Part shown: positions 1 through 64,000 of the stretch, in pieces
How positions within the stretch are numbered: the stretch's first letter is position 1
Layout: each line of letters opens with the position of its first letter
Source of the DNA: Deltaproteobacteria bacterium
GTDB taxonomy: Bacteria > Myxococcota_C > UBA6777
Reading direction: 5' to 3'
Length of the DNA: 64,000 nt
Assembly: GCA_002731275.1 (NCBI GenBank)
Contig: PCBK01000133.1
Coordinates: forward strand, 1-64,000
The notes under the pieces: generated by a model
Databases searched by the model: none
The model's input: only the letters and a program-made list of their open reading frames with translations
What the model was told of the DNA's origin: nothing
Program-made: the position numbers and the translations under genes

Positions 1-12
1 GAGACTGCTATT

Positions 13-204
13 TCACTTGCATTGGCAGTTCGTTTTGATGCGTCGTATTGAACGTCGTTCTAGAAAGTAAAGATTGCCATCATTGTCTGCGACGATGTTT
101 CTGGAATATGGGTAGGTGGCTTCTTTGATGGAGCCATCTCGTATTTCTCCTTTTTCATTCTGAATTCTGGGTTGTATCCTTGATTCTTTTTCTTGCCTGT
201 TTTG
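13..204 (-). pseudogene. C-terminal fragment of an NHL-type beta-propeller
   Basis: On the minus strand, 63 codons are open between an in-frame TAA (205-207) and a TGA (13-15). The translation includes NIVADNDGNLYFLE followed by RRSIRRIK, which is the classic NHL-blade pattern (P..IA.D..GNLYF.E....RRI). There is no start codon or ribosome binding site, and the fragment lies directly 3' of the WD40 lipoprotein gene after a G-rich run (about 217-231). It is either a decayed remnant of a propeller gene or the out-of-frame tail of the upstream gene after a homopolymer frameshift. Seen: the reading frame and motif. Inferred: pseudogene status. Confidence 0.4.
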
Positions 205-214
205 TTATCGAGCG

Positions 215-2578
215 TCAGGGGGGTGGGGGGAGGCACCGCCAGACGCGTACAGTGTTTCTTTCTGCGGAAGTGGTTGCAATGACGTCACCACGAAAACTCG
301 TCGAGAAGGGAGGATAATGGGAACCCGGCAACCAATCTATCTTCTTCGATGGATAAGTTGTCGTATGGAGTTGTTCAAGGTTTTCATATTCTACGAGAAC
401 CATTCTACTGTAGGCACCAAATCTACGTATCCTTGGGGCATACTCAGCCAGGAATCCGTCCAGACCGACACCTACCGAAAAAAAGGCAAAAAGTTTTTCG
501 AGTCTCCTCGTGACCAATTTGACACTTTTGTGACCACCAAGCTCCTCCGTTTCGATGGTGAGGGTTCGCCCATTGGGAGCCAGATTATAGACATTCGATT
601 GTGCAGCGTTAAAATGTTTGGAGATGACCTTGTTTGTTGGGAGATCTATGAGCTCTGCTACTTCCTTCCCTTTGAGCCCAGTTCTGAGGTCGTTGCTCAC
701 CTCTTCATATTGTGTATTTGGATGTACCACACGAAGCTGTTTTCCTGTCGTAAGAGACCAGACGTAGATTCCTTTGAGGCTCGATGAGATAGCGACAAAC
801 TCTTTGCCATTCGGATGGAAATGTCCCTGTTTAAGGTCTTTCAGTGCCCATGTGTGCAGCTTCTTGGCGCTTTGCACATCCCACAACTCAATCGTGTCTT
901 TTTTGAAGAGCGCCAACTGTTTTCCGTCTGACTGGAGCTTGACCTTGATTGTGTCGGTTGTTGGAATGTTTGCGAAGTTCTTTTTGGGACTGACCGTCCA
1001 CAATGAGACCTCTTTTTTATCGAGGAGCGCCAACAGCGAACCGTCCGAGGATAGCGAGTGATACTTGATCCGTCTGTTCAGGGAAATCCCTTTGTTGATG
1101 GTATACACTGGTTTTTGAGTCACCAGATCCCACAACGTGATCTTTGACCCCGATGTATCCGAACCAAAGGTTGTGAGCAGCTGCTTTCCATCTGGGCTGA
1201 GATCAGCCGTTCTGGCTTTATCGGGAGCTATGTTTATAGAATGTATGAGTTTTCCCGTGCTGAGCTCCCAAACTTTGAACTCTGAATCCGAGGCCGTGAG
1301 CAGCTTTGTACCGTCGGGTGTTTGGGCAAAGTAATACACAAATCCAGTAATCCCTTTCCCCGAATGGGTTTTCCACATTCGCAATTGCTTGTTCGTTTGG
1401 ATATCGTAAACATACACCTCCGAAAATGAGTCGATGACATCGTAGGATGGAGTGTATTTGAAATCTGTGTGAATCAAGATCAAGTGTTTTCCATTGTTTG
1501 CTGGGAACAACGCTTCCCTAAAAATTTCTCGACCAGGACTGACTTGTGGAAACACGGGCAATGGGAGTTGTTTTTTTGTTTGTAGATCATAGCCTCGGAG
1601 GATTTGTCCAGGCAACTTCAGGTAGAGCTTTTTGGCATCGTTGGACAGATACACCCAGTCCCGCAAATCCTTTCTTCCTTTGGGGGCGACTTTCCCAAGT
1701 TCGAGTTTCGAAAACTTTCGAGTTTGGGTGTTCCACAACGAGACATGGAGTCTTGGGCCAATGGGTTCTTCGAAGTCGATCTGTGACATTTTGGCAAGCA
1801 TCGTGCCATCCCGACTTAAACTCAGATTTCCTATCAAACTCGTGTGGTATTTGCGGCTGTGCGCTTCGAAAGAAGCTGCCTTGATCCTTCCTTTTGTGAC
1901 ATCCCAGGCCAGCATATTGTGAGAAAAATTTGTCGAGTAGAGGGTTTTTCCATCAAATCCAGGTGTGATATCACCTCGATGTATTGGAGACTCCAGCGTT
2001 CTGAGCAGTGTTCCCGTCTTGCGATCCCATACTTTGATTTCATTAGGGTACCTCGGGCTTGTGTAGAAATAGTGCCCCTTTGGATCAAATCGAAGGTAAA
2101 GTATGTCGGCATAGTGGTTTTGGTCATTCTTTTTCGGAAAGGTCTCGACATGAACACACTCTGGTTTTATGCAGGATTCATCGATGTCACCGTCGCAATC
2201 GTCGTTGATCCCATTGCAAATCTCGGGTTTGGGGGGGTTTTGAGGAACACAAGGAGGCCCCCAGTTCTTGTAATTTTCGTCGAAGAACGTCCGTTTTTCG
2301 GGTTTCGGTTCGTGCGTATCGGGGGAGATCGTCTCCGAGGAGTCTGGTCGTTCGGAAGCATCAGGTTGCTCAGGAGGACCAGCATCGAGTTTCTCAAAGA
2401 CAGGCTCGGTCTTGGGCTCTACGACTTTTTCGCGTGCAGGTTCAGGTTTGGTTGAAGTATCAGGTTCGAGAGCATGTTTTTCGGAGGTGAGTTCTTGTGA
2501 GGGTTCGAATTGAGAGGGAGGTGAAGTGCATCCCCAAAATACAAAACCACAAAGCAATGCAAGAAGTATATTTCTCAT
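215..2578 (-). CDS. WD40-repeat lipoprotein with MopE-like Cys/Asp motif
   Basis: 787 aa. The start at 2578 is preferred because GAGG lies 5 nt before ATG and the product then begins with a typical signal sequence ending at Cys17 (lipoprotein). Residues about 20-110 are acidic, Pro/Glu-rich linker. A CNGINDDCDGDIDESC segment follows, resembling the MopE-type metal-binding motif common in Myxococcota secreted proteins. The rest (about 150-780) is a series of WD40-like blades with recurring signatures such as VWDRKTG, AWDVTKG, VWELSTG, LWDLVTQ, LWDVQSA, VWSLTTG and a last VRVW. Probably an envelope-anchored propeller scaffold; no catalytic residues are visible. The gene ends in a C-rich codon run just before the NHL fragment, so a frameshift at the end is possible. 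Confidence 0.85.
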   Translation of the reverse strand: MRNILLALLCGFVFWGCTSPPSQFEPSQELTSEKHALEPDTSTKPEPAREKVVEPKTEPVFEKLDAGPPEQPDASERPDSSETISPDTHEPKPEKRTFFDENYKNWGPPCVPQNPPKPEICNGINDDCDGDIDESCIKPECVHVETFPKKNDQNHYADILYLRFDPKGHYFYTSPRYPNEIKVWDRKTGTLLRTLESPIHRGDITPGFDGKTLYSTNFSHNMLAWDVTKGRIKAASFEAHSRKYHTSLIGNLSLSRDGTMLAKMSQIDFEEPIGPRLHVSLWNTQTRKFSKLELGKVAPKGRKDLRDWVYLSNDAKKLYLKLPGQILRGYDLQTKKQLPLPVFPQVSPGREIFREALFPANNGKHLILIHTDFKYTPSYDVIDSFSEVYVYDIQTNKQLRMWKTHSGKGITGFVYYFAQTPDGTKLLTASDSEFKVWELSTGKLIHSINIAPDKARTADLSPDGKQLLTTFGSDTSGSKITLWDLVTQKPVYTINKGISLNRRIKYHSLSSDGSLLALLDKKEVSLWTVSPKKNFANIPTTDTIKVKLQSDGKQLALFKKDTIELWDVQSAKKLHTWALKDLKQGHFHPNGKEFVAISSSLKGIYVWSLTTGKQLRVVHPNTQYEEVSNDLRTGLKGKEVAELIDLPTNKVISKHFNAAQSNVYNLAPNGRTLTIETEELGGHKSVKLVTRRLEKLFAFFSVGVGLDGFLAEYAPRIRRFGAYSRMVLVEYENLEQLHTTTYPSKKIDWLPGSHYPPFSTSFRGDVIATTSAERNTVRVWRCLPPPP

Positions 2579-2703
2579 GATGTCCTCACGTTTCCTTGTT
2601 TGTCGAACTTTGCTTTTGTGCATTTCACCAAGTTATTCATTTTGAGAGGGAAAACTGTACGGTGATGTCTGAAAAACATCTCTCTATGGAGAAGCCTTGA
2701 CAT

Positions 2704-2906
2704 TCATTCCTGTTTCAACCTTTTTTGTTTGAGATACACCCATTTCTTTTTGGCAGAGTTGTAGTATGCAAAGTACCAAATGTCAGGCACATACACAAGT
2801 TTTCCGGATTTTGGGCTGGCTGATTCTCCGCTCCGAAGGGCTGCATTGCTTCTCAATCCAATGTTGTTCACCGATGTGTAGGAGAAGCTGTTTTTGTTCG
2901 GAGCGA
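2704..2906 (-). other. Possible degenerate coding remnant and palindromic repeat
   Basis: In the 397-base gap between the WD40 gene start and the cytochrome gene stop, the minus strand has an open frame ending at TGA (2704-2706). Its tail reads like protein (SGKLVYVPDIWYFAYYNS, then KKKWVYLKQKR), but there is no start or ribosome binding site. Next to it (about 2895-2950) is a GC-rich stretch with the hairpin CGGGC-GAA-GCCCG that resembles a dispersed intergenic repeat. I read it as the 3' remnant of a lost gene interrupted by repeat sequence; it could also be chance. Confidence 0.22.
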
Positions 2907-2975
2907 AGCGCAGGTCATGGAGGGGGAGCTGGCGGGCGAAGCCCGTCTGAGGGGGGTCTTACAGCAGCCTTCGTC

Positions 2976-4487
2976 CTAATAGTCGCGTAAATGAAGTGGT
3001 TTGTGTTGTTCTTGTTGGGATGCTTTGATGAGCTCGTGAAGGTTCAGCCTTGTGCGTTGTTGTGTCTCAAGTTCTATATCTTCCTGATGGATCAGCGTTG
3101 CGTGTGGGTAGTACTTGCCGATATGTTTGACATAATAAGATGCTTTTTTGAGCCACTTATCAGAAGGTGTTGCATGTTTTTTCATATAGCGAGATGTCTT
3201 CGTGCTGAGTCTCACATGATACGCTTTTACGCGGACAATGTGCCCCTTGAGCTGTTTTGGAAGCGTAAGGGTCGTCGTCCAGGTGCGTGTCTCATCTGCT
3301 TTGAGTCGATTGTCCGCGATCTTTTTGGCTTGTGGTTCCCACTTCCAGGTCTGCCCGATACGATACGTTTTGCGAAGCAGTCTCTTTTGCTTTGCTGTGT
3401 AGAGGCTGACATCGATAAGTAAAAAGCGTTCAGGGTCTGCTGTCGGGAGCCAGTGTCCTGCGCTCGCGTTGTGGAGCCTGATAGAGAAGGTCGCCTCGCT
3501 TCCTGGTGTCAGCGTCTTTGGAAGCGTGGTGTGTACCTTGAGAGATGGTTTGTAGCCACGTTGAAGGAGCGTTTTGTACCCTTTGTACCATTTGGGAATC
3601 CCCCCACCCACCCAGTGATGTCGATGACTCAATCGTTTGGGGAGATGTGTCATCGAAGGGACAAGGCGACGTTGTTTGGTCGGCATATGGCAATCGACAC
3701 AATCTTTCTTCCCATCGTATTTGCTTTGGGAGTGTTCTTTTTTGGTGTGGAACCAGCACACGAGATGGCGTGTAAGGCGTTTGCCTTGTGGGTTGTGACA
3801 TCGCAAACAGACATTGCGCAAGGACGCCTTGTCTTTTTTGATCGGGTGTGGGGCGTACTTGCTTCCAATGGCACCAATGATAACACTCTCGCCCTTTTTG
3901 TCGCGGCGGATATGACAGGTTGCGCAGGTGATCGCTTCTTTTTGTAGCTCTTTGTCGAAGCCTGGATTGGGTGTGAGAACCGGCTTGAGGACATTGTTGT
4001 CGTAGAGACCTGTGACGATGTACGCGCGTTGGTTTTGTACGGGAGCGTGGCAATTGAGACATAACCACGTTGGGGAGCTTGGTTTGGCCAGCTCTGTCTG
4101 GTACTGAATGTCAGCGAGCGCAGAGGCATGTGTGGATTGGGACCACTCTTTGTAGATGTCCGTGTGGCAGGCCGCGCACTGTTTGGCCCGGACACCGCCG
4201 ACGCCCTTCACAGGTTTGATCTGCGGGAGAATAAAGGCGAAGGTTTGTTTGGCCGCGAAGCGTTTGGAGAGTGGTGTGATGGAGGGCTTGTTTGGGACTT
4301 TGAGGCGAGGTGTCGTCGAGGTCTTTGAAGAGGTCGATGTTGTTGTGTTCGGTAGGGTCGTATGTGTATTGAGTTTGTGGGAGAGCTGTGTCGATGTTGT
4401 GGGGGCACGGTGACAACATAAGAGCGTGACGGAGAGCACGAGTGAGATGAGCAAGATGAATGTTGTTTTGTACCGTGTGTTTGCCAA
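2976..4487 (-). CDS. Pentahaem cytochrome c lipoprotein
   Basis: 503 aa. It starts at TTG, but with AAGGAG 7 nt upstream and no usable ATG, so the start is well supported. A hydrophobic signal ends LLCCH, suggesting a lipoprotein. After a Thr/Pro-rich linker come five haem-binding CXXCH motifs: CAACH, CLNCH, CATCH, CLRCH and CVDCH. The first sits in a context (KQCAACHTDIYKEWSQSTHA) typical of cytochrome c554-type multihaem proteins, where substrate or partner electron transfer occurs in the periplasm. Residues about 300-500 carry no haem motif and look like a beta-rich accessory domain. The electron partner is unknown; the dihaem lipoprotein at 14971-15720 is a separate unit. Confidence 0.85.
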   Translation of the reverse strand: MANTRYKTTFILLISLVLSVTLLCCHRAPTTSTQLSHKLNTHTTLPNTTTSTSSKTSTTPRLKVPNKPSITPLSKRFAAKQTFAFILPQIKPVKGVGGVRAKQCAACHTDIYKEWSQSTHASALADIQYQTELAKPSSPTWLCLNCHAPVQNQRAYIVTGLYDNNVLKPVLTPNPGFDKELQKEAITCATCHIRRDKKGESVIIGAIGSKYAPHPIKKDKASLRNVCLRCHNPQGKRLTRHLVCWFHTKKEHSQSKYDGKKDCVDCHMPTKQRRLVPSMTHLPKRLSHRHHWVGGGIPKWYKGYKTLLQRGYKPSLKVHTTLPKTLTPGSEATFSIRLHNASAGHWLPTADPERFLLIDVSLYTAKQKRLLRKTYRIGQTWKWEPQAKKIADNRLKADETRTWTTTLTLPKQLKGHIVRVKAYHVRLSTKTSRYMKKHATPSDKWLKKASYYVKHIGKYYPHATLIHQEDIELETQQRTRLNLHELIKASQQEQHKPLHLRDY

Positions 4488-4685
4488 CGCGTCGCTCCTT
4501 CGATGATAACGTCTTAGCCCTGAATCACTGTTGTCTCTTTCTTGGACTGTCCTCTGAGAGTCGCAAGCCCGAGAGTATGTCCCTGTAGAGACACAAAGTC
4601 CAGTATGGACTCATCGAGAGGTTGTCGTAGGGGATGATGACAGCGTTACACTTCTGAAGCGAGGGGGAGCATGATGGGGTGGTCG

Positions 4686-5012
4686 TCAGGGAGCCTGGAC
4701 ACAGACTTTGTCACTACAGACTGTTTTGACTTCTTGGCATGGAGCGCAGTGGAGGACTTCGTTGACACAGTTCTGAAGTTTGGCATTACGTGCATCAGAG
4801 AAGGACGCCAGGGCGTTGGTGTTGATGAACTCCATTGTACAACTGCATCCACAAACATCACCAACGATGACAGCGACACAGTCTTCATCTTTGGTGCATG
4901 ATTTGTCGTAGTCTTTTGTCGTGATCACAGTGTCCGTGCCGATAGGCACACAGGCATATAGGCTGAGACTTGTGATAAACGCGAACAGGAGCCATTTTGA
5001 GATCTTCAACAT
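4686..5012 (-). CDS. Small Cys-rich lipoprotein
   Basis: 108 aa with SD GAGGAA 6 nt before ATG. An N-terminal hydrophobic stretch ends LSLYAC, a lipobox-like site. The mature part has about ten cysteines, including SCTKDEDCVAV and CGCSC, a pattern seen in small secreted disulfide-rich proteins of Myxococcota. No enzymatic motif is seen. It is transcribed away from the lipoprotein gene at 5200, so the 187 bp between them probably hold two divergent promoters. Function unknown. Confidence 0.7.
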   Translation of the reverse strand: MLKISKWLLFAFITSLSLYACVPIGTDTVITTKDYDKSCTKDEDCVAVIVGDVCGCSCTMEFINTNALASFSDARNAKLQNCVNEVLHCAPCQEVKTVCSDKVCVQAP

Positions 5013-5199
5013 ATTCTTTCCTCTACATCAATGTGGGAGTTACTTTCATCACTCAGGCCGAGAATGTAAACAACTTGTGACTTTTTGTCGAGATAAGTTT
5101 GTATCTTTCTCGTCTGTGACTTGCCAAGACTGTATCATGTGATATCCTATTTTTTTCGCGACATGCTGAGATTCTGGCTTTGATGATGAGGTGAGATTC

Positions 5200-5946
5200 A
5201 TGAAGAAAGTGACGATGCCACGATGGAAATGGTTGCTCGCAAGTGGACTGTTGTTGTGTTTGGCTGGTTGTCCAAGTGCGGCGCGTTTGCAGGACAACTT
5301 TCGGAAGGTACATATCGGATGGATGGGCAAGACGGCTTCAGTCCTTGACGCCTGGGTCCGGGCCGAGAAGGTCGATCTCTCTTGGGTCAAGGCCTTGCCT
5401 GACTGTCCATGTACGATCAAGGTCTCAGGCAACAACTGTGTGCAAAAAGACGTCCCCTTTGACACAGCCGAATATCGGTGCTCCTACCAATCAGGGACAT
5501 TGAAGTTCTATCACCCAGGTGCTGAGTTTGAGCTGCGTCAATCCAAACCCTCCAAAAAGCAAAAGGATACAGGGCTCACCAAGATTGGTCAGCAGTGTAC
5601 TTACGGACGTCGCAAAAAAGGAGACACTGTCGCCTATTTGATCACCGAAGGACCAGCCGCTGGAACTGTCGACAAATTTGGTGCCATGCTTGGGGGGATG
5701 TTCCTCCACCGCGACGCAGATGTCGACTCGTTTTGTCTCGCGCTCAAGTGCTCCAAAAACACCTTCAATCAATGTGTCGAACAATACCTCTCTGTACGTC
5801 CTGTCAACAAAGGCAAGTCGTGCAAGCCCTTTGACCCATATGGACCTGCCGGTGGTAAGAGCGCTGACGCAAACAAAAATGGTATCCCCGACAAGTGGGA
5901 GAAGGTGCGCTACGATCCCTCCGTTGCGTTTACAACCTGCCAATAA
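5200..5946 (+). CDS. Cys-containing lipoprotein of unknown function
   Basis: 248 aa. ATG at 5200 is chosen over GTG at 5191 because GAGGTGA lies directly upstream of it. The N terminus is a signal peptide ending LCLAGC (lipobox, Cys near residue 24). The rest has some twelve cysteines, probably in disulfides, and ends in a segment (SADANKNGIPDKWEKV) resembling the D-x-N-x-D-GIPD type of calcium-binding or thrombospondin-3-like loop. No family was recognised. It probably sits in the outer membrane facing the periplasm. Confidence 0.65.
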   Translation: MKKVTMPRWKWLLASGLLLCLAGCPSAARLQDNFRKVHIGWMGKTASVLDAWVRAEKVDLSWVKALPDCPCTIKVSGNNCVQKDVPFDTAEYRCSYQSGTLKFYHPGAEFELRQSKPSKKQKDTGLTKIGQQCTYGRRKKGDTVAYLITEGPAAGTVDKFGAMLGGMFLHRDADVDSFCLALKCSKNTFNQCVEQYLSVRPVNKGKSCKPFDPYGPAGGKSADANKNGIPDKWEKVRYDPSVAFTTCQ

Positions 5947-6134
5947 CCAGATCCCCTCAATATGTGACATTGTTGTGATTTCCCATGAAACCACTTGTTG
6001 TCTCCGTCTGTCTTGACATACTTGATCGTTGTGGTGATGTTGATCGCCATAACTTTTCTTTTCACGTGTGCGACAGACTCCGGGAGCTGGCGTGATGTTT
6101 GTGGTACAGGTGCCTTTATCTGTGGAGCAAAGGG

Positions 6135-6653
6135 ATGATTCGGAATTGGCTATCTTCTTTATATGAGCGCGTATCCCCCTCTCAACCTTTCGATGCCATT
6201 GATGGCCTGGATGAACCTGACTTGCTCTGGTGGCTGCTCAAAGGAAAGCTCGCAGGTATGGCCAAGCCCCTGGAGCGCGAACTCGAACCCCTCTATCAGA
6301 TCGGGTTTCGCGGGATTGTCTGTCTGCTCAAAGATCCTGAACTCGTCCATATGTACAAAAGGCACGGCTACGAAGCTCTCTCACTGCCTGTTGATGATGG
6401 CACAGCCCCCACGATCGCACAAACCAAAGAGTTCGTCTCCTTCACCGATGAGCACATGAAAGACAAAGGCGCTGTCCTTGTCCACTGTCAAGCCGGTTGG
6501 GGTCGGACTGGCACACTCCTCGCCGCCTATCTGATCGCCCACGGTGACGCTCCCTTCGATGCCATTGATAAAGTCCGCTACGCCCAATCCAACGCAATCA
6601 CCACAAACGCCCAAGAAAACTTCTTGCTACACATGCCCGCCTCCTACGCCTGA
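6135..6653 (+). CDS. Dual-specificity/PTP-type phosphatase
   Basis: 172 aa from ATG 6135, with GGAG 7 nt upstream; an upstream in-frame TTG (6099) lacks a ribosome site. The signature loop VHCQAGWGRTG (consensus HCxxGxGRTG) holds the nucleophilic Cys and phosphate-binding Arg, and the preceding LPVDDGTAPT supplies the usual general-acid Asp region. The length and the absence of a signal peptide indicate a small cytoplasmic cysteine phosphatase of the DSP/PTP superfamily. Substrate (phosphoprotein, phosphoinositide or nucleotide) is not predictable. A repeat cluster begins just after its stop. Confidence 0.85.
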   Translation: MIRNWLSSLYERVSPSQPFDAIDGLDEPDLLWWLLKGKLAGMAKPLERELEPLYQIGFRGIVCLLKDPELVHMYKRHGYEALSLPVDDGTAPTIAQTKEFVSFTDEHMKDKGAVLVHCQAGWGRTGTLLAAYLIAHGDAPFDAIDKVRYAQSNAITTNAQENFLLHMPASYA

Positions 6654-6674
6654 TGGTCTGGTTTTTCATGAGGA

Positions 6675-7058
6675 GCAGGCAGAGACCACCCACAGGGGAC
6701 GTGTAGGGCACATAGGGTACATAGGGCAAGTTGCCACTTGCCCATACAGGGGGCTGCCGCTTGCCCTCACTGGGGCTGCCGACTGGGGGCTGCCGCTTGC
6801 CACTACTGGGGCATCCACAGAGGACACATAGGGCACATCGGGCAAGTTGCCACTTGCTTGGGGCAAGTTTCCACTTGCCCTTACTTACTTGGGGCAAGTT
6901 TCCACTTGCCCTTACTGGGGGCTGCCACGTGCCACTACTGGGGACCACCGACTGGGGGCTGCCGCTTGCCACTACTGGGACATCCACAGGGGACACATAG
7001 GGCAAGTTGCCACTTGCCCTTACTGGGGGCCACTGACTGGGCTGGCTGCCACGTGTCA
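6675..7058. repeat. Cluster of GGGCAAGT/ACTTGCCC hairpin repeats
   Basis: The roughly 400 bases between the phosphatase and the RNAP-like gene hold no gene. They contain several degenerate copies of an 8-bp inverted repeat (GGGCAAGT, loop TGCC, ACTTGCCC), interspersed with the related phrases CTGGGGGCTGCCGCTTGCC and GGGACACATAGG. Spacing is irregular and some copies have lost an arm. It resembles a REP/BIME-like cluster. Both neighbours converge on it, so it may act in termination or mRNA stability, but no T-tract follows the hairpins. Confidence 0.7.
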
Positions 7059-7059
7059 C

Positions 7060-10000
7060 TTACAGGTATATCTTTTCTTTTGTGCTCTCTATCTTCGATG
7101 CTTCACCACGCAAGGCGATCTCCAAAAGCCTCTCCACACCCTGTTTGGACGATAGTGACGAGAGAAAGTGGCCTTGTCGCAGCGCGATGTCTTTTACGCT
7201 CATCAACGTCTCTCTCCACACCGCAGGACAACCCCCCATAGCCGCCTGATCCTTAGAAGCCCTTTGGATGGCTTGGGCTGTGACGACTTCCTTTGGATGG
7301 TACATCGTATCGCCACTTTCCACGACCTCAACGAGAGAGAAGAGCTGTCTTAAGATACATTCGAGATAGAGATCTTGAAGAACGCAATTGTTATACGTAA
7401 AGACCCGTTGCATTCGATTGAGGTACTCTGTGAGAAAGCGCGCCTTTCCTTTCGCTTCGAGCGATGAATAGGCGGAGTATAGACCTGTTGTGAGCGCTTC
7501 ACCTTGCTGGACAAAGGCACCATGTGGAAAAAGTGGGGAGGATTTTCTTGGGATACGAATGGAGGTCGCGCGTCCGTCTTGTTCAACAAGCTCGAAGATG
7601 TCGTGATGTTGTGTGCTTCGGCAAAATCGCCACTCACCAGAGACAGGGGCGAGGAGCGCTGCGTCAGGGGAAGACGCTGGAGAGAGCCACTTCTGTGCGG
7701 AGGTCATCGGATGTGTGTAATGTGCATTGGGTTGTTCATCCGTGTCCGGAAGTGTCGCCAACACATCACCATTTGTGAGCTGCGCTCCATCCTGTACGTA
7801 AAGAGTGTAGCCCTCGAAGAGTAGGTAGTCTCGTTGTGTGTTGTCCTCGAAGGACAAGCGTATCTTGGGCAGGGGGTGTCGGCCTGAGACTTTGTAGAGC
7901 GCCAGACCTGTTTCGGGATCGATGGACTCTTGTAGATTGTCTCCGACGATACAATCGACCAATGAGACCGTTGCGCGTGTGCCTTCTGGTATGTTTGCGC
8001 TGAGTGTGTGTTCGGTATATCGGACCTGTTGATGAAGTCTCTCGCCGATGTCAGGTCTTGTGAGCCCCAGACAAGTCTTCAGATATGTTTGTGCTGCCCT
8101 GTGTCCTATCTGCGAATCGTCTCCCACAGGAGCGCAATATCGACAGATTCCTTCTTTGGCGTCGCATGTCAGCGGTGAGCGTATCTTGAAGCGCTGTATA
8201 CCTGATTGTTCTAGACGCTTGAGCGTCAAAGCTGTCAGTCGTTCACCTGCGCTGGCGAGGCACACTCCCATATCATCGATAATATCCTCTGCACAGCGTC
8301 TCCCTTGTACGCGCTCTACAAAGGATGTCTGTGTGGGGAAATGGACGTGGACATTCGCGTATTCGACGTCAATCCCCGCAGCGGTGCCACAATCCTCTTC
8401 GCCAAAGTGAAGTGGCTCCAAAGCTGTAAAGAGCGAGGAGACAAGCTCCATGTATGCCTGATGTTGTTGTTCTTTGTGTGTGAGTTGGAGTCTTCGTTCG
8501 TGTGCCAACAGACTCTTTTCGGTGGGTCGTAATCCTTGAAGCAGGTGTTTTGTGACAGGTAGATCGACGTGATACTCGCTCTGTGGGGGGATGTGTGTAC
8601 ACATGATGAGCAGGTCCCGCCACGGGTATGCTGAAGAGGTACCGTGAAGAGAGAGCAGCAACCCCAATCGCCACGTCCCTGGCGCAGAGAAGTCGATCGT
8701 CTCCGTGTATTGATGGACGAGTTGGGCGTGACATTGTGTTGTGTGGTGGGACCAGATATCTAAGTATTTGGATGTGTATTCTTGCTCTGTGATCAGGGCT
8801 TCTTTTTGTTGTTGCTTAAGCTCGATCAGGGCGTTTTGTGTGTTTTCGTGTTGTTGTGTATAAGCCTCTGGTAGAGACAGATCTTGTAGGCCAAGAGAGA
8901 AGGCCGAACGACTCCACGCTGTGATGGCGATGTGGTATAGCTCTGTAATGAACGCCGAGAGCGCGTCTTCTGTGAGCGTTGAGTGTGCTACTGTGAGCCA
9001 TTCTGAGACGTGTCTTTTGATGTGACGCATCGACGCACAATGAGACCACATCGGAAGGTCGGCAAGTGAGATGACTTGTTTATAGGGGGTCCACAGTTCC
9101 ATCAACAGAAGGCGGCCAACAGTCGTCACATAGTCATCTGTTTCTTGCTCGGGCAGACCGATAGAAGGATGGTAGGGCGGCTCCTGTTTGAGGTGCACAC
9201 GTCTGTGAAGAGATAGCTGTCCATGTTCATAGGCGTACAGGGCTTGTTTGTGATGTGTGTACATCACAGGTGGTCGTGGATCGAGCGCTGCTGTGAGATA
9301 GGCGAGGCTGGTGAACAGGTCTGTCTGATCGTCCCAGCGCAATGTCCGGTCTGATTGTGACCATAGTTGTTGAATGGGCGAGCATTGTGTGCGAGCTTCT
9401 TGTTGTGCCTGTGACGAGGAAGGCATATGGATATATAGATATTCAATCTCTTCGGGTTCATGGAGGAGCGCGGCTGTGAGGGGATGAAGTCGAAGCTGAT
9501 GTCCTTCACATAAGCTCGGACGCAGCGCGATGGGGGTCGTTGTCGCTGTGTGTGTGGTCGATTGTATGAGGATGACGCGCTCTTGCAGCCACGCTTCGAG
9601 TGTGGACCACTCCTGTGGAGAAGAGGCTGACCATGAGGGGGCTTGTGGGTGGTGTTGTTCGTACAGTGTGGCGGCGACCTGTACGGGGAGACCACATGTG
9701 GTAAGTGAGTAAGAGGGCGAGGCGATGAAGCCGATGGACAACAGCGCGCGTGTCTCTTTCTGTGAGGATTCTGGGCTGCTGTATCGTTGTAAGAGGTCAG
9801 TGAGAGAGATGAGCGGTCTCTTCGATTTGTCGACGAGTGTGTGTTTGCAGCGTGCGTTGTCAAAGAGGGCGTCGCAGGCTTCTTGGAGCATACGCTGCTC
9901 GTTGCGGATAATAATCTCCGGCGCGTTGAGCTCGATCAGTCTCTTGAGGCGGTTGTTTCTATTGAGAAGGCGTCGATACAGATCATTTGTGCTGAGTAAC

Positions 10001-13000
10001 CACTCTGTGCCACGTTCTTGCCAATCCTCTGTCCTGAGAGCAGGGGGGATGACAGGGATGACGCTGGTGAACATCGAGAGTGGTGAGATGTTGTTGTCTG
10101 CAAATTGCTTTGCGAGCGCGAGGCGTTTGGCCCATGTCTGTTCTTTTTGTGTCGTGCCGTCTTGTATGTGCGCCTCACAACGCTCCATAAAGGCGCGCAG
10201 GTCGAAGTCTTCCAGGAGTGTGTAGAGGGCTGCGGCGCCAGTCTCGATCGTAAAGTCTTGCGTTTCGGACATCGAGTAGAAGGCGTCCTCTGTGATCGTC
10301 GTGCCTTTTGGATAGGATGTGTCCTCAGAGCGCGTCACGACATGGAGGATGGATGAGGTGATATCCTGGACTTCTTTGGTGCTAAGACACAAGAGGCGCT
10401 GAAGGGGTTTGAGTGGATGTTTGATGTAGCCCATACGCAGGATGGGTGTTGCGAGTCTGATGTGTCCAAAGCGATGTTGTCGAGCCTTGAGAGAGATAAT
10501 CTCTACGCCACACTTCTCACAGGTGAGGTCTTTGTGCTCGGTGCCTTTGTACTTTCCACAGATACAGGTGTAGTCCTGGATGGGGCCAAAGATGCGGGCA
10601 CAAAAGAGTCCATCTCGTTCGGGTTTTTTGGTGCGTGCGTTGATCGTCTCCGGTTTGGTGACCTCTCCAAAAGACCGTGACAGTGTGTCTTCATCGGAGA
10701 CAAAGCCGAGGCGCAGTGTGTTGGAGGGCGTGGGGGATTCCAGAGACAGGACACTTTGGAAGCCATCTTCTGTGTCTTGTTGTAGTGACCAACCGAGTGA
10801 GAACAAGATCTGTGCGAGCTGTGTGAGCTTAGGTACGTTGGACGATGTCTCTGGAGAGGAGGCGTACACTTCGTCGATATTGAAGTGCAGGTGGTGACTC
10901 AGCCAGGACCAGAGTAGGTGCTCTCCAGGAAGATATGTATACACACCTTCCTGGATGAGAGGGAGCTTTGTGGTCTTGTCTGCGTAGGCGTCAGAGGGTT
11001 GCACCTTCATCCAATACATGAGGCCCGTAGGTGCATTCTGTTGTGTCCCTGTTCGTCCATCGAACAGCGGTAACTTACCGTGTTTGGAGAGACCAGCCTG
11101 TTCTAACAAGGTCGTATAGATTTCACTTGTAGAGGTCTCTGAGAAGGGCACGTTGACACTCGTTAGGCCGAGCTGTTTGGCAGCCCACGCGGTTTGTAAT
11201 TCGTATAACATGCCAGGCGCTTTGTGTGTCGCAAAGGCAAGCGGATGCATGATGATATCGACAGGTGTTCCGTCTGACAGCGCGGGCATCTCTTCTTGAG
11301 GGAGGATATGTGCGATGCGTCCCTGTAATCCGTGCCGATTGCCGAGTTTGTCACCTTCTCGGAGGGGACGTTTGCACGCGATATGAAGGGTCACACGTCT
11401 GAGGACCGATTTGCCGAGTTTGTGACGAGCTGGTGGTTTGTCGTGCTCGTCGAGTAATCCCGTTCTTTCGTAATAGGAGAGGGTGTCGTCATCACGGGAG
11501 AATGTGTGGCTGTCCTGGATCGAGATCTTGATCACTGTACCGGACATCCCAGGAGGGAGATGAAGGGAGGCATCTTCACCTGTTGTGAGGAGTGGTTCGT
11601 CTTTCTTGTCTTCGTCTGATAGGGCGAGATCGTACATACGGTCTCTTGTCTCTTGTGTGGGGCGGCGTTTGGCGACGAGGAGATCGCCTTCATGGACGTG
11701 ACTACCGACAGGGATGATGCCATACGGATCGAGCTGTGTGTGTTGTGTGGTCAGGAGGATGCGTTCGGGGCCATAGGTCGTGTCGTAGAGTGTGCAGGTG
11801 ATCTCTTCGATATGTACGGAGGTGAAGGCATCACTTTGGATGACTCGTTCGCTGACGAGTAATTGTTCCTTGGTGTTGAAGCCATCCCACGGAAGACACG
11901 CGGTGATGAGATTGTGTCCAAGGGCGATCGTACCGTCTTTGATACCCGGCACGTCACATAAGACATCCCCTCGATGGACTTGTTGTCCGGGCTTGACACG
12001 AAGACGTGCTGGGCTGTAGGGGCCTGTCTCCAGCGTTGTTCGTTGAATAGAGGTCTGTGTCTCGTCTATGAGGAGCGTGATGGAGGTGTCATCGATATGT
12101 TGGATGGTGCCTTCTTTGGGCGCAAATGTTGTGTGTCTTGATGCTTGTGCGAGGAACTGCTCTGTGCCTGTTTGGACGATAGGAGAGGTTGGATGGAGGA
12201 GTGGGATGGCTTGTGTGATGTTTTGGATGGCCTGCTCTGTCGAGGTGATGGAGAGGTGGCCTGCGAAGGGGATGAGAGAAGCCGCTGGTGAGGTCTGTTG
12301 ATAGTCGGAGACCTCTGTATGTGTGGTGTCTTTTGTGGAGAATCGTTTGAACGCCTGATCACTGTAACCCAATTGTTCGTGTGTTGTTTTTTGGGTGTCC
12401 CTTACGTGTCTGTACTGTTTTTCTGTGGGTCGCCAAGTGACGTCTTGTGGGGTTTTGATTGGGCTGAGTGGGATGTGTAATATGCCTCGCAGGTTGGGTT
12501 GGGTTGTGAGCGCGGGAGTGAACTTCAGCCCGGGGGGTGTAGAGTGTGTGAATGGGCAGAGACGTCCGAGCTGTGATGGGTGGACGAGATAGTCTTTGGT
12601 TTTGGGTGTGCGAAAACCATGCTTGAATGTTCGTCTGGCGTCGAGTTGACGAAGGTGATGTAAGCTCGCGAGTGGGTTGTGTGTGTGAAGTGGCTGACTC
12701 CATTGTTTCGAACGAAAGATCTCCTGCAAGCTCTTGTCGACGTGTTTGAACGACACGAGGTCCTTGATGTCTTCGGGGATATCTGTGTGTTGAAGCATAC
12801 TCAATCGTTCACGCACATAGCGCGATGTTTGTTCGAGGCCTTTTTTGCATTGCTGTGCGATGAGTGCGCCAGGAAGGACGACCTGCCAGTGTTTCATGTG
12901 GTTGAGGTCATCGAAGACGAGATCTTCAAAGATAGCATTTGTGTGGGGTGCTCTGGCCTGGATCAGGAGTCTTGTGATGCCGAATAGATCCTCTGGTGTG

Positions 13001-14331
13001 AGCTGCATACTCTCGTATGTGCCTGTGTATTTGATACGTTCGTTGAGGTGATCACGTCCTCTTTTTGAGAGGAAGTAGTGTGACTCTTTGTAGGGTGAGG
13101 GGTGGAGAAAGAGTTGTTCAAAGAATCGGTCTGCGGTCTCTTGTGTGGGTGGATCGCCTTTTCGGATGCGTTTGTAGAGGTCACTTCGTATTGTGTCTGG
13201 TGACCACTGATCTTGTGTGGTTTGGAGTGTTTGGTGGATGTCTTCGGCCAAAAAGCAGGTCTCAGGCGTTGTGTGTGCGAGTGTGAAAGAGGTGACACCG
13301 TGCTTTTCAAAGCGGCGAAGATGTTTGTCTGTGAGCTGGTCGCAAGCCGAGGCAAGACATGTTTGTTTTGTTGGGGAGTGGACGTCTTTTGCGAGATATT
13401 GTCCGAGCAGCGCTTCTTTTCTGATGGGGATGTGTGTGAGACCTGCGCGCTGGAGCAATCGTATCCGTAGGCCGAGTCTGTGTTTTCCAAATGAACGTCC
13501 TTGTGGGACGATGACCTTTCCTGCTGTGTCTTTGATGTCGAGGGTCGCATGTTGTCCGATGAGTTGTTCGGGTTCAACGGGCGTGAGGTAGGGGGTGTCG
13601 GAGCGTTCTTTGTGGATGAGGATGGTTTTTTGTGGGTAGAGTGAGGTGAGTATGTTCTGGGCTGTTTGTCCTGTCGCGCGTAGTAGGTCGACAGCAGGTA
13701 TGGGATGTCGTCGATCGAATGTGACTTTGCAAGTGTTGTGTGGGGTGAGTGTCCATTCGAGGAGTGTGCCTTCGAGGGGGGCGACTTGGGCTTTGATGGT
13801 GCTCTGGTTGTCTCGTTCTTCTCGGGTGAGATAGGCACCTGGGGATGGATGAAGGCGTGGGGAGAGGACCTTCTCGACACCTTTGATGATGAAGCTCCCT
13901 TTGGGGGTTGGACATGGAAGCTCTGTGAGGGGGAGGGTGGTCTCTGTGCTCCACGTATTTTCTTGAGCGTCTTCTTTTTGAAAGTGCAGATGGAGCGTGA
14001 TGTCCACACGTTGTGAGTATGTTTGTTTGTGTTGGATACATTCTTTGGGAGCGCGAAGAGGAGGGTGGATGTGGAGATCTGTACAGGAGAGCGTGAGCTC
14101 TCCGTTAAAGTCCTGGATCGGGAAGATCTCCTGAAGGACCCCCCACAGTGTATGTTCGGGAGCGATATAGTCGTCTGTGAGTGTGTCCTCTGTTGCGTAT
14201 TCTTCGAACGTACGTGTATGCAACAGGTGTGTGTAGGAGTCATGGATGTGTTGGAGCAGTGAGAGCGGGTGGAGTGGCAGGGGATTGTTGTGTGGTGAGG
14301 GTTGTGTCATGGTTGCCGTTGACTCCTTCAT
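7060..14331 (-). CDS. Fused RNA polymerase beta/beta-prime-like protein, catalytic site lost
   Basis: 2,423 aa in one uninterrupted frame. ATG 14331 follows AGGGGAATCATC; an ATG at 14385 has no ribosome site and a TTGACA box lies just above it. Residues 1-1200 follow RpoB (NGELTLS, KGSFIIKGVEKV, HNPLASLHHLRQLDARR, GDKLGNRHGLQG, LFDGRTG). Residues 1208-2423 follow RpoC (FGEVTKPETINARTKKPERD; Zn1 Cys 1256/1258/1271/1274; clamp helices 1449-1494; Zn2 Cys 1981/2056/2063/2066; RpoC-like C terminus). The NADFDGD loop aligns gap-free with HEPEEIE (1624-1630), the RVDYSGRS motif, bridge helix and trigger loop are unrecognisable, and the second beta lysine of GDK...GNKG is Gln. No rplJL or rpsL is nearby. 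It is presumably a paralogue that binds polymerase partners, sigma or nucleic acid without synthesis. Confidence 0.9.
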   Translation of the reverse strand: MKESTATMTQPSPHNNPLPLHPLSLLQHIHDSYTHLLHTRTFEEYATEDTLTDDYIAPEHTLWGVLQEIFPIQDFNGELTLSCTDLHIHPPLRAPKECIQHKQTYSQRVDITLHLHFQKEDAQENTWSTETTLPLTELPCPTPKGSFIIKGVEKVLSPRLHPSPGAYLTREERDNQSTIKAQVAPLEGTLLEWTLTPHNTCKVTFDRRHPIPAVDLLRATGQTAQNILTSLYPQKTILIHKERSDTPYLTPVEPEQLIGQHATLDIKDTAGKVIVPQGRSFGKHRLGLRIRLLQRAGLTHIPIRKEALLGQYLAKDVHSPTKQTCLASACDQLTDKHLRRFEKHGVTSFTLAHTTPETCFLAEDIHQTLQTTQDQWSPDTIRSDLYKRIRKGDPPTQETADRFFEQLFLHPSPYKESHYFLSKRGRDHLNERIKYTGTYESMQLTPEDLFGITRLLIQARAPHTNAIFEDLVFDDLNHMKHWQVVLPGALIAQQCKKGLEQTSRYVRERLSMLQHTDIPEDIKDLVSFKHVDKSLQEIFRSKQWSQPLHTHNPLASLHHLRQLDARRTFKHGFRTPKTKDYLVHPSQLGRLCPFTHSTPPGLKFTPALTTQPNLRGILHIPLSPIKTPQDVTWRPTEKQYRHVRDTQKTTHEQLGYSDQAFKRFSTKDTTHTEVSDYQQTSPAASLIPFAGHLSITSTEQAIQNITQAIPLLHPTSPIVQTGTEQFLAQASRHTTFAPKEGTIQHIDDTSITLLIDETQTSIQRTTLETGPYSPARLRVKPGQQVHRGDVLCDVPGIKDGTIALGHNLITACLPWDGFNTKEQLLVSERVIQSDAFTSVHIEEITCTLYDTTYGPERILLTTQHTQLDPYGIIPVGSHVHEGDLLVAKRRPTQETRDRMYDLALSDEDKKDEPLLTTGEDASLHLPPGMSGTVIKISIQDSHTFSRDDDTLSYYERTGLLDEHDKPPARHKLGKSVLRRVTLHIACKRPLREGDKLGNRHGLQGRIAHILPQEEMPALSDGTPVDIIMHPLAFATHKAPGMLYELQTAWAAKQLGLTSVNVPFSETSTSEIYTTLLEQAGLSKHGKLPLFDGRTGTQQNAPTGLMYWMKVQPSDAYADKTTKLPLIQEGVYTYLPGEHLLWSWLSHHLHFNIDEVYASSPETSSNVPKLTQLAQILFSLGWSLQQDTEDGFQSVLSLESPTPSNTLRLGFVSDEDTLSRSFGEVTKPETINARTKKPERDGLFCARIFGPIQDYTCICGKYKGTEHKDLTCEKCGVEIISLKARQHRFGHIRLATPILRMGYIKHPLKPLQRLLCLSTKEVQDITSSILHVVTRSEDTSYPKGTTITEDAFYSMSETQDFTIETGAAALYTLLEDFDLRAFMERCEAHIQDGTTQKEQTWAKRLALAKQFADNNISPLSMFTSVIPVIPPALRTEDWQERGTEWLLSTNDLYRRLLNRNNRLKRLIELNAPEIIIRNEQRMLQEACDALFDNARCKHTLVDKSKRPLISLTDLLQRYSSPESSQKETRALLSIGFIASPSYSLTTCGLPVQVAATLYEQHHPQAPSWSASSPQEWSTLEAWLQERVILIQSTTHTATTTPIALRPSLCEGHQLRLHPLTAALLHEPEEIEYLYIHMPSSSQAQQEARTQCSPIQQLWSQSDRTLRWDDQTDLFTSLAYLTAALDPRPPVMYTHHKQALYAYEHGQLSLHRRVHLKQEPPYHPSIGLPEQETDDYVTTVGRLLLMELWTPYKQVISLADLPMWSHCASMRHIKRHVSEWLTVAHSTLTEDALSAFITELYHIAITAWSRSAFSLGLQDLSLPEAYTQQHENTQNALIELKQQQKEALITEQEYTSKYLDIWSHHTTQCHAQLVHQYTETIDFSAPGTWRLGLLLSLHGTSSAYPWRDLLIMCTHIPPQSEYHVDLPVTKHLLQGLRPTEKSLLAHERRLQLTHKEQQHQAYMELVSSLFTALEPLHFGEEDCGTAAGIDVEYANVHVHFPTQTSFVERVQGRRCAEDIIDDMGVCLASAGERLTALTLKRLEQSGIQRFKIRSPLTCDAKEGICRYCAPVGDDSQIGHRAAQTYLKTCLGLTRPDIGERLHQQVRYTEHTLSANIPEGTRATVSLVDCIVGDNLQESIDPETGLALYKVSGRHPLPKIRLSFEDNTQRDYLLFEGYTLYVQDGAQLTNGDVLATLPDTDEQPNAHYTHPMTSAQKWLSPASSPDAALLAPVSGEWRFCRSTQHHDIFELVEQDGRATSIRIPRKSSPLFPHGAFVQQGEALTTGLYSAYSSLEAKGKARFLTEYLNRMQRVFTYNNCVLQDLYLECILRQLFSLVEVVESGDTMYHPKEVVTAQAIQRASKDQAAMGGCPAVWRETLMSVKDIALRQGHFLSSLSSKQGVERLLEIALRGEASKIESTKEKIYL

Positions 14332-14463
14332 GATGATTCCCCTGAGCGTCAGGGATGTGGGATGGGGTTGTCCTTTACGTACCATGTATGTATGTCATGT
14401 TGTCAACAACCTCCCGAGCTTCCGTATCCTTTTTTATCCGATAGGCCGTATGGAGTATGATCG

Positions 14464-14964
14464 ATGACAGTGTTTGGCAAAGATGAGTATGAACTTTTTT
14501 TGATCGCTTTGGGAGTGGAGGAGCAAGCCGACACGGACTCTATTTCGATGTTGTATCTTCCTGCGTTTGGCGTCCCTTTCTATGCGAGCATCCAACTGTC
14601 CGTTCCTTGTAGAGTAAAGCTCCATATCCCTATGGAAGAATGGGGGAGCGAGTACTATCTGGACATCTTCGAGCATTATTGGGAGGCGGAGGGGGAGCTT
14701 TCGCTTGGGTATAGCAAGAGGATCCTGAAGGAGGTTTACGACCTCAATACTTCAGATTTTGTCGATTATTGTGACCCTAAGACAAGGGATGGGTTTGCTG
14801 CTTATTGTAAGGGGGTCGTTAAGGGGGAGGCGTTTTGTTTTTCTACCCAAAATCCCAATTGGAGAGATGAGCTCACCCACATCTCGTACTTGACGATCAT
14901 TCGCAAGGCCTTGTTTAAACTGTTCCCGAATATCCTCGCGATACAAAGGATGAGACCTGATTAG
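14464..14964 (+). CDS. Hypothetical cytoplasmic protein
   Basis: 166 aa with ATG 8 nt after GGAG. It is divergent from the RNAP-like gene, sharing a 132-bp intergenic region. There is no signal peptide or membrane segment; the protein is acidic with a mixed alpha/beta look and an aromatic-rich middle (EEWGSEYYLDIFEHYWEA). No family was recognised. It is compact and has a good ribosome site, so it is probably real. Its position next to the RNAP-like gene does not by itself show a functional link. Confidence 0.55.
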   Translation: MTVFGKDEYELFLIALGVEEQADTDSISMLYLPAFGVPFYASIQLSVPCRVKLHIPMEEWGSEYYLDIFEHYWEAEGELSLGYSKRILKEVYDLNTSDFVDYCDPKTRDGFAAYCKGVVKGEAFCFSTQNPNWRDELTHISYLTIIRKALFKLFPNILAIQRMRPD

Positions 14965-14970
14965 GCGCGG

Positions 14971-15720
14971 TCATTCCCGAAAGCAGAGCTTTTTGTCTCC
15001 AGCCTGACGACATGTTGTCCCCGCCGCACACTCTCCCATGATACATTGTCTCAAACATGCACCTTTGTAACAGATGCTGCTGCTGCTTGTGCATCGCTTG
15101 ATGGTTTGTGCGGTGCATACTTCTTTGTTGATATCGACCGTTTTTTGGGTCCAGCCATCTTTGAGTCTGGGGGGACCTTGCATGTCCCGCTCTGTTTTGA
15201 CGCCGTGACAGGAGAAGCATGTCAGGGTGCTATCTCCCAGGAGTCTTTTCATCTCAGGGAGTACCTGATCTTCCATGAACGCAACGATACGTGCGATCTT
15301 TGGATCTTGGTGTTTTCGTGTGGGGATGTTTTTGGGATCGAGAGGGTGGAGGAGGCTGGGTTTACTGAAATCGAGATGTTCGTCTTCTTGTCGTCCGTGG
15401 CAGCTTTGGCAATGAAGCTGTGTTGTTTGGTATTGGGACAATCCGGAGTGCTGAAACATCAATTGCATTTGTGGCTGGACAACTTGTTGCATGAAGTCAG
15501 CTTTGGATTGTGGTGTCGGGTTTCCGCCTGATGGGCTGCTCCCCCAAGATGAACCACCATCCATGCTTGTTCCACAAAACATGTTCCCGTCTGGACCCCA
15601 TTGTGGTGTCTGTTGGAGTGGCTCTTCTTGGGCATCTGAGCAGGCATATGTGCTCAAACCAAGTACCAGGCAGCAGCAAAAAAACCAGCTTCTTTTTGTG
15701 TGTTGTGTATACACCCTCAT
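14971..15720 (-). CDS. Dihaem cytochrome c-like lipoprotein
   Basis: 249 aa with a strong SD (AGGAGG 5 nt before ATG). The signal peptide ends LSTYAC (lipobox). Two haem-binding motifs, CQSCH and CFSCH, are separated by about 60 residues, each followed by features of small soluble c-type haem domains. The C-terminal 50 residues are Cys-rich without CXXCH (CYKGACLRQCIMGECAAGTTC), resembling the small disulfide domain found in Myxococcota lipoproteins. Predicted role: periplasmic or outer-membrane electron carrier, or a cytochrome-like structural protein. It ends 6 bp after the convergent hypothetical gene. Confidence 0.75.
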   Translation of the reverse strand: MRVYTQHTKRSWFFCCCLVLGLSTYACSDAQEEPLQQTPQWGPDGNMFCGTSMDGGSSWGSSPSGGNPTPQSKADFMQQVVQPQMQLMFQHSGLSQYQTTQLHCQSCHGRQEDEHLDFSKPSLLHPLDPKNIPTRKHQDPKIARIVAFMEDQVLPEMKRLLGDSTLTCFSCHGVKTERDMQGPPRLKDGWTQKTVDINKEVCTAQTIKRCTSSSSICYKGACLRQCIMGECAAGTTCRQAGDKKLCFRE

Positions 15721-15849
15721 CTAATCCTCCTGTTTTTTAGGATGTCGAATGATACTTTTACCATAGATACACCAGACGTCGCAATAAGCATGACATGTTT
15801 TATCTGTTTTTTTTGTGGATTGTGCTATACTCCAATCGTGACAGCGGGA

Positions 15850-15936
15850 CGGGATAGAATAATGGTCGGATATAAGGACCAAACCTTCGAATAATTTATG
15901 ACATGATGATCGGATGCAAGGCCCAAACCTACGGGG
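15850..15936. repeat. Degenerate copies of the ACACAAGGC stem-loop unit
   Basis: Two decayed versions of the unit found intact in the elements at 19949, 28570, 29452 and 34260 are visible here: GGTCGGATATAAGGACCAAACC and, about 45 bases later, GATCGGATGCAAGGCCCAAACC followed by TACGGG. The terminal inverted repeats are not recognisable, so this looks like an old remnant in the leader of the next gene. Confidence 0.45.
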
Positions 15937-16002
15937 TGATATGTTATGTTCTTTTCTTCTTCGATGAGCTGGTTACGAACTTTTTCTTTTCAGGATAATG
16001 TG

Positions 16003-17079
16003 ATGATCATTCGTATTGTATCGATTTGCTTGTTTTTGGTTTTATCTTGTGGTCTCGGACGGAATGTAAGAGCTTGCAAACTACCAACGAGTTCTATCAA
16101 CTCTCGAACGACACTTCCTGTCGATGGGATGAAGGATGTCCCTACAAACACAGATATCTTGCTCGAATACAAGTACACTTTATTTTCTGGTGGAGGAGGG
16201 GGCTTTTCTATCGATGAGACCTTCCGTTTGCTTGACGCGAAGGGCAAGGAGGTGACGCTTAAGAAGAGGATTGGAGCGAGCCGAACAACAGGATATTGGG
16301 GACGTTATGTTGTTATTCTAGAGCCGTCGGCTGAGCTTTCTCCAAATACGACATATACTTTGTCGTCGAACCTGTCAAAGCTACCGTGTGCTTTGCCTTC
16401 AGGTTGTCAGCCTGGGGACTTCTCGAAGATCATGTCATTTCATACAGGGGCGGCGTCGGACAAGACCCCTCCATCTTTTCGTGGGATCGAGAAGCTCTCA
16501 GGGTGTGAACCGGCGAGTCAATGTCGTTCGAGCGCATGTTGTGGGCCTTATGTGCAGAGAACGTTTGCTCTGTACTGGAAGTCTTCAAAAGAAGCGGCCT
16601 CATCTATTCGGTACAATGTGTATGGGGATGGGGTGCTCTTTTTTGAGCGGATCTCGACGACATCGTTTGCTGTGACTGTGTCTTTGTCAGGGACGAGCTT
16701 TACTCCCAGCAGTTGGTCTGTGTTGCGTTCAGCTCCCCAAAAAGTGACCGTACGTGCTGTCGATATGGCTGGTAATGAGGATACAAACCGCAACTCTTTC
16801 GATGTCCCCAAAGTATGTTCTCAGATACCTGTTGATGAACGTGAGGGAGAGCAAGAAAGAGATCAAGATGGTGGGGTCTTGGATGCAACTCCGGACACAC
16901 GTGGTGGAGGCGATGCCCCAGCCCGTGAGTTTTCTGACGTGCCTGAGTCGAAACACTCTGTGGGGTGTCAGAGTGCATATGGTCCTGTCGGAGGCTTGGA
17001 CTTCTTTTGGTTGCTTGCTGTGTTCCTTGTGCTGTTGTACCGGAGAGCTTGGTGTTTATTCAAAAGACAATGCTGTTAG
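16003..17079 (+). CDS. Secreted Ig-like protein with MYXO-CTERM-like anchor
   Basis: 358 aa. ATG 16003 gives a normal signal peptide (MIIRIVSICLFLVLSCG) with AGGA 8 nt upstream; ATG 15946 would add 19 residues and is less likely. Residues about 30-130 match the bacterial Ig-like (SbsA/Big_5-type) pattern: TLPVDGMKDVPTNTDILLEY and LEPSAELSPNTTYTL. A second beta-rich region follows, then an acidic linker. The end, VGCQSAYGPVGG plus a hydrophobic helix and RRAWCLFKR, resembles the MYXO-CTERM sorting signal (Gly-Cys, TM, Arg). Predicted surface protein of unknown role. Confidence 0.7.
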   Translation: MIIRIVSICLFLVLSCGLGRNVRACKLPTSSINSRTTLPVDGMKDVPTNTDILLEYKYTLFSGGGGGFSIDETFRLLDAKGKEVTLKKRIGASRTTGYWGRYVVILEPSAELSPNTTYTLSSNLSKLPCALPSGCQPGDFSKIMSFHTGAASDKTPPSFRGIEKLSGCEPASQCRSSACCGPYVQRTFALYWKSSKEAASSIRYNVYGDGVLFFERISTTSFAVTVSLSGTSFTPSSWSVLRSAPQKVTVRAVDMAGNEDTNRNSFDVPKVCSQIPVDEREGEQERDQDGGVLDATPDTRGGGDAPAREFSDVPESKHSVGCQSAYGPVGGLDFFWLLAVFLVLLYRRAWCLFKRQCC

Positions 17080-17089
17080 TACACCAGAA

Positions 17090-17560
17090 CAGAACTTTCT
17101 CGAATTATTTTTTCCTCGGAGGACCCTTCCCCAAGCAAACAAGGGATGCCTCACAACACAGAAAACACGTCTCCAGACAGAGAAGGGATGTCTCAAAACA
17201 CAGAGGGGATGTCTCCCCCACACCAAAGTCATCGCAAGGCACCCAAGCCCCAAAACAACAAACAGAGATGTCACTTCAGGCAATATCTATGTGAAGCCTA
17301 CTTAACATACGTCATCATCTGAGCAACAAATGTGAGCATTCCATTCACAAAGAGCTCACTTCTGCTTGCAGACATACCACTCCAATGTGTAGAGCAGACA
17401 CTTCTTCGTGCGAATATGACACTTCCCCGCGCAGATATGTCACTTCTTTGCACACATCACGCACTTTGTGCTGTTGGGATACCACTTCAGGTTAACGGAG
17501 CTACCACTTCAGGTAACCTGAGGTGGCACTTTACGAGACTGGAAGTAAGATTATTTCTCA
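17090..17560. repeat. Low-complexity short-period repeat region, no gene
   Basis: The 771 bases between the MYXO-CTERM protein and the GMC oxidoreductase have no convincing gene. About 17130-17220 repeats a phrase like ACAGAGAAGGGATGTCTC, and about 17355-17465 repeats a phrase like GCAGATATGACACTTC with irregular 20-30 base spacing. CACTTCAGGT-AACC is also duplicated near 17485-17520. Short open frames here only echo the repeats. From 17560 to 17850 I see only ordinary leader sequence, with GAGAGGATAAAGTTGG before the next ATG. Confidence 0.4.
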
Positions 17561-17850
17561 TATAGATGCGAAAAATGGAAGGTGGAGAGGCTGTTCAGGT
17601 TGGGATACTGGATGGCGTTCTTGAGTCAAAACCGTTGGGGGAGGTCTCTTGTTGGGCTCTCTGTTGGTGGATCGATTGACAATGGTGGTTTGGGCTGGTG
17701 GCTGACGTGACAAACCTCTGTCCTGTTGCACATTCTTGCTGTTGGACCTATACTCCAAGGATACAGCCACGCAACAAAAGCATCCGCCTGCTCGCAAGCT
17801 TGACGATAGCTTGTAGATGAGGCGAGAGGCCAACGAGAGGATAAAGTTGG

Positions 17851-19299
17851 ATGGAAAAAGCAGATGTCGTAATCATCGGTTCCGGGTATGGTGGAAGTAT
17901 CCCTGCCTATCGGATGGCGAAAGATGGACGTAAGGTCGTTGTGCTTGAACGTGGAAAGCGCATGGAGACGAGTGACTTTCAGCACTCTGACGATCCCAAA
18001 TACGTCAACAGTGTCCTTGAGCTGCTCGTCGCGAGCAATAACGCAGCGCTTCGTGTCGGGCGTCTCGTCGGTGGCGCGTCGATCAACATGGATGGTGGGT
18101 GCTTTCGGCTCCCCGCCCACTCCTACACAGCCAAAGACAAATCAGGGCGGCCCTATTGGCCCGAGTCCATCACGAAAGAAGTGCTCGCCCCATACTATGA
18201 CGAAGCCGAAAAAGTCATGAAGATTCGTCAAATGGAGTGGAATGAGATCCCAAAGTCAGGTGGGTTGTTCGCGGACATCTTTGCCAAAGCCGGACACAAA
18301 GTCGATCGCGCACGCATGAATTACACCGACTGTATCCACTGTGGTTACTGTTCTGTCGGCTGTCGCTTCGCCAAGAAGCAGTCTCTGATCCTCAATTACA
18401 TCCCTATGGCCGAAAAGCTCGGTGCGGAGTTCCGCTCAGAGTGTTTTGTCGACCACATGAAGCCAGATGGCACCGGTTTTGTCGTCCATTACAAAAAAGG
18501 TGAAGAGGCCAAAGAGATTCGCGGCGATCTGGTCTTCCTTGCTGCTGGTGGCCTTCACTCTCCCGCAGTGCTTCACCGCTCGAGCAATTATCTCGACAAA
18601 TTGCCCCTTCATGTGGGCAAACACCTCAACTTCAACGGTGAATCCGCTTACATCATGATCCTCCCCGAGGATTACGGTGGTCTCGATGAATACTTCTGTT
18701 ATATGGGGATGGAAAATGCCGGGATGATGTGTTTTTCGCCCTTTGAAGATGAAGGTTTCACGTTTCACCCTGGTGGTGGGATGGAACCAACAATGTTCGC
18801 TGCGGCGCTAAGTGGTACGGATGATCCCGAGCTGCCCAAACGCACATGGGGGCTGGAGTTCAAACGCTTTGTCGAGAAAGTCTATCCCCACCGTGTCTTC
18901 GCCTTCTCGTCTTTGGGACTCGCAGAGGGCATCTCCGAAGTCGAGAAGTCCAACAACAGCGACACCAAAGTCTCGATCAATATGACCCCTGCCTACGAAG
19001 CCTATCTCGACAGAATGGATTTGTTCCTCGATGACGTCGCCAAAAAGAGCGGCTGTAAGATTATCTCGGCTATGCCCCGTAGACTTCATGGGATGACGAC
19101 GGCTCACCACCTCTCTTCCAACCGTATGGGCTCATCCAAGGACAACTCTGTCGTTAGTCCCGATGGATACGTCTGGAATTATCCCAATCTGTTCTGTTGT
19201 GACGCGAGCGCCTTACCATATGCGCTTGGTGTGAATCCTGCCCTGACCATCTCCGCAAACGCCTTGCGTGTGTGTGATTATGTACAAAAGAACCGATGA
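17851..19299 (+). CDS. GMC-family FAD oxidoreductase with Cys-rich motif
   Basis: 482 aa. The N terminus has the FAD dinucleotide motif (VVIIGSGYGGSIPAYRMAKDG, residues about 6-26). A CIHCGYCSVGC cluster lies near residue 165, a ferredoxin-like arrangement found in a subset of GMC enzymes such as those paired with small Tat subunits. The GMC C-terminal domain follows, with MTTAHHLSSNRMG, FCCDASALPYALGVNPALTISANA and the conserved His/Asn region. It would oxidise an alcohol, sterol or sugar substrate and pass electrons on, possibly through the partner encoded 10 bp downstream. No signal peptide of its own, so export by piggy-back on the Tat partner is plausible. Substrate not predictable. Confidence 0.88.
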   Translation: MEKADVVIIGSGYGGSIPAYRMAKDGRKVVVLERGKRMETSDFQHSDDPKYVNSVLELLVASNNAALRVGRLVGGASINMDGGCFRLPAHSYTAKDKSGRPYWPESITKEVLAPYYDEAEKVMKIRQMEWNEIPKSGGLFADIFAKAGHKVDRARMNYTDCIHCGYCSVGCRFAKKQSLILNYIPMAEKLGAEFRSECFVDHMKPDGTGFVVHYKKGEEAKEIRGDLVFLAAGGLHSPAVLHRSSNYLDKLPLHVGKHLNFNGESAYIMILPEDYGGLDEYFCYMGMENAGMMCFSPFEDEGFTFHPGGGMEPTMFAAALSGTDDPELPKRTWGLEFKRFVEKVYPHRVFAFSSLGLAEGISEVEKSNNSDTKVSINMTPAYEAYLDRMDLFLDDVAKKSGCKIISAMPRRLHGMTTAHHLSSNRMGSSKDNSVVSPDGYVWNYPNLFCCDASALPYALGVNPALTISANALRVCDYVQKNR

Positions 19300-19309
19300 G
19301 GAGCCGAAG

Positions 19310-19915
19310 ATGACACACAAAGATGACAAGCGTGAGCAACACTGGCAGCTCAGCCGCCGTGAATTTTGTCGCCGCTCGGCCATTACCATCGCTGTGCTCG
19401 CACAAGGGTGGTTACCTGGGTGTTCGACAGAGCCCAAAGAGCAGAAAAAAGAGCCTCCTCCACTGCCGACTTGTAAGGAGAGCACAACACCCGAAGAGAA
19501 GACGATCGAGGCGTTTTGTGAGGTCTGTATGCCTGGCTTACAAAATGACCCCAAAAAGATCCCTGGCGCCGTTGAAGCTTGTGCCGTTGCGATGTTCTTT
19601 GACCCTGAACTCCCAGCACATCCTTATGTCCCTCTGATCGTCAGCCTCCTTAACTCGCAATCCCAAAACGCACATGGTGACGACTTTACTGCGCTCACAT
19701 ACGAAAAACAGATCGAAGTCGTCGATTTTCTCGACCAGAATATTCAACTCTTTGGCTTCGCGATTATGTTGGTCAGGTTGGCGTATTACAGCAGTGAACA
19801 GGCAGCTTATTATCTCGGCTACCCTGGTGCCAACGGTGGCTATGTGTCACATGACCACTTCAGCTTTCGCAAACCGATGTCCGAAGAGATGACCAAAGAT
19901 GGTAACCTCCCGTGA
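19310..19915 (+). CDS. Gluconate 2-dehydrogenase subunit 3-like Tat protein
   Basis: 201 aa. ATG 19310 has GAGGAG 7 nt upstream, and the twin-arginine signal SRREFCRRSA plus a hydrophobic stretch ends LPGC, suggesting Tat export with a lipoprotein anchor. The mature part has the character of gluconate dehydrogenase subunit 3/GMC-partner proteins: a short helical domain around EEKTIEAFCEVCMPG and a repeated call to the substrate subunit. It starts 10 bp after the GMC gene stop, so the two form an operon. Predicted role: membrane anchor and electron-transfer or export partner for the GMC flavoenzyme. Confidence 0.75.
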   Translation: MTHKDDKREQHWQLSRREFCRRSAITIAVLAQGWLPGCSTEPKEQKKEPPPLPTCKESTTPEEKTIEAFCEVCMPGLQNDPKKIPGAVEACAVAMFFDPELPAHPYVPLIVSLLNSQSQNAHGDDFTALTYEKQIEVVDFLDQNIQLFGFAIMLVRLAYYSSEQAAYYLGYPGANGGYVSHDHFSFRKPMSEEMTKDGNLP

Positions 19916-19948
19916 AGGCCAAATAAACACAAGACCCACCTCCATATG

Positions 19949-20105
19949 TAAGTAGTCCTTTCACGAAGTAAGCGCATGAGTATGATATTACATTTTCCCC
20001 GTAGGGTCGGGCCTTGTGTCCGACCTCTGTGTTGCGTTTTTTCCGTAGGATCGGGTCTTGTGTTCGACCTCGATATTGAATGTCTTTTCGCGAGAGGACC
20101 ACTAA
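19949..20105. repeat. Inverted-repeat-bounded element, copy 1
   Basis: Bounded by TAAGTAGTCCTTTCACGAAG at the left and the reverse complement of TTAGTGGTCCTCTCGCGAA at the right. Inside are two copies of the unit with stem GGTCGG/CCGACC around the loop ACACAAGGC (seen here as the opposite strand, GTAGGGTCGGGCCTTGTG), separated by an AT-richer spacer ending GCGTTTTTTCCGTAGGA. It sits 34 bp after the stop of the subunit-3 gene, between two convergent genes. Non-coding. Confidence 0.75.
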
Positions 20106-20219
20106 GGCCGCCAGATGGAAAAAGAAGGCAAGCCAAAAAAGTACACACAGAGCTGGTTATTGAAGCCTGATGTGAATCCCTCTGCGCCATGTCCCAAAAA
20201 CAAACGATGCGAGAGCATC

Positions 20220-20437
20220 GTGGGGTCTGGGGTTGAACAAACCCCAGGCGGGTGTGGGCAGCCAGCCCACGACGCCAAGCGAAGCGCGGCAGACATGCAG
20301 GGGCGAGTGGCAACTCGCCCAAACAAGGACGTACAGGGAGCAACATGCAGGGGCGAGTGGCAACTCGCCCAAACAACGACGTATAGGCAAATCGCCCAAA
20401 CAAGGACGTACAGGGAGCGACATGCAGGGGCGAGTGG
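20220..20437. repeat. Tandem GGGCGAGT/ACTCGCCC hairpin units
   Basis: About three units of roughly 50 bases, each with ACATGCAGG, the inverted repeat GGGCGAGT-GGCA-ACTCGCCC and AAACAAGGACGTACAGGGAGC; the middle and last units are truncated. Upstream are two further hairpins, CTGGGGTT-GAACA-AACCCCAG (near 20230) and GTGGGC-AGCCA-GCCCAC (near 20256). The architecture (8-bp arms, 4-base loop) matches the cluster at 6675-7058 with A changed to G in the arms. The units run up to the stop codon of the following minus-strand gene. Confidence 0.7.
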
Positions 20438-22003
20438 TTATAGGCTGGGGGGTGTGGAGCGGAGATAGGCTTCGATTTTGATCGAGCTTGGTGTCTTGAT
20501 ACCCCCAACCGAACGCATCTTGAGTTTGGTCGTGACCAGCATATAATTGTCCTTACCGTGACCACTGACGCGAAATCTGATCCGCTGTCCTGTGTATCCC
20601 TTCACGACACCGTAGAATAGCCCCATACGATTGGTCTTTCCGATAAGTTTTTTGTTTGCGTAGACACGTGCCCCTGTGATCCCTTGCTTGTTCGATGTCA
20701 TCGCGATGACTTTTACAGGGAAGAACCACATCTGATGTGCCTTCTCGTGCGTGACTTTTTTGGGGGGCATTTTGGCGGGTTTGCGCGTGGTCTTCTTGCC
20801 TTTCCACAAAAAGATTTTCAACTCGATGGGCTGTGTGCGGGTCTTCGAACCTTTGTACATTCGCAGAGTGCGAGTGGCGACGCTCTTATTGTTGGGACCA
20901 CGTTGTACGCGGATCTTGATGTCACTTCCTACAACACCACGATACATTCCGACATAGATACCAAAGAAGTTTGTCGAACCAAGCAGCTTACCATCGACAT
21001 AAATTTGCGCGTCTGGAATGGGTTTTTTGAAGGGAGTCTGGACAGTGACCTTGAGCAAGAAGAGTTTTCTGGGACCTTTTTGCACACGTCGACGTAGAGG
21101 GATGCTCCTCCTCGGCGAAGGTCTCTTGTGTTGGGGAGGCTTCGCGCGAACAACAGGCTTCTTGCGGAGCGCTGGTTTTCTACGGATGACAGGCTTCTTG
21201 CGAGGCATGGGAGAGGTTTTGCGTGTGATGGGTTTTTTCTTGAGGTAGGGGGGGAGGGGTTCATCATCGCCACGTAGATGGGCTGTGACATAGACTGTTT
21301 GTGGTCCTGTCTGTTCTTTTCGCAGGAAGGTGTAGAGCAAGATGTAGTTGTCTGGTCCTGGTGCTTGGACACGGATCTGGATACGCTCTCCGACTTTCCC
21401 TTTGTAGTGCCCCATGTAGAATCCGGAGATATTGGTCCGACCAACGAGTGTGCGGTTGATGTAGACGAGCGCGCCTGAGAGTCCGACTTTTTGTGTATTG
21501 AGCACGATGACGCGGATCGGGAATCCCTCAGGTCGTTTGGTTGGCGCTTTGCGTCTCTTGAATGTTTTGTATCGACGTGGATTGTAAGGTGTGCGTCGTT
21601 TGAATCTGTAAGGCGTGCGTCGTTTGAATCGTCGACGTGGTGCAGGTGTCCCTGGTTTGCGGAGTACCGCTCTGACGAAGATGGGGCGTGGGAGTTTGCC
21701 GAAGTTCGTCTTGCGAAGGCTGAGTGTCCTCGTGACCAACAGCTCGTTATCTTTCCCGATACCTTGTACCCGGATCTTGATGCGTTGGCCTTCTTTACCA
21801 CGATAGGAACCGTAGTAGACCCCAAGGCGGTTGGTTGTACCGACGATGTTTTCGTTTACCATGACGAGGACATAGGGGAGCTTTGTGTGTTCAGCGGTCT
21901 GGGCGGTGACTTTAATGGGGAACATCCAGGTTGATTTGGCGTGAACGTGTCCGACGAGAGAGAGGGACAAGAGAAGAAAGATGGGAACGATGCACTTGCG
22001 CAT
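20438..22003 (-). CDS. Secreted basic protein with four PEGA-like repeats
   Basis: 521 aa. ATG 22003 follows AAGGAG by 8 nt and gives a clean signal peptide (FLLLSLSLVGHVHA). Four homologous beta domains of about 75-95 aa recur, each built as F.IKV...(V/I)....G..(G/Y)V.VN..(I/L)(V/I)G.TN..G.Y.G.Y.G..G..I.I.VQ......, like PEGA/carboxypeptidase-regulatory beta-sandwiches. They are separated by very basic Arg/Lys/Pro-rich linkers (for example RRRFKRRTPYRFKRR). Likely periplasmic or surface, perhaps binding polyanions such as LPS, DNA or peptidoglycan teichoic-like chains. The last gene of the minus-strand block. Confidence 0.75.
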   Translation of the reverse strand: MRKCIVPIFLLLSLSLVGHVHAKSTWMFPIKVTAQTAEHTKLPYVLVMVNENIVGTTNRLGVYYGSYRGKEGQRIKIRVQGIGKDNELLVTRTLSLRKTNFGKLPRPIFVRAVLRKPGTPAPRRRFKRRTPYRFKRRTPYNPRRYKTFKRRKAPTKRPEGFPIRVIVLNTQKVGLSGALVYINRTLVGRTNISGFYMGHYKGKVGERIQIRVQAPGPDNYILLYTFLRKEQTGPQTVYVTAHLRGDDEPLPPYLKKKPITRKTSPMPRKKPVIRRKPALRKKPVVRAKPPQHKRPSPRRSIPLRRRVQKGPRKLFLLKVTVQTPFKKPIPDAQIYVDGKLLGSTNFFGIYVGMYRGVVGSDIKIRVQRGPNNKSVATRTLRMYKGSKTRTQPIELKIFLWKGKKTTRKPAKMPPKKVTHEKAHQMWFFPVKVIAMTSNKQGITGARVYANKKLIGKTNRMGLFYGVVKGYTGQRIRFRVSGHGKDNYMLVTTKLKMRSVGGIKTPSSIKIEAYLRSTPPSL

Positions 22004-22122
22004 GGCTCGAACTCCTTGTGTGGCGATTTGGTTTCGGTCTGTGTTGTAGCATGCGCTTTTTGTCTTTTGCAACGACCTCACGAGCAAAACCTCGTATAGA
22101 CGGTGTTTCTCTTGGCGTGACA

Positions 22123-23256
22123 TCAGTGTGTGGGGGATGTCTTCTGTGGATGAGCTTTTTGGGAGGAGGGGGTGTGAGGTTGAATGGTGTCCGTGAGAAG
22201 GGTGATACCATGTGTCAGGAGGTTGTTGAGCGCAGGTCTTCGTCTTTTTCCGACCCATTGTATCGACGTGTTGACGATGTGTCTAGTGCGCTGGAGTTGC
22301 TCCGTTGTCGTGTGATCTCCCATCACACGGGCAGCTCCAATCCCGAAGGCCGTCGCCGCGGCGCCAATCCCAAACACGATAGGACCTGTGTCATTGTCGA
22401 CGTAACCCTTTACTCCACGAGGCCACTCCCTGAAACCCCCCATCCCCGCAAGCTGTACGAAGTGATGGCGTTTGTATGCTTTGTAGAGTGTGCGTGCGGC
22501 CTTTGGAGCCATACGTCCAAGATAGAGAATCGACCAAGAGAGTCCACAACCTCGCGGTGATCGCCACATACGACTTCCTGTCACGTTGGAGTAGTGAAGA
22601 CCTCGTTTGTTGGTCGCGTGTCTCTTCATGTAACGCAACCATCCTTGGAGAGGTGCTTGTAAGAGATCTTTGTTGTAGAGTTTGTCGTAAAGCCAGAACG
22701 CGTAAAGTGTTGCGGTCTGGTCGGCGGGCCAACGATGCCGACTCTTTCTGTATGAACGCAGATGTTTTTGGCGGCTTTTGAGCGAGAGTCTGCGCAGGTG
22801 TTTGATGATCTTTGTGTGGAGCGCTGGATAAAGTCGCTTCTTTTGGGTCAGGCTGGCTTCGCCAAGCACGATCGCGAGATGACTTAGATACAACCCTGTG
22901 TGTCCAAAACGACGAAGCTTTGTGGGGGTTTTTCCGTATGGTGAGAGTGTTGGGTGAAGCGCGAGTGTGACCGCCTGTGTGAGCAGCTTTTTGGCGAGCT
23001 TTTTGTGCACTGGAGAGATGCGCGCGATGTTGGACAACCCCTGGGAAGCCTTGGAGAGCGCGACCATCGCGAATGGCTGACCCACGCGTTTTTTGAGACG
23101 TCGTATGCCCTTCAAGTGTAGATGGTTTTTGATGTACTGGAGGCTCTCCTTGGCCTGTGATGTTGGGGGGATCAAACGCAAGCCCGCGAGCGCCACGGAC
23201 GAACATCCCACAAGAAATAACCCTCCCCACATCCACATTCTATATCTCGATCTCAT
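22123..23256 (-). CDS. Helical lipoprotein of unknown function
   Basis: 377 aa with AAGGA 8 nt before ATG. The signal peptide contains a lipobox-like LFLVGC. The mature part looks all-helical and basic, with motifs RHRWPADQTATLYAFWLYDKL, MWRSPRGCGLSWSILYL and GGFREWPRGVKGYVDNDTGP, spaced like the repeats of an (alpha/alpha) barrel; the distribution of Trp, Asp and Arg recalls glycosidase- or isomerase-like toroid folds. I did not recognise a family. It is transcribed together with the neighbouring envelope genes on the same strand, with about 100-bp gaps. The C-terminal 30 residues are Pro/Thr/His-rich. Confidence 0.65.
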   Translation of the reverse strand: MRSRYRMWMWGGLFLVGCSSVALAGLRLIPPTSQAKESLQYIKNHLHLKGIRRLKKRVGQPFAMVALSKASQGLSNIARISPVHKKLAKKLLTQAVTLALHPTLSPYGKTPTKLRRFGHTGLYLSHLAIVLGEASLTQKKRLYPALHTKIIKHLRRLSLKSRQKHLRSYRKSRHRWPADQTATLYAFWLYDKLYNKDLLQAPLQGWLRYMKRHATNKRGLHYSNVTGSRMWRSPRGCGLSWSILYLGRMAPKAARTLYKAYKRHHFVQLAGMGGFREWPRGVKGYVDNDTGPIVFGIGAAATAFGIGAARVMGDHTTTEQLQRTRHIVNTSIQWVGKRRRPALNNLLTHGITLLTDTIQPHTPSSQKAHPQKTSPTH

Positions 23257-23352
23257 CTTCTCGATCCTTCTTTACAACGTTTTTTCCTGTAGGATACCTC
23301 GTCTATTTGAAGGTTCTTTGAAGAGATGAAGAAGATTGTTTGAATTGGGCTC

Positions 23353-24039
23353 TCAGGGACCACCATCTTTGGTCGACGCCTCGCCATTGAACTCTCCAGG
23401 GAAAGGGAACTCTGAAGAGCCGCCATCAGGCGGGAAACCACCACCGTCAGGTGGAAATCCAAAGTCAAATCCGCCACCTTCAGGAGGGAATCCAAAGTCA
23501 ATAGGTCCACCATCTGATGGAAATCCAACGTCAGCAGGCCCACCATCTGGGTTTGGCCCAAAGTCTGGTGGGGGGATGGAATCAGTGGGACCACTGTCAA
23601 ACGTCGGTTCTTTTGTCTCCGGGACAACAGAGTCTGTGGGACCACCATCAAGGGAGATGTCTGGCACGCCTGCATCCACATAGTCGACAGGTGGCGGCTC
23701 TTCTTCGATAAACTCGGATTGATCGGGCGGCTCTGTGCTGATTGTTTCTGTAAGAGGTTCGGTGGTTGGTTCTGTAAGGGGTTCGGTGGTTGGGTCTGGG
23801 ATACTTTCTTCTTTTGTGGTGGGCTCTTTGTCGTCTTGTGTGCCTTCTGAAGTGGTCTCTTCACGGGGCTCTGTCGGAGCGCTGGAGATACAGATACTTC
23901 CGATACATTGGAGCGCACCTCCGCACTCTTCTGCGCTTGCACAAGGGAGCCCCTCCATCGTGGGGAGTGTACCGGTGCAGTGGATGGACGCGACACACAG
24001 GCAGAGCAATAGGAGCGTGGATACAATTCGTGTGGTCAT
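23353..24039 (-). CDS. Acidic Pro/Gly/Asp-repeat lipoprotein
   Basis: 228 aa from ATG 24039, with GAGGA 7 nt upstream. The signal peptide ends VASIHC (lipobox). A short Cys motif (GLPCASAEECGGALQCIGSIC) is followed by a Glu/Thr/Pro-rich stretch with TEPLTEPTTEPLTE repeats and then Gly/Pro/Asp repeats such as GPTDSIPPPDFGPN and FGFPPEGGGFDFGFPPDGG. It looks like an extended, disordered surface lipoprotein. It starts 10 bp after the stop of the preceding gene (24050), so they are co-transcribed. Function unknown. Confidence 0.7.
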   Translation of the reverse strand: MTTRIVSTLLLLCLCVASIHCTGTLPTMEGLPCASAEECGGALQCIGSICISSAPTEPREETTSEGTQDDKEPTTKEESIPDPTTEPLTEPTTEPLTETISTEPPDQSEFIEEEPPPVDYVDAGVPDISLDGGPTDSVVPETKEPTFDSGPTDSIPPPDFGPNPDGGPADVGFPSDGGPIDFGFPPEGGGFDFGFPPDGGGFPPDGGSSEFPFPGEFNGEASTKDGGP

Positions 24040-24049
24040 GGGATATCCT

Positions 24050-25699
24050 CTACAAGCCTTGTTTGTGCAGTATGTGTCTTGTGCTTTGTGTCGATGACAG
24101 GGGGGATGGTGTAAGTGAGGTCGGTTGGGGTTTGGGACGTGACAGGATGAAGAGCGTGACACCAACCCCCACTGCTACGACGCCACTACCGATGAGTACC
24201 CAGCCTGCGGTCTGGAGATTCTGTGTGTCTCTGAATGTCTGTTGGACCGCAGCGGCTGATTCTCCTTGTTCGATTTGTTGGAGTCGACCTTCGATGGTGT
24301 TGGTGATACTGCGTGTGCGGATGTCTTCGATATTAGAGAGGACCTGGTCTTGTGCTTGTTGTCCAAAGACTGTGAGGACGACGCCTCCAGCGAGCAATAA
24401 TCCACCAACACCACCGAGAATGACAGGCGCAACAGGGAAAGGTTGTGGTGTGGCTTGTGCGGGTTTCTTTGTCGGAGGCTTCAACGCGAGCTTTGTCTTG
24501 CGTGTCTTGGTGGGCTTTTGACGCGCTTTGGTTGGTTGGTTCTCTTTCTTGTCGACTGCGCGTTTTGTCGGCTGTACAACGCGCTTGGTAAGGGTTTTTG
24601 TCTTTGCTGCGGTCTTCGTTGGGGTCTTTGTTGTTGCCTTGGTTGAGTCAGCCTTCTTTACTGTTACCTTCGTTGAGTCAGCCTTCTTGGTTATTACCTT
24701 CGTTGAATCAGCCGTCTTTGCTGTTATCTTTGCTGGTTTTGTCGAATCAGTCGTTTTGGTTGTGTCCCTTGGTGGGGGCTGTTTGGAGGCGACTTGTGTT
24801 GTCTTTGTGGGTGGATTGGGCTTGGGTGTGTTGGCGGCCTTTGTCGTCTTTGTTTGTGTCGGAGGTGTGCGGGGAGGGGGCGTCGGTGTTGTGTTTGCGG
24901 CTACGGGCTTGTTTTTCCGTGTGGGAGGAGCGGTCTCTTTTTTGGGGGGATTTGGGCGTTTTTTGACGCGGGCGAGGCGTACGGTTCGCTTTTTGGGTGG
25001 CGCTGAAGTATTTGGACGCTTGGCTGGTTTGACACGTCGTTTTGGGCGCGCTCTGCGTCGTCTGATGGGAGGGGGAAAGCTGATACTGACAGTCCGGTTT
25101 TGTCTACGTTTGTAAAGCGCGAGGCGTTTCGTGACTGTGGGGAGCCCTCTGTATTTGACAAAGATGCTGTACCTTCCGGGTCGAACGAGTCTTGTTTTGA
25201 TGGGAGGACTGTAGAAGATGCGTGTATAGCGATAACCTTTGACTGTGACACGTGCGCGCATTCCGCGTCTTGTGACGATCCTCATGCGGATGTATTTGAT
25301 GCGTTTGCGCAGCGTTTTGATTTGTTTTTGAATGCGTTTGCACCTGTAGGCTTTGCCACAGAGGTCTTCATCGATGTAGCTTTGCAGCAAAAAGATGGCC
25401 TGTTCGAGTCGATAGGCTTGTGCAGAGCTGTTGTTTGTCCTTTGTGCGGACTTTTGGTAGGCCCAGGCACCATTTCGCAGGTAACGACCTTTTCGGACCT
25501 GTTTGAACTTGCTGAGTGTTTGGCCTCGCTTCATCTTCTTGGCGAGTGCGCGGAAACATTCGGCAGAGCGCAGGTATTGTTTTTGGTTGGAGAGCGCTGC
25601 ACACGTTGTTGTGCTCGCCTCACTCTTTGAAGGTACGAAGACATAACAGACGACGAGAAGAGACCATAGAGAGAGTTGGGGCTTCACGGAACACTCCAT
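24050..25699 (-). CDS. Lys/Pro/Thr-rich membrane protein with PEGA-like domain
   Basis: About 549 aa. ATG 25699 gives a sensible signal peptide; ATG 25729 adds ten acidic residues, and neither has a strong ribosome site. Residues about 30-190 are a helical/TPR-like region and a PEGA-like beta segment (MRARVTVKGYRYTRIFYS). Residues about 200-400 are basic and disordered, with near-perfect repeats of ADSTKVTVKK encoded by a roughly 36-base DNA repeat (about 24640-24740). Two hydrophobic helices near the C terminus flank a coiled-coil-like stretch. Histone H1-like composition suggests binding of an anionic polymer. It starts 43 bp after the stop of the pseudokinase gene (13 bp if ATG 25729 is used). 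Confidence 0.65.
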   Translation of the reverse strand: MECSVKPQLSLWSLLVVCYVFVPSKSEASTTTCAALSNQKQYLRSAECFRALAKKMKRGQTLSKFKQVRKGRYLRNGAWAYQKSAQRTNNSSAQAYRLEQAIFLLQSYIDEDLCGKAYRCKRIQKQIKTLRKRIKYIRMRIVTRRGMRARVTVKGYRYTRIFYSPPIKTRLVRPGRYSIFVKYRGLPTVTKRLALYKRRQNRTVSISFPPPIRRRRARPKRRVKPAKRPNTSAPPKKRTVRLARVKKRPNPPKKETAPPTRKNKPVAANTTPTPPPRTPPTQTKTTKAANTPKPNPPTKTTQVASKQPPPRDTTKTTDSTKPAKITAKTADSTKVITKKADSTKVTVKKADSTKATTKTPTKTAAKTKTLTKRVVQPTKRAVDKKENQPTKARQKPTKTRKTKLALKPPTKKPAQATPQPFPVAPVILGGVGGLLLAGGVVLTVFGQQAQDQVLSNIEDIRTRSITNTIEGRLQQIEQGESAAAVQQTFRDTQNLQTAGWVLIGSGVVAVGVGVTLFILSRPKPQPTSLTPSPLSSTQSTRHILHKQGL

Positions 25700-25742
25700 T
25701 AGACTGTCGATGGTTGGTGAATCGTCCATGTAAAGACGGTCG

Positions 25743-27065
25743 TTATGGTTGTTTCTTGAGGCAATAATCTGCGGAGAGGAGCGTCAATCCTTCTTTTTTC
25801 AGATAGATGATGGGGTTTTTTTGTTTTGGTAGTTGGAAGACACACTGCGCGAAGCCTTTTTGTTCGACGAGGATCTCGCCAGGCGATGCGGGGACACAGA
25901 AGCCACCTTTGACGCGATGTGCTTTGCCTGATTCTACGTCGACGTCGGCATTTTTTCTGAGCGCTGGGAGTACTTTGATAAACACTCCATTCTTTTGCTT
26001 ACACAAACTCGTCTTTTGGGGTTGCCCCGTCTTCTTTTGGGGTTGGCCTGTGGTCTTTGTCTTGCCTTGAGAGGTTTGGCGATTGGAGGGGGGAGCTTTG
26101 CGTGCTTGTGTGTTGCCTTGCTTGGGAGTCGCTTTGGGTTGGGCTGTTTGTTTGTTCGCAGCCAGCGTCTGTTTTGCAGGTGTGTTGGTCTTTGTGGGTT
26201 GTCGCAGGGCAAAGTAGCCTGTGGCACCAGCGACCGCGACGACCGCGAGCGATGTTGCGACCCAGAACGCGGCGCTACCAGCGGCAAAGATCCCGGCACC
26301 TCCCGCTGAGACGGTCCCCGCCGCGGCTGATATGCTCGCCGCTTGTGACGCTCCTGCGAGGACACCGCTTGCTTGTGAAGTCGCTGTACCTGCGACGTAT
26401 TGGCTGGCATGTTGGAGACTGTCCTGTACGAATTGTTTCGCTCGTGCCTCAAGTTGCTCCTTGAGCATGTCTTTGAGTTGGTCTTTGACCTTGTCTTTCA
26501 GCTCATCTTTGATCTTGTCTTTGATCTCCTCTTCGATTTTTTTGCGCAGGAGATATTCGTGCTTCGCCCACTGGAACGCGTAGAGAAAGGCATCGACGTC
26601 TTGGTAGCGTTCCTCTGGCTCTCTGGCGCACGCTTTGGCGATGAGTTGGTCGATTGGGTGTAGCAAAAGATCCTGAAAGTCATTGTTTGCGAGTGCAGGA
26701 GGGTATGCGCCGAGGGGCGCGGTTCCTGACATCAAGGTGTAAAGTAAGACACCGAGGGAGAAGACCTCACTTGTTGGAGAAGGCTCTTCACCTTGTTTGA
26801 CCTCTGGTGCTACGAAAGATGCGGAGTCTTCGATAAGGCGCTGCAAAGAGGGTTGCTGAAGAGCGAACAAAACAGGCTCTTCTTCATCGAGCACTTCGAT
26901 GTATTCGGGAGCAAGTCCACCTAGTCGTTCTTCGTCCTGGTGGGGGTCGTGGAGGTGTGCGCACAATGTGACAAACATCGGGAAGAATCGCTGTGGCTGC
27001 TTGCGTTGTTTGGGCGTTTGATTGGTGAGGAGCGTGTCGAGTGTTTGTGTCGCTTGTTCTGGCAT
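25743..27065 (-). CDS. Pseudokinase with coiled coil, TM helix and PEGA-like tail
   Basis: 440 aa, ATG 8 nt after AGGT. Residues about 80-165 match only the C-lobe of a Ser/Thr protein kinase: FVAPEV (APE), SEVFSLGVLLYTLMSGTAPLG and AKACAREPEERYQDVDAFLYA. The G-loop, VAIK Lys, HRD and DFG are absent and only about 80 residues precede the APE, so it cannot be an active kinase. Then come a Lys/Glu coiled coil (KKIEEEIKDKIKDELKDKVK...), an Ala/Gly-rich segment with one TM helix near 265-285, a Gln/Lys/Thr linker and a C-terminal PEGA-like domain. Possibly a signalling scaffold in the inner membrane, first in the operon-like block. Confidence 0.75.
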   Translation of the reverse strand: MPEQATQTLDTLLTNQTPKQRKQPQRFFPMFVTLCAHLHDPHQDEERLGGLAPEYIEVLDEEEPVLFALQQPSLQRLIEDSASFVAPEVKQGEEPSPTSEVFSLGVLLYTLMSGTAPLGAYPPALANNDFQDLLLHPIDQLIAKACAREPEERYQDVDAFLYAFQWAKHEYLLRKKIEEEIKDKIKDELKDKVKDQLKDMLKEQLEARAKQFVQDSLQHASQYVAGTATSQASGVLAGASQAASISAAAGTVSAGGAGIFAAGSAAFWVATSLAVVAVAGATGYFALRQPTKTNTPAKQTLAANKQTAQPKATPKQGNTQARKAPPSNRQTSQGKTKTTGQPQKKTGQPQKTSLCKQKNGVFIKVLPALRKNADVDVESGKAHRVKGGFCVPASPGEILVEQKGFAQCVFQLPKQKNPIIYLKKEGLTLLSADYCLKKQP

Positions 27066-27314
27066 TGGTATTGACCTGTGGCGATGAGAGTATCAACGTA
27101 TCAGGCCCCTGAATAAGGCCGTCGGATAGGAAAAAGGATAAGGAAAAAGAGACCTTACGTCTGTGTCGGGGGAAGGCGTCCATGCCTGTGCTGTGGTAAA
27201 AAGACCTGCACCATTATAGCACAATGATCGAAACATACGAACTGATTTTGTGGCGTTTTAGCTAACAAATGCGGAGGGGCTCTTTGGGTGGGTCTTCTGG
27301 TTTTTGTAAAATGT

Positions 27315-28472
27315 TCACTCACTCGTCGCGGAGAAGACAACGTAGGGAAAGAGTCGCTTCCCTTTGTGTTTGGTATTGGTGAGGTCAAGGACTTGGATGA
27401 CGTTTTTGTACTTGATGTTGCGATTGGCGACGATGATGGCACGTGATTCACGAGGGGATGCTTTTTTTATTTTCTTCAGGCAGGTTGTGAGTCCTGCGAG
27501 ATCCATCTTATTTTGTTTGTTTGGGAAGGTCAGCGCTGGAGGGGGTTTTGGTGATGCTTTACCTGGTGAGCAATGAGTGGGAATGGGATGGCCGTATACG
27601 AGCAATGAGATGCCTTTTGGTTTGATGTGGATGGTTAGATTGAGGGGGCGTTGTTCTTTTCGCGGTGTCACCTTTCGTCTGGACACTTTTCGCCTTTTTG
27701 TCGGGGGAACCTTTTGTGTTTTGGCAGGGCGTTTGTTTGTTGTGCGAGAGCTTGTGGTCTTTTTGAGAGACTTGAAGCCCATCCACTTTGCGAGCTGTTT
27801 GTTACCTTTGAGCGCACCTGTCAAGGTGTCGAGTTGAGGGGCTTTTTCGATGCGGAGCGTAGGCGTTTTTGGTTGCGCACGTGCGAACGTGCCACATCGA
27901 CTGTTGGCGGGTGGGAGTCCACCAATCATCGGAGGGCAGAGCAAGAAGATACGAGCTTCACAGCGCGTTCCCTTTTTGAAGGGGTGACATACTGCGAGGT
28001 CAAACTCGCCAAATCCAGCCTGACCACCTGTGTAGAGCAACTTTGTGAGGAGCCCGTAAGGGAGGTCTTGATCGAAAAACAACAGCAGGTCGTTGTGGGT
28101 TGGATGTTTCGTGCGCTTCGCGAGCGCTTTTCTGCGCTTGTATCGTGCTAAAAGACGTTTATAAAGGGGCAGAATGAGATAGCTACCTGTTCGACGCAAG
28201 GTTTTTTTGGGAAGTTTCCATCCCGAGCGAAGGGAAATTTGTTTCACACCATCCACATAGATCCCACTCGGGGAGACAGAGAGCGATGTTTTGAATTGCA
28301 CCATACGATAGGCTTGTGCTGAGAGTGGGAGTTGAATCGATGATGTTGTTGGGAAAAGAGATGGGTTGATACAAGCTTTTTGGCATTGGGCTGTTGAGAG
28401 TGCTTGCGAAGCATTTGCTGTTGGTATCAACAACCCAAAACACAGGATAAAAACAATACGCCAACCGAACAT
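27315..28472 (-). CDS. Secreted protein with two ExbD/TolR-like domains
   Basis: 385 aa with strong SD (AGGAGG 7 nt before ATG) and a signal peptide ending IPTANA. Two copies of the periplasmic ExbD/TolR fold pattern are visible: SLSVSPSGIYVDG...LLLFFDQDLPYGLLTKLLYTGGQAG near residues 62-160, and LTIHIKPKGISLLVYG...AIIVANRNIKYKNVIQVLD near 275-375. The usual N-terminal TM helix of ExbD is missing, so this is a soluble periplasmic relative. A basic Lys/Arg/Thr-rich linker joins them. It may bind peptidoglycan or a partner of a Tol/Ton/Agl-type motor. Neither exbB nor exbD is adjacent. Confidence 0.65.
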   Translation of the reverse strand: MFGWRIVFILCFGLLIPTANASQALSTAQCQKACINPSLFPTTSSIQLPLSAQAYRMVQFKTSLSVSPSGIYVDGVKQISLRSGWKLPKKTLRRTGSYLILPLYKRLLARYKRRKALAKRTKHPTHNDLLLFFDQDLPYGLLTKLLYTGGQAGFGEFDLAVCHPFKKGTRCEARIFLLCPPMIGGLPPANSRCGTFARAQPKTPTLRIEKAPQLDTLTGALKGNKQLAKWMGFKSLKKTTSSRTTNKRPAKTQKVPPTKRRKVSRRKVTPRKEQRPLNLTIHIKPKGISLLVYGHPIPTHCSPGKASPKPPPALTFPNKQNKMDLAGLTTCLKKIKKASPRESRAIIVANRNIKYKNVIQVLDLTNTKHKGKRLFPYVVFSATSE

Positions 28473-28569
28473 CGTGGACCTCCTGGTATATAGCCGTGCA
28501 AGGCTTTTTAGCGTGCACTTATGATACCCGGAGCATACTGGATCTTTGGTTGTATGGCAATCTGCTCAC

Positions 28570-28722
28570 TTACTGGTCCTCTCGCGAAAAGGATATACAA
28601 CATCAAGTTCGGACACAAGGCCCGATTCTACCGGGTAAATGCAATGTCGATGTCGGACACAAAGCCCGACTCTACTGGGGAAAATGCAACATCATACTTA
28701 TGCGTTTACTTCGTCAGGGGAT
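28570..28722. repeat. Inverted-repeat-bounded element, copy 2
   Basis: Left end TTACTGGTCCTCTCGCGAA; right end decayed (TTACTTCGTCAGGGGATG instead of TTCGCGAGAGGACCA). Two stem-loop units with the ACACAAGGC or ACACAAAGC loop lie inside. It fills the 319-bp gap between two minus-strand genes and begins about 70 bp beyond the stop of the upstream gene at 28792. The rest of the gap holds nothing recognisable. Confidence 0.7.
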
Positions 28723-28791
28723 GTTTTTGGATGGAAGCAGCACTTTTTCCCACTGTTTTTGTGCTCCGATGAGTTGTAGAGGAGAGAGGGT

Positions 28792-29229
28792 CTATTTGTG
28801 CCAGGTGCGCTCTCCTGCCGTCGGTATGAGCGTTCGGTTTTTGTGGCGTTGTACGCGTTTATACTGTCGCGCGGAGAGCAGGTGTGGTCGGTTGGCCAAC
28901 GTCTTTGAGCGCTCTCCCGGCTGTTTGGCAGGCGTCTTCTTTTGTACCACAGGGATAGGACGTGTTTGATCGAGGTCACGGTGTCCGTGTGCCTGTCGTA
29001 TGGGTCTGCGTACTCTCTCGATACGTTCGTGTGTGCTCAACTGTTCTTTTTGACGAGTCACTTTCTTCGGGGTCTCTTGGGGAAGTTGAAGCTCACCCGC
29101 CGCATCAGATGTGTACTCTTTCTCGTAGGAGAGGTTGATTTGTATGGTGCCATCCTCAAAGGTTGGTCGAAGGACCATAACTTCTTGTGGAATGTTCTTT
29201 TTTTTGATGGGTTGAATCGCTTGTCTCAT
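28792..29229 (-). CDS. Basic hypothetical protein
   Basis: 145 aa from ATG 29229, with GGGAG 7 nt upstream; the longer start at 29289 lacks one. It is Arg/Lys/Gln-rich without signal peptide or TM. Residues about 20-55 look ordered (QEVMVLRPTFEDGTIQINLSYEKEY); the rest is low-complexity (HERIERVRRPIRQAHGHRD). No family was recognised. It lies between two copies of the inverted-repeat element. Confidence 0.45.
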   Translation of the reverse strand: MRQAIQPIKKKNIPQEVMVLRPTFEDGTIQINLSYEKEYTSDAAGELQLPQETPKKVTRQKEQLSTHERIERVRRPIRQAHGHRDLDQTRPIPVVQKKTPAKQPGERSKTLANRPHLLSARQYKRVQRHKNRTLIPTAGERTWHK

Positions 29230-29451
29230 GATCGTACTCCCTTGGAAAAGAAGGTTCTTCTGTCTGCAAATGTGTTTTGCATAAACCATTCCACCAAAGG
29301 TATCTTTACGAAAGATATAGATCTTTTTGAGTTGTACTGTGATGATGTGGGAGATCTTTGTGTTTGGGATGGGGTCTTAGGAGAGGGGGGGGAAGGTATC
29401 TTCTCGTTTTGTGGGATGTCTGGTTCCCATCATGAAGAACTTTGTATATGG

Positions 29452-29783
29452 GGTGGTTCTCTCGCGAAAAGGACATGCAACATTGAGGTCGGACACAAGG
29501 CCCGACCCTATGGGATAAAACGCAATATCGAGGTCGAACACAAGGCACGAACCTACCGGATAAAACGCAATGTCGAGGTCGGACGCAAGGCCCGACCCTA
29601 CGGGATAAAACGCAATATCGAGGTCGAACACAAGGCACGAACCTACCGGATAAAACGCAATATCGAGGTCGGACACAAAGACCGACCCTACTGAAAATGC
29701 AATGTCGAGGTCGGACACAAGGCCCGATCCTACTGAAAACGCAATGTCGGACTCATGCGCTCACTTCGCGAGAGGACGACTTA
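29452..29783. repeat. Inverted-repeat-bounded element, copy 3, six internal units
   Basis: The longest copy, about 332 bp, with left TGGTTCTCTCGCGAA and right TTCGCGAGAGGACGACTTA. It has six units of about 42-45 bases. Units 1, 3, 5 and 6 are type A (arms GGTCGG/CCGACC); units 2 and 4 are identical type B (GGTCGA...CGAACC), which breaks the stem. The alternation A-B-A-B suggests duplication of a two-unit block. The right end provides the stop codon of the CARDB gene. Together with the start of the next gene it accounts for the 29230-29780 gap. Confidence 0.75.
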
Positions 29784-32700
29784 GCTGGTGCGGCGGATAC
29801 GCAGCGCCTGGAAGAAGAGCCCAAGGAGCATCAACAAGGCGAGCCAGGAGAATGGGGAGTTGCTTTGGCTTTGGCAACCACAACCACCACTTGGAGCGAC
29901 TCCATTGTCAGGTGTGGTGGTTCCATTATCAGGTGTTGTGGTTCCGTTATCAGGCGTTGTGTTCCCATTATCGGGCGTTGTGTTCCCGTTATCAGGTGTT
30001 GTATTTCCTGCGTCATTACCTGTTGTTTGTTCTGTCTCTGTTGGCTCATTGGCTGGAGCTTCGACTTGTGTGACTTTTTCTTCTTGTGGTTTGTCGACAC
30101 ACTTGCCATCGACACATTCTTGTGTGGCGGAGCATGAGACGCCTGCGCAGGGATCTTTGGGGACACATTGGCCTTCGACACAGGTCTCGGTGTCTTTACA
30201 GGCAGGTGAACAAGGGGACACTTTGACACAGACACCGGCCTGACAGCTCTCACCTGTTTGGCAGAGGTCTCCATCATCGGGGACACCGTTACAGTCGTCG
30301 TCTTGTCCGTTACACTCTTCTGTTTTGGGGGCAGGGGCATCGCAGGAGGACCACTTGCCATCGACACAGACCTCATTTCCGTTGCCACAAGCGCTTTGGC
30401 AGGAACGTTTGAGCTCTTCGTCTACTTTTCCGTCACAGTCGTCGTCTTTGTTGTTACAGAGTTCGGCAGCGCCAGGGTAGACATCTTTGTTCTTGTCGTC
30501 ACAGTCGGGGTCAGCGGCGCAGATCGTGACACCATCACCATCTTCGTCGAAGCCTTCGTCACGAGTTCCGTCACAGTTGTTGTCTTTTCCGTCGCAGATT
30601 TCGGGGGATGCTGGTTTCCCGTTGTATGCAGGGAAGACATTCTTGTCGTTGTCATCACAGTCTTTAGAAGCCGGTACACCGTCTTTATCCTGGTCAACTG
30701 TCGGTTGCGTGACGTTGATCGTGTATTCTTTGGTGTTGTTGGTCTCGTCAGCTTCTGTGATTTTTTTGTCGGGATCGACTTCGACTCTTACGAGGATTGC
30801 GCCCGCTTTGGTCGCTGTGTATTTGTAGGAGAGACCTTTGAGTTTTTTCTCTTGAAGACCACCTGTGATAGTCAGGTCGGGTTTGATTTGGTTACCATCG
30901 ATGGTGAGTCTGACGGTGATATTGTCTGTGGTGGTGATGCCGAGGTTGCGGATCGCGATCCCGATGCTCGCGGTTGAACCAGTGGTGACTGTTGTGGGTG
31001 TTGTGACGATAGATGAAACTGTGAGGTCGGGGCGTGGGATGTCCTTCCAGGTGACGGCGAGGTCTTTGGTGTTGTTCTTTTCGTCACTTTCGACAATTTT
31101 GTCTGTGGGGTCGACTTCGACGCGGATGGTGTGTGGGCCAGGTGTGTTGACGGTGATGGTCTTGTTAAAACTCGTCGTTGAACCTGCGGAGAGGCCTGTA
31201 AATTGGGAGGAGTCTCCGATCTGCTTGCCATCGACGTAGAAGCGAACGAGGAAGGAGGGGACGCCGATGGGAGCGCCTTTTGAGCCCTGGTTTTTGACCG
31301 TCGCTGTGATCTTGACAGATTGTTGGACTTGTGGAGGGCTCGGCAGTACGGAGATCGATTGGACGATCAGGTCAGCACGTGGGACGCTCCCCCAAGTGAA
31401 GGATTTCTCGATCGTGTTGTTGGATGTGGAGAGCTCTTTGGGCGTGCTTCCAGAAGGATTGACGACCGCCTTGATTTTGTGTGCGCCAGTGCTGGTGACA
31501 GTGTAGCTGTAGTCGACAAACTTCACGCTACCAGCGGACAAATTGGTGAAGGGTTTGGAGCCGAGCTTTTGTCCGTCGAGGTAGAAGTCTACGAGGATCG
31601 AACCACTCGCATTACTCGGACCGATGTTTTTGATACCTACACGGAAGGTTGAGGGGGAGCCTACGATGGGGCTACCGGGGTTGACGACGAGTGAGATGGG
31701 GTCGAGGTCTGGGAGGGCTGCGGACCATGTCCAGGTCGCTGTTTTGCTGTTGTTGTTCTCGTCTGTTTCTTTGATCTTGTTGGTGGGGTCGACGTCGACT
31801 TTGATTTGGTGCGCACCTTGTGTGGGGATGCTTACATTAAACGTCTTGTCGCCTGTGCTTCCTGCACCCAGGCCAAACACGAAACTCTTGGTGTCTGTTG
31901 AGACTTTGCCATCGACGGAGTAGCGCAAGATAAATTGGTTGGTCAATCCACCAGCGCTCTTGACGCCGTTGTTTTTGACGGTGACGGTCATCTTTGCGGT
32001 CGCGCCTGCTGCAGGTGATGTTGGAGAGAAGGCGATCTTGGTGATTTCGAGGTCTGGCAGGTTATCTTTCCACGTAAAAGACGCGCTTTTGCTGTTGTTG
32101 TTGTCGTCCAATTCGGGGATTTGTGTTTTGGAGTCGGCCTTTGCGGTGATGGTCTTTTTGCCCGCAGTGGTTTGGGTTGTTTGTGTAAAGAGAACCCGCT
32201 TGGCACCGGACGCGAGAGATGGAACGCTCAACTGGACTGGGCTCCCTGTGCCGACCTGTACACTGACTGAGAAAGAACTTGTGACGTCTGTGCTGCCAGC
32301 GTTTTGGACTTCGACGTAGACGGTCGTCGCTTGTTTGGTGATGGGGGTGCTTGGAGAGACCCAGATGCGGCTAACGACGAGGTCGGCGCCTTGGCGCGTA
32401 AAATTGACCGAGCGGGAGACTTTGTTGTTGTTCTCGTTGCTCTCACTGACCTTTGCTGTCGCGTCGACAAACAGCTCTACCCTCTTGAGTCCGTTGGTCG
32501 CGATGGCCGTTGCGGGGATGTTGATGGTGTAGTTGTCTTTGCTCTTACCTGCGAGACCGAATGCGTCGCACTTGCTACCGATCTTTTTACCATCTGCATA
32601 TGCATAGATTTCAAATGAACAGGTTGAAAAGCGGCTGCCTGCGCGGTCGGCGCCTTTGTTTTCAATCACCACTTCGATTTTAAATGCGGTCGCTGCCGCA

Positions 32701-32840
32701 GGTGAAGCGGGGTTTAAAGCAAATGAGGACACGACCAAGTCCGATGCGGCCAAGGCGGCGGTCGGTAAAAGGAGGAAAATCAGCATAAAGATCACGATGC
32801 TGTATCTCTGTCGGGACATTCTTACGTGGGATTCTTTCAC
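29781..32840 (-). CDS. CARDB-repeat surface protein with MopE motifs and MYXO-CTERM tail
   Basis: 1,019 aa. GTG 32840 is preferred: AAGGA lies 7 nt upstream, and a normal signal peptide ending PTAALAA follows. Six CARDB domains, each beginning with DLVVSSF..NP.SP or a variant, occupy about residues 30-640. Then come three or more MopE-type Cys/Asp motifs (CDGKDNNCDGTRDE, CNNKDDDCDGKVDE, CNGQDDDCNGVPDD), Cys-rich EGF-like segments, a TTPDNG tandem repeat and an ending CGCQS...SWLALLMLLGLFF...RIRR, a MYXO-CTERM-like sorting signal. Predicted large adhesive or substrate-binding surface protein. Confidence 0.85.
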   Translation of the reverse strand: MKESHVRMSRQRYSIVIFMLIFLLLPTAALAASDLVVSSFALNPASPAAATAFKIEVVIENKGADRAGSRFSTCSFEIYAYADGKKIGSKCDAFGLAGKSKDNYTINIPATAIATNGLKRVELFVDATAKVSESNENNNKVSRSVNFTRQGADLVVSRIWVSPSTPITKQATTVYVEVQNAGSTDVTSSFSVSVQVGTGSPVQLSVPSLASGAKRVLFTQTTQTTAGKKTITAKADSKTQIPELDDNNNSKSASFTWKDNLPDLEITKIAFSPTSPAAGATAKMTVTVKNNGVKSAGGLTNQFILRYSVDGKVSTDTKSFVFGLGAGSTGDKTFNVSIPTQGAHQIKVDVDPTNKIKETDENNNSKTATWTWSAALPDLDPISLVVNPGSPIVGSPSTFRVGIKNIGPSNASGSILVDFYLDGQKLGSKPFTNLSAGSVKFVDYSYTVTSTGAHKIKAVVNPSGSTPKELSTSNNTIEKSFTWGSVPRADLIVQSISVLPSPPQVQQSVKITATVKNQGSKGAPIGVPSFLVRFYVDGKQIGDSSQFTGLSAGSTTSFNKTITVNTPGPHTIRVEVDPTDKIVESDEKNNTKDLAVTWKDIPRPDLTVSSIVTTPTTVTTGSTASIGIAIRNLGITTTDNITVRLTIDGNQIKPDLTITGGLQEKKLKGLSYKYTATKAGAILVRVEVDPDKKITEADETNNTKEYTINVTQPTVDQDKDGVPASKDCDDNDKNVFPAYNGKPASPEICDGKDNNCDGTRDEGFDEDGDGVTICAADPDCDDKNKDVYPGAAELCNNKDDDCDGKVDEELKRSCQSACGNGNEVCVDGKWSSCDAPAPKTEECNGQDDDCNGVPDDGDLCQTGESCQAGVCVKVSPCSPACKDTETCVEGQCVPKDPCAGVSCSATQECVDGKCVDKPQEEKVTQVEAPANEPTETEQTTGNDAGNTTPDNGNTTPDNGNTTPDNGTTTPDNGTTTPDNGVAPSGGCGCQSQSNSPFSWLALLMLLGLFFQALRIRRTS
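29902..30006. repeat. 21-bp tandem repeat, five units, in the CARDB gene
   Basis: Five 21-base units of the form CC(A/G)TTATCAGG(T/C)GTTGTGGTT encode the repeated heptad TTPDNGN/TTTPDNG on the minus strand. Third-position variation between units shows it is not recent. Copy number could vary between strains and change the length of the stalk before the C-terminal anchor. Confidence 0.75.
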
Positions 32841-33315
32841 AACATTATCCTTACAAAAAAAGGCAACCTGCCCATCAGGTCGCTGTTCTTGATGAATCAT
32901 CTGTACATGAGACTGTGTCTACATGGGATGTCTTGTATCCTTTTGAATGCAAACGCATTCGCGAACGGTGCAGTCTGTACAGATCTGAAACGAGTGTCAA
33001 GTTGTTTCACTTCGTTTTTGCTTCGCCCCTTTTATCAAAAAGTATACCAACATCCCAAAATTGAAAGGTTTTCTTTGATTTGTCTGAAAGTCTATACAAA
33101 ACAGTTGCTTTCGAGGACATACAGCGTTTTCACTTCTCTACCCTGTCCAGTATTGTGGACGCTTCATTCCAGGATACCGTTTGGTTTTTGTGATTCCACT
33201 CCTTTCACACCGTTGAAAAATACACACACCATCACAACAGGTGTGGTATATTGACGCACACATTGTCAAATCGCAGGCTATCGTCCATAGAGTGAGGCTG
33301 ATAGAGGAGTAGAAG
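32841..33315. other. Intergenic divergent region
   Basis: 475 bases between the divergent CARDB and hydrolase genes. I see no gene. A weak inverted repeat CACACC-ATCACAACA-GGTGTG lies near 33226-33246, and TTGAC-N9-GTCAA near 33251-33269 also supplies a -35-like TTGACG for the plus-strand gene. Otherwise AT-rich without recognisable motifs. Confidence 0.35.
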
Positions 33316-34224
33316 ATGAAGTTCATACGTGCCAAGTGGGTTGTCGCGCTGTTATTTGGCGCTTTGTTTGTCATGTATCTTTGGGCGGGGTGGTTTTTTT
33401 CTTCGATTCTTTTGTATCCTGGTCCACTTCATTGCCGAGTCAAATCATTTGTATACTGCAAGGGCCCCTCTGAGCTGGGACTCTCTTATAAGGAGGTGTC
33501 CTTTCGTAGCAAGGATAACTTTCTCTTGAAGGGGTGGTGGATCCCTGCGGCAAAAGATCAACACAAGGCCGTGATTTTCGTTCACGGAAGAGGTGCGGAC
33601 AGGCGAGAAGGGATACGCTTCGTGAAGATTCTACACGATGCTGGGATACACACATTAGCCTTTGATTTACGCAATTGTGGGAAGAGCCAGAAGAGTTTCA
33701 ACTCGATGAATTACCACGAGCGCAAAGACGTTGTCGCGGCCATCGATTTTGTGACCAAAAAGCAGGGTGTCAAACACCTTGGTTTGTTTGGATTCTCGAT
33801 GGGGGCAGCGACGAGCATGTTGGTGATGGCCAAAGATACCCGTGTCAAAGCTGGTCTCTTCGAAGGTGGCTTTTCTCGCTTCTCCGATGTGATCGCTGAA
33901 CGCGCGAAAAGTGTGTATGGTGTCCCTCGTTATCCGCTTTTACCGCTTGTGGAGTTCTTTTACAGTTGGCGTGGACAGCTCGAACCGAGCAAGATGGACC
34001 CCCTTGATGTGATCGCGACGATTTCGCCTCGACCTGTCTTTTTTATCCAGGGGACGAAGGACAGGATCGTCGTCCCCCATCATGGAAAGAGACTCTACGC
34101 AAAGGCCAAACAACCCAAGACCTTGTGGCTTGCGTCTGGTGTTGGACATATCAAGGTTTGGCAAAAGTACCCAAAGAAAGCCACAAAGGATATCACCGCA
34201 TACTTCACAAAATATCTGCGTTAG
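33316..34224 (+). CDS. Alpha/beta hydrolase, membrane-anchored
   Basis: 302 aa, SD GAGGAG 6 nt before ATG. The N terminus is one TM helix (residues about 8-30), typical of the YqkD/BAAT-like or BEM46-like esterases. The nucleophile elbow is GFSMG (Ser near residue 156), the oxyanion motif FVHGRGAD is near 88-95, and the acid and His are supplied by GTKDRIV and SGVGHIK. Predicted serine hydrolase acting at the membrane; substrate unknown. It converges with the TPR-like gene across element copy 4. Confidence 0.85.
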   Translation: MKFIRAKWVVALLFGALFVMYLWAGWFFSSILLYPGPLHCRVKSFVYCKGPSELGLSYKEVSFRSKDNFLLKGWWIPAAKDQHKAVIFVHGRGADRREGIRFVKILHDAGIHTLAFDLRNCGKSQKSFNSMNYHERKDVVAAIDFVTKKQGVKHLGLFGFSMGAATSMLVMAKDTRVKAGLFEGGFSRFSDVIAERAKSVYGVPRYPLLPLVEFFYSWRGQLEPSKMDPLDVIATISPRPVFFIQGTKDRIVVPHHGKRLYAKAKQPKTLWLASGVGHIKVWQKYPKKATKDITAYFTKYLR

Positions 34225-34259
34225 GCTTTTTTCCCATCGACTTTTTTGCTTGGAAAGTC

Positions 34260-34422
34260 TTAATGGTCCTCTCGCGAAGTAAACGCACGAGTATGATGTT
34301 GCATTTTTTTCCGTAGGGTCGGGCCTTGTGTCCGACCTCGATGTTGTACGTTTTGTTCGGTAGGGTCGGGCCTTGTGTCCGACCTCGATGTTGTATGTCC
34401 TTTTCACGAGAGGACCACTTAA
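34260..34422. repeat. Inverted-repeat-bounded element, copy 4
   Basis: Both ends are well kept: TTAATGGTCCTCTCGCGAAG and, reversed, TTAAGTGGTCCTCTCGTGAA. Two units with the (reverse-strand) loop GCCTTGTGT lie inside, separated by a spacer with CGATGTTGTACG or CGATGTTGTATG. It lies between convergent genes, and the right TTAA overlaps the stop codon of the TPR-like gene. Confidence 0.78.
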
Positions 34423-36689
34423 GGCTTACCGAGCTTTTTGATGGCGTGAAGTGTGCGTATGTCATTTGCTTTTTGGGCGTGGAACAGAGCAGCCCTCCGA
34501 AAATCCGTTCTCTTCTTTTGCTGCGCGAGGCGCAAAAACACTCTCCCAAGTTGTTTGTGTAATGTTCGTGTATGACTCCCCTTTGGTTTGAGAGACAAGT
34601 ACGCCTTGATGATATGCGTCGAGGTGGCGAAGGCCTGTTTATCATGTGATTTTCGTCCATACACTCGCGCTTGGAACACAATCAATGACTCGATCTGTTT
34701 GATGGCTCGTGTATACACTTTGGGGACCCCTGACCACTTCTTGTACCAGGCATGTTTTGGAGATAGATAGCGAAAGAGAGCGAGGAAAGCCTTCCGTCCT
34801 CTCTCTGCTTTGTGGATGTGTACGACCATCTTGGTGAGCTGCCTTTGAAAAAAGATCAGCTCGCGGCTGTACGGTGTTTCTGCGATCGTGTCACTCTTTT
34901 GTAGCAGCCACCTGTAGGACTCCATCGCCTTGGGATAATTCCCCCTCATCTCATACGTTTTTGCGAGCTTCTTCATCAACATAAACGCTTTTTTCTTGGG
35001 CAGATGTTTTCGAAAGTCGCGATAGACCTCTTTGACCGAGCCTCTATATGTATAGGCCTGAAGCATATCCTTCGCCACACTCTCTGCGAACGCCTTCTTG
35101 TACATCTTGGTGTTTCTATATGACCGCACAAAGACCCACTTCCACTTTTGCAATGCACGTGAATAGTGGCCCTTGTTGTAATCACACCAGCCTCGATAAT
35201 ATTGTGAAAAGAGTTGATACTTTTCTATGGATGCTCTTGTCTTTTTAGAGAGGTCTTTTCCTTGTAAGTCTTTCGACGCCATCGCAAAGCACGTATTGAA
35301 GGCTTGATGAGCACGTGACAATTTGTTGCGGTTGAATAATCTCACCCCGCGATAATGTGTTTGTTGGATGGTTTGCAGGAGGCTCTGTTCGTGGATGGTT
35401 TGCAGCCTGTGATGGAGTCGTTTGATCGTGCGCTGGGTCTTTTTGATATGATACGTGAGGTGCTTTTTGTAAAGTGCGCGCGTTTGTCGTTGTGCGATCG
35501 AGAGCGTACGTCGGAGAGCACTGTAGGAGGGGGAACGTTTGTATGTCGATGTATGCTTGTGAAGCAGGTCAAGGACAGCCCTTACGTTTTGGAAGCGTGT
35601 CTGTATCACTCGAAGACGTCGGTCTTTTTTGATGCTGGCGAGCCACTTTTTGAAGAGCGCAGGTGTCGTCATCGAGGGCGTCACGAGTGAATGAAGAGGA
35701 ATACGTGCCTGAGAGCTTTGTCGCTGAAGGTGAGCGAGTTCTTTGTGGAGGATTTGCGTGTTTTGTTTCCATTGGAGGAGCAGAACTCTGCGCTCTTTTG
35801 TGTTGTGTCTCAAGCCAAAAGCGTACATCGCAGTCACATACAATGAGAGCACGTGGGGATATTGTGTCAGCGTTTTTTTCAGGAGCGCCTGTGCTTTTTT
35901 GTGTTCGTAGGAGAGGAGATAGACATGGGCGAGCTCTGAGGCGATATCGGCAGAGTGTGATTGGTTCATCAACGAGGTGTACAGAACTTTTGCACGTCTC
36001 AGGTGTGTGTACTTGTCGCCTGGGGATTGGTTGGCTGCTGCGTAGTGGGCGCGAGCTAGATTGTGTTGTGTGAGGCGTTTGAGTTTCTTGTAGATGGGCT
36101 GTGTGGGGGTTGTCAGTCGGGGGCGCTGAAGGAGAGCGCGAAAGTATGTGAGCATTTGTTTTTGATCCTGGCGTATGTTCGCGATCACGCCGAGAATAAA
36201 GAGTGATTTTTCGTAATCTGGGGTGTTTTGGGGAGAGACTTTGGAGAGCCATCGTATGGCTTGTGTGGTGTGCCTTCCTCTGCGCAAAAAATGTCCTCTT
36301 CCTCGTTCATAGGGTGAGATATACGGGTGCAAAACAGAAGGGAGCGAGCGGGGGTTTGATGCAAAGTTACGAAGACATCGATCGAGCTCGTGTTTGGATG
36401 CGTGCTGTTTCCAATGTTTGAAGGCTTGTATTTTGATGGGGTTAGGGGTGTGTGCGTCTTGCCAGAGTGTTTGTGCTTTGGGTAAGGAGATGTGTGTCAG
36501 GCCGAGAGCAGTCAGCGTGAAGATGATGTCTCTTTTCGCCTCTGCACGTGCTGTGGGTGGATGTAGGGTTGCGAGTTTATCTTGTTGTGTAAGCAGAAGG
36601 GACAAGGACTTTTTGTGAGGTGCACCATGTACGCTGTTTGAGAGCAGCAAACAGAGCAGAAAAGCGGAGTATGTTCGAAAAGGAAGCAT
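34419..36689 (-). CDS. Secreted TPR-like repeat protein
   Basis: 756 aa with a signal peptide (FLLCLLLSNSVHGA). The mature protein is highly helical and basic, with repeated antiparallel helix pairs; examples are LFILGVIANIRQDQKQMLTYFRALLQ, SELAHVYLLSYEHKKAQALLKKTL and EMRGNYPKAMESYRWLLQKS, which fit the TPR consensus, especially around 160-290 and 520-620. A long coiled-coil-like stretch lies at about 370-430. Predicted periplasmic scaffold protein. It is divergent from the kinase gene at 36892. Confidence 0.7.
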   Translation of the reverse strand: MLPFRTYSAFLLCLLLSNSVHGAPHKKSLSLLLTQQDKLATLHPPTARAEAKRDIIFTLTALGLTHISLPKAQTLWQDAHTPNPIKIQAFKHWKQHASKHELDRCLRNFASNPRSLPSVLHPYISPYERGRGHFLRRGRHTTQAIRWLSKVSPQNTPDYEKSLFILGVIANIRQDQKQMLTYFRALLQRPRLTTPTQPIYKKLKRLTQHNLARAHYAAANQSPGDKYTHLRRAKVLYTSLMNQSHSADIASELAHVYLLSYEHKKAQALLKKTLTQYPHVLSLYVTAMYAFGLRHNTKERRVLLLQWKQNTQILHKELAHLQRQSSQARIPLHSLVTPSMTTPALFKKWLASIKKDRRLRVIQTRFQNVRAVLDLLHKHTSTYKRSPSYSALRRTLSIAQRQTRALYKKHLTYHIKKTQRTIKRLHHRLQTIHEQSLLQTIQQTHYRGVRLFNRNKLSRAHQAFNTCFAMASKDLQGKDLSKKTRASIEKYQLFSQYYRGWCDYNKGHYSRALQKWKWVFVRSYRNTKMYKKAFAESVAKDMLQAYTYRGSVKEVYRDFRKHLPKKKAFMLMKKLAKTYEMRGNYPKAMESYRWLLQKSDTIAETPYSRELIFFQRQLTKMVVHIHKAERGRKAFLALFRYLSPKHAWYKKWSGVPKVYTRAIKQIESLIVFQARVYGRKSHDKQAFATSTHIIKAYLSLKPKGSHTRTLHKQLGRVFLRLAQQKKRTDFRRAALFHAQKANDIRTLHAIKKLGKP

Positions 36690-36820
36690 TTTGGACCTCT
36701 ATGGGGATGGGACCATCAGGTGAAAATGGTCTGGAGATTGTGTATGTGTTGGTCAACATTTTTCTGTACAAGTTCCACCAATAGATCGATCAAAAAGAAG
36801 TTGTCTGACAAATCTGGGTG

Positions 36821-36850
36821 TTGACGTCTTTGTTATGATTGTCGTATCAA
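36821..36850 (+). promoter_or_regulatory. Candidate sigma-70 promoter of the kinase gene
   Basis: TTGACG (36821-36826), 18 bases, TATCAA (36845-36850). Transcription would begin near 36857, downstream of ATG 36835, which supports the GTG start at 36892. Not tested by scoring. Confidence 0.35.
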
Positions 36851-36891
36851 TATTGCATTGTGTTCCCTGGCAACAAAGAGTGAGTATATCC

Positions 36892-38277
36892 GTGAAGAAA
36901 GAGCATTCTCCCACAAGCGAACAAGCGCGTCAGCGCCGGCTCGAAGCAGAGAAGACACTCCGTGTCGTGTCCCAGCACACAACCGAAGAGAAGGACGGTC
37001 TCGACCCATCCCATACACTTATGGCGACTTCTGGAGAGGTGGATGACCCGATGGAGAAGACGCTCGCGATGGGCGAAGAGGCTGAGAACACAATCGCTGA
37101 ATCGGGGGCGATCTTTGCACATGACATCGAACGCGCGATCGCAGCGCGTATGGCTGAACAGGATGCTTCTCTGTTTGATGACATTGAGAGCGAAGAGAGC
37201 GTCTCTTTGGTCCAAGCGTCTGTGTACTCGGCTTCGACTCCACTCCCTGTGCGACATAAGAACACACCGAAGCCCGAGACCGCAACGCCTCTACCTCGTG
37301 ATGTAAAGCCTGCGGTGACCTGTCCCCCTCAAAACAAAGTCATCACGCCACTCCCTGTCGGGACGCCTGTCACCATTCTCGATCCACTGATCGGTCGTTA
37401 TATCAACCACTACAAACTCATCGAAAAGATCGGGCGAGGAGGATATGGTGCAGTCTATCGAGCCCTACAGACTGTTCTCGACGAAGACGTCGCGATCAAG
37501 ATCCTCCATCAGGACTACCTCGTCGATGATGTCGTGATCAAGCGCTTCAACCGCGAAGCCAAAGCGCTTGCACGTCTCAATCACAGTGGTGTTGTACGTG
37601 TTCTCGATTTTGGCCTGTTTGAGGGGATTGGTTTTTATCTCGTCATGAATTATCTCGAAGGTGAGAATCTCTCAAAACTCGTTGGCAAGAAAGTCAGCCC
37701 CTCTCTTCAAAATGGTCTCCCACTCGAACGCGTCAAAGATATCGCCTTACAGATATGCGATGTGCTCGCCTATATCCACAAAGAAGGTATTCTCCATCGT
37801 GACTTAAAGCCCGATAACATCTTCCTCGACAGACGTAGTGGGAGAGAGCGTGTCCAGCTTATCGACTTTGGCATCGTGACCCTCGAAGATGATGAGCGTC
37901 TGACCAAAACAGGGCATTACGCTGGGACGATGAGATATGCTGCCCCCGAGCAATTTAAAGATGAACGAGATTACGACCATCGCGTCGACTTGTATGCCTT
38001 TGGGATCATCCTTCACTTGATGATCTGTGGTCATGAGCCGTTTGAGAAGGAGAAGGGGATCAGCCTGATGTACGCCAAGATGAATCAGAAGGTCCGCACA
38101 CTCTCCGAGCTTGCGCCGGAGCGAGTGTGGTCTCCTGCGCTCGAAGACTTGATGCAGTCGATCATGGCCAAAGAGCCCGAAGAACGACCCAAAGACGCAG
38201 CCGTCCTGTGGGATGCCCTTGGACCTGCGCTCGATGAACAGGCCAGACTCGATGAAGAGAACGCATTTGTTCTGTGA
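36892..38277 (+). CDS. Eukaryotic-type Ser/Thr protein kinase
   Basis: 461 aa from GTG 36892 (ATG 36835 adds 19 residues). About 165 residues of acidic, disordered N terminus precede a complete kinase domain: GRGGYGAVYRA (G-loop), VAIKIL (Lys), HRDLKPDNI, DFG and AAPEQF (APE). All catalytic residues are present, in contrast to the pseudokinase at 25743. No TM helix, so it is a soluble signalling kinase. There is no C-terminal sensor domain. Confidence 0.9.
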   Translation: MKKEHSPTSEQARQRRLEAEKTLRVVSQHTTEEKDGLDPSHTLMATSGEVDDPMEKTLAMGEEAENTIAESGAIFAHDIERAIAARMAEQDASLFDDIESEESVSLVQASVYSASTPLPVRHKNTPKPETATPLPRDVKPAVTCPPQNKVITPLPVGTPVTILDPLIGRYINHYKLIEKIGRGGYGAVYRALQTVLDEDVAIKILHQDYLVDDVVIKRFNREAKALARLNHSGVVRVLDFGLFEGIGFYLVMNYLEGENLSKLVGKKVSPSLQNGLPLERVKDIALQICDVLAYIHKEGILHRDLKPDNIFLDRRSGRERVQLIDFGIVTLEDDERLTKTGHYAGTMRYAAPEQFKDERDYDHRVDLYAFGIILHLMICGHEPFEKEKGISLMYAKMNQKVRTLSELAPERVWSPALEDLMQSIMAKEPEERPKDAAVLWDALGPALDEQARLDEENAFVL

Positions 38278-38288
38278 AGATGGGGTTC

Positions 38289-39518
38289 TTAAAAGTCGTC
38301 AGGTAGGGAGGGCGGGGGGCCTGAGAATGCGAGCGTTGCACGGGATATAGACTTGTCTGGACCTCGAAGGAGACCTGTTTGTTTGAGCTGGTGTGCGCTC
38401 TGAAAACCTGTGTACAAGGGCGCAAGAGCTTCGATCGAGAGGGATAGACTTTCTTCTGTGGGGGTGGAGAGTTTGTGCATATGCCCACGACCTGCTTTGA
38501 TATCAAGTCGCCAATCTCCAGTGTTCTCCGCGATAATCGGATCATCGATGTGCATGGGGATGGAGACCTCGATCCCCTCCTGGTAGCCTCTCGTTTCGAG
38601 GGCTTGTTTGACATTGACAACACGCATCATCCAATAATCATCCCCTTGCGCCTTGATGATCTGCGATTGGCTTCCGAGGTACTCGGCGATGTGGGTGATA
38701 AATGGATCTGTAGGACCACCGTAGCGGACCAATCGATCGGCCATCGTACGAAATCCCGCGAGAAACTTCATCAGACCAACGTGCGCGACAGGTGTGAGCG
38801 CGATAAAGTCACGGACTTTTACGTAGTCATGGCGCTTATGAGGTGCAGAACACACTTGGTAGGTGAGCGCGCCTGTTGTTTGTCCGTTCTCTTCGAGAAA
38901 AACAAACTCTTGTAGCTTCTCCTCACGGCGCAAAATACGCAGCCAGATACTCTCACATCGGTCGAGATGACCGTTATGTTTGGGAGCGTATTGTGCGTGC
39001 AGTGCTTTGAGCGCGGGGACATCGTCTCTAGTGCCTCGTCGGATATGGGTCTCTTTTGCCGCTTGAAGGACTTCCTCGGAGGCTTTCAGTTGTGTGAGCA
39101 TCTGTAAGGGCATGTCGATCGAAAAGGCGTGACCTGACAGATCATAACCGACACCTCTGTATAGCCGCTGTGATGAGCCGTATAGAGTGCTCAGCGCATA
39201 TCCCTCTTCGTAGAACTCCTGCAGCGCGCGCGTCATGAGCTGTGTTGCGTATCCCTTTCCTCGGGCCTCTGGAGAAATACAGACACCTCCAAGTCCGACA
39301 TTCGGGACGCTTTGTCCACCAAAAAATTGTCCCATGTTGTAGCGGACCAGACCACCAAGGACATGCTCTTGTGTTCGTAGTACACGGAGGTTCTCGACCC
39401 CACATCGTTTGAGCCATTGGAACGTGACGTCTTCACCATCAGAGGCGAAGCTCGAAAGCAAAATACGGGCGAGGTCCTTTTGTTCTTCTTCGTTGGGCTG
39501 AATATATTGTGCGTGCAT
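38289..39518 (-). CDS. Eis-family GNAT N-acetyltransferase
   Basis: 409 aa. ATG 39518 follows GAGGATGGTC; the ORF extends to 39530 without a ribosome site. The N-terminal GNAT has VGLGGVCISPEARGKGYATQLM (acetyl-CoA motif), followed by a second GNAT-like domain and a C-terminal SCP2-like fold. The architecture and about 400-aa length match the Eis/EHMT-type acetyltransferases that modify aminoglycosides or lysines. The C terminus ends PSLPDDF with a free carboxylate, as in Eis. Substrate unknown. Confidence 0.85.
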   Translation of the reverse strand: MHAQYIQPNEEEQKDLARILLSSFASDGEDVTFQWLKRCGVENLRVLRTQEHVLGGLVRYNMGQFFGGQSVPNVGLGGVCISPEARGKGYATQLMTRALQEFYEEGYALSTLYGSSQRLYRGVGYDLSGHAFSIDMPLQMLTQLKASEEVLQAAKETHIRRGTRDDVPALKALHAQYAPKHNGHLDRCESIWLRILRREEKLQEFVFLEENGQTTGALTYQVCSAPHKRHDYVKVRDFIALTPVAHVGLMKFLAGFRTMADRLVRYGGPTDPFITHIAEYLGSQSQIIKAQGDDYWMMRVVNVKQALETRGYQEGIEVSIPMHIDDPIIAENTGDWRLDIKAGRGHMHKLSTPTEESLSLSIEALAPLYTGFQSAHQLKQTGLLRGPDKSISRATLAFSGPPPSLPDDF

Positions 39519-39622
39519 GACCATCCTCATGAGCTTGGGTTGATGGCGCTATAACGTTCACTCGATGGATTTTGTTCGATTTGCAGGGGAAGATGTGAGA
39601 GCGTGGGGGCGTTGAGGATGTT

Positions 39623-40210
39623 TCAGGATGCGGTCCAGCCGAGGTAGCTGATGAACCACTCGAAGAGAAATGCGAAGCCAAGGACAGGGATGATCAATCC
39701 AATCGAAGAGCCAATCAGATACTCACGAAAGCGGATCGGAGAGAGCGCGAGGGCGTAATTGGCGCCAGGGGCGAGCCACGTGAAGAGCCGGATCAAGATA
39801 ACAGTTTGGATCGGTTTGTCTTCGATGCGTTCGAGGATCCGCACGACGATCTTCCATTTGACCTCTTGCAGCGCTGTTCCTCCGAGTGAACGGACGACGA
39901 GGAAGCTGACAGAGACGGACGCGATCGCGCCAAACAATCCGATGAATGCACCTGCGACCTGACCGTACAAAACAACCCCTGTCGCGACAAACAACATCCC
40001 CGGAATGTGAAACAACTCGCCAAGGGCAAAGATCGTGAGATAGACGACGATGCCGAAGTAGCCAGCGCTTTTGACGAGCGCGATGATCTTCTCTTTGGTG
40101 AAGTAGCTCTCCAACCCCAGCGCTTTTCCGACGACGACAAGACCGACCAAAAAGATCACCAACAGGACCATTCTCAGGCGCGTTGAACGAGGTGATGTTG
40201 TCTCTTGCAA
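39623..40210 (-). CDS. TVP38/TMEM64-family membrane protein
   Basis: 195 aa, TTG start with GGAGG 7 nt upstream and no earlier ATG. Five or so TM helices with the DedA/TVP38 signature FALGELFHIPGMLFVATGVVLYGQVAGAF and the re-entrant FLFRL-like arm (ILIRLFTWLAPGANYALALSPIRF). Members are inner-membrane proteins linked to lipid transport or membrane homeostasis. It lies 50 bp from the Cys-rich lipoprotein on the same strand. Confidence 0.85.
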   Translation of the reverse strand: MQETTSPRSTRLRMVLLVIFLVGLVVVGKALGLESYFTKEKIIALVKSAGYFGIVVYLTIFALGELFHIPGMLFVATGVVLYGQVAGAFIGLFGAIASVSVSFLVVRSLGGTALQEVKWKIVVRILERIEDKPIQTVILIRLFTWLAPGANYALALSPIRFREYLIGSSIGLIIPVLGFAFLFEWFISYLGWTAS

Positions 40211-40260
40211 GGTATGCCTCCCTTGTATCTAAGGCCGTGATTCTGTTTGCACCTAGCAGC

Positions 40261-40638
40261 TCAATCTGCTTTGGACGGGGCTGTGTCTGTTGGACAGTGG
40301 CAATCTCCCCACGAGAGTAGCGCGAGGCCCGTGTCACCGCATACCCTGATGCCTTCTTTACAGTTTTTTGGGAGGCGATCAAAGTGCAGGTGGAAATTGC
40401 ACTTTTCAACCAATCCTTTTTCGCGACACTCGTTGCGAGGCGCGACGATACAGCGGCCATTGGTGCAGTAACCCTCGAAGTTTTGGTTGTTACACTCACA
40501 GCGGGAGCTGCAGGGGAGCCCGTTCGGGTCGAGCGCGGTGCGGCTGATGTCATTCTCACATGAGCCATCAAAGGGGCTACAGCCTTGCCACAGACCTTGT
40601 ATCAGGACGAGCAGGGCGATGATCCAGAAGATGCGCAT
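40261..40638 (-). CDS. Small Cys-rich lipoprotein
   Basis: 125 aa from ATG 40638, SD AAGGAG 5 nt upstream. The signal ends GLWQGC (lipobox). Twelve or so cysteines in CENDIS, CSSRCECNNQNFEGYCTNGRC and the C-terminal CHCP suggest an EGF-like or disulfide-rich fold. It sits upstream of, and likely in one operon with, the TVP38 gene. Function unknown. Confidence 0.65.
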   Translation of the reverse strand: MRIFWIIALLVLIQGLWQGCSPFDGSCENDISRTALDPNGLPCSSRCECNNQNFEGYCTNGRCIVAPRNECREKGLVEKCNFHLHFDRLPKNCKEGIRVCGDTGLALLSWGDCHCPTDTAPSKAD

Positions 40639-40801
40639 CGTCTCTCCTTGGTGCACGTTTGTGTGGATCTTGTCGACATGCATTGTACTGTACCACATTC
40701 TCCGCTGTGAAAGAGAGCCTTTCTTTTGCTTGATTGGCGTTGTATGTTGTTGGCCTGATGACTCGATTTGCGGGTTCATTTGGACAAAGGATGGAGACCT
40801 G

Positions 40802-41671
40802 ATGGCGAAGAAGCGTTTTTCGACGATGATGATCTCGGAGTGGATGACTGAAGACCTCTCCGAACATATGGGACATCGTTTTGGGCATCTATTGTCGGAG
40901 TCTTTTGTGTTGATGCTGATCGCGTTGTTGTTTCCTTTCGCGTTGGGTCTTGAGCAAGGGGGGATGATCGCGTTGTTTCTGGTGTCTGCGTCGTTGATGA
41001 GGCGCATTCAACAATTGCTCGATGAGAACCGCAACAACATCTGGGTGAAGCAGCGAGGTAGTTGGCGCTCCAACAGGATCTCGGCGATGAGCGTGCTCGC
41101 CATGTTCATCGGCTTATTTTTGGCCAATATCTTGTTTGCGAGTGTGTTGGTCGCCATTGGCGCGGAGCAGAGGATGAAGCATTTCTTTGACTTTGTCCTG
41201 AAGACCGAACATCTACACGCCGGGCAGGTGCTCTCTGCGCGTTTCTCTTCTTTTGGTGCGATCCTCGCCAACAATTATATCGTGCTGCTGACGACTTACC
41301 TGCTGGCGTTTTTGTACAGAGCGTTTGGGATGGTGCTCGTGATCTGTTGGAACGCGTGTGTGTGGGCGGTTGTGCTCTTTTCAGTCTTTCGTATGGCGTG
41401 GTTACATACGAAGGTCTCGTTCTTTTCGTTCTTTGGTCGCGCCGTTGGGGCGATGGTCCCTCATCTGTTGTTGGAGGCGCTTGCGTATATCCTGGCGGCG
41501 CTCGCGGCGATCTTTTTGTCGCAAGGCTTCTCCAAATACGAAGCGACAGACAAGCGCTTTCAGCTCGTCTTTCGCGCGTCGTTTTGGATTGGTTTGTTCG
41601 CCTGTTTGATGGTCTTGTTGGCGGCAGGGGCGGAGGCGCTTTTGCCTGCCTGGTTGCTGAAAGGGATGTGA
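40802..41671 (+). CDS. SpoIIM-like (DUF95) membrane protein
   Basis: 289 aa. ATG 40802 has GGAG 5 nt upstream; an upstream extension lacks support. Several TM helices with SpoIIM-type features: ANNYIVLLTTYLLAFLYRAFGMVLVICWNACVWAVVLF and VPHLLLEALAYILAALAAIFLSQG. The family was first described in sporulation, but its members are widespread membrane proteins. Here it ends 3 bp before an acetyltransferase gene, so the two form an operon. Confidence 0.75.
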   Translation: MAKKRFSTMMISEWMTEDLSEHMGHRFGHLLSESFVLMLIALLFPFALGLEQGGMIALFLVSASLMRRIQQLLDENRNNIWVKQRGSWRSNRISAMSVLAMFIGLFLANILFASVLVAIGAEQRMKHFFDFVLKTEHLHAGQVLSARFSSFGAILANNYIVLLTTYLLAFLYRAFGMVLVICWNACVWAVVLFSVFRMAWLHTKVSFFSFFGRAVGAMVPHLLLEALAYILAALAAIFLSQGFSKYEATDKRFQLVFRASFWIGLFACLMVLLAAGAEALLPAWLLKGM

Positions 41672-41674
41672 TAC

Positions 41675-42211
41675 ATGTTGGAGACAGAGCGGCTTGTGCT
41701 GCGTCGTTGGTGTGACGCTGATCGTGATTCCTTTGCGCGGTTGAACGCTGACCCTGAGGTGATGCACTATTTTCCAAAGACCCACGATCGTAAGTATAGC
41801 GACACATTTATCGACAAGATGCAGGAACACCTGGAGACGCACGGATACACCTTGTTGGCCTGTGAGCGCAAGGAAGAAGGTGACTTTATCGGCTTTGTCG
41901 GTCTCCTTCAGCAGACCTTTGAGGCGCGCTTTACGCCGGCTGTGGAGGTGGGGTGGCGTTTGCACAAGCACACTTGGGGGCAGGGATACGCAACAGAAGC
42001 CGCAAAAGCCTGCTTGCGTTGGGGGTTTGAGGAGCACCTGCTCGACGAGATTGTGTCCATGACATACATCGGAAACCAACCGTCTATTCGGGTGATGCAA
42101 AAGATCGGCATGAAGTACAAGATGCACTTCGAACATTCAAAGTTGCCCGGTCATTGGTTGGAAAAGCACATCTTGTACACCGCACATCGCGTGGATTGGC
42201 GAGCCGAATGA
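41675..42211 (+). CDS. GNAT N-acetyltransferase, RimJ/RimL-type
   Basis: 178 aa. Begins LETERLVLRRW and contains VEVGWRLHKHTWGQGYATEAAKA, the characteristic acetyl-CoA-binding loop of RimJ/RimL-type acetyltransferases, and NQPSIRVMQKIGMK. It acts on N-terminal amines or small molecules in the cytoplasm. It is 3 bp after the SpoIIM-like gene stop and convergent with the APS-kinase-like gene. Confidence 0.9.
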   Translation: MLETERLVLRRWCDADRDSFARLNADPEVMHYFPKTHDRKYSDTFIDKMQEHLETHGYTLLACERKEEGDFIGFVGLLQQTFEARFTPAVEVGWRLHKHTWGQGYATEAAKACLRWGFEEHLLDEIVSMTYIGNQPSIRVMQKIGMKYKMHFEHSKLPGHWLEKHILYTAHRVDWRAE

Positions 42212-42220
42212 TGTCCGGTG

Positions 42221-42769
42221 TTATTGTGGGATGGATTTGTTGGGGTAGTGCTGCCGGAGCCATGAGAGCGTCTCATCGAGCAGGGCTTTTGGAGGGCTTT
42301 GGCTGCTGTCGAGGATAAGCTCGGCTGAGGTGGGGGCTTCATAGCGAGAACCGACACCTGGGAGGTGTTGGACATCGCCTTCTTGGGATTGTTTGTAGAG
42401 ACCTTTTGTGTCTCGCTCGATACACACTTCGAGTGAGCAATTCATCCAGATCTCGACGAAGTTATCGACCTTGTTGCGTAGCTGGTTGCGGTACTCTGCG
42501 TGGTTGGCGGTCGCGCTGAGGACGACGTTTGTATGTCCTTGTGCGGCGAGTGTTGCGATGTGGTTCATCGTCCCGTAGAAGATATCGCGTTCTTCTTTGG
42601 TGTACGTCGCATGAGGGGTCATCACGGCCCGCAGGTCATCACTGTCCAGCCAGAGTGTCGCGAGGTCGTGCTCGACAAAGTGCGAGACGATGCGTTTGGC
42701 GAGGGTGGTTTTTCCACTTGAGGGCAAGCCTGTGAGCCAGATGACGAGACCTTGTGAGGAAGAATTCAC
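42221..42769 (-). CDS. Adenylylsulfate kinase (CysC)-like protein
   Basis: 182 aa. P-loop GLPSSGKTT near residue 13-21, a DSDDLR segment and the family's ERDTKGLY motif, all as in APS kinase. The family phosphorylates adenylylsulfate in sulfate assimilation, but related kinases act on other nucleotides or sugars. Its ATG overlaps the TGA of the preceding gene (ATGA, 42766-42769), so the two are translationally coupled. This suggests the pair works together rather than in sulfur metabolism alone. Confidence 0.8.
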   Translation of the reverse strand: MNSSSQGLVIWLTGLPSSGKTTLAKRIVSHFVEHDLATLWLDSDDLRAVMTPHATYTKEERDIFYGTMNHIATLAAQGHTNVVLSATANHAEYRNQLRNKVDNFVEIWMNCSLEVCIERDTKGLYKQSQEGDVQHLPGVGSRYEAPTSAELILDSSQSPPKALLDETLSWLRQHYPNKSIPQ

Positions 42770-43872
42770 GACAGCACCTCATCGATTTGTTCGGGATGGA
42801 AGGGATGTCCATCGAGTAAACGTTCGGCAAAGCGCAGCAGTCGATCGCGCAGAGCTTCGTCGATGGATGGATACCACGTTGGGCTGGCCATCACGAGCGC
42901 ACGCCACGCAAAGAAAGGCGCGACGACCCCAAAGACCTCATCGTCATGTGTGTGTTCGAGGTAGGTGCGCCAGAAGATATCCCAACAATCACGTAGTGGT
43001 CCTTCGAAGGATGTGTTGTGTTGAAGCGCAAAGAAGGCGTAATTGAGTGACATACTCGCGAGGTCATCGGCTGGTTCACCGACGCCGCCCCGTGAACAGT
43101 CGAGCATCGTGAAGTCTGTACCCTCTCGAAACAGGATGTTAAATGGATGAAAGTCTCCGTGTGTTCGTTTGCATCGGTGTGACAAGTGTTTGAGTTTCCA
43201 GCGCCAGGTGACGGCTTTTTGTTCGAGCGCCATCAGACGTTCTTGTGTGGCGATGGGGTGGTCAAGTGGATAGCTGTCACAGAGGCCGAAGATGCCTTCG
43301 CCGCTGCCGATTGTATCGCGAAGCTCTCTTGTATAGTTGGAGGGGTCGGCTTGTTCGCTGTGTAGCTCGACGAGATACATCGCGAGCGCGCGAGCGCGGG
43401 CGATATCTTCATCATTCTTCTCGGTTGTGGGCTGGCTCATCCGGGAGAGGTCATGTGCGTATAGCTCACCTTCTACGTAATTGGTGACAAAGAAGGCCTC
43501 ACCTGGGGCCATCGAGAGGAGTGAGCCATCCTCTGCGAACGTTCCGATGTCGAGAGCGCGGATGTGATGGGGGACGTGATTGAACAGATCGTAACACATC
43601 ATCAAGTTCCCGGCGCGGTCGGAGCGACGCTCATGGCCAAAGGGGTCGGGAGACATGGTGCGCAGGACGATGTCATCTTCCTGTCCGTTGGGGTGTCGGA
43701 AGTGGACTCGTAGGGGGCGACCGTAGCCATAACCTTTGAGGTCTTCTTGTCGTTCTTGTCCGAGCAGCGCGAGATACAAGAGCTCTGTTTGGGGACCGTA
43801 TTGTGCGTGCAGGTATGTCTCGATGTGTTCTCGGGTCAAGGCCTCGTTGGCGATGGATGTTTCCTTGCTCAT
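42766..43872 (-). CDS. Aminoglycoside phosphotransferase (APH)-family kinase
   Basis: 368 aa from ATG 43872, GGAG 8 nt upstream; the ORF to 44214 is not supported. The Brenner motif THGDFHPFNIL (near residue 245) supplies the catalytic Asp, and LDCSRGGVGEPADDLA the Mg-binding Asp region. APH-like kinases phosphorylate small molecules; the antibiotic role is not implied. Coupled to the APS-kinase-like gene and divergent from tetR. Confidence 0.85.
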   Translation of the reverse strand: MSKETSIANEALTREHIETYLHAQYGPQTELLYLALLGQERQEDLKGYGYGRPLRVHFRHPNGQEDDIVLRTMSPDPFGHERRSDRAGNLMMCYDLFNHVPHHIRALDIGTFAEDGSLLSMAPGEAFFVTNYVEGELYAHDLSRMSQPTTEKNDEDIARARALAMYLVELHSEQADPSNYTRELRDTIGSGEGIFGLCDSYPLDHPIATQERLMALEQKAVTWRWKLKHLSHRCKRTHGDFHPFNILFREGTDFTMLDCSRGGVGEPADDLASMSLNYAFFALQHNTSFEGPLRDCWDIFWRTYLEHTHDDEVFGVVAPFFAWRALVMASPTWYPSIDEALRDRLLRFAERLLDGHPFHPEQIDEVLS

Positions 43873-43940
43873 GGACCAGTCTCCTTGTTGTTGGAGTGGG
43901 TTTGGGGGTGACACGACCAAGAAGATAGTCAAGAGGGCGG

Positions 43941-43962
43941 TTGACACCTTGATTTGTGTCAA
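43941..43962. promoter_or_regulatory. Inverted repeat TTGACAC-N7-GTGTCAA
   Basis: Perfect 7-bp arms around a 7-base spacer in the 313-bp region between the APH/APS-kinase operon and the divergent tetR gene. The size and symmetry fit a dimeric repressor operator, and the TTGACA would also serve as a -35. The adjacent TetR protein is the obvious candidate. Otherwise the region holds only the terminator-like hairpin. Confidence 0.45.
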
Positions 43963-44131
43963 TTGTGATCGCAAGCCGTTGGTGTCGGTGCTCGGAATGT
44001 CGTCGGTGTAGTTGGGACGTGCGTCTCTGACAGGTGTTTGTATGAACACGACGTTGGTGCTGAGGGATATTTCTTTGTAGAGAATGGTTGACAGACTGTG
44101 GGATGAGTGTAGAATGAAGTCTACTTTTTGG

Positions 44132-44165
44132 GCCCCTGGAGAGAATCCGAGGGGCTTCTTTTTTT
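44132..44165 (+). terminator. Terminator-like hairpin in tetR leader
   Basis: Stem GCCCCT-GGA / TCC-(g)-AGGGGC with a 5-base loop and 9 pairs, followed by TTCTTTTTTT. It ends 20 bases before the tetR ATG (44186). It could attenuate tetR or end a short upstream transcript; the longer tetR reading frame runs through it in frame. Confidence 0.5.
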
Positions 44166-44185
44166 GTGCAAGGGAGCGCGAAGGT

Positions 44186-44854
44186 ATGACGAGGCTAAAA
44201 GGCAGCCGCAACAAACGCTACGAGGAGGAGAGGGAACGACTCGCGGCAGCGTTGTTTGAGGCTCTGATTCAGACAGAAGATCTGAGTCTGAGCTTTCGTC
44301 AGATGGCGGACGCTTGTGAGGTGAGCCCTTCAACACTGCGCCATTACTTTACGAACCGAAAGGGCGCGCTCAAAGCCGCAATTCAGCACGCAGGAAAGCA
44401 AGGGGAACCCTACCTTGAGATGGTTGAGGAGGGAGAATTTGGTCCACCGCAAGAGTCCTTGTTGTCGTTACTTCGTTATCTCCACTTCGGTTGGTCCCAC
44501 TCCAAGCTAGGGGACCTGCATCGCCTCGGTCTGGAAGCTGGTTTGGGGGATCAAGAGATGGGACCTGCTTATCTACGCAATCTTCTTGAGCCCTCGCTCA
44601 AAGCTTTTGAGAAACGTATCTCATTACACATCGAGAGGGGAGAATTACGACCCTGTAATGCTCGGTATGCAGCGCTTTCACTTGTCTCGCCGTTGTTTCT
44701 TTTGATGCTTCACCAAGAACAGCTCTTTGGGGCATGTGATTTCCCTGTTGAGATCGATGCCTTTATCCAGCATCATACAAAAGCCTTTGTAAACGCACAT
44801 CTTTTCTCTACAGTTCCCCTGGACTCTGTGTCTGCTTCTACCATCCCATCTTAG
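44186..44854 (+). CDS. TetR/AcrR-family regulator
   Basis: 222 aa. ATG 44186 gives the standard N terminus before the helix-turn-helix (LSLSFRQMADACEVSPSTLRHYFTNRKGALKAAI, about residues 30-62). The C-terminal two-thirds is the helical ligand-binding and dimer domain. It is divergent from the APH/APS-kinase operon and probably controls it, itself, or the SulP gene downstream (152 bp away). Confidence 0.85.
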   Translation: MTRLKGSRNKRYEEERERLAAALFEALIQTEDLSLSFRQMADACEVSPSTLRHYFTNRKGALKAAIQHAGKQGEPYLEMVEEGEFGPPQESLLSLLRYLHFGWSHSKLGDLHRLGLEAGLGDQEMGPAYLRNLLEPSLKAFEKRISLHIERGELRPCNARYAALSLVSPLFLLMLHQEQLFGACDFPVEIDAFIQHHTKAFVNAHLFSTVPLDSVSASTIPS

Positions 44855-45006
44855 TGTCCGCCTCTCCTCCCATCATTGACCTTTTTTTGTTTCTTTGTAT
44901 GGTGCTAGGCTCTACGTCTTGGTGTCGGTTTTCTACGTCATGACGAGGAGGATACGTACCCTCCAAAACGAAATGTACGATAGCTACGCGATCAGGAGCG
45001 ATAGAT

Positions 45007-47307
45007 ATGCCAAAACCTCCCCCTCCAACTCCACCCTCATCTGGAATCCAAGGTCTCCGTGAACACTGGCGCAACGACTTGATGGCGGCCTTTAGTGTCT
45101 CGATGGTTGCGCTGCCGCTGTCTTTGGGGATCGCGTTGATCTCAGGGGCTCCTGCAACAGCCGGCTTGTTTGCGGCGATGATTGGAGGCTTTGTCACGAC
45201 GTTTGTGCGTGGCAGTCATATCGCTGTCAATGGTCCTGGGAATGGACTCATCGCGGTCATTTTGATGGGCGTGATGAGCTTTGGAGGTGGCGTACCTGGT
45301 CAGGAGATTGCGGCGTTCAAGTACGTCCTCGCGGCGATCGTTGTGGCGGGGATTCTTCAGACGTGCATCGGGCTACTCAAGCTCGGTAAGCTCGGGAACA
45401 TTTTTCCGTCTTCTGTGATCCACGGTATCCTCGCGGCGATTGGCCTGATCATTTTGGGCAAGCAAGTCCACGTCGCGCTCGGCGCCAAAACGGCCGCGAA
45501 GAGCACGCTGGGTGTCTTGATGGACATCCCCAACAGCATCATGGCTGTCAACCCCTACATTCTGCTCGTTTCGGCGCTGTGCTTGTTGATTCTTGTCGTG
45601 TATCCGAGGATTCAGAGTAAGACCATTCATCTCTTACCTGCGCCGATGTGGGTCTTGATTCTCGCGATCCCGCTCGCGTGGTATCTGCAATTCGCGACCG
45701 CAGAGAGCTACACGTTGTTTGGGAAGGTGTATCCACTCAGCAAAGACCTGATGGTCCCTATCCCCAAAAGCCTGCTTGATGGATTTTTGCTCCCGGACTT
45801 TTCCAAGATATGGACGCTCCCTTTTTGGAGTGTTGTCTTCTCTATTACTTTGTTGTCTTCGATCGAGACGCTCATCAGTATCAAGGCGATTGACAAGCTC
45901 GATCCCTATCACCGCGAAACGGACGCCAACCGCGAACTTATCGGTGTTGGCTTGAGCAGCGTGGTCGCTGGTTGTCTTGGTGGGTTACCTATCGTAACGG
46001 TCATCGCGCGAAGCTCTGTCAACATCAACAACTGCGCACATACACGGTGGTCCAACTTCTTTCAGGCGGTGTTGTTGTTGTTGTCTTTGCTGCTCTTTGC
46101 GCCTGTGATCCGGATGGTCCCGATGGCTGCTCTCGCAGCCATTCTGATCTACACAGGATATCGACTCTCAGCGCCTAAAGTCTACAAAGATGCCCACAAA
46201 AAAGGTTGGGAGCAGCTTCTTTTCTTACTCGTCACGCTCTTCGCGACACTCGCGTATGGACTTGTACCAGGGCTCCTTTCGGGAACGGCTTTTACACTGT
46301 TGTTCCAGATCATCCGTACGGGGACCTCTCCGAGCACTTTCTTGCGCTCTCTCTGGGAGACCTCCTTCGAGCGTAAGGAAGAAGGCGAAGTGGTCGATAT
46401 TGCGCCTGTAGGTATCGTAAACTTTGGGAACATCCTGCGTTTGCAGAGCGCCCTTGATGGTGTCCCGACCAAGAAGCAAGTCTCGCTCAACTTTGCCAAA
46501 GCGCCGTTGCTCGATCTAACAGTCCTCGAATATCTCCAGTCACTCTCCGAGAAGTTTCGTCACGCAGGTGGGAAACTACAGCTCCTTGGGACCGAACATC
46601 ACCAATCCTCCAGCTCCTACCCACAAGCCTTACGTGTCCTTGGTGGACCTGTGATCACTGCGCCCGAACGCCCTGTTCGTATGAGCCGACGTCAGCGCGA
46701 GATGAGAGAGCTTGCGGACCAAAATGGTTGGCACTATTGTCTGGAGCTTGATTGGGATGCGTCCTATCTCAAGAACTTTGCGTTCTTTGAGACCAGACCT
46801 TTGGAGTACAAAGAGAACGTGCTCTCTGGCCGATATGAAGAGTTTGGTGTCGATTGGGAGATCGCGGACCTGACCTTTGATGAAGGGGCCATACTCGTCG
46901 AAGAGTTCCACACAACCGTTCAGATCTTATTTCACTCCTGGGATATCCCGGCGTTTGTCGTCGAAAGAGAGGAGTTATACGACCGCCTGATGGAGTATGT
47001 TGGATACGAAGAGGTCGATCTCAAGTACTTTACCAAGCTCTCCTCTCGTTTTGTTGTCAAGTGTTGCAATGGCAAAGATGTCGAAGCCTTCTTTACCAAA
47101 GAGCACGTGAAGTTCTTTGAGGCCAATGATATTTACCACCTTGAGAGCAATGGTGAGGCGTTGTTGCTCTTCCGACGATTCCGACTGGAGCGTCCACAAG
47201 GGATTATGAATATGCACAAGTTTGGCAAGGCGCTGCTCGAAGAGTTGTGTCCCAACGCCCCAAAAATCCCACTCGAAGAGCAAACTCCCCAAGAGAGAAG
47301 GGCGTAA
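45007..47307 (+). CDS. SulP-family anion transporter with extra C-terminal domain
   Basis: 766 aa, SD AGGAG 8 nt before ATG. Residues about 15-430 are the SulP/SLC26 membrane core (LPLSLGIALISGAPATAGLFAAMIGG, VNGPGNGLIAVI, ISIKAIDKLDP, LGGLPIVTVIARSSVNINN). Residues about 455-545 are STAS-like (LDLTVLEYLQSLSEKF). A further 200 residues, not part of normal SulP proteins, look like a DUF3137-type soluble module. The sequence is nearer the bicarbonate/anion (BicA-like) branch than sulfate permeases. Its expression may be linked with the upstream tetR. Confidence 0.85.
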   Translation: MPKPPPPTPPSSGIQGLREHWRNDLMAAFSVSMVALPLSLGIALISGAPATAGLFAAMIGGFVTTFVRGSHIAVNGPGNGLIAVILMGVMSFGGGVPGQEIAAFKYVLAAIVVAGILQTCIGLLKLGKLGNIFPSSVIHGILAAIGLIILGKQVHVALGAKTAAKSTLGVLMDIPNSIMAVNPYILLVSALCLLILVVYPRIQSKTIHLLPAPMWVLILAIPLAWYLQFATAESYTLFGKVYPLSKDLMVPIPKSLLDGFLLPDFSKIWTLPFWSVVFSITLLSSIETLISIKAIDKLDPYHRETDANRELIGVGLSSVVAGCLGGLPIVTVIARSSVNINNCAHTRWSNFFQAVLLLLSLLLFAPVIRMVPMAALAAILIYTGYRLSAPKVYKDAHKKGWEQLLFLLVTLFATLAYGLVPGLLSGTAFTLLFQIIRTGTSPSTFLRSLWETSFERKEEGEVVDIAPVGIVNFGNILRLQSALDGVPTKKQVSLNFAKAPLLDLTVLEYLQSLSEKFRHAGGKLQLLGTEHHQSSSSYPQALRVLGGPVITAPERPVRMSRRQREMRELADQNGWHYCLELDWDASYLKNFAFFETRPLEYKENVLSGRYEEFGVDWEIADLTFDEGAILVEEFHTTVQILFHSWDIPAFVVEREELYDRLMEYVGYEEVDLKYFTKLSSRFVVKCCNGKDVEAFFTKEHVKFFEANDIYHLESNGEALLLFRRFRLERPQGIMNMHKFGKALLEELCPNAPKIPLEEQTPQERRA

Positions 47308-47347
47308 GCTCTTCTCTTATGTGGCTCATGTTGTAAAAGGATGGTGC

Positions 47348-49795
47348 TCAGCGTTTTTTGGATATTTTTTGCCAGATGGACCACGCAAAGGCGAGGGGGA
47401 TGAGTAAGAACGAACCGTAGGCTGCGAAAGCAGAACCTCCGGAGTGAAAGAGGGCTGCGATTCCACGATCAAACGATTCATCATTGATCAAATATGTCCA
47501 TGTCGATGTCGGGCGCTGCATTCCGTCCTCGTTGAGAATAAAGCGTCCGTCTTTGATCTCCGATGAGGTAAAGGTCTCTACTGTCTTGTCTTCGATCCGT
47601 TGGTAGATATCTTCAAATGCCTCGACAGCCTGACGGCAGAAAAAGAAGAACGGAGGGGGACCAGCCGCGCTTTGTAGGTGAATCCCTTCTCTAATGTCTG
47701 TGAGATGGGCGAGGTGTTGGGCCCAACAGGTGTCGAGGTGGATGAGGACGACCTTTCGCGCAAGCTCCGCAAGTGCTTCTTCGGACATCAACGCAGAAAG
47801 TTCTCGAAACAGTGAGGGCATCGCCTCCTTGAGAATAAGCACGCCCTCCTCACCGTTGAGAATGTCCGCTCTATACGTGTGGATCGTCTCACGTTGTTGT
47901 TCGATAAAAGACGAGTATTTGAACAGCGTTTGTCGGATCGTGAAGTTTTGACCTTCGATAATACGTTGTGTACGTGCGACCTCTCTTCGAAAAATCGGGT
48001 TATCAAGTGGAGCGTCTTGTGAAGTCGGCAGCAGCCTCTTTGGGATCAGCGCCTTGACCTCAAAACGCGCCATCAATTCATCTTCTAGGCTGACAAAAAA
48101 GCACGAGGAGCCTGGATCACCTTGACGACCTGCGCGTCCTCGCAGCTGATAATCGATACGTACGCTCTCATGTCGGTTTGTACCGATGACATAGAGGCCA
48201 CCTGCAGAGACGACGGCGTCGCGTTTGGCTTCGTCGTGTCCACCGAGCTTGATGTCGACGCCTCGACCTGCCATGTTCGTCGATATTGTGATCGCGCCAG
48301 GGAGCCCTGCTTGTGCGATGATCTGTGCTTCGAGTGCGTCTGTGCGAGCATTGAGCACCTCGTGGGGGATCTCTGCCTCTCGTAGCAAAGCCGAGATGGT
48401 CTCGGACTCTTCGACACTTGCTGTCCCCACAAGGACCGGGCGTTGTTGGGCTCTGGATGTACGGATCGTTTGGACGAGCGCTTTGTGTTTGGCGTCGACA
48501 TTGAGGAACAAGATGTCCTCTTCATCTCTTCGGATACATGGTGTGTTGGTTGGGATAACGACGACTCGTAAGCCATAGAACGTGTGGAATTCATCTTCAG
48601 CAGGGCGCGCGGTCCCCGTCATACCCGCGAGATGTGTATATTGCCTCATCAGATGTTGTAGTGAGATGGAGCCAAGGACTTCGCCCTCTGGCTGGAGCTC
48701 CAAACCTTCTTTGGCTTCGAGGGCTGCCTGAATGCCATCGGGCCACTGACGGTCATCGACGACACGCCCTGTGAACTCGTCGATCAATTCAATCTTTCCA
48801 TGTTTGACGATGTAGTCGACGTCCTTCTTGAGTAACACGAGCGCGTGCAGCGCGACCTGCAGACCTGTGAGAAGGGCGTGGTTTTCGGGCGCGTGTAAGG
48901 GGCCACAAGAGAGACGCTCTTCGAGTGTATCTTGTCCTTCATCTGTCAAAAAGAGCGTGCGTTGGAATTCGTCCGTTTTGTAGTGCTCATTTCGGGTGAG
49001 CTCCTTGACGATCTGTGCGAGTTTATATGGATCGATATGTTGCTTCTCTTTGGTCCCTGCGATCACGAGAGGGACGCGGGCTTCGTCGATTAAGATGGAG
49101 TCCGCTTCGTCGACAATGGCATAATGGAAGGGACGGTGGACAGCATCTTGAGGAGCGAGGACGAGGCGGTCCCGAAGGAAGTCAAAGCCGGCCTCTTTGG
49201 CTGTGGCGTATGTGATATCCTGACGCCACGCCTGCTGTCTCTCCGAGGTCGACATGTGTTTCTCGACAGCACCCACTGAGAACCCCAAGAAGCGGTAAAT
49301 CTCCCCCATCCAGTCGGCATCACGTTGGGCAAGATAGTCGTTGAAGGTGAGGATTTGGACGCCTTTGCCTTCAAGGGCATGGAGGCAGGCTGGCATGACC
49401 GCCGCGAGCGTCTTCCCTTCTCCTGTCTGCATCTCCGCAACATTTCCTTGGTGAAGGACGATCCCCGCGAGCAATTGGACATCAAAAGGACGCATCGCGA
49501 GTGTCCGTTTGGCGGCCTCTCGTACGATCGCAAAGACATCGAACAGCAAGTCATCCAAAGAGATACCCTGTTGGGCTTGTTGCCGAAAGGTCTCTATATG
49601 TTCCCTCAGTTGTTCATCTGATTGGGACGCGTAGATCTCCTCAAGAGCATTGATTCGTTCGATATATTCGTCGTATGAGGAGGTCGTATACTCGACGGGC
49701 GCCTCACGCAAGCGATGGATATACTGCTGGAACTTCCCTGGGATAGGATACATATAAGGTGACTCCAAGAAATGATTGTTGAGACCTGAGGCCAT
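47348..49795 (-). CDS. Accessory SecA-like ATPase with C-terminal TM
   Basis: About 815 aa. ATG 49795 is taken; a TTG at 49834 (GAGG upstream) and ATG 49753 are alternatives; the longer ORF overlaps gltB and is spurious. SecA features: MQTGEGKT (Walker A), DEADSILIDEARVPLVIAG, VLVGTASVEES, NMAGRGVDIKLGG and RGRAGRQGDPGSS. The helical scaffold is divergent (AAGPPPFFFF), there is no C-terminal SEC-C zinc motif, and the protein ends with a hydrophobic helix and KISKKR. It appears to be a paralogue specialised for one substrate or envelope task, not the housekeeping SecA. Confidence 0.8.
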   Translation of the reverse strand: MASGLNNHFLESPYMYPIPGKFQQYIHRLREAPVEYTTSSYDEYIERINALEEIYASQSDEQLREHIETFRQQAQQGISLDDLLFDVFAIVREAAKRTLAMRPFDVQLLAGIVLHQGNVAEMQTGEGKTLAAVMPACLHALEGKGVQILTFNDYLAQRDADWMGEIYRFLGFSVGAVEKHMSTSERQQAWRQDITYATAKEAGFDFLRDRLVLAPQDAVHRPFHYAIVDEADSILIDEARVPLVIAGTKEKQHIDPYKLAQIVKELTRNEHYKTDEFQRTLFLTDEGQDTLEERLSCGPLHAPENHALLTGLQVALHALVLLKKDVDYIVKHGKIELIDEFTGRVVDDRQWPDGIQAALEAKEGLELQPEGEVLGSISLQHLMRQYTHLAGMTGTARPAEDEFHTFYGLRVVVIPTNTPCIRRDEEDILFLNVDAKHKALVQTIRTSRAQQRPVLVGTASVEESETISALLREAEIPHEVLNARTDALEAQIIAQAGLPGAITISTNMAGRGVDIKLGGHDEAKRDAVVSAGGLYVIGTNRHESVRIDYQLRGRAGRQGDPGSSCFFVSLEDELMARFEVKALIPKRLLPTSQDAPLDNPIFRREVARTQRIIEGQNFTIRQTLFKYSSFIEQQRETIHTYRADILNGEEGVLILKEAMPSLFRELSALMSEEALAELARKVVLIHLDTCWAQHLAHLTDIREGIHLQSAAGPPPFFFFCRQAVEAFEDIYQRIEDKTVETFTSSEIKDGRFILNEDGMQRPTSTWTYLINDESFDRGIAALFHSGGSAFAAYGSFLLIPLAFAWSIWQKISKKR

Positions 49796-49979
49796 TCCCT
49801 GTGTGGGTTGGTGGATTGTATTTGGCGAGGACAAAGTAAGTGCCTCTGCACCATTGTCAAACACAAAGATCAAACAGGGGCGGAGAATGGAGTGGGGTTG
49901 ATTCGGTGATTGCGAGGAGAGAGCCACGAAGGCTGCTGTGAGGAAAAAGCGCGTGGGAGAAGGCTGTAGAGCTGGAGCC

Positions 49980-52900
49980 TTAGGATTCGATGGGGACGAA
50001 TTTGATGAGGTGTTGGTGTTCTGTATCCCAATGTTCGAGGAGGCGTTTGGCTTTGTGGCTTCCTGTCTCTTCGAGGTATTCGAGGAGCAGGCCACGGACA
50101 GTGTGTTCGTCTTCTTGGGTGAGCGCTTGCGGGGTGATGTATCCTGTGTGGTGGTGGGAGGGTTTGGGTTTGTATACAAAGACAGTACCACCTGTCATAC
50201 CTGCGCCGAGGTTGGGGGAACAGTCTCCGAGGATCACGATGTATCCGTCAGTCATGTACTCACAAGCGTGATAGCCTGTTCCCTCGACGACGGCTGTTGC
50301 GCCACTGTTTCTGACGGCGAAGCGCGCACCGGCCAAGCCATGAACAAAGAGTTTTCCGCCTGTTGCACCGTAGAGCGCGCCATTTCCGATGATTGTGTTG
50401 GTGTCTCTTGCGTAGGCGGCCTCTGGAGGAGGCTGGATCACCATCTTCCCACCGCTCATGCTTTTGCACACGGAGTCGTTGGCCTCCCCGTAGAGTTGGA
50501 CTTCGAGGCCATCGACCAAAAAGACCCCAAAGCCCTGTCCAGCGCTACCTTTGAATTCCAACTGAATCGGTGTGCATGTCGGTGTTTCGACGCCAAACGC
50601 GTTTTGTGTGGCTTGTGTGCGATGTTGCTTGACTTGCTTGGCCATAACACCAGAAAGAGTCGCAAGGACCGCTCGATCTGTTGATTTGATCGCGTATTGT
50701 TTGGAGACGTGGCGTTCACCTTGGAGGGCTGGTTTTGTATCGTCGAGTAATTTTTGATTGAGTCGACCGATATGATGGGGATGGAAGACATCTTTTCCTT
50801 CTGTCGGGTAGGCTTTTTGCAAAAAGAACGAGAGGTCGAGATGTCGTTGTTCGATGAGCGGGCGTTGTTGCTCGTTGATATGGAGGAGGTCTGTACGTCC
50901 GAGTAAGTCGTCTAATGACGAGAATCCCAGAGTCGCGAGATGGTGGCGGACGTCTTCTGCGAGCAGCTGTAGGAGTTTGACGATGTGTTCACTTTGCCCT
51001 TTGTACTTGGCCTTGAATTTGGGGTCGTGTGTCGCGATCCCTGTTGGGCAGGTGTTCTTTTCGCAGATCCGGGCCATCACACAGCCCTCAGCGATCAGCA
51101 AGAGTTTCCCAAAGTCGTACTCTTGGGCACCCATAATCGCCGCGAGGATGATGTCTTTTCCACGATGAAGTCCTCCATCGACGCGCAGCGTGACTTTCTC
51201 GCGCAGGTCATTGTCGACGAGCACTCTGTGGACTTCCATCAGGCCAAGCTCCCAGGGTAATCCTGCATGTCGCATCGACATCAGCGAGGCGGCGCCTGTC
51301 CCACCGTCTCCACCTGCGACATGGATGATATCGGCGCCGGCTTTGGCGACACCGACCGCGATCGTACCGATTCCAGGACCGGAGACGAGTTTGACGCTGA
51401 CGCGGGCTGTGTGGTTGAGCTGTTTGAGCTCGCAGATCAGCTCCTTGAGGTCTTCGATGCTGTAGATGTCGTGGAGCGGTGGTGGAGAGATGAGGGCGAT
51501 GCCGGGCTTGGCGTGTCGGGCTTTGGCGATCTCTTCACTGACCTTGGAGGCGAGCAGTTGTCCACCTTCACCGGGTTTGGCGCCCTGGGCAATCTTGATC
51601 TGAATCTCCTCACTTGTGACGAGATATTCGGCTGTCACACCAAATCGACCGGAGGCGATCTGCTTGACGTTACAGGTGATTCCCTCTGTGTAATAGTATG
51701 GGTTTTCGCCACCTTCACCGCTGTTGCTGCGTCCGCCAAGTTCGTGCATCGCGAGGATCAGGTCTCTCTGAGACTCCGCGCTGATCGCGCCAAAGGACAT
51801 CGCTCCCGAACCGAACCTTCTGGTGATATCGCGGCCAGGAAGTACGTCGTCGAGTGGGAGCGCCGGGTTGTCTGAGGAGAAGCTAAAGAGGTCGCGAATG
51901 TGCATGGGGAGACTGCCATCAGCGAGGGAGAGATACTCTTTGTAGTCCTCTCGTAATTCGTCGACAGAGCGTTCATCTCGTACGATCGTGTGGAGCATCT
52001 TAGAGAGTGTGTTGGTCATCGAGTGTTTTTCGCCGACAAGACCTTTATTATGCTCCCTGTAAATGTACGTCTTATCAGGCTTATACTCTTGCAGTGGGGG
52101 GAGCGATTGGACACGTGTGATGATTTGTTCACAGAGGTCTTCAAGCTCAACACCACCGATGGGGCTGTTGATACCAGGGAAAAACGTCTTGACGATCTTG
52201 GGGCCAAGTCCCATCGCGAGGAAGAGTTTGGCGCTTTGGTAACTCCGCACGACGGAGATCCCCATCTTGGCCATGATCTTGAGCAAACCCTTCTCAAACG
52301 CTTGTAGAAGCAGGTGTTCTCGCTCCTCAATGGGGATCTTTTCGAGTTTTCTGTGTGCGGAAAATCGGACAAATTCGAGCGCGAGATTGGGACAGACTGC
52401 TGTCGCCCCAAAGCCGATCAACGTCGCGAACTCGTGTGGGCTGCGGATCTCTGCGCTCTCCACGACGATCGATGTATCGAGCCGCATTCCCGCTTCGTTG
52501 AGCGCGTTGGTGACTGTGCGCAACACGAGCAGACTCGGGATAGGGGGTTCTTCTGCTGTCGCATGGCGGTCGGACAGGAGCAAGATGGGGATGCCTTGGC
52601 TGGCGGCTTTGACTGCGCCCTCTGCGATGGATTTGAGGACAGAGCGCATCCCCACAACACCATGTGCGCGGTTAAACTTCATATCAAAGTGCTGGACTTG
52701 CTGTTCCCCAGCACTCTTCTCTGAACGTCGCTGCCACTCCCAAAGCACCTCGATCTGTTCGAGGTCGAGAAGTGGGCTACTTAGTGCATAACCTGGTTTG
52801 GGTGGGATCAACTCGTTAGGGGCGAAGATGTTGGGGCATGGTCCCAAGAAGGTCCGCAGATCTGTGACGATTTTTTCACGGATGTAGTCGAGGGGTGGGT

Positions 52901-54431
52901 TGGTGACCTGTGCAAAACATTGATAGAAGTAGTCAAACAGGGATCTCGGTAGCTCCGAAAAGACCGCAGGACGTGATGTGTCACCCATCGAACCGATAGG
53001 CTCTTTGCCTTCTTGGGCCATGGGGATCAGAACTTTGTGCAGGTCCTCGTCTGTGTATCCAAACAGGGGGAGTTTGTGGAGGACTTTGGCGTGCTCTGGC
53101 CTCGGTCCTTCTGGGAGCGGGAACAAGCGCGCGTCGAAGTGAGCGTCTTCGTTTTCGAGCGCCTTCCCTGGATCTTTGGTGATCATCTTCCCGGTCCGAA
53201 GCTCGACAGAGACGCCAGAACCTGCCTGAAGTGTTCCTTTTTCCAGGATGAGCGACTCATCCACTTCGAAGACACCTGCCTCCGAACACAAAAAGAGGTG
53301 CTCTTTGGTCAACGACCAGCGGCAAGGCCGAAACCCATTGCGATCGAGTCTGGCACCGACAGTCTCACCATTGGAGAACAAAATACAAGCCGGTCCATCC
53401 CACGGTTCCATCGCGCGGCTCCAGAAGCGGTAGAAGTCGTTGTCCGATTGTGCCGGGGGCATTAAGATCGCGAGGACGTCTTGTACGCGGGGGATACTGC
53501 TGCGAAAGAGCAAGGCCTCCACCATCTCGTTGAGGCTCCCTGAATCGCTGATGCCTGTGTGGGTCAACAGCTCGTTGCTACGTAGACCGAGTGATTTTTC
53601 ACGGGAGTAGGACCATGAGCGGTTGCCCTGGATGGTGTTAAATTCGCCGTTGTGACCGATGAGGCGAAAGGGTTGGGCCTTATCCCATGAGCTGACTGTG
53701 TTGGTGCTAAAGCGCCTGTGGAAGACGACAAAGCGCGTCTTGAACATGGGGTTTTGCAGATCGAGGTAAAATTGTTCGAGCAGATCCGAGCGGACCATCG
53801 CCTTGTAGACGACTGTGTTGGCAGACAGAGAGGGAAAATACAGCGCCTGGTTGTGTCCTTTTAGCCTGGACAATGTGTGGCGGTGTGCTTGGTGTAGCAG
53901 ACGATCGAAGGACATGTCTGTGCTGCAATGTTTGGGGCGCTCGATGATGGCGTGCAAGATCTTGGGCATGGAGGCGCGGGCGCGTTCTCCCAGGACCTCT
54001 GGCGCTGTCGGGACATCCCTGTACGCGAGGATCTTCATACCGAAAAATTGGAAGGTCTCCTCGAAGATCTTGAGGGCTTTGCGTTGCTCTTCGCTCTCCA
54101 CTTGCAAGAATAACGTCGCGAGGGCGATAGAACCGTGCTCATAGCCGAGCAACTCAAACGGGATGTCCGTCATGATGCCCGCGCCATCACCAGTCTTACC
54201 GTCGAGGTCAAGGGCACCTCGGTGTTCGACACGGACAAGGCCCTGGAGACCTTGTTGTAGGTGACTGTGACAGTAAAGACCTTCGCGACTGGCGATAAAG
54301 CCAATCCCGCAAGCCGCGTGTTCTTGTCGATTCCCTAGTGAATGTTCTCTCGTGTGGTTTGTTTGCGTATTCAATATGAACCTGCTCCTTGTGTTGACCT
54401 TGTCTGCGTAGTAGTGATTGCTCTGTGGCAT
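49980..54431 (-). CDS. gltB: Glutamate synthase large subunit
   Basis: About 1,483 aa, normal for GltB. After a 40-residue propeptide, Cys41 in HAACGIGF is the N-terminal nucleophile of the class-II amidotransferase. The FMN-binding (beta/alpha)8 synthase domain carries GGENPYYYTEG and the [3Fe-4S] motif CVMARICEKNTC (C-x5-C-x4-C), and the C-terminal beta-helix ends near GTVFVYKP. With GltD it makes two glutamate from glutamine and 2-oxoglutarate. gltD is not adjacent. ATG 54431 has no ribosome site; a TTG at 54371 with AAGGAG is possible. Confidence 0.95.
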   Translation of the reverse strand: MPQSNHYYADKVNTRSRFILNTQTNHTREHSLGNRQEHAACGIGFIASREGLYCHSHLQQGLQGLVRVEHRGALDLDGKTGDGAGIMTDIPFELLGYEHGSIALATLFLQVESEEQRKALKIFEETFQFFGMKILAYRDVPTAPEVLGERARASMPKILHAIIERPKHCSTDMSFDRLLHQAHRHTLSRLKGHNQALYFPSLSANTVVYKAMVRSDLLEQFYLDLQNPMFKTRFVVFHRRFSTNTVSSWDKAQPFRLIGHNGEFNTIQGNRSWSYSREKSLGLRSNELLTHTGISDSGSLNEMVEALLFRSSIPRVQDVLAILMPPAQSDNDFYRFWSRAMEPWDGPACILFSNGETVGARLDRNGFRPCRWSLTKEHLFLCSEAGVFEVDESLILEKGTLQAGSGVSVELRTGKMITKDPGKALENEDAHFDARLFPLPEGPRPEHAKVLHKLPLFGYTDEDLHKVLIPMAQEGKEPIGSMGDTSRPAVFSELPRSLFDYFYQCFAQVTNPPLDYIREKIVTDLRTFLGPCPNIFAPNELIPPKPGYALSSPLLDLEQIEVLWEWQRRSEKSAGEQQVQHFDMKFNRAHGVVGMRSVLKSIAEGAVKAASQGIPILLLSDRHATAEEPPIPSLLVLRTVTNALNEAGMRLDTSIVVESAEIRSPHEFATLIGFGATAVCPNLALEFVRFSAHRKLEKIPIEEREHLLLQAFEKGLLKIMAKMGISVVRSYQSAKLFLAMGLGPKIVKTFFPGINSPIGGVELEDLCEQIITRVQSLPPLQEYKPDKTYIYREHNKGLVGEKHSMTNTLSKMLHTIVRDERSVDELREDYKEYLSLADGSLPMHIRDLFSFSSDNPALPLDDVLPGRDITRRFGSGAMSFGAISAESQRDLILAMHELGGRSNSGEGGENPYYYTEGITCNVKQIASGRFGVTAEYLVTSEEIQIKIAQGAKPGEGGQLLASKVSEEIAKARHAKPGIALISPPPLHDIYSIEDLKELICELKQLNHTARVSVKLVSGPGIGTIAVGVAKAGADIIHVAGGDGGTGAASLMSMRHAGLPWELGLMEVHRVLVDNDLREKVTLRVDGGLHRGKDIILAAIMGAQEYDFGKLLLIAEGCVMARICEKNTCPTGIATHDPKFKAKYKGQSEHIVKLLQLLAEDVRHHLATLGFSSLDDLLGRTDLLHINEQQRPLIEQRHLDLSFFLQKAYPTEGKDVFHPHHIGRLNQKLLDDTKPALQGERHVSKQYAIKSTDRAVLATLSGVMAKQVKQHRTQATQNAFGVETPTCTPIQLEFKGSAGQGFGVFLVDGLEVQLYGEANDSVCKSMSGGKMVIQPPPEAAYARDTNTIIGNGALYGATGGKLFVHGLAGARFAVRNSGATAVVEGTGYHACEYMTDGYIVILGDCSPNLGAGMTGGTVFVYKPKPSHHHTGYITPQALTQEDEHTVRGLLLEYLEETGSHKAKRLLEHWDTEHQHLIKFVPIES

Positions 54432-54470
54432 GCTCGCGAACCACGTTCACCACGATGAAAAGAGTTCGAT

Positions 54471-54499
54471 ATCGTAGGGAGTTGTCGAAGAAAGGTCAA
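54471..54499 (-). promoter_or_regulatory. Candidate sigma-70 promoter of gltB
   Basis: On the minus strand TTGACC (54494-54499), 17 bases, TACGAT (54471-54476). Transcription would begin near 54464, about 33 bases before ATG 54431 or 93 before TTG 54371. Confidence 0.45.
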
Positions 54500-54534
54500 A
54501 CGTTTTCTTTTACACGCGGAGCAGCTGGGCGCAA

Positions 54535-54558
54535 TTTAATGAATGATCATTCAGTAAA
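54535..54558. promoter_or_regulatory. 24-bp palindromic operator candidate upstream of gltB
   Basis: TTTA-n-TGAATGATCATTCA-n-TAAA: the central 14 bp are perfectly palindromic and the flanks add four more pairs with one mismatch pair between. It is typical in size and shape of a TetR/AcrR or similar dimeric regulator site. It is centred about 80 bp upstream of the predicted gltB transcription start. Confidence 0.55.
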
Positions 54559-54723
54559 TACACAGAGAAGTGACGTGGATTCAGTAGGGGAATGCTGTGG
54601 TGGAGCTGTCGATCAAGAAAGGGTGGAGTTGGCCAGAGCGTGTTGAGGGGGTTTTCTACAGCGCTGTGGTTTTTGTGATGTGTGGGACAGGATGTGTTGG
54701 AAAAGACTTGGAGAGAGGGTTGA

Positions 54724-55479
54724 TTAGCGGAGCGTGAAGGGGAGCACGAGTTTCTGCATCAAGAATTGACCTACACGTGTGCCGATGAGTTTGCCAAAGA
54801 CACCTGGGACAGCTTGGTCAGCCCACTTGGAGAAGTCAAATGAGTCCGTGTGTTTGATGATCTTGCCGTCTTTAAATTCGAACTTTGAATCGATCGAGTT
54901 GTGGATGGGATTGCCTTTGATCAGCTCATAGTCGGCGTCCCAGTGTCCTGTGACGCTGCCATCAGCCTGGACTTTGACCTGACTGGATTCGATTTTCAGG
55001 CCCTTGTTGCTTGTGATTAACTTCCACATGCTCTTGAGTTTGTCGCCCTTGAGATTGGGGTAGGCGGGATCGGAGAAGGTCGCGTCAGGATGGTACAAAG
55101 ACAGGATCGTGTCGAGATCCTTTTCCTCCATCGCCTTGTAAAACTTCTTGATCACCTGTTCTTTTTGCTGTGCTTCGGTCAACTTGGGAGTGGACACCTG
55201 CTTGATGGGCGCTGATTGTGCCATAGGAGCCGCTTGTGTCGCCGCGTTGATGTCTGTTGTCCCCATGCCTTCTTGGATCTGAAGGGACAGGATGTTGGTC
55301 CTTTTGGATGTAGGGACCTGAGCGGATTGTGCGAAGTTCCCAACGTGTGGATCGTTTGAGGGTGTACCTGTTTGGTAGGTGTTGCCGTCTGTTTGGGTTT
55401 TGGGGGTCTCTTGGATGGGCGCTTGTTGTTGAAGGGACGTGGTGTCGATGGATTGGGCGGCACGTTGTGAAATCTTCAT
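54724..55479 (-). CDS. NTF2/SnoaL-like protein with low-complexity N terminus
   Basis: 251 aa from ATG 55479, with GGAG 6 nt upstream. Residues about 1-115 are Gln/Thr/Ser-rich and disordered. Residues 118-235 fit the SnoaL/NTF2-like fold (KEQVIKKFYKAMEEKDLDTILSLYHPDATFSDPAYPNLKGDKLKSMW...), a common ligand-binding or scaffold fold. No catalytic claim can be made. No signal peptide. Confidence 0.7.
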   Translation of the reverse strand: MKISQRAAQSIDTTSLQQQAPIQETPKTQTDGNTYQTGTPSNDPHVGNFAQSAQVPTSKRTNILSLQIQEGMGTTDINAATQAAPMAQSAPIKQVSTPKLTEAQQKEQVIKKFYKAMEEKDLDTILSLYHPDATFSDPAYPNLKGDKLKSMWKLITSNKGLKIESSQVKVQADGSVTGHWDADYELIKGNPIHNSIDSKFEFKDGKIIKHTDSFDFSKWADQAVPGVFGKLIGTRVGQFLMQKLVLPFTLR

Positions 55480-55684
55480 GTGAATCTCCAATGGTCTCTA
55501 TACATGGCGATGATATGTTCGAGGTGGTCTTTTTGTGGACCGGACGAAGGCTTTTTTCTTGGAATAGCCTTTTATCGCGATTATTTGATTTTGACAAAGC
55601 GTATGATATAGAGGGGATTCTGGTTTGGCAAGAGGATTATTTTGCGAAGACATGCACAATATTGCTTTTTAGGAGTGATGGGAG

Positions 55685-56503
55685 ATGGATCAGGTCCGGG
55701 AATATGTGTTTGGTACCCCAACGGTCGATGACAAGCAGATGGACGTGTGGGTATCTTTTGTGGGTCACTACATCTCGACGGATTACAACGCGGCGTTGCG
55801 GACGAGAGAAGACTCGCTCATTGCGTATTGTTGTCGTGGTGGGGGGGTGTTGGGGATGGGGGCGCGGGAGCATGCTTTTTACGAGGGTGATATCTTGCTT
55901 CAACCTGCGCATATTCCGCACACATGTCGTTGTGATACGGAGACGGGATGGGAGGTTTGGTGGATCATCTTTGGTGGACAATATGCACATAAATTGCTCG
56001 GTTTGTCTTCGTTGCATCCGATGTCGCCGATCATGCGTGTTGGGCAGCACGAGCGGTTGTTGTCTTGTTTTCAGGAGGTCTTTTCCTCGCTCAAGGAGAA
56101 GGGAATCCACTCTCAGCTCGACGCGAGTCGGATGCTGTTGGTGTTGTTGATGGAGCTGCAAAAGCTGCACAGGAAGGCACACGCTGATGATCTGCAGTTA
56201 CTCGAACACATCACTTACAAGACGGAGAGTTTGGACCAGATGGTCGCGGAGTCAGGGTATTCAAAGCATCATTTTATTCGTGTGTTTAAGAAGGCGACGG
56301 GGATGACACCGTGGTCGTATGTGCTTCATTTGAAGGTGGACAAGGCGAAGGAGTTGTTGTTGGAGAAGCAATACAGTGTCAAGCAGATCGCGTGTGAGGT
56401 GGGGATGCAGAACCCATTGTATTTTTCGCGATTGTTTCGCAAGTTGACAGGAGTCTCTCCGCGACAATTTCGCAAGGATGGAAAGGGGATCGCTGACTTC
56501 TAG
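55685..56503 (+). CDS. AraC-family regulator
   Basis: 272 aa, AGGAG 9 nt before ATG. N-terminal cupin-like sensing domain (about 20-160; GDILLQPAHIPHTC), C-terminal double helix-turn-helix (about 180-268; VAESGYSKHHFIRVFKKATGMTPWSYVLHLKVDKAK and VGMQNPLYFSRLFRKLTGVSPRQFRK). It may regulate the downstream yaiI-like gene, the divergent NTF2-like gene, or a distant target. Confidence 0.9.
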   Translation: MDQVREYVFGTPTVDDKQMDVWVSFVGHYISTDYNAALRTREDSLIAYCCRGGGVLGMGAREHAFYEGDILLQPAHIPHTCRCDTETGWEVWWIIFGGQYAHKLLGLSSLHPMSPIMRVGQHERLLSCFQEVFSSLKEKGIHSQLDASRMLLVLLMELQKLHRKAHADDLQLLEHITYKTESLDQMVAESGYSKHHFIRVFKKATGMTPWSYVLHLKVDKAKELLLEKQYSVKQIACEVGMQNPLYFSRLFRKLTGVSPRQFRKDGKGIADF

Positions 56504-56528
56504 GGTGTCTCTTTGGTGTTGCTTGTGA

Positions 56529-56557
56529 TTGACAGTCTTGTCAAAGCCCAATATCTT
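56529..56557 (+). promoter_or_regulatory. Candidate sigma-70 promoter with embedded palindrome
   Basis: TTGACA (56529-56534), 17 bases, TATCTT (56552-56557); the -35 is half of the inverted repeat TTGACA-GTCT-TGTCAA. It lies 53 bases before the TTG start of the YaiI/YqxD gene. Confidence 0.5.
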
Positions 56558-56609
56558 GCCCTGTGGAGGACTTTTGTGTTGTTGAACTTTGTTTTCAAAG
56601 GAGTCTATT

Positions 56610-57059
56610 TTGATTTGGGTTGATGCAGATGCCTGTCCGAAGGCGGTCAAAGAAGTGTTGTTCCGGGCCTCAGAGCGTCGCAAGCTACATATTTGTTTGG
56701 TGGCGAATCGTTCGATGTACATCCCTCGTTCAAGCTATGTGTCTTTGCAGGTGGTGCCGAAGGGATTTGATGTCGCGGATGAGAAGATCATCGAGCAGGT
56801 TGAGAAGAATGATTTGATCATCACAGCAGATATCCCCTTCGCGGCGGAGGCGATAGAGCGTGGTGCGTGGATCCTGACGCCTCGTGGGGAGCAATACACC
56901 GAAGACGATATTCGTGAGCGTCTGTCGATGCGTAATTTCTTCGAGGAGATGCGCAACAATGGGGAGATGACAGGGGGACCACCACCATTCGGGAAGGCTG
57001 ACAAGCAGCGCTTCGCCAATGGACTCGATCGTATCCTCGCGCAGTTGAAAAACGCTTAA
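56610..57059 (+). CDS. YaiI/YqxD (DUF188) family protein
   Basis: 149 aa. The TTG start at 56610 has AAGGAG 6 nt upstream and gives the family's usual opening, IWVDADACPKAVKEVL. Conserved features include VANRSMYIP, ITADIPFAA and LTPRGEQYTEDDI. The family is conserved but poorly characterised, with a PIN-like nuclease resemblance suggested for it. It is probably a cytoplasmic protein. Confidence 0.9.
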   Translation: MIWVDADACPKAVKEVLFRASERRKLHICLVANRSMYIPRSSYVSLQVVPKGFDVADEKIIEQVEKNDLIITADIPFAAEAIERGAWILTPRGEQYTEDDIRERLSMRNFFEEMRNNGEMTGGPPPFGKADKQRFANGLDRILAQLKNA

Positions 57060-57084
57060 TTTATCAATTTGTTTTTAAAGTCTG

Positions 57085-57290
57085 GCTACCGCGCTTCGCT
57101 TGCCCAGCTGCCGCGCTTCGCTTGCCCGGTTGCTATCGGGGACCGACGGCGGTCCCCAAGCGCGCTAGCGCTTGCTTTCCCCTCCATTGGCTGCCGCGCT
57201 TCGCTTGCCAGGCTGCAATGAATCAGCGCTCACCACGGTGAGCGCTGATACAATATGAGGACGAGGGAGAGGTTCAGGTGGGAGAGGCTG
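57085..57290. repeat. GC-rich repeat and hairpin cluster
   Basis: The 243-bp gap contains three or four copies of the phrase GCTGCCGCGCTTCGCTTGCC and three hairpins: GGGGACCG-ACGG-CGGTCCCC (near 57138), AAGCGC-GCTA-GCGCTT (near 57158) and ATCAGCGCTCACC-AC-GGTGAGCGCTGAT (near 57223-57250). Genes converge on it. No T-tracts follow, so ordinary intrinsic termination is not evident. Confidence 0.6.
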
Positions 57291-57302
57291 GAGAGAGGGG
57301 AG

Positions 57303-59675
57303 TTACTTGCATTTTTTTGAGAGGGCTGGTGTTTCTATTCCTGCGGAGATGCGTTGGTACTTCAGATTTTGCTTTGTGAGCTTGAACTTGTTGTCTCGCT
57401 CTGGACAAAACTTGGGGTGGCCGCCTTGTAGTATGCTAGAGCAGTAATGATAGCCAGGCATAATTGAAGTTCTGTAGGTTTCGGATGGGAAGTGTATGAT
57501 TTTTTTCCACTCTTCGACGGTGACAAGTTTGTTGCTGCTCGTTGGATCGAGTACCCTTTTGCCTTTGTCTGTATTCAAAAGCAAGGCTACATGATTGCAC
57601 CATTCGTACTTTTTGCCTTTGTGCGTTATCCAAATTCGTTTTTTGGGACATCCTGGTTTCCCTCGTTTTGGAAGTGCCCATATTTTTTGGCTGTATATGC
57701 CTTGTTGATTGGCCAATCCCCACATTGCATGGGCTCGAATAGGGCTACCATCATCCACATGGAGTTTTTCGATTGGAAAGCATTCATGAATGGAGAGGAG
57801 CCGAAACAATCTGTTGGCTCTTTCCAGTGACACTATTTCTTCTGGAGCAACTACTTTTACTGGAGGGAGGAATGATGGAGTGGACTTGGATAAGAGTTTT
57901 CGGAGCGTTTTGTAAATGGATTCGTTTGTGCTTGGATTCTGGCCGGCTTTTTTGCCAGGCTTGCACATCTTTTCCACAATGTTCAAAGGTGAGAGCCCGT
58001 ACTTGCTCTTTATGTTGGGATTTGCTCCCTTCGCCAAGAGATGTCGGGTCACTGGAATGCAACATTTATCTGCTGCTATAGCCAACATTGTGTGTCCGTC
58101 AATCGTCTTGTTTACATCGAGTCCACGTTTGAGATAGCATTTTACGATCTCTGTTTCACATTGACTCACTGCGCGGAATACCTCTTCTTTGCTGGGATTT
58201 GCTTTGCATTCTAGAACCCTTCGAGTCCTTTTATCGAGAAGCATCGAGCGGAGTTTTGTGTAGATAGCGTCATCTGTAGCTGGATTGTTGCGAGGATTGC
58301 ACTTCCTTTCCACAATGTTCAAGGGCGAGAGCTTGTACTTGTTCATTGTGTTGGGATTTGCTTTCTTATCCAAAAGAAGTCGGGTGACTGGAATGCAACA
58401 TTTATCTACTGCAGCAGCCAACATTGTGTGTTCCTCTTCGTCAATCACCTTGTTCACGTCGATGTTGTGACGGCTGAGAAAGCATTTTACGAGTTCTGTT
58501 TCACAGTAACTTATTGCTCGAAAGATAGATGTATCTTTGAGTGGTTGTTCAAGGCACTGTCTTGGAATACAGTTTCCTCTTTCGCACACCTGATCAAGAT
58601 CACACTTTTTTTCACATCCACCGCAATGTGCTATGTTGGTTGTCAGGTTGTAGCAATCCCCATCACAACAGGATTGACCTGATGCGCAAGCTCTACCGCA
58701 TGTACCACAGTTCTTTTTGTCACTTTTCAAGTTTACACAGCGAACACCGCACCTTGTAAAGCCTTGTTGACAAGTGGGAGGTTGGTCGATTGTTGGTTGT
58801 CTATCTGGAAATCTCTCCGAATGATTTGGCTGAATCACAATGTGAGAGTTTGGCGGGGTAAAGTGCCAAACTGCAATCGCAGTGAGGCCAATAACGAACA
58901 GCAAAGCCAGAACAAACCAGAATATGTAAGTTTTTGAATGAGTTTTGTTTTCTGGGAGGTTTGGAGTCGGGAAAATGTCGACTTCGTTGGTTGTCGTCTT
59001 TGGGGGATTTACGCTTGCTGCAAAATGTTCGGCTTCTTGTTTGATATCTTCTGTGGGAGCTTGTGTTGTTTGTTGGTCTATGCGCTTTCTGATTTGCTCT
59101 CCAATTTGATTGAATGTCTCGTTTTCGGGGAGATATTCTGTTCGGGGTTGAAGATTCTTCAGAAGAGTGAGGAGTGGTGTCGAACCATCCGCAAGCTTTT
59201 GCGTCCTGTTTAGGAAGTGGAGTACGAGCAACAAATGATTGGAGGGAACAGATGAACTTGGAAACAGTTGGGAAAAACCTGCTCCAAAATGGATGAATAG
59301 GAAGTCTGTATCCTCAGCTCCCAAAGTGTTGATGATGGTTGTGTGGAGTTTGTGGAGATCTTCTTGCGTCAGAATGGAATCATTTGGATCGTTTGGTGGT
59401 TGGTTTGCGTTCAGTAACTTATCAAGCGTGTCACAGTTGTTGTTTTGTGCCTGATCGAGGATGTACTTGGCCTCATTCAAAACGATGAGTAAAGCATCTG
59501 GCGATGTTCGGCGGTTGAGTGCATACAAGATGCCTGATAGGTCACTTGAGGGACTTGATGTTCTTGGAAGAGAGCCTCTTACCCCTGGATCTAGAGGTGC
59601 TACAAGATTTTGGATTTCGATCTGGCCGAGGCATGTTTCCGATAACAATTGGTTGATTTGTTCGTTTGATAGCAA
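57303..59675 (-). CDS. EAD-like/Cys-rich/ankyrin/protein-glutaminase-like membrane protein
   Basis: 790 aa, TTG start with AAGGAG 8 nt upstream. Residues about 1-75 and 120-185 are helical modules resembling effector-associated domains (LNRTQKLADGSTPLLTLLKN). One TM helix lies near 250-270. A Cys-rich part (CGVRCVN...CGTCGRACASG...CGGCEKKC) is followed by two ankyrin-like repeats that are close duplicates (ETELVKCFL...; ETEIVKCYL...). The C-terminal 150 residues fit the protein-glutaminase fold: DDGSPIRAH, EWCNHVALLL and RVLDPTSS, aligning with the Cys/His/Asp triad, but the nucleophilic Cys is Ser. Predicted effector-type protein. Confidence 0.7.
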   Translation of the reverse strand: MLSNEQINQLLSETCLGQIEIQNLVAPLDPGVRGSLPRTSSPSSDLSGILYALNRRTSPDALLIVLNEAKYILDQAQNNNCDTLDKLLNANQPPNDPNDSILTQEDLHKLHTTIINTLGAEDTDFLFIHFGAGFSQLFPSSSVPSNHLLLVLHFLNRTQKLADGSTPLLTLLKNLQPRTEYLPENETFNQIGEQIRKRIDQQTTQAPTEDIKQEAEHFAASVNPPKTTTNEVDIFPTPNLPENKTHSKTYIFWFVLALLFVIGLTAIAVWHFTPPNSHIVIQPNHSERFPDRQPTIDQPPTCQQGFTRCGVRCVNLKSDKKNCGTCGRACASGQSCCDGDCYNLTTNIAHCGGCEKKCDLDQVCERGNCIPRQCLEQPLKDTSIFRAISYCETELVKCFLSRHNIDVNKVIDEEEHTMLAAAVDKCCIPVTRLLLDKKANPNTMNKYKLSPLNIVERKCNPRNNPATDDAIYTKLRSMLLDKRTRRVLECKANPSKEEVFRAVSQCETEIVKCYLKRGLDVNKTIDGHTMLAIAADKCCIPVTRHLLAKGANPNIKSKYGLSPLNIVEKMCKPGKKAGQNPSTNESIYKTLRKLLSKSTPSFLPPVKVVAPEEIVSLERANRLFRLLSIHECFPIEKLHVDDGSPIRAHAMWGLANQQGIYSQKIWALPKRGKPGCPKKRIWITHKGKKYEWCNHVALLLNTDKGKRVLDPTSSNKLVTVEEWKKIIHFPSETYRTSIMPGYHYCSSILQGGHPKFCPERDNKFKLTKQNLKYQRISAGIETPALSKKCK

Positions 59676-59952
59676 CTACTCGACTCCTTGCTTCAAAAAT
59701 GAAATCTCTCAAACGAATTGTTTTTGACCTTCCTAAGTTGATGTCATTTAAACCTACTCTATCTCTCCAACTTTTTCAAAGTGGACTTCTTGTGTATGTT
59801 TTGAAACCCGCAAAAGGGGTTGTGTTGGAGAAGGGGCGATATGGATGTCGCTCCCTGCGAATGTTCACCTGTTGCCTTTGTATGTGAATTGGGGTTTTGA
59901 GATCTTTGGATGCATTGGGAGATGGACTTTCTTGTTGTGTTGGGGGAAGTTG

Positions 59953-62100
59953 TCAGATGAAAATGATCTCGGAGGGATCTTGTAGAGCCAGTGTTGCGGA
60001 CTCTGTCTGGATCTTCATGGGATCGTGTTCCGAGAGCTCACCAAAAGAAAGTCCTGTCTTCTGCTCGATCCATGCGATCGATTGTTGGTACGTTTTATGC
60101 GCTCCAAATACAAACTCTTCCTCTTGCAGATAATCCTCTTGTGACATCGAATATCCCGTTGCGGTCAATTTCCCCGTCTCATCGTGCTGAAAAACAATGA
60201 TCTTCCAGAACAATACAGGGATCTGGATGTCGTATCGAAATGGATCGTCTTCTTGAAATACCGGACCCGTGAATACGGAGATGTTCATGTCGTCTTCGCG
60301 CGCATGATCCAATGCGTAATCTTCGAGCCGCAGCCAAATACCCGCATTGAATGGTTGCATTTGAGGGACTGCGTTTGTCACGTGCATAGAGTCGTCATTT
60401 CCCCTCTTGGCTGCTGCATCCGAACCCCATACCGGATCTTCACGCCTTGTCATATGACCCCGGCTGAACTTTGGTGGGTTACCATAACACTCCTTGCGGA
60501 TTTGGTATTCTCTCGGTATACGAGGATCATATCTCCAACCTGTGCGCTTCTTTTTCTTCGACTTACTGCCGCTGATGTTGACCGCGCTGTAAAAACACAT
60601 CCTTCTGTGTTTGTTCATGACCACCGAAAAATGCTGATAGTCCAAAACAGAGAGTCCCTCCTCTCCATCGAAGTCAAACGTCAAGATGTCCTCTTCGTGT
60701 TTGGTAAATGCTGGAAGAGGGACGTTAAACGTATCACCAAGAAAGTCAGCCTTGTAACCTTGGCGGACACCTCGGCGAGATTTGTATTCATCGGCCTTTG
60801 AACCCTCGCTAAACACCGATGCCTTTTCATCTTTTTCGGGGAACGATGGGAGCCCACCTTGTATTGGGGGTTCATTTGGAGCTGTTGATGATGGGGGAGT
60901 CGTTGAGGGAGCTGTCGCAGGGGTTGGGGATGGTGGGGTGGGTTGAGGGGCCAACGCCGTTTGTGTATCTCCAACCTGAATGGTGACATTGATAGGGATT
61001 GTTAGTGTGATCGCGTTTGATTCAGGATGAGCTGTTGTCGTAAATGGCGTTTCCGTTGGCTTCTCTACCATGATTCTTTCTCCTGGAGAGTGGATGGTTG
61101 CTCCCTGGCTGATTTGGTGGAGTCGCTCGCTGATCAGCGTCGACGGAACCGCATAGTTGGCCTTCAGAAATCGACCCGCAAAGTGTATACCAACCGCTTG
61201 CCCTGTTTCCAAGTCGAGCACAACCGAGCCTGAATTGCCCCCAAGTGTCGACGCATCATGTTCGAAGTATGTTGGTGTTACATTCATCACCATACCCGGT
61301 GCCAACCGTTTCTTGTTGTAGATGTTCCCAAAGAGCTTCTCCATCAACTCCTGATCTGGTAGCCTCAAATCTCTCGCGGGGTAGCCGATAATCGCAATAT
61401 TTTTCTTTTGTTTGGGACCTTGTTGTGAAAGTGAAATGGGTTCACGCTCACAAGGTTTGACCTGCAAAAATGCGAGATCTGGACCTTTCTTCCCTTCGAT
61501 GTGGAGGATCCTTACCAAGTCAAAATGAGCTTCTCTGGGATTTTCGAACTCTTCTAGAAAATCGATACGTGCTTTGACGGCCCCGCCTCTGAAACCCCTA
61601 CCAAAAGAAAAGGCTCCATTTCTCTCCACCGCGAATGCGCTTGCGACATGTCGGTTGGTCACAATGATATCTGGTGTGACCAACCAGCCCGTCCCTGCCC
61701 AATCTCTTCGATGGCCCTGAAGTTCAATACGTCCAACCGCAGGAATTGCCTTCTTGAGATACTTGGAAGCTTCTTGTAAACGAGTCTTCCAAGTTGCGCT
61801 CTCTGGATCTTGGAACTTTAACTCTGCTTCGTCGCGATAGACCCTGAGTACAGGACGTCCTGTCCTATATACTATCGTCTCAAGATCCAAGCCTACAGGG
61901 AGGTATGGAGTGCCTTCTGGAATGGGAGTCAACACTTCTGGTGTTGGCTGGAGACTTCGCGTAGGAGTGAGGATTTCCAGGACGGGCTTATTTTGTCCGG
62001 TATAGACGTCTAGCTCTTTTTTGAGCTCTTCACCAAGTTCTTGATCTCTCTCTTGTACCCGACTCAACGCTTCTTTGAAGGGGGTATTCCCTGTACTCAT
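59953..62100 (-). CDS. Trypsin-like protease fused to DNA/RNA non-specific endonuclease
   Basis: 715 aa; ATG 62100 follows AAGGAGG by 6 nt. After a coiled-coil-like N terminus, residues about 110-340 are a trypsin-like domain: GTGWLVTPDIIVTNRHVA (His), GPDLAFLQV (Asp) and TLGGNSGSVV (Ser). A Pro/Thr-rich linker (about 380-430) leads to a non-specific nuclease domain (about 465-690) with SRGHMTRRED (DRGH-like catalytic His) and NAVPQMQPFNAGIWLRLED. There is no signal peptide. Both catalytic sets appear intact. In prokaryotic conflict systems, such proteases and nucleases act as effectors; that role is inference. Confidence 0.85.
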   Translation of the reverse strand: MSTGNTPFKEALSRVQERDQELGEELKKELDVYTGQNKPVLEILTPTRSLQPTPEVLTPIPEGTPYLPVGLDLETIVYRTGRPVLRVYRDEAELKFQDPESATWKTRLQEASKYLKKAIPAVGRIELQGHRRDWAGTGWLVTPDIIVTNRHVASAFAVERNGAFSFGRGFRGGAVKARIDFLEEFENPREAHFDLVRILHIEGKKGPDLAFLQVKPCEREPISLSQQGPKQKKNIAIIGYPARDLRLPDQELMEKLFGNIYNKKRLAPGMVMNVTPTYFEHDASTLGGNSGSVVLDLETGQAVGIHFAGRFLKANYAVPSTLISERLHQISQGATIHSPGERIMVEKPTETPFTTTAHPESNAITLTIPINVTIQVGDTQTALAPQPTPPSPTPATAPSTTPPSSTAPNEPPIQGGLPSFPEKDEKASVFSEGSKADEYKSRRGVRQGYKADFLGDTFNVPLPAFTKHEEDILTFDFDGEEGLSVLDYQHFSVVMNKHRRMCFYSAVNISGSKSKKKKRTGWRYDPRIPREYQIRKECYGNPPKFSRGHMTRREDPVWGSDAAAKRGNDDSMHVTNAVPQMQPFNAGIWLRLEDYALDHAREDDMNISVFTGPVFQEDDPFRYDIQIPVLFWKIIVFQHDETGKLTATGYSMSQEDYLQEEEFVFGAHKTYQQSIAWIEQKTGLSFGELSEHDPMKIQTESATLALQDPSEIIFI

Positions 62101-62118
62101 CAGCAACCTCCTTGATCA

Positions 62119-62146
62119 GGTTGTTGGAGCGTACGCTCCAACAACC
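62119..62146. repeat. Perfect 28-bp palindrome
   Basis: Arms GGTTGTTGGAGC/GCTCCAACAACC around GTAC, itself palindromic. It lies in the 84-bp gap between the helical-protein gene and the protease-nuclease gene and ends 6 bases before the AAGGAGG of the latter. As RNA it would form a strong hairpin next to the ribosome site; as DNA it could be a dimer operator. Confidence 0.7.
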
Positions 62147-62184
62147 CACGGCTTTAGGGAAGAACACGTTTCGATGTTTAGAGT

Positions 62185-62946
62185 TTAGCTTTGGAAGAAG
62201 CCTTCTTCTTCGGTCGCTTCTGCTTTTTTGTTGGGTTTTCGCTCGGAGAGTCCGAGACTGATCCTGTAATCTTTGCGATCACGAAAGACTGTTTTGGCGA
62301 CGCTGGACCAATCTTCAAACCACAATTCGAGGTCGAAGAGTGCTTTGATATAATCATCTTTCTCTTGTTTTGTTGGGAGAAAGTTTTGTAATTCAGGGAC
62401 ATCTTTCAAGATCCTGAGATGGTTTTCAAGACCCGCGAGAATGTCGTCTGTGATGATAGAACGTTCATTCAATAACTTCATCGCGGCTTTGTCTTGCTCG
62501 CGGGTTTTGCTGCGGCTTTTGTCTGTCCCATCGCGGAGAGCCTTGTAGCGTTCGACATAAAGGGAGACACTCTTGATCGCATCATCTCCTCGTGCGGCTT
62601 TCAAGTCACCACCAAACATGTATTTGTGCTGACTTGGGAAGCGGATAGCCAAAGCAGCGTGTGTGAGAGCAAAGTTGGGTTCATCCCAATTGTCGACAAA
62701 CACAAGGGATTGGGCGTAATCTGGGTTGGTGGAAGGGATCTCTTCGGGGATTTGTAGAGTTGTGACTCTATTAAGAATGGATTGTCCTTCGTTATGGATT
62801 GCTTTGCTGTATCCAAACTCTTGCAAGCGCATGAAGATGACCGGGCGACGGGCAATTGCTTGCAAGAAAGTAAACATTCTTCCTGGGTAACGAAGAGCTT
62901 TGCTACGTGACATTGTGCGATCTTTGTAAGTCAGTTCGTTTGACAT
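62185..62946 (-). CDS. Helical hypothetical protein, likely partner of the protease-nuclease
   Basis: 253 aa from ATG 62946, with GGGGA about 8 nt upstream. All-helical without signal peptide or TM. The segment VDNWDEPNFALTHAALAIRFPSQHKYMFGGDL and the later LELWFEDWSSVAKTVFRDRKDYRISLGLSERK remind me of a helical hypothetical family common in Myxococcota, but I cannot name it. It is 84 bp upstream of the protease-nuclease gene and probably co-transcribed. Confidence 0.65.
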   Translation of the reverse strand: MSNELTYKDRTMSRSKALRYPGRMFTFLQAIARRPVIFMRLQEFGYSKAIHNEGQSILNRVTTLQIPEEIPSTNPDYAQSLVFVDNWDEPNFALTHAALAIRFPSQHKYMFGGDLKAARGDDAIKSVSLYVERYKALRDGTDKSRSKTREQDKAAMKLLNERSIITDDILAGLENHLRILKDVPELQNFLPTKQEKDDYIKALFDLELWFEDWSSVAKTVFRDRKDYRISLGLSERKPNKKAEATEEEGFFQS

Positions 62947-63189
62947 GGGTGTGTCCCCTGTTTTTGTGCGGCTAAGCACTCTATCCTTCGGTTTTATGAC
63001 AAGGACGAGATGTTTTGCAGCGGTTTTTGTGTATTTGTGCACCAAGACAACCACACAAGATTGCAGAAGTCAAGGGCATATTTGATGTCGATTTTATTTT
63101 GGAAGACTCCAATGTTTCGAGAATATGTGTTTTTGCCTTGTGCGGCGTACAAGGAAGCTAGAGAGGCCTTCCGCGAAGCCATACTTACA

Positions 63190-63550
63190 CCAGACAAAGC
63201 AACAACTCTACTTCGTGAAGCTTGTGCGAGGAGTACTGAAGCGGAAGGTGAGTCTATTGGAGCTTGTGTTGTGACAAAGGGAGCTAGTTTCCGGTGTCAT
63301 GAAGCTTGGATCAGGTCTCCAGGGAGCTTGTGCAACGGAGTCAAGCTCCTCTTGGCCGATGTTTTAGCGTTCACTTTGTATGCACAGGATATCCATGTTC
63401 TACGTACGAGCTTCCGTATTTGCTGCACAAGCTCCAAAACATGTGTTTTTGTAGATGATTATGGCTGGAACAAGATTTTTGATCGGGCGAGATCGTTTCC
63501 GGACTCGCTGCACAAGCTTCCACGCTCGCTGCACAAGCTCATGATATTGC
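63190..63550. repeat. Repeated GAAGCTTGTGC/GCACAAGCTTC motif, no gene
   Basis: The 944-base gap (62947-63890) has no convincing gene; the longest open frame (63010-63555) has no ribosome site and follows the repeats. The motif GAAGCTTGTGC or GGAGCTTGTGC recurs near 63217, 63259 and 63326, and its reverse GCACAAGCTC/GCACAAGCTTCC near 63424, 63509 and 63530. Together they could form an extended snapback. The stretch 63556-63890 holds no recognisable element apart from the ribosome site of the next gene. Confidence 0.4.
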
Positions 63551-63890
63551 GTTGACAACAACGAAAAAAGGTTGTACTCACGAAAGTCACTTCAAGAAAA
63601 AAGTATTTCCTTGCATCAACCTAACACGGATATACATACGTGCCGTGTTTGTAAGGCTATTGGAAAAAAGCGCACGAAGGAGGATTTGATGGAGCCTCAG
63701 GCGAGGCATGAGGAGAAGGCATGGCCACCGCCATATCGACGACGAAGAAGAGAGCGTACGTGTGCTCTCCGAGACCTTGGGTTTCGCCTCTCTGAGGCCT
63801 ATGCTTGCGGTTTCAACTGCAACCTCCACATGCGTTTCTTTTTCCTCTATACTTTTTTTCTTACAATAGCCTAAGCGACAGGAGAATGTG

Positions 63891-64000
63891 ATGAGCTTTT
63901 TGGATGACCTCCCGCTGGATTGGACCAAGGCAGAGACTCGTGAATTGCATCGAATACTCTCGGCAGCTTTTTCGACACAAAAGAGTGTAAAGCAGATCAC
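63891..64000 (+). CDS. Effector-associated-domain-like protein, 5' end only
   Basis: ATG 63891 follows GGAG by 6 nt; 36 codons are readable before the window ends. The sequence LDWTKAETRELHRILSAAFSTQKSVKQI resembles the N-terminal effector-associated domain (EAD1-like) that recruits partners in prokaryotic conflict systems. The rest of the gene is outside the window. Confidence 0.6.
   Translation, partial: MSFLDDLPLDWTKAETRELHRILSAAFSTQKSVKQI

Follow-up and report, generated by a model that had tools for sequence, protein, structure and literature searches.

The β and β′ subunits of RNA polymerase are normally single and essential, and they are among the most constrained proteins of the cell. 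The locus described here carries a second, divergent copy of both in one open reading frame, and the question is what such a protein does and whether it is still a polymerase. The window, that is, the whole stretch of 64,000 nucleotides analysed, is the start of a 114-kb contig (C122) in the genome of a Deltaproteobacteria bacterium, which is large, the organism being related to the Myxococcota. The fused gene, pseudo-RpoB-RpoC, lies at 7060..14385 on the minus strand, as do all of its parts given below, and comprises 2441 codons from the first ATG in a single open reading frame with the terminal stop only. A second in-frame ATG at 14331 would give 2423 codons; it has a GGGGA-like ribosome site upstream of it and is the more probable start. 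A sequence-only reading of this DNA had placed the gene at 7060-14331, which is the same frame read from the second ATG.

The protein is collinear with β and then β′ over its whole length in NCBIfam, PDB and alignment comparisons, and is about 28% identical to canonical RpoB/RpoC. The β to β′ order, the junction, both zinc sites and the two C-terminal parts, which had been noticed earlier in the translation, were all recovered by these comparisons. The best NCBIfam model was that of the β/β′ fusion PRK09603 (E 2e-203), and matches were also found to TIGR02386 (rpoC; E 3e-143, model positions 2-1130 of 1147) and PRK00405 (rpoB; E 6e-142). All three are far under the curated cut-offs (678 bits vs 5372, 478.9 vs 963.5 and 457.6 vs 801, respectively). 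AlphaFold models of the two halves had a mean pLDDT of 58 each. Fold prediction, which had been suggested as a check, returned RNA polymerase β′ and β as the best PDB matches, but with low confidence and poor overall geometry; the models neither support nor exclude a stable fold and count as weak support at most.

The β′ clamp helices are the main docking site for sigma region 2 and NusG/RfaH, and the β flap tip holds sigma region 4. Residues of pseudo-RpoB-RpoC were mapped onto E. coli RpoB and RpoC using 24-25 canonical sequences. In the β′-like half (residues 1206-2441; 7063..10770), the front part is well preserved. The N-terminus (10594..10716) retains 83% of invariants, zinc site 1 (10510..10566) retains four of four cysteines (CICGKYKGTEHKDLTCEKC) and 74% of its invariants, and the clamp helices (9856..10005; E. 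coli β′ 260-309, the site for sigma region 2 or NusG) retain 76-80%, with R275, E295 and A302 intact. Substitutions of these three residues impair holoenzyme formation in E. coli (PMC8321222). Retention then drops sharply at E. coli β′ position 333. The switch 2 region (9712..9801) is destroyed, with 11% of invariants left, and R425 and the lid are also lost. The NADFDGD site (9442..9462) now reads HEPEEIE, so that the three Mg-binding aspartates are gone (D460P, D462E, D464E). The bridge-helix region (8416..8526) keeps 17% of its invariants and the trigger loop 12-25%; the region of the first trigger-loop helix (8056..8130) is degraded and carries deletions that remove R933 and H936. The β′ C-terminal region retains 11%. 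Zinc site 2 (8134..8391) has four of four cysteines (the C at DCGT, then TCDAKEGICRYC) and 75-88% of its invariants. Taken together, the clamp set (N-terminus, zinc site 1 and clamp helices) keeps 64 of 83 invariant columns (77%), compared with 117 of 355 in the remaining β′ (Fisher p 2e-13) and 33 of 168 (20%) in the catalytic-centre set (p 2e-13). The canonical RNA polymerase of the host keeps 99-100% of the same columns.

In the β-like half (residues 26-1205; 10771..14310), the protrusion and lobes are kept, with 56-67% of invariants retained, and most of the fork/rifampicin region is lost. The E813-D814 site (11866..11871), part of the invariant NFED, is now K-E. At 11323..11349 the GDKMAGRHGNKG motif has become GDKLGNRHGLQG, in which K1065 is retained and K1073 is replaced by Q. 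Among the NTP- and Mg-site residues, E813, D814, K1073, R1106 and H1237 are lost and K1065 is the sole survivor. In the flap-tip region (11575..11664), invariants are kept at 21-26%, the helix that binds sigma region 4 (EEKLLRAIFG) is gone and its hydrophobic face is lost. The C-terminus is 11-20% identical to that of E. coli, and the assembly region is degraded. The residue-by-residue alignment confirms the earlier impression that catalytic motifs have been lost, and shows such losses in both halves. By descent, the protein clearly belongs to the RNA polymerase family; by function, it fails almost all catalytic features tested, with K1065 as the only exception.

The host also has a core enzyme of the ordinary kind. 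Its assembly (10.75 Mb in 200 contigs, not closed) is 94.65% complete with 5.5% contamination. The canonical pair that the sequence-only reading had proposed to look for is found on contig C34 as separate genes, rpoB for a protein of 1500 aa and rpoC for one of 1406 aa; in four relatives the corresponding proteins are 74-78% identical to these. Long open frames had suggested fused canonical rpoBC genes in three of these relatives (G002-G004), but their ORFs show separate genes. The host genome has one rpoA and 58 matches to sigma70_r2 (sigma70 region 2), which are candidate sigma proteins for a single core enzyme.

We searched for relatives of the full-length fusion. The window's phylum is represented by five genomes in our collection, including the host. 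No orthologue was found in the other four, among 195 Myxococcota genomes or, at exact-octapeptide sensitivity, among 84,980 genomes, and in none of these three sets was there a homologue with an intact catalytic motif. When 386 genomes were searched broadly by profile, all of the matches listed looked canonical; two candidates were scored per genome, so the known range of the family is a lower bound. Pseudo-RpoB-RpoC is so far a singleton, found in one genome, and dN/dS was not computable for it because there is no orthologue in the collections.

Shorter proteins of a related kind were found by scanning Myxococcota for second copies of the β′ N-terminal domain and by profile search. Six Myxococcota genomes (G211, G213, G210, G209, G127 and G064) encode mini β-β′ fusions of 740-815 aa, in which the β flap region and C-terminus are joined to the β′ clamp and dock; the proteins have no lobes and end before the catalytic motif. 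These genomes also carry a separate canonical rpoC, where assembled. Type A minis, in G211 (L178:6452-8806, minus strand), G213 (L179:4433-6853, plus) and G210 (L180:5503-7716, plus), keep the clamp helices (83-85% of invariants) and have lost zinc site 1 and the flap tip; those of G211 and G213 adjoin a clpA-like gene. Type B minis, in G211, G213, G209 and G127 (L182:1138-3582, plus; L183:4968-7379, minus; L204:5436-7775, minus; L205:5902-8340, minus), keep the flap tip (61-78%) and zinc site 1 (87-100%) and have lost the clamp helices. Their C-terminus is an alpha-CTD, recognized by Pfam PF03118 in the two proteins tested (E 7e-16 and 1e-9) and by eye in the other two. The RpoC start peptide MKDIFSFFE is internal in type B, ahead of a segment that resembles the β C-terminus. 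G211 and G213 each carry one type A and one type B gene at separate loci. The mini of G064, from another Myxococcota family (L181:5619-8027, plus), keeps the flap tip and zinc site 1 and has partly degenerate clamp helices; all three are partly retained, and it is possibly closest to the ancestral form. In the minis, invariants of the catalytic parts are retained at 7-31%. The type A pair of G211 and G213 has a dN/dS of 0.24 (dS 0.31) and the other orthologous pair 0.31 (dS 0.41), which indicates purifying selection on the minis.

A protein of 349-361 aa in G003, a relative from the window's own phylum (L031:9209-10294, minus), consists of the β′ N-terminus and clamp helices only and has lost zinc site 1. 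Its gene adjoins a copper monooxygenase-like gene. In the six clamp-bearing pseudo copies, N266, D267, L268, Y269, N274, R275, N276, R278, E295, L299 and Q300 are kept in all, and the switch-2 stretch 338-344 is lost in nearly all. The window protein, the minis and the G003 protein are alike in having no catalytic centre and in occurring beside a canonical RNA polymerase. The window protein, type A and the G003 protein keep the clamp helices, whereas type B instead keeps the zinc ribbon and adds an alpha-CTD. They differ in size: the window protein is of full length (2441 aa), whereas the G003 protein has 349 aa and the minis, with 740-815 aa, lack the lobes and everything past the dock. In a tree of the region common to the window protein and the minis, the long branches were saturated at the ceiling of the program and formed a polytomy. 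Of the phylum-derived residues examined in the β and β′ parts of pseudo-RpoB-RpoC together, 6 were shared, 9 were like other bacteria and 18 were neither.

These observations strongly suggest that pseudo-RpoB-RpoC is a maintained, catalytically dead β-β′ pseudoenzyme under selection. We give roughly an even chance to the proposal that this pseudo-RNA polymerase, whose ancestor was a bacterial rpoB-rpoC pair, binds sigma or NusG-type factors as a decoy or scaffold. The fold would be built around the clamp, and the intact clamp helices and zinc ribbon may bind one or more sigma factors through region 2, or NusG-type factors. The protein would then compete with the real core enzyme for the factor, or hold the factor in reserve. 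With 58 candidate sigma proteins vying for one core, the host would be a setting in which a sigma sink could matter. Because the flap tip is lost, any sigma contact would be one-sided and limited to region 2, and a NusG-like ligand is equally possible. The minis, whether independent of the window protein or related to it, have dropped the catalytic centre and keep just the factor-binding parts: the clamp helices in type A, and the flap tip, zinc ribbon and added alpha-CTD in type B. It is conceivable, though we hold it a little below an even chance, that all of these proteins form a class of dead β-β′ and β-β′-alphaCTD chimeras that imitate the surfaces on which factors dock to the core, and regulate transcription through the capture of sigma, NusG/NusA or activators. 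Such a class possibly evolved more than once, with the window gene as its fullest member and types A and B dividing the surfaces between them. Of the functions proposed at first sight, the decoy or regulator fits the retained parts. A template-binding role does not, as degradation has gone furthest in regions that include switch 2, the lid, the bridge helix and the fork, and an anti-phage sensor is without support, since PADLOC profiles matched neither the gene nor its neighbours.

The main point that the decoy model leaves unexplained is the length preserved beyond the clamp, since a simple decoy needs no 2,400 residues. Shortening, as seen in the Myxococcota minis, is what one would expect of a pure decoy, whereas here both subunits are near full length and the protrusion, lobes and zinc site 2 are well retained. 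The chief rival is accordingly a selected pseudoenzyme whose ligand is neither sigma nor NusG, namely a structural scaffold that assembles with the host alpha subunit (or with the canonical RNA polymerase) and inhibits transcription, serves as a partner in hibernation or blocks the path of elongation. As there is a single rpoA, any alpha partner would be shared with the canonical enzyme. The degraded C-termini of both halves, however, argue against ordinary core assembly, and we consider this explanation rather unlikely.

A further concern is that contig C122 was binned from another organism. The contamination of the assembly and the absence of the gene from relatives would allow this, but the tetranucleotide profile of the window is nearest to that of the rpoBC contig of its own genome (correlation 0.62, the best among tested loci outside C122; 0.18-0.55 for other species), and the gene itself correlates with the flanking window at 0.75. 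Misbinning seems improbable, and the nature of the gene would be unchanged whichever organism owns it.

The gene could also be a functionless duplicate, recently inactivated or slowly decaying, and its occurrence in a single genome would suit such an origin. Its coding frame speaks against this. When DNA of this base and dinucleotide composition was simulated by a first-order Markov model, 67 stops were expected per frame (200 runs, none with fewer than 47), and no open frame exceeded 300 codons, versus 2441 codons here; the other five frames across 7060-14385 contain 39-135 stops each. Host codon preference is +0.099 per codon in frame and negative in both shifted frames (0.17-0.20 for canonical rpoB/rpoC). 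Third positions rich in A and C also occur in other minus-strand genes of the window, and this is thus a local trait rather than one specific to the gene. A neutral sequence that had diverged to about 28% identity, in a family with 74-78% identity between relatives, would be full of stops, yet 7.3 kb show neither a stop nor a frameshift, and the retention of one functional surface is not random. The absence of stops and the host-like codon use indicate that the gene is maintained and not decaying, and the view that selection acts on the full-length frame, first argued from the open frame itself, gains from the codon use and from the selective retention of the clamp. Decay is very improbable.

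Continued synthesis of RNA or another polymer by a rebuilt active site, with HEPEEIE in place of NADFDGD, is scarcely credible: glutamates do stand at the D462 and D464 positions, but D460, R425, the bridge helix, R933/H936 and β E813, D814, K1073, R1106 and H1237 are lost jointly, and to our knowledge DxDxD is kept even in far diverged phage and silencing polymerases.

An origin as a phage or mobile-element polymerase lodged in the chromosome is just as implausible, although giant phages encode divergent β/β′ proteins (PMC4666361): genuine phage RNA polymerases match only weakly (127 bits, about 25%), the surrounding annotation is without phage genes, and bacterial-type zinc sites and clamp helices are kept. 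By tblastn against plasmid and phage collections, the full-length matches were cellular rpoBC only, at no more than 29% identity, and the best phage matches lay in contaminated records. The profile of the mini family, run against viral contigs, gave two weak matches, neither relevant. The phage records OR84xxxx-OR85xxxx, CAKLQF020000005 and CAKLQH020000005 hold cellular rpoB-rpoC genes, i.e. host DNA contamination.

Several known systems resemble parts of this picture. Bacterial RpoB and RpoC, including the natural RpoB-RpoC fusions of Helicobacter and Wolbachia (PRK09603, PRK14844), have the same β-β′ order, both zinc sites and the clamp helices, but pseudo-RpoB-RpoC is about 28% identical to them, is without an active site and has a separate canonical pair in its genome. 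Likewise a core polymerase paralogue in the same genome is the additional rpoB known from actinomycetes, rpoB(R) in Nonomuraea and rpoB2 in Nocardia; its substitutions at rifampicin-linked positions (H526N) alter an active polymerase (PMC5431353), and it is not fused and has not lost catalysis. Giant phages have multisubunit RNA polymerases (vRNAP/nvRNAP of phiKZ and their relatives) that are also divergent β/β′ relatives outside the rpo operon, but these are active and split (PMC4666361, PMC8287921, PMC7481178), whereas pseudo-RpoB-RpoC is fused, inactive and closer to the cellular enzyme. Classical anti-sigma factors (review PMC3861889) have the effect proposed here, withdrawal of sigma from the core; they are unrelated in sequence, whereas the sink proposed here would reproduce the docking site of the core itself. 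Fusions of β with β′, second active copies of rpoB and phage polymerases that have diverged are already known. In the literature searched, which was incomplete, we found no bacterial inactive RNA polymerase paralogue, neither a maintained dead β-β′ fusion beside a canonical pair nor flap-clamp-alphaCTD chimeras.

Other genes of the window, all on the minus strand, were noted in passing. A SecA-family protein of 947 aa (47348-50191) overlaps the end of gltB. For the product of 25743-27065 the match to protein kinases is partial and weak (27 bits, under the cut-off), and this protein may be a further pseudoenzyme. A multi-domain STIG1/ankyrin/EAD5/glutamine deamidase protein (57303-59675) and one that joins trypsin to a non-specific DNA/RNA endonuclease (59953-62106) resemble effector or defence-type proteins.

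In conclusion, if pseudo-RpoB-RpoC captures factors as proposed, cells would regulate transcription by a mimic of the polymerase instead of conventional anti-sigma factors. Such regulation may be relevant to lineages with very many sigma factors. Counting rpoB and rpoC matches as RNA polymerases, as in marker-gene sets and completeness checks, can mislead.
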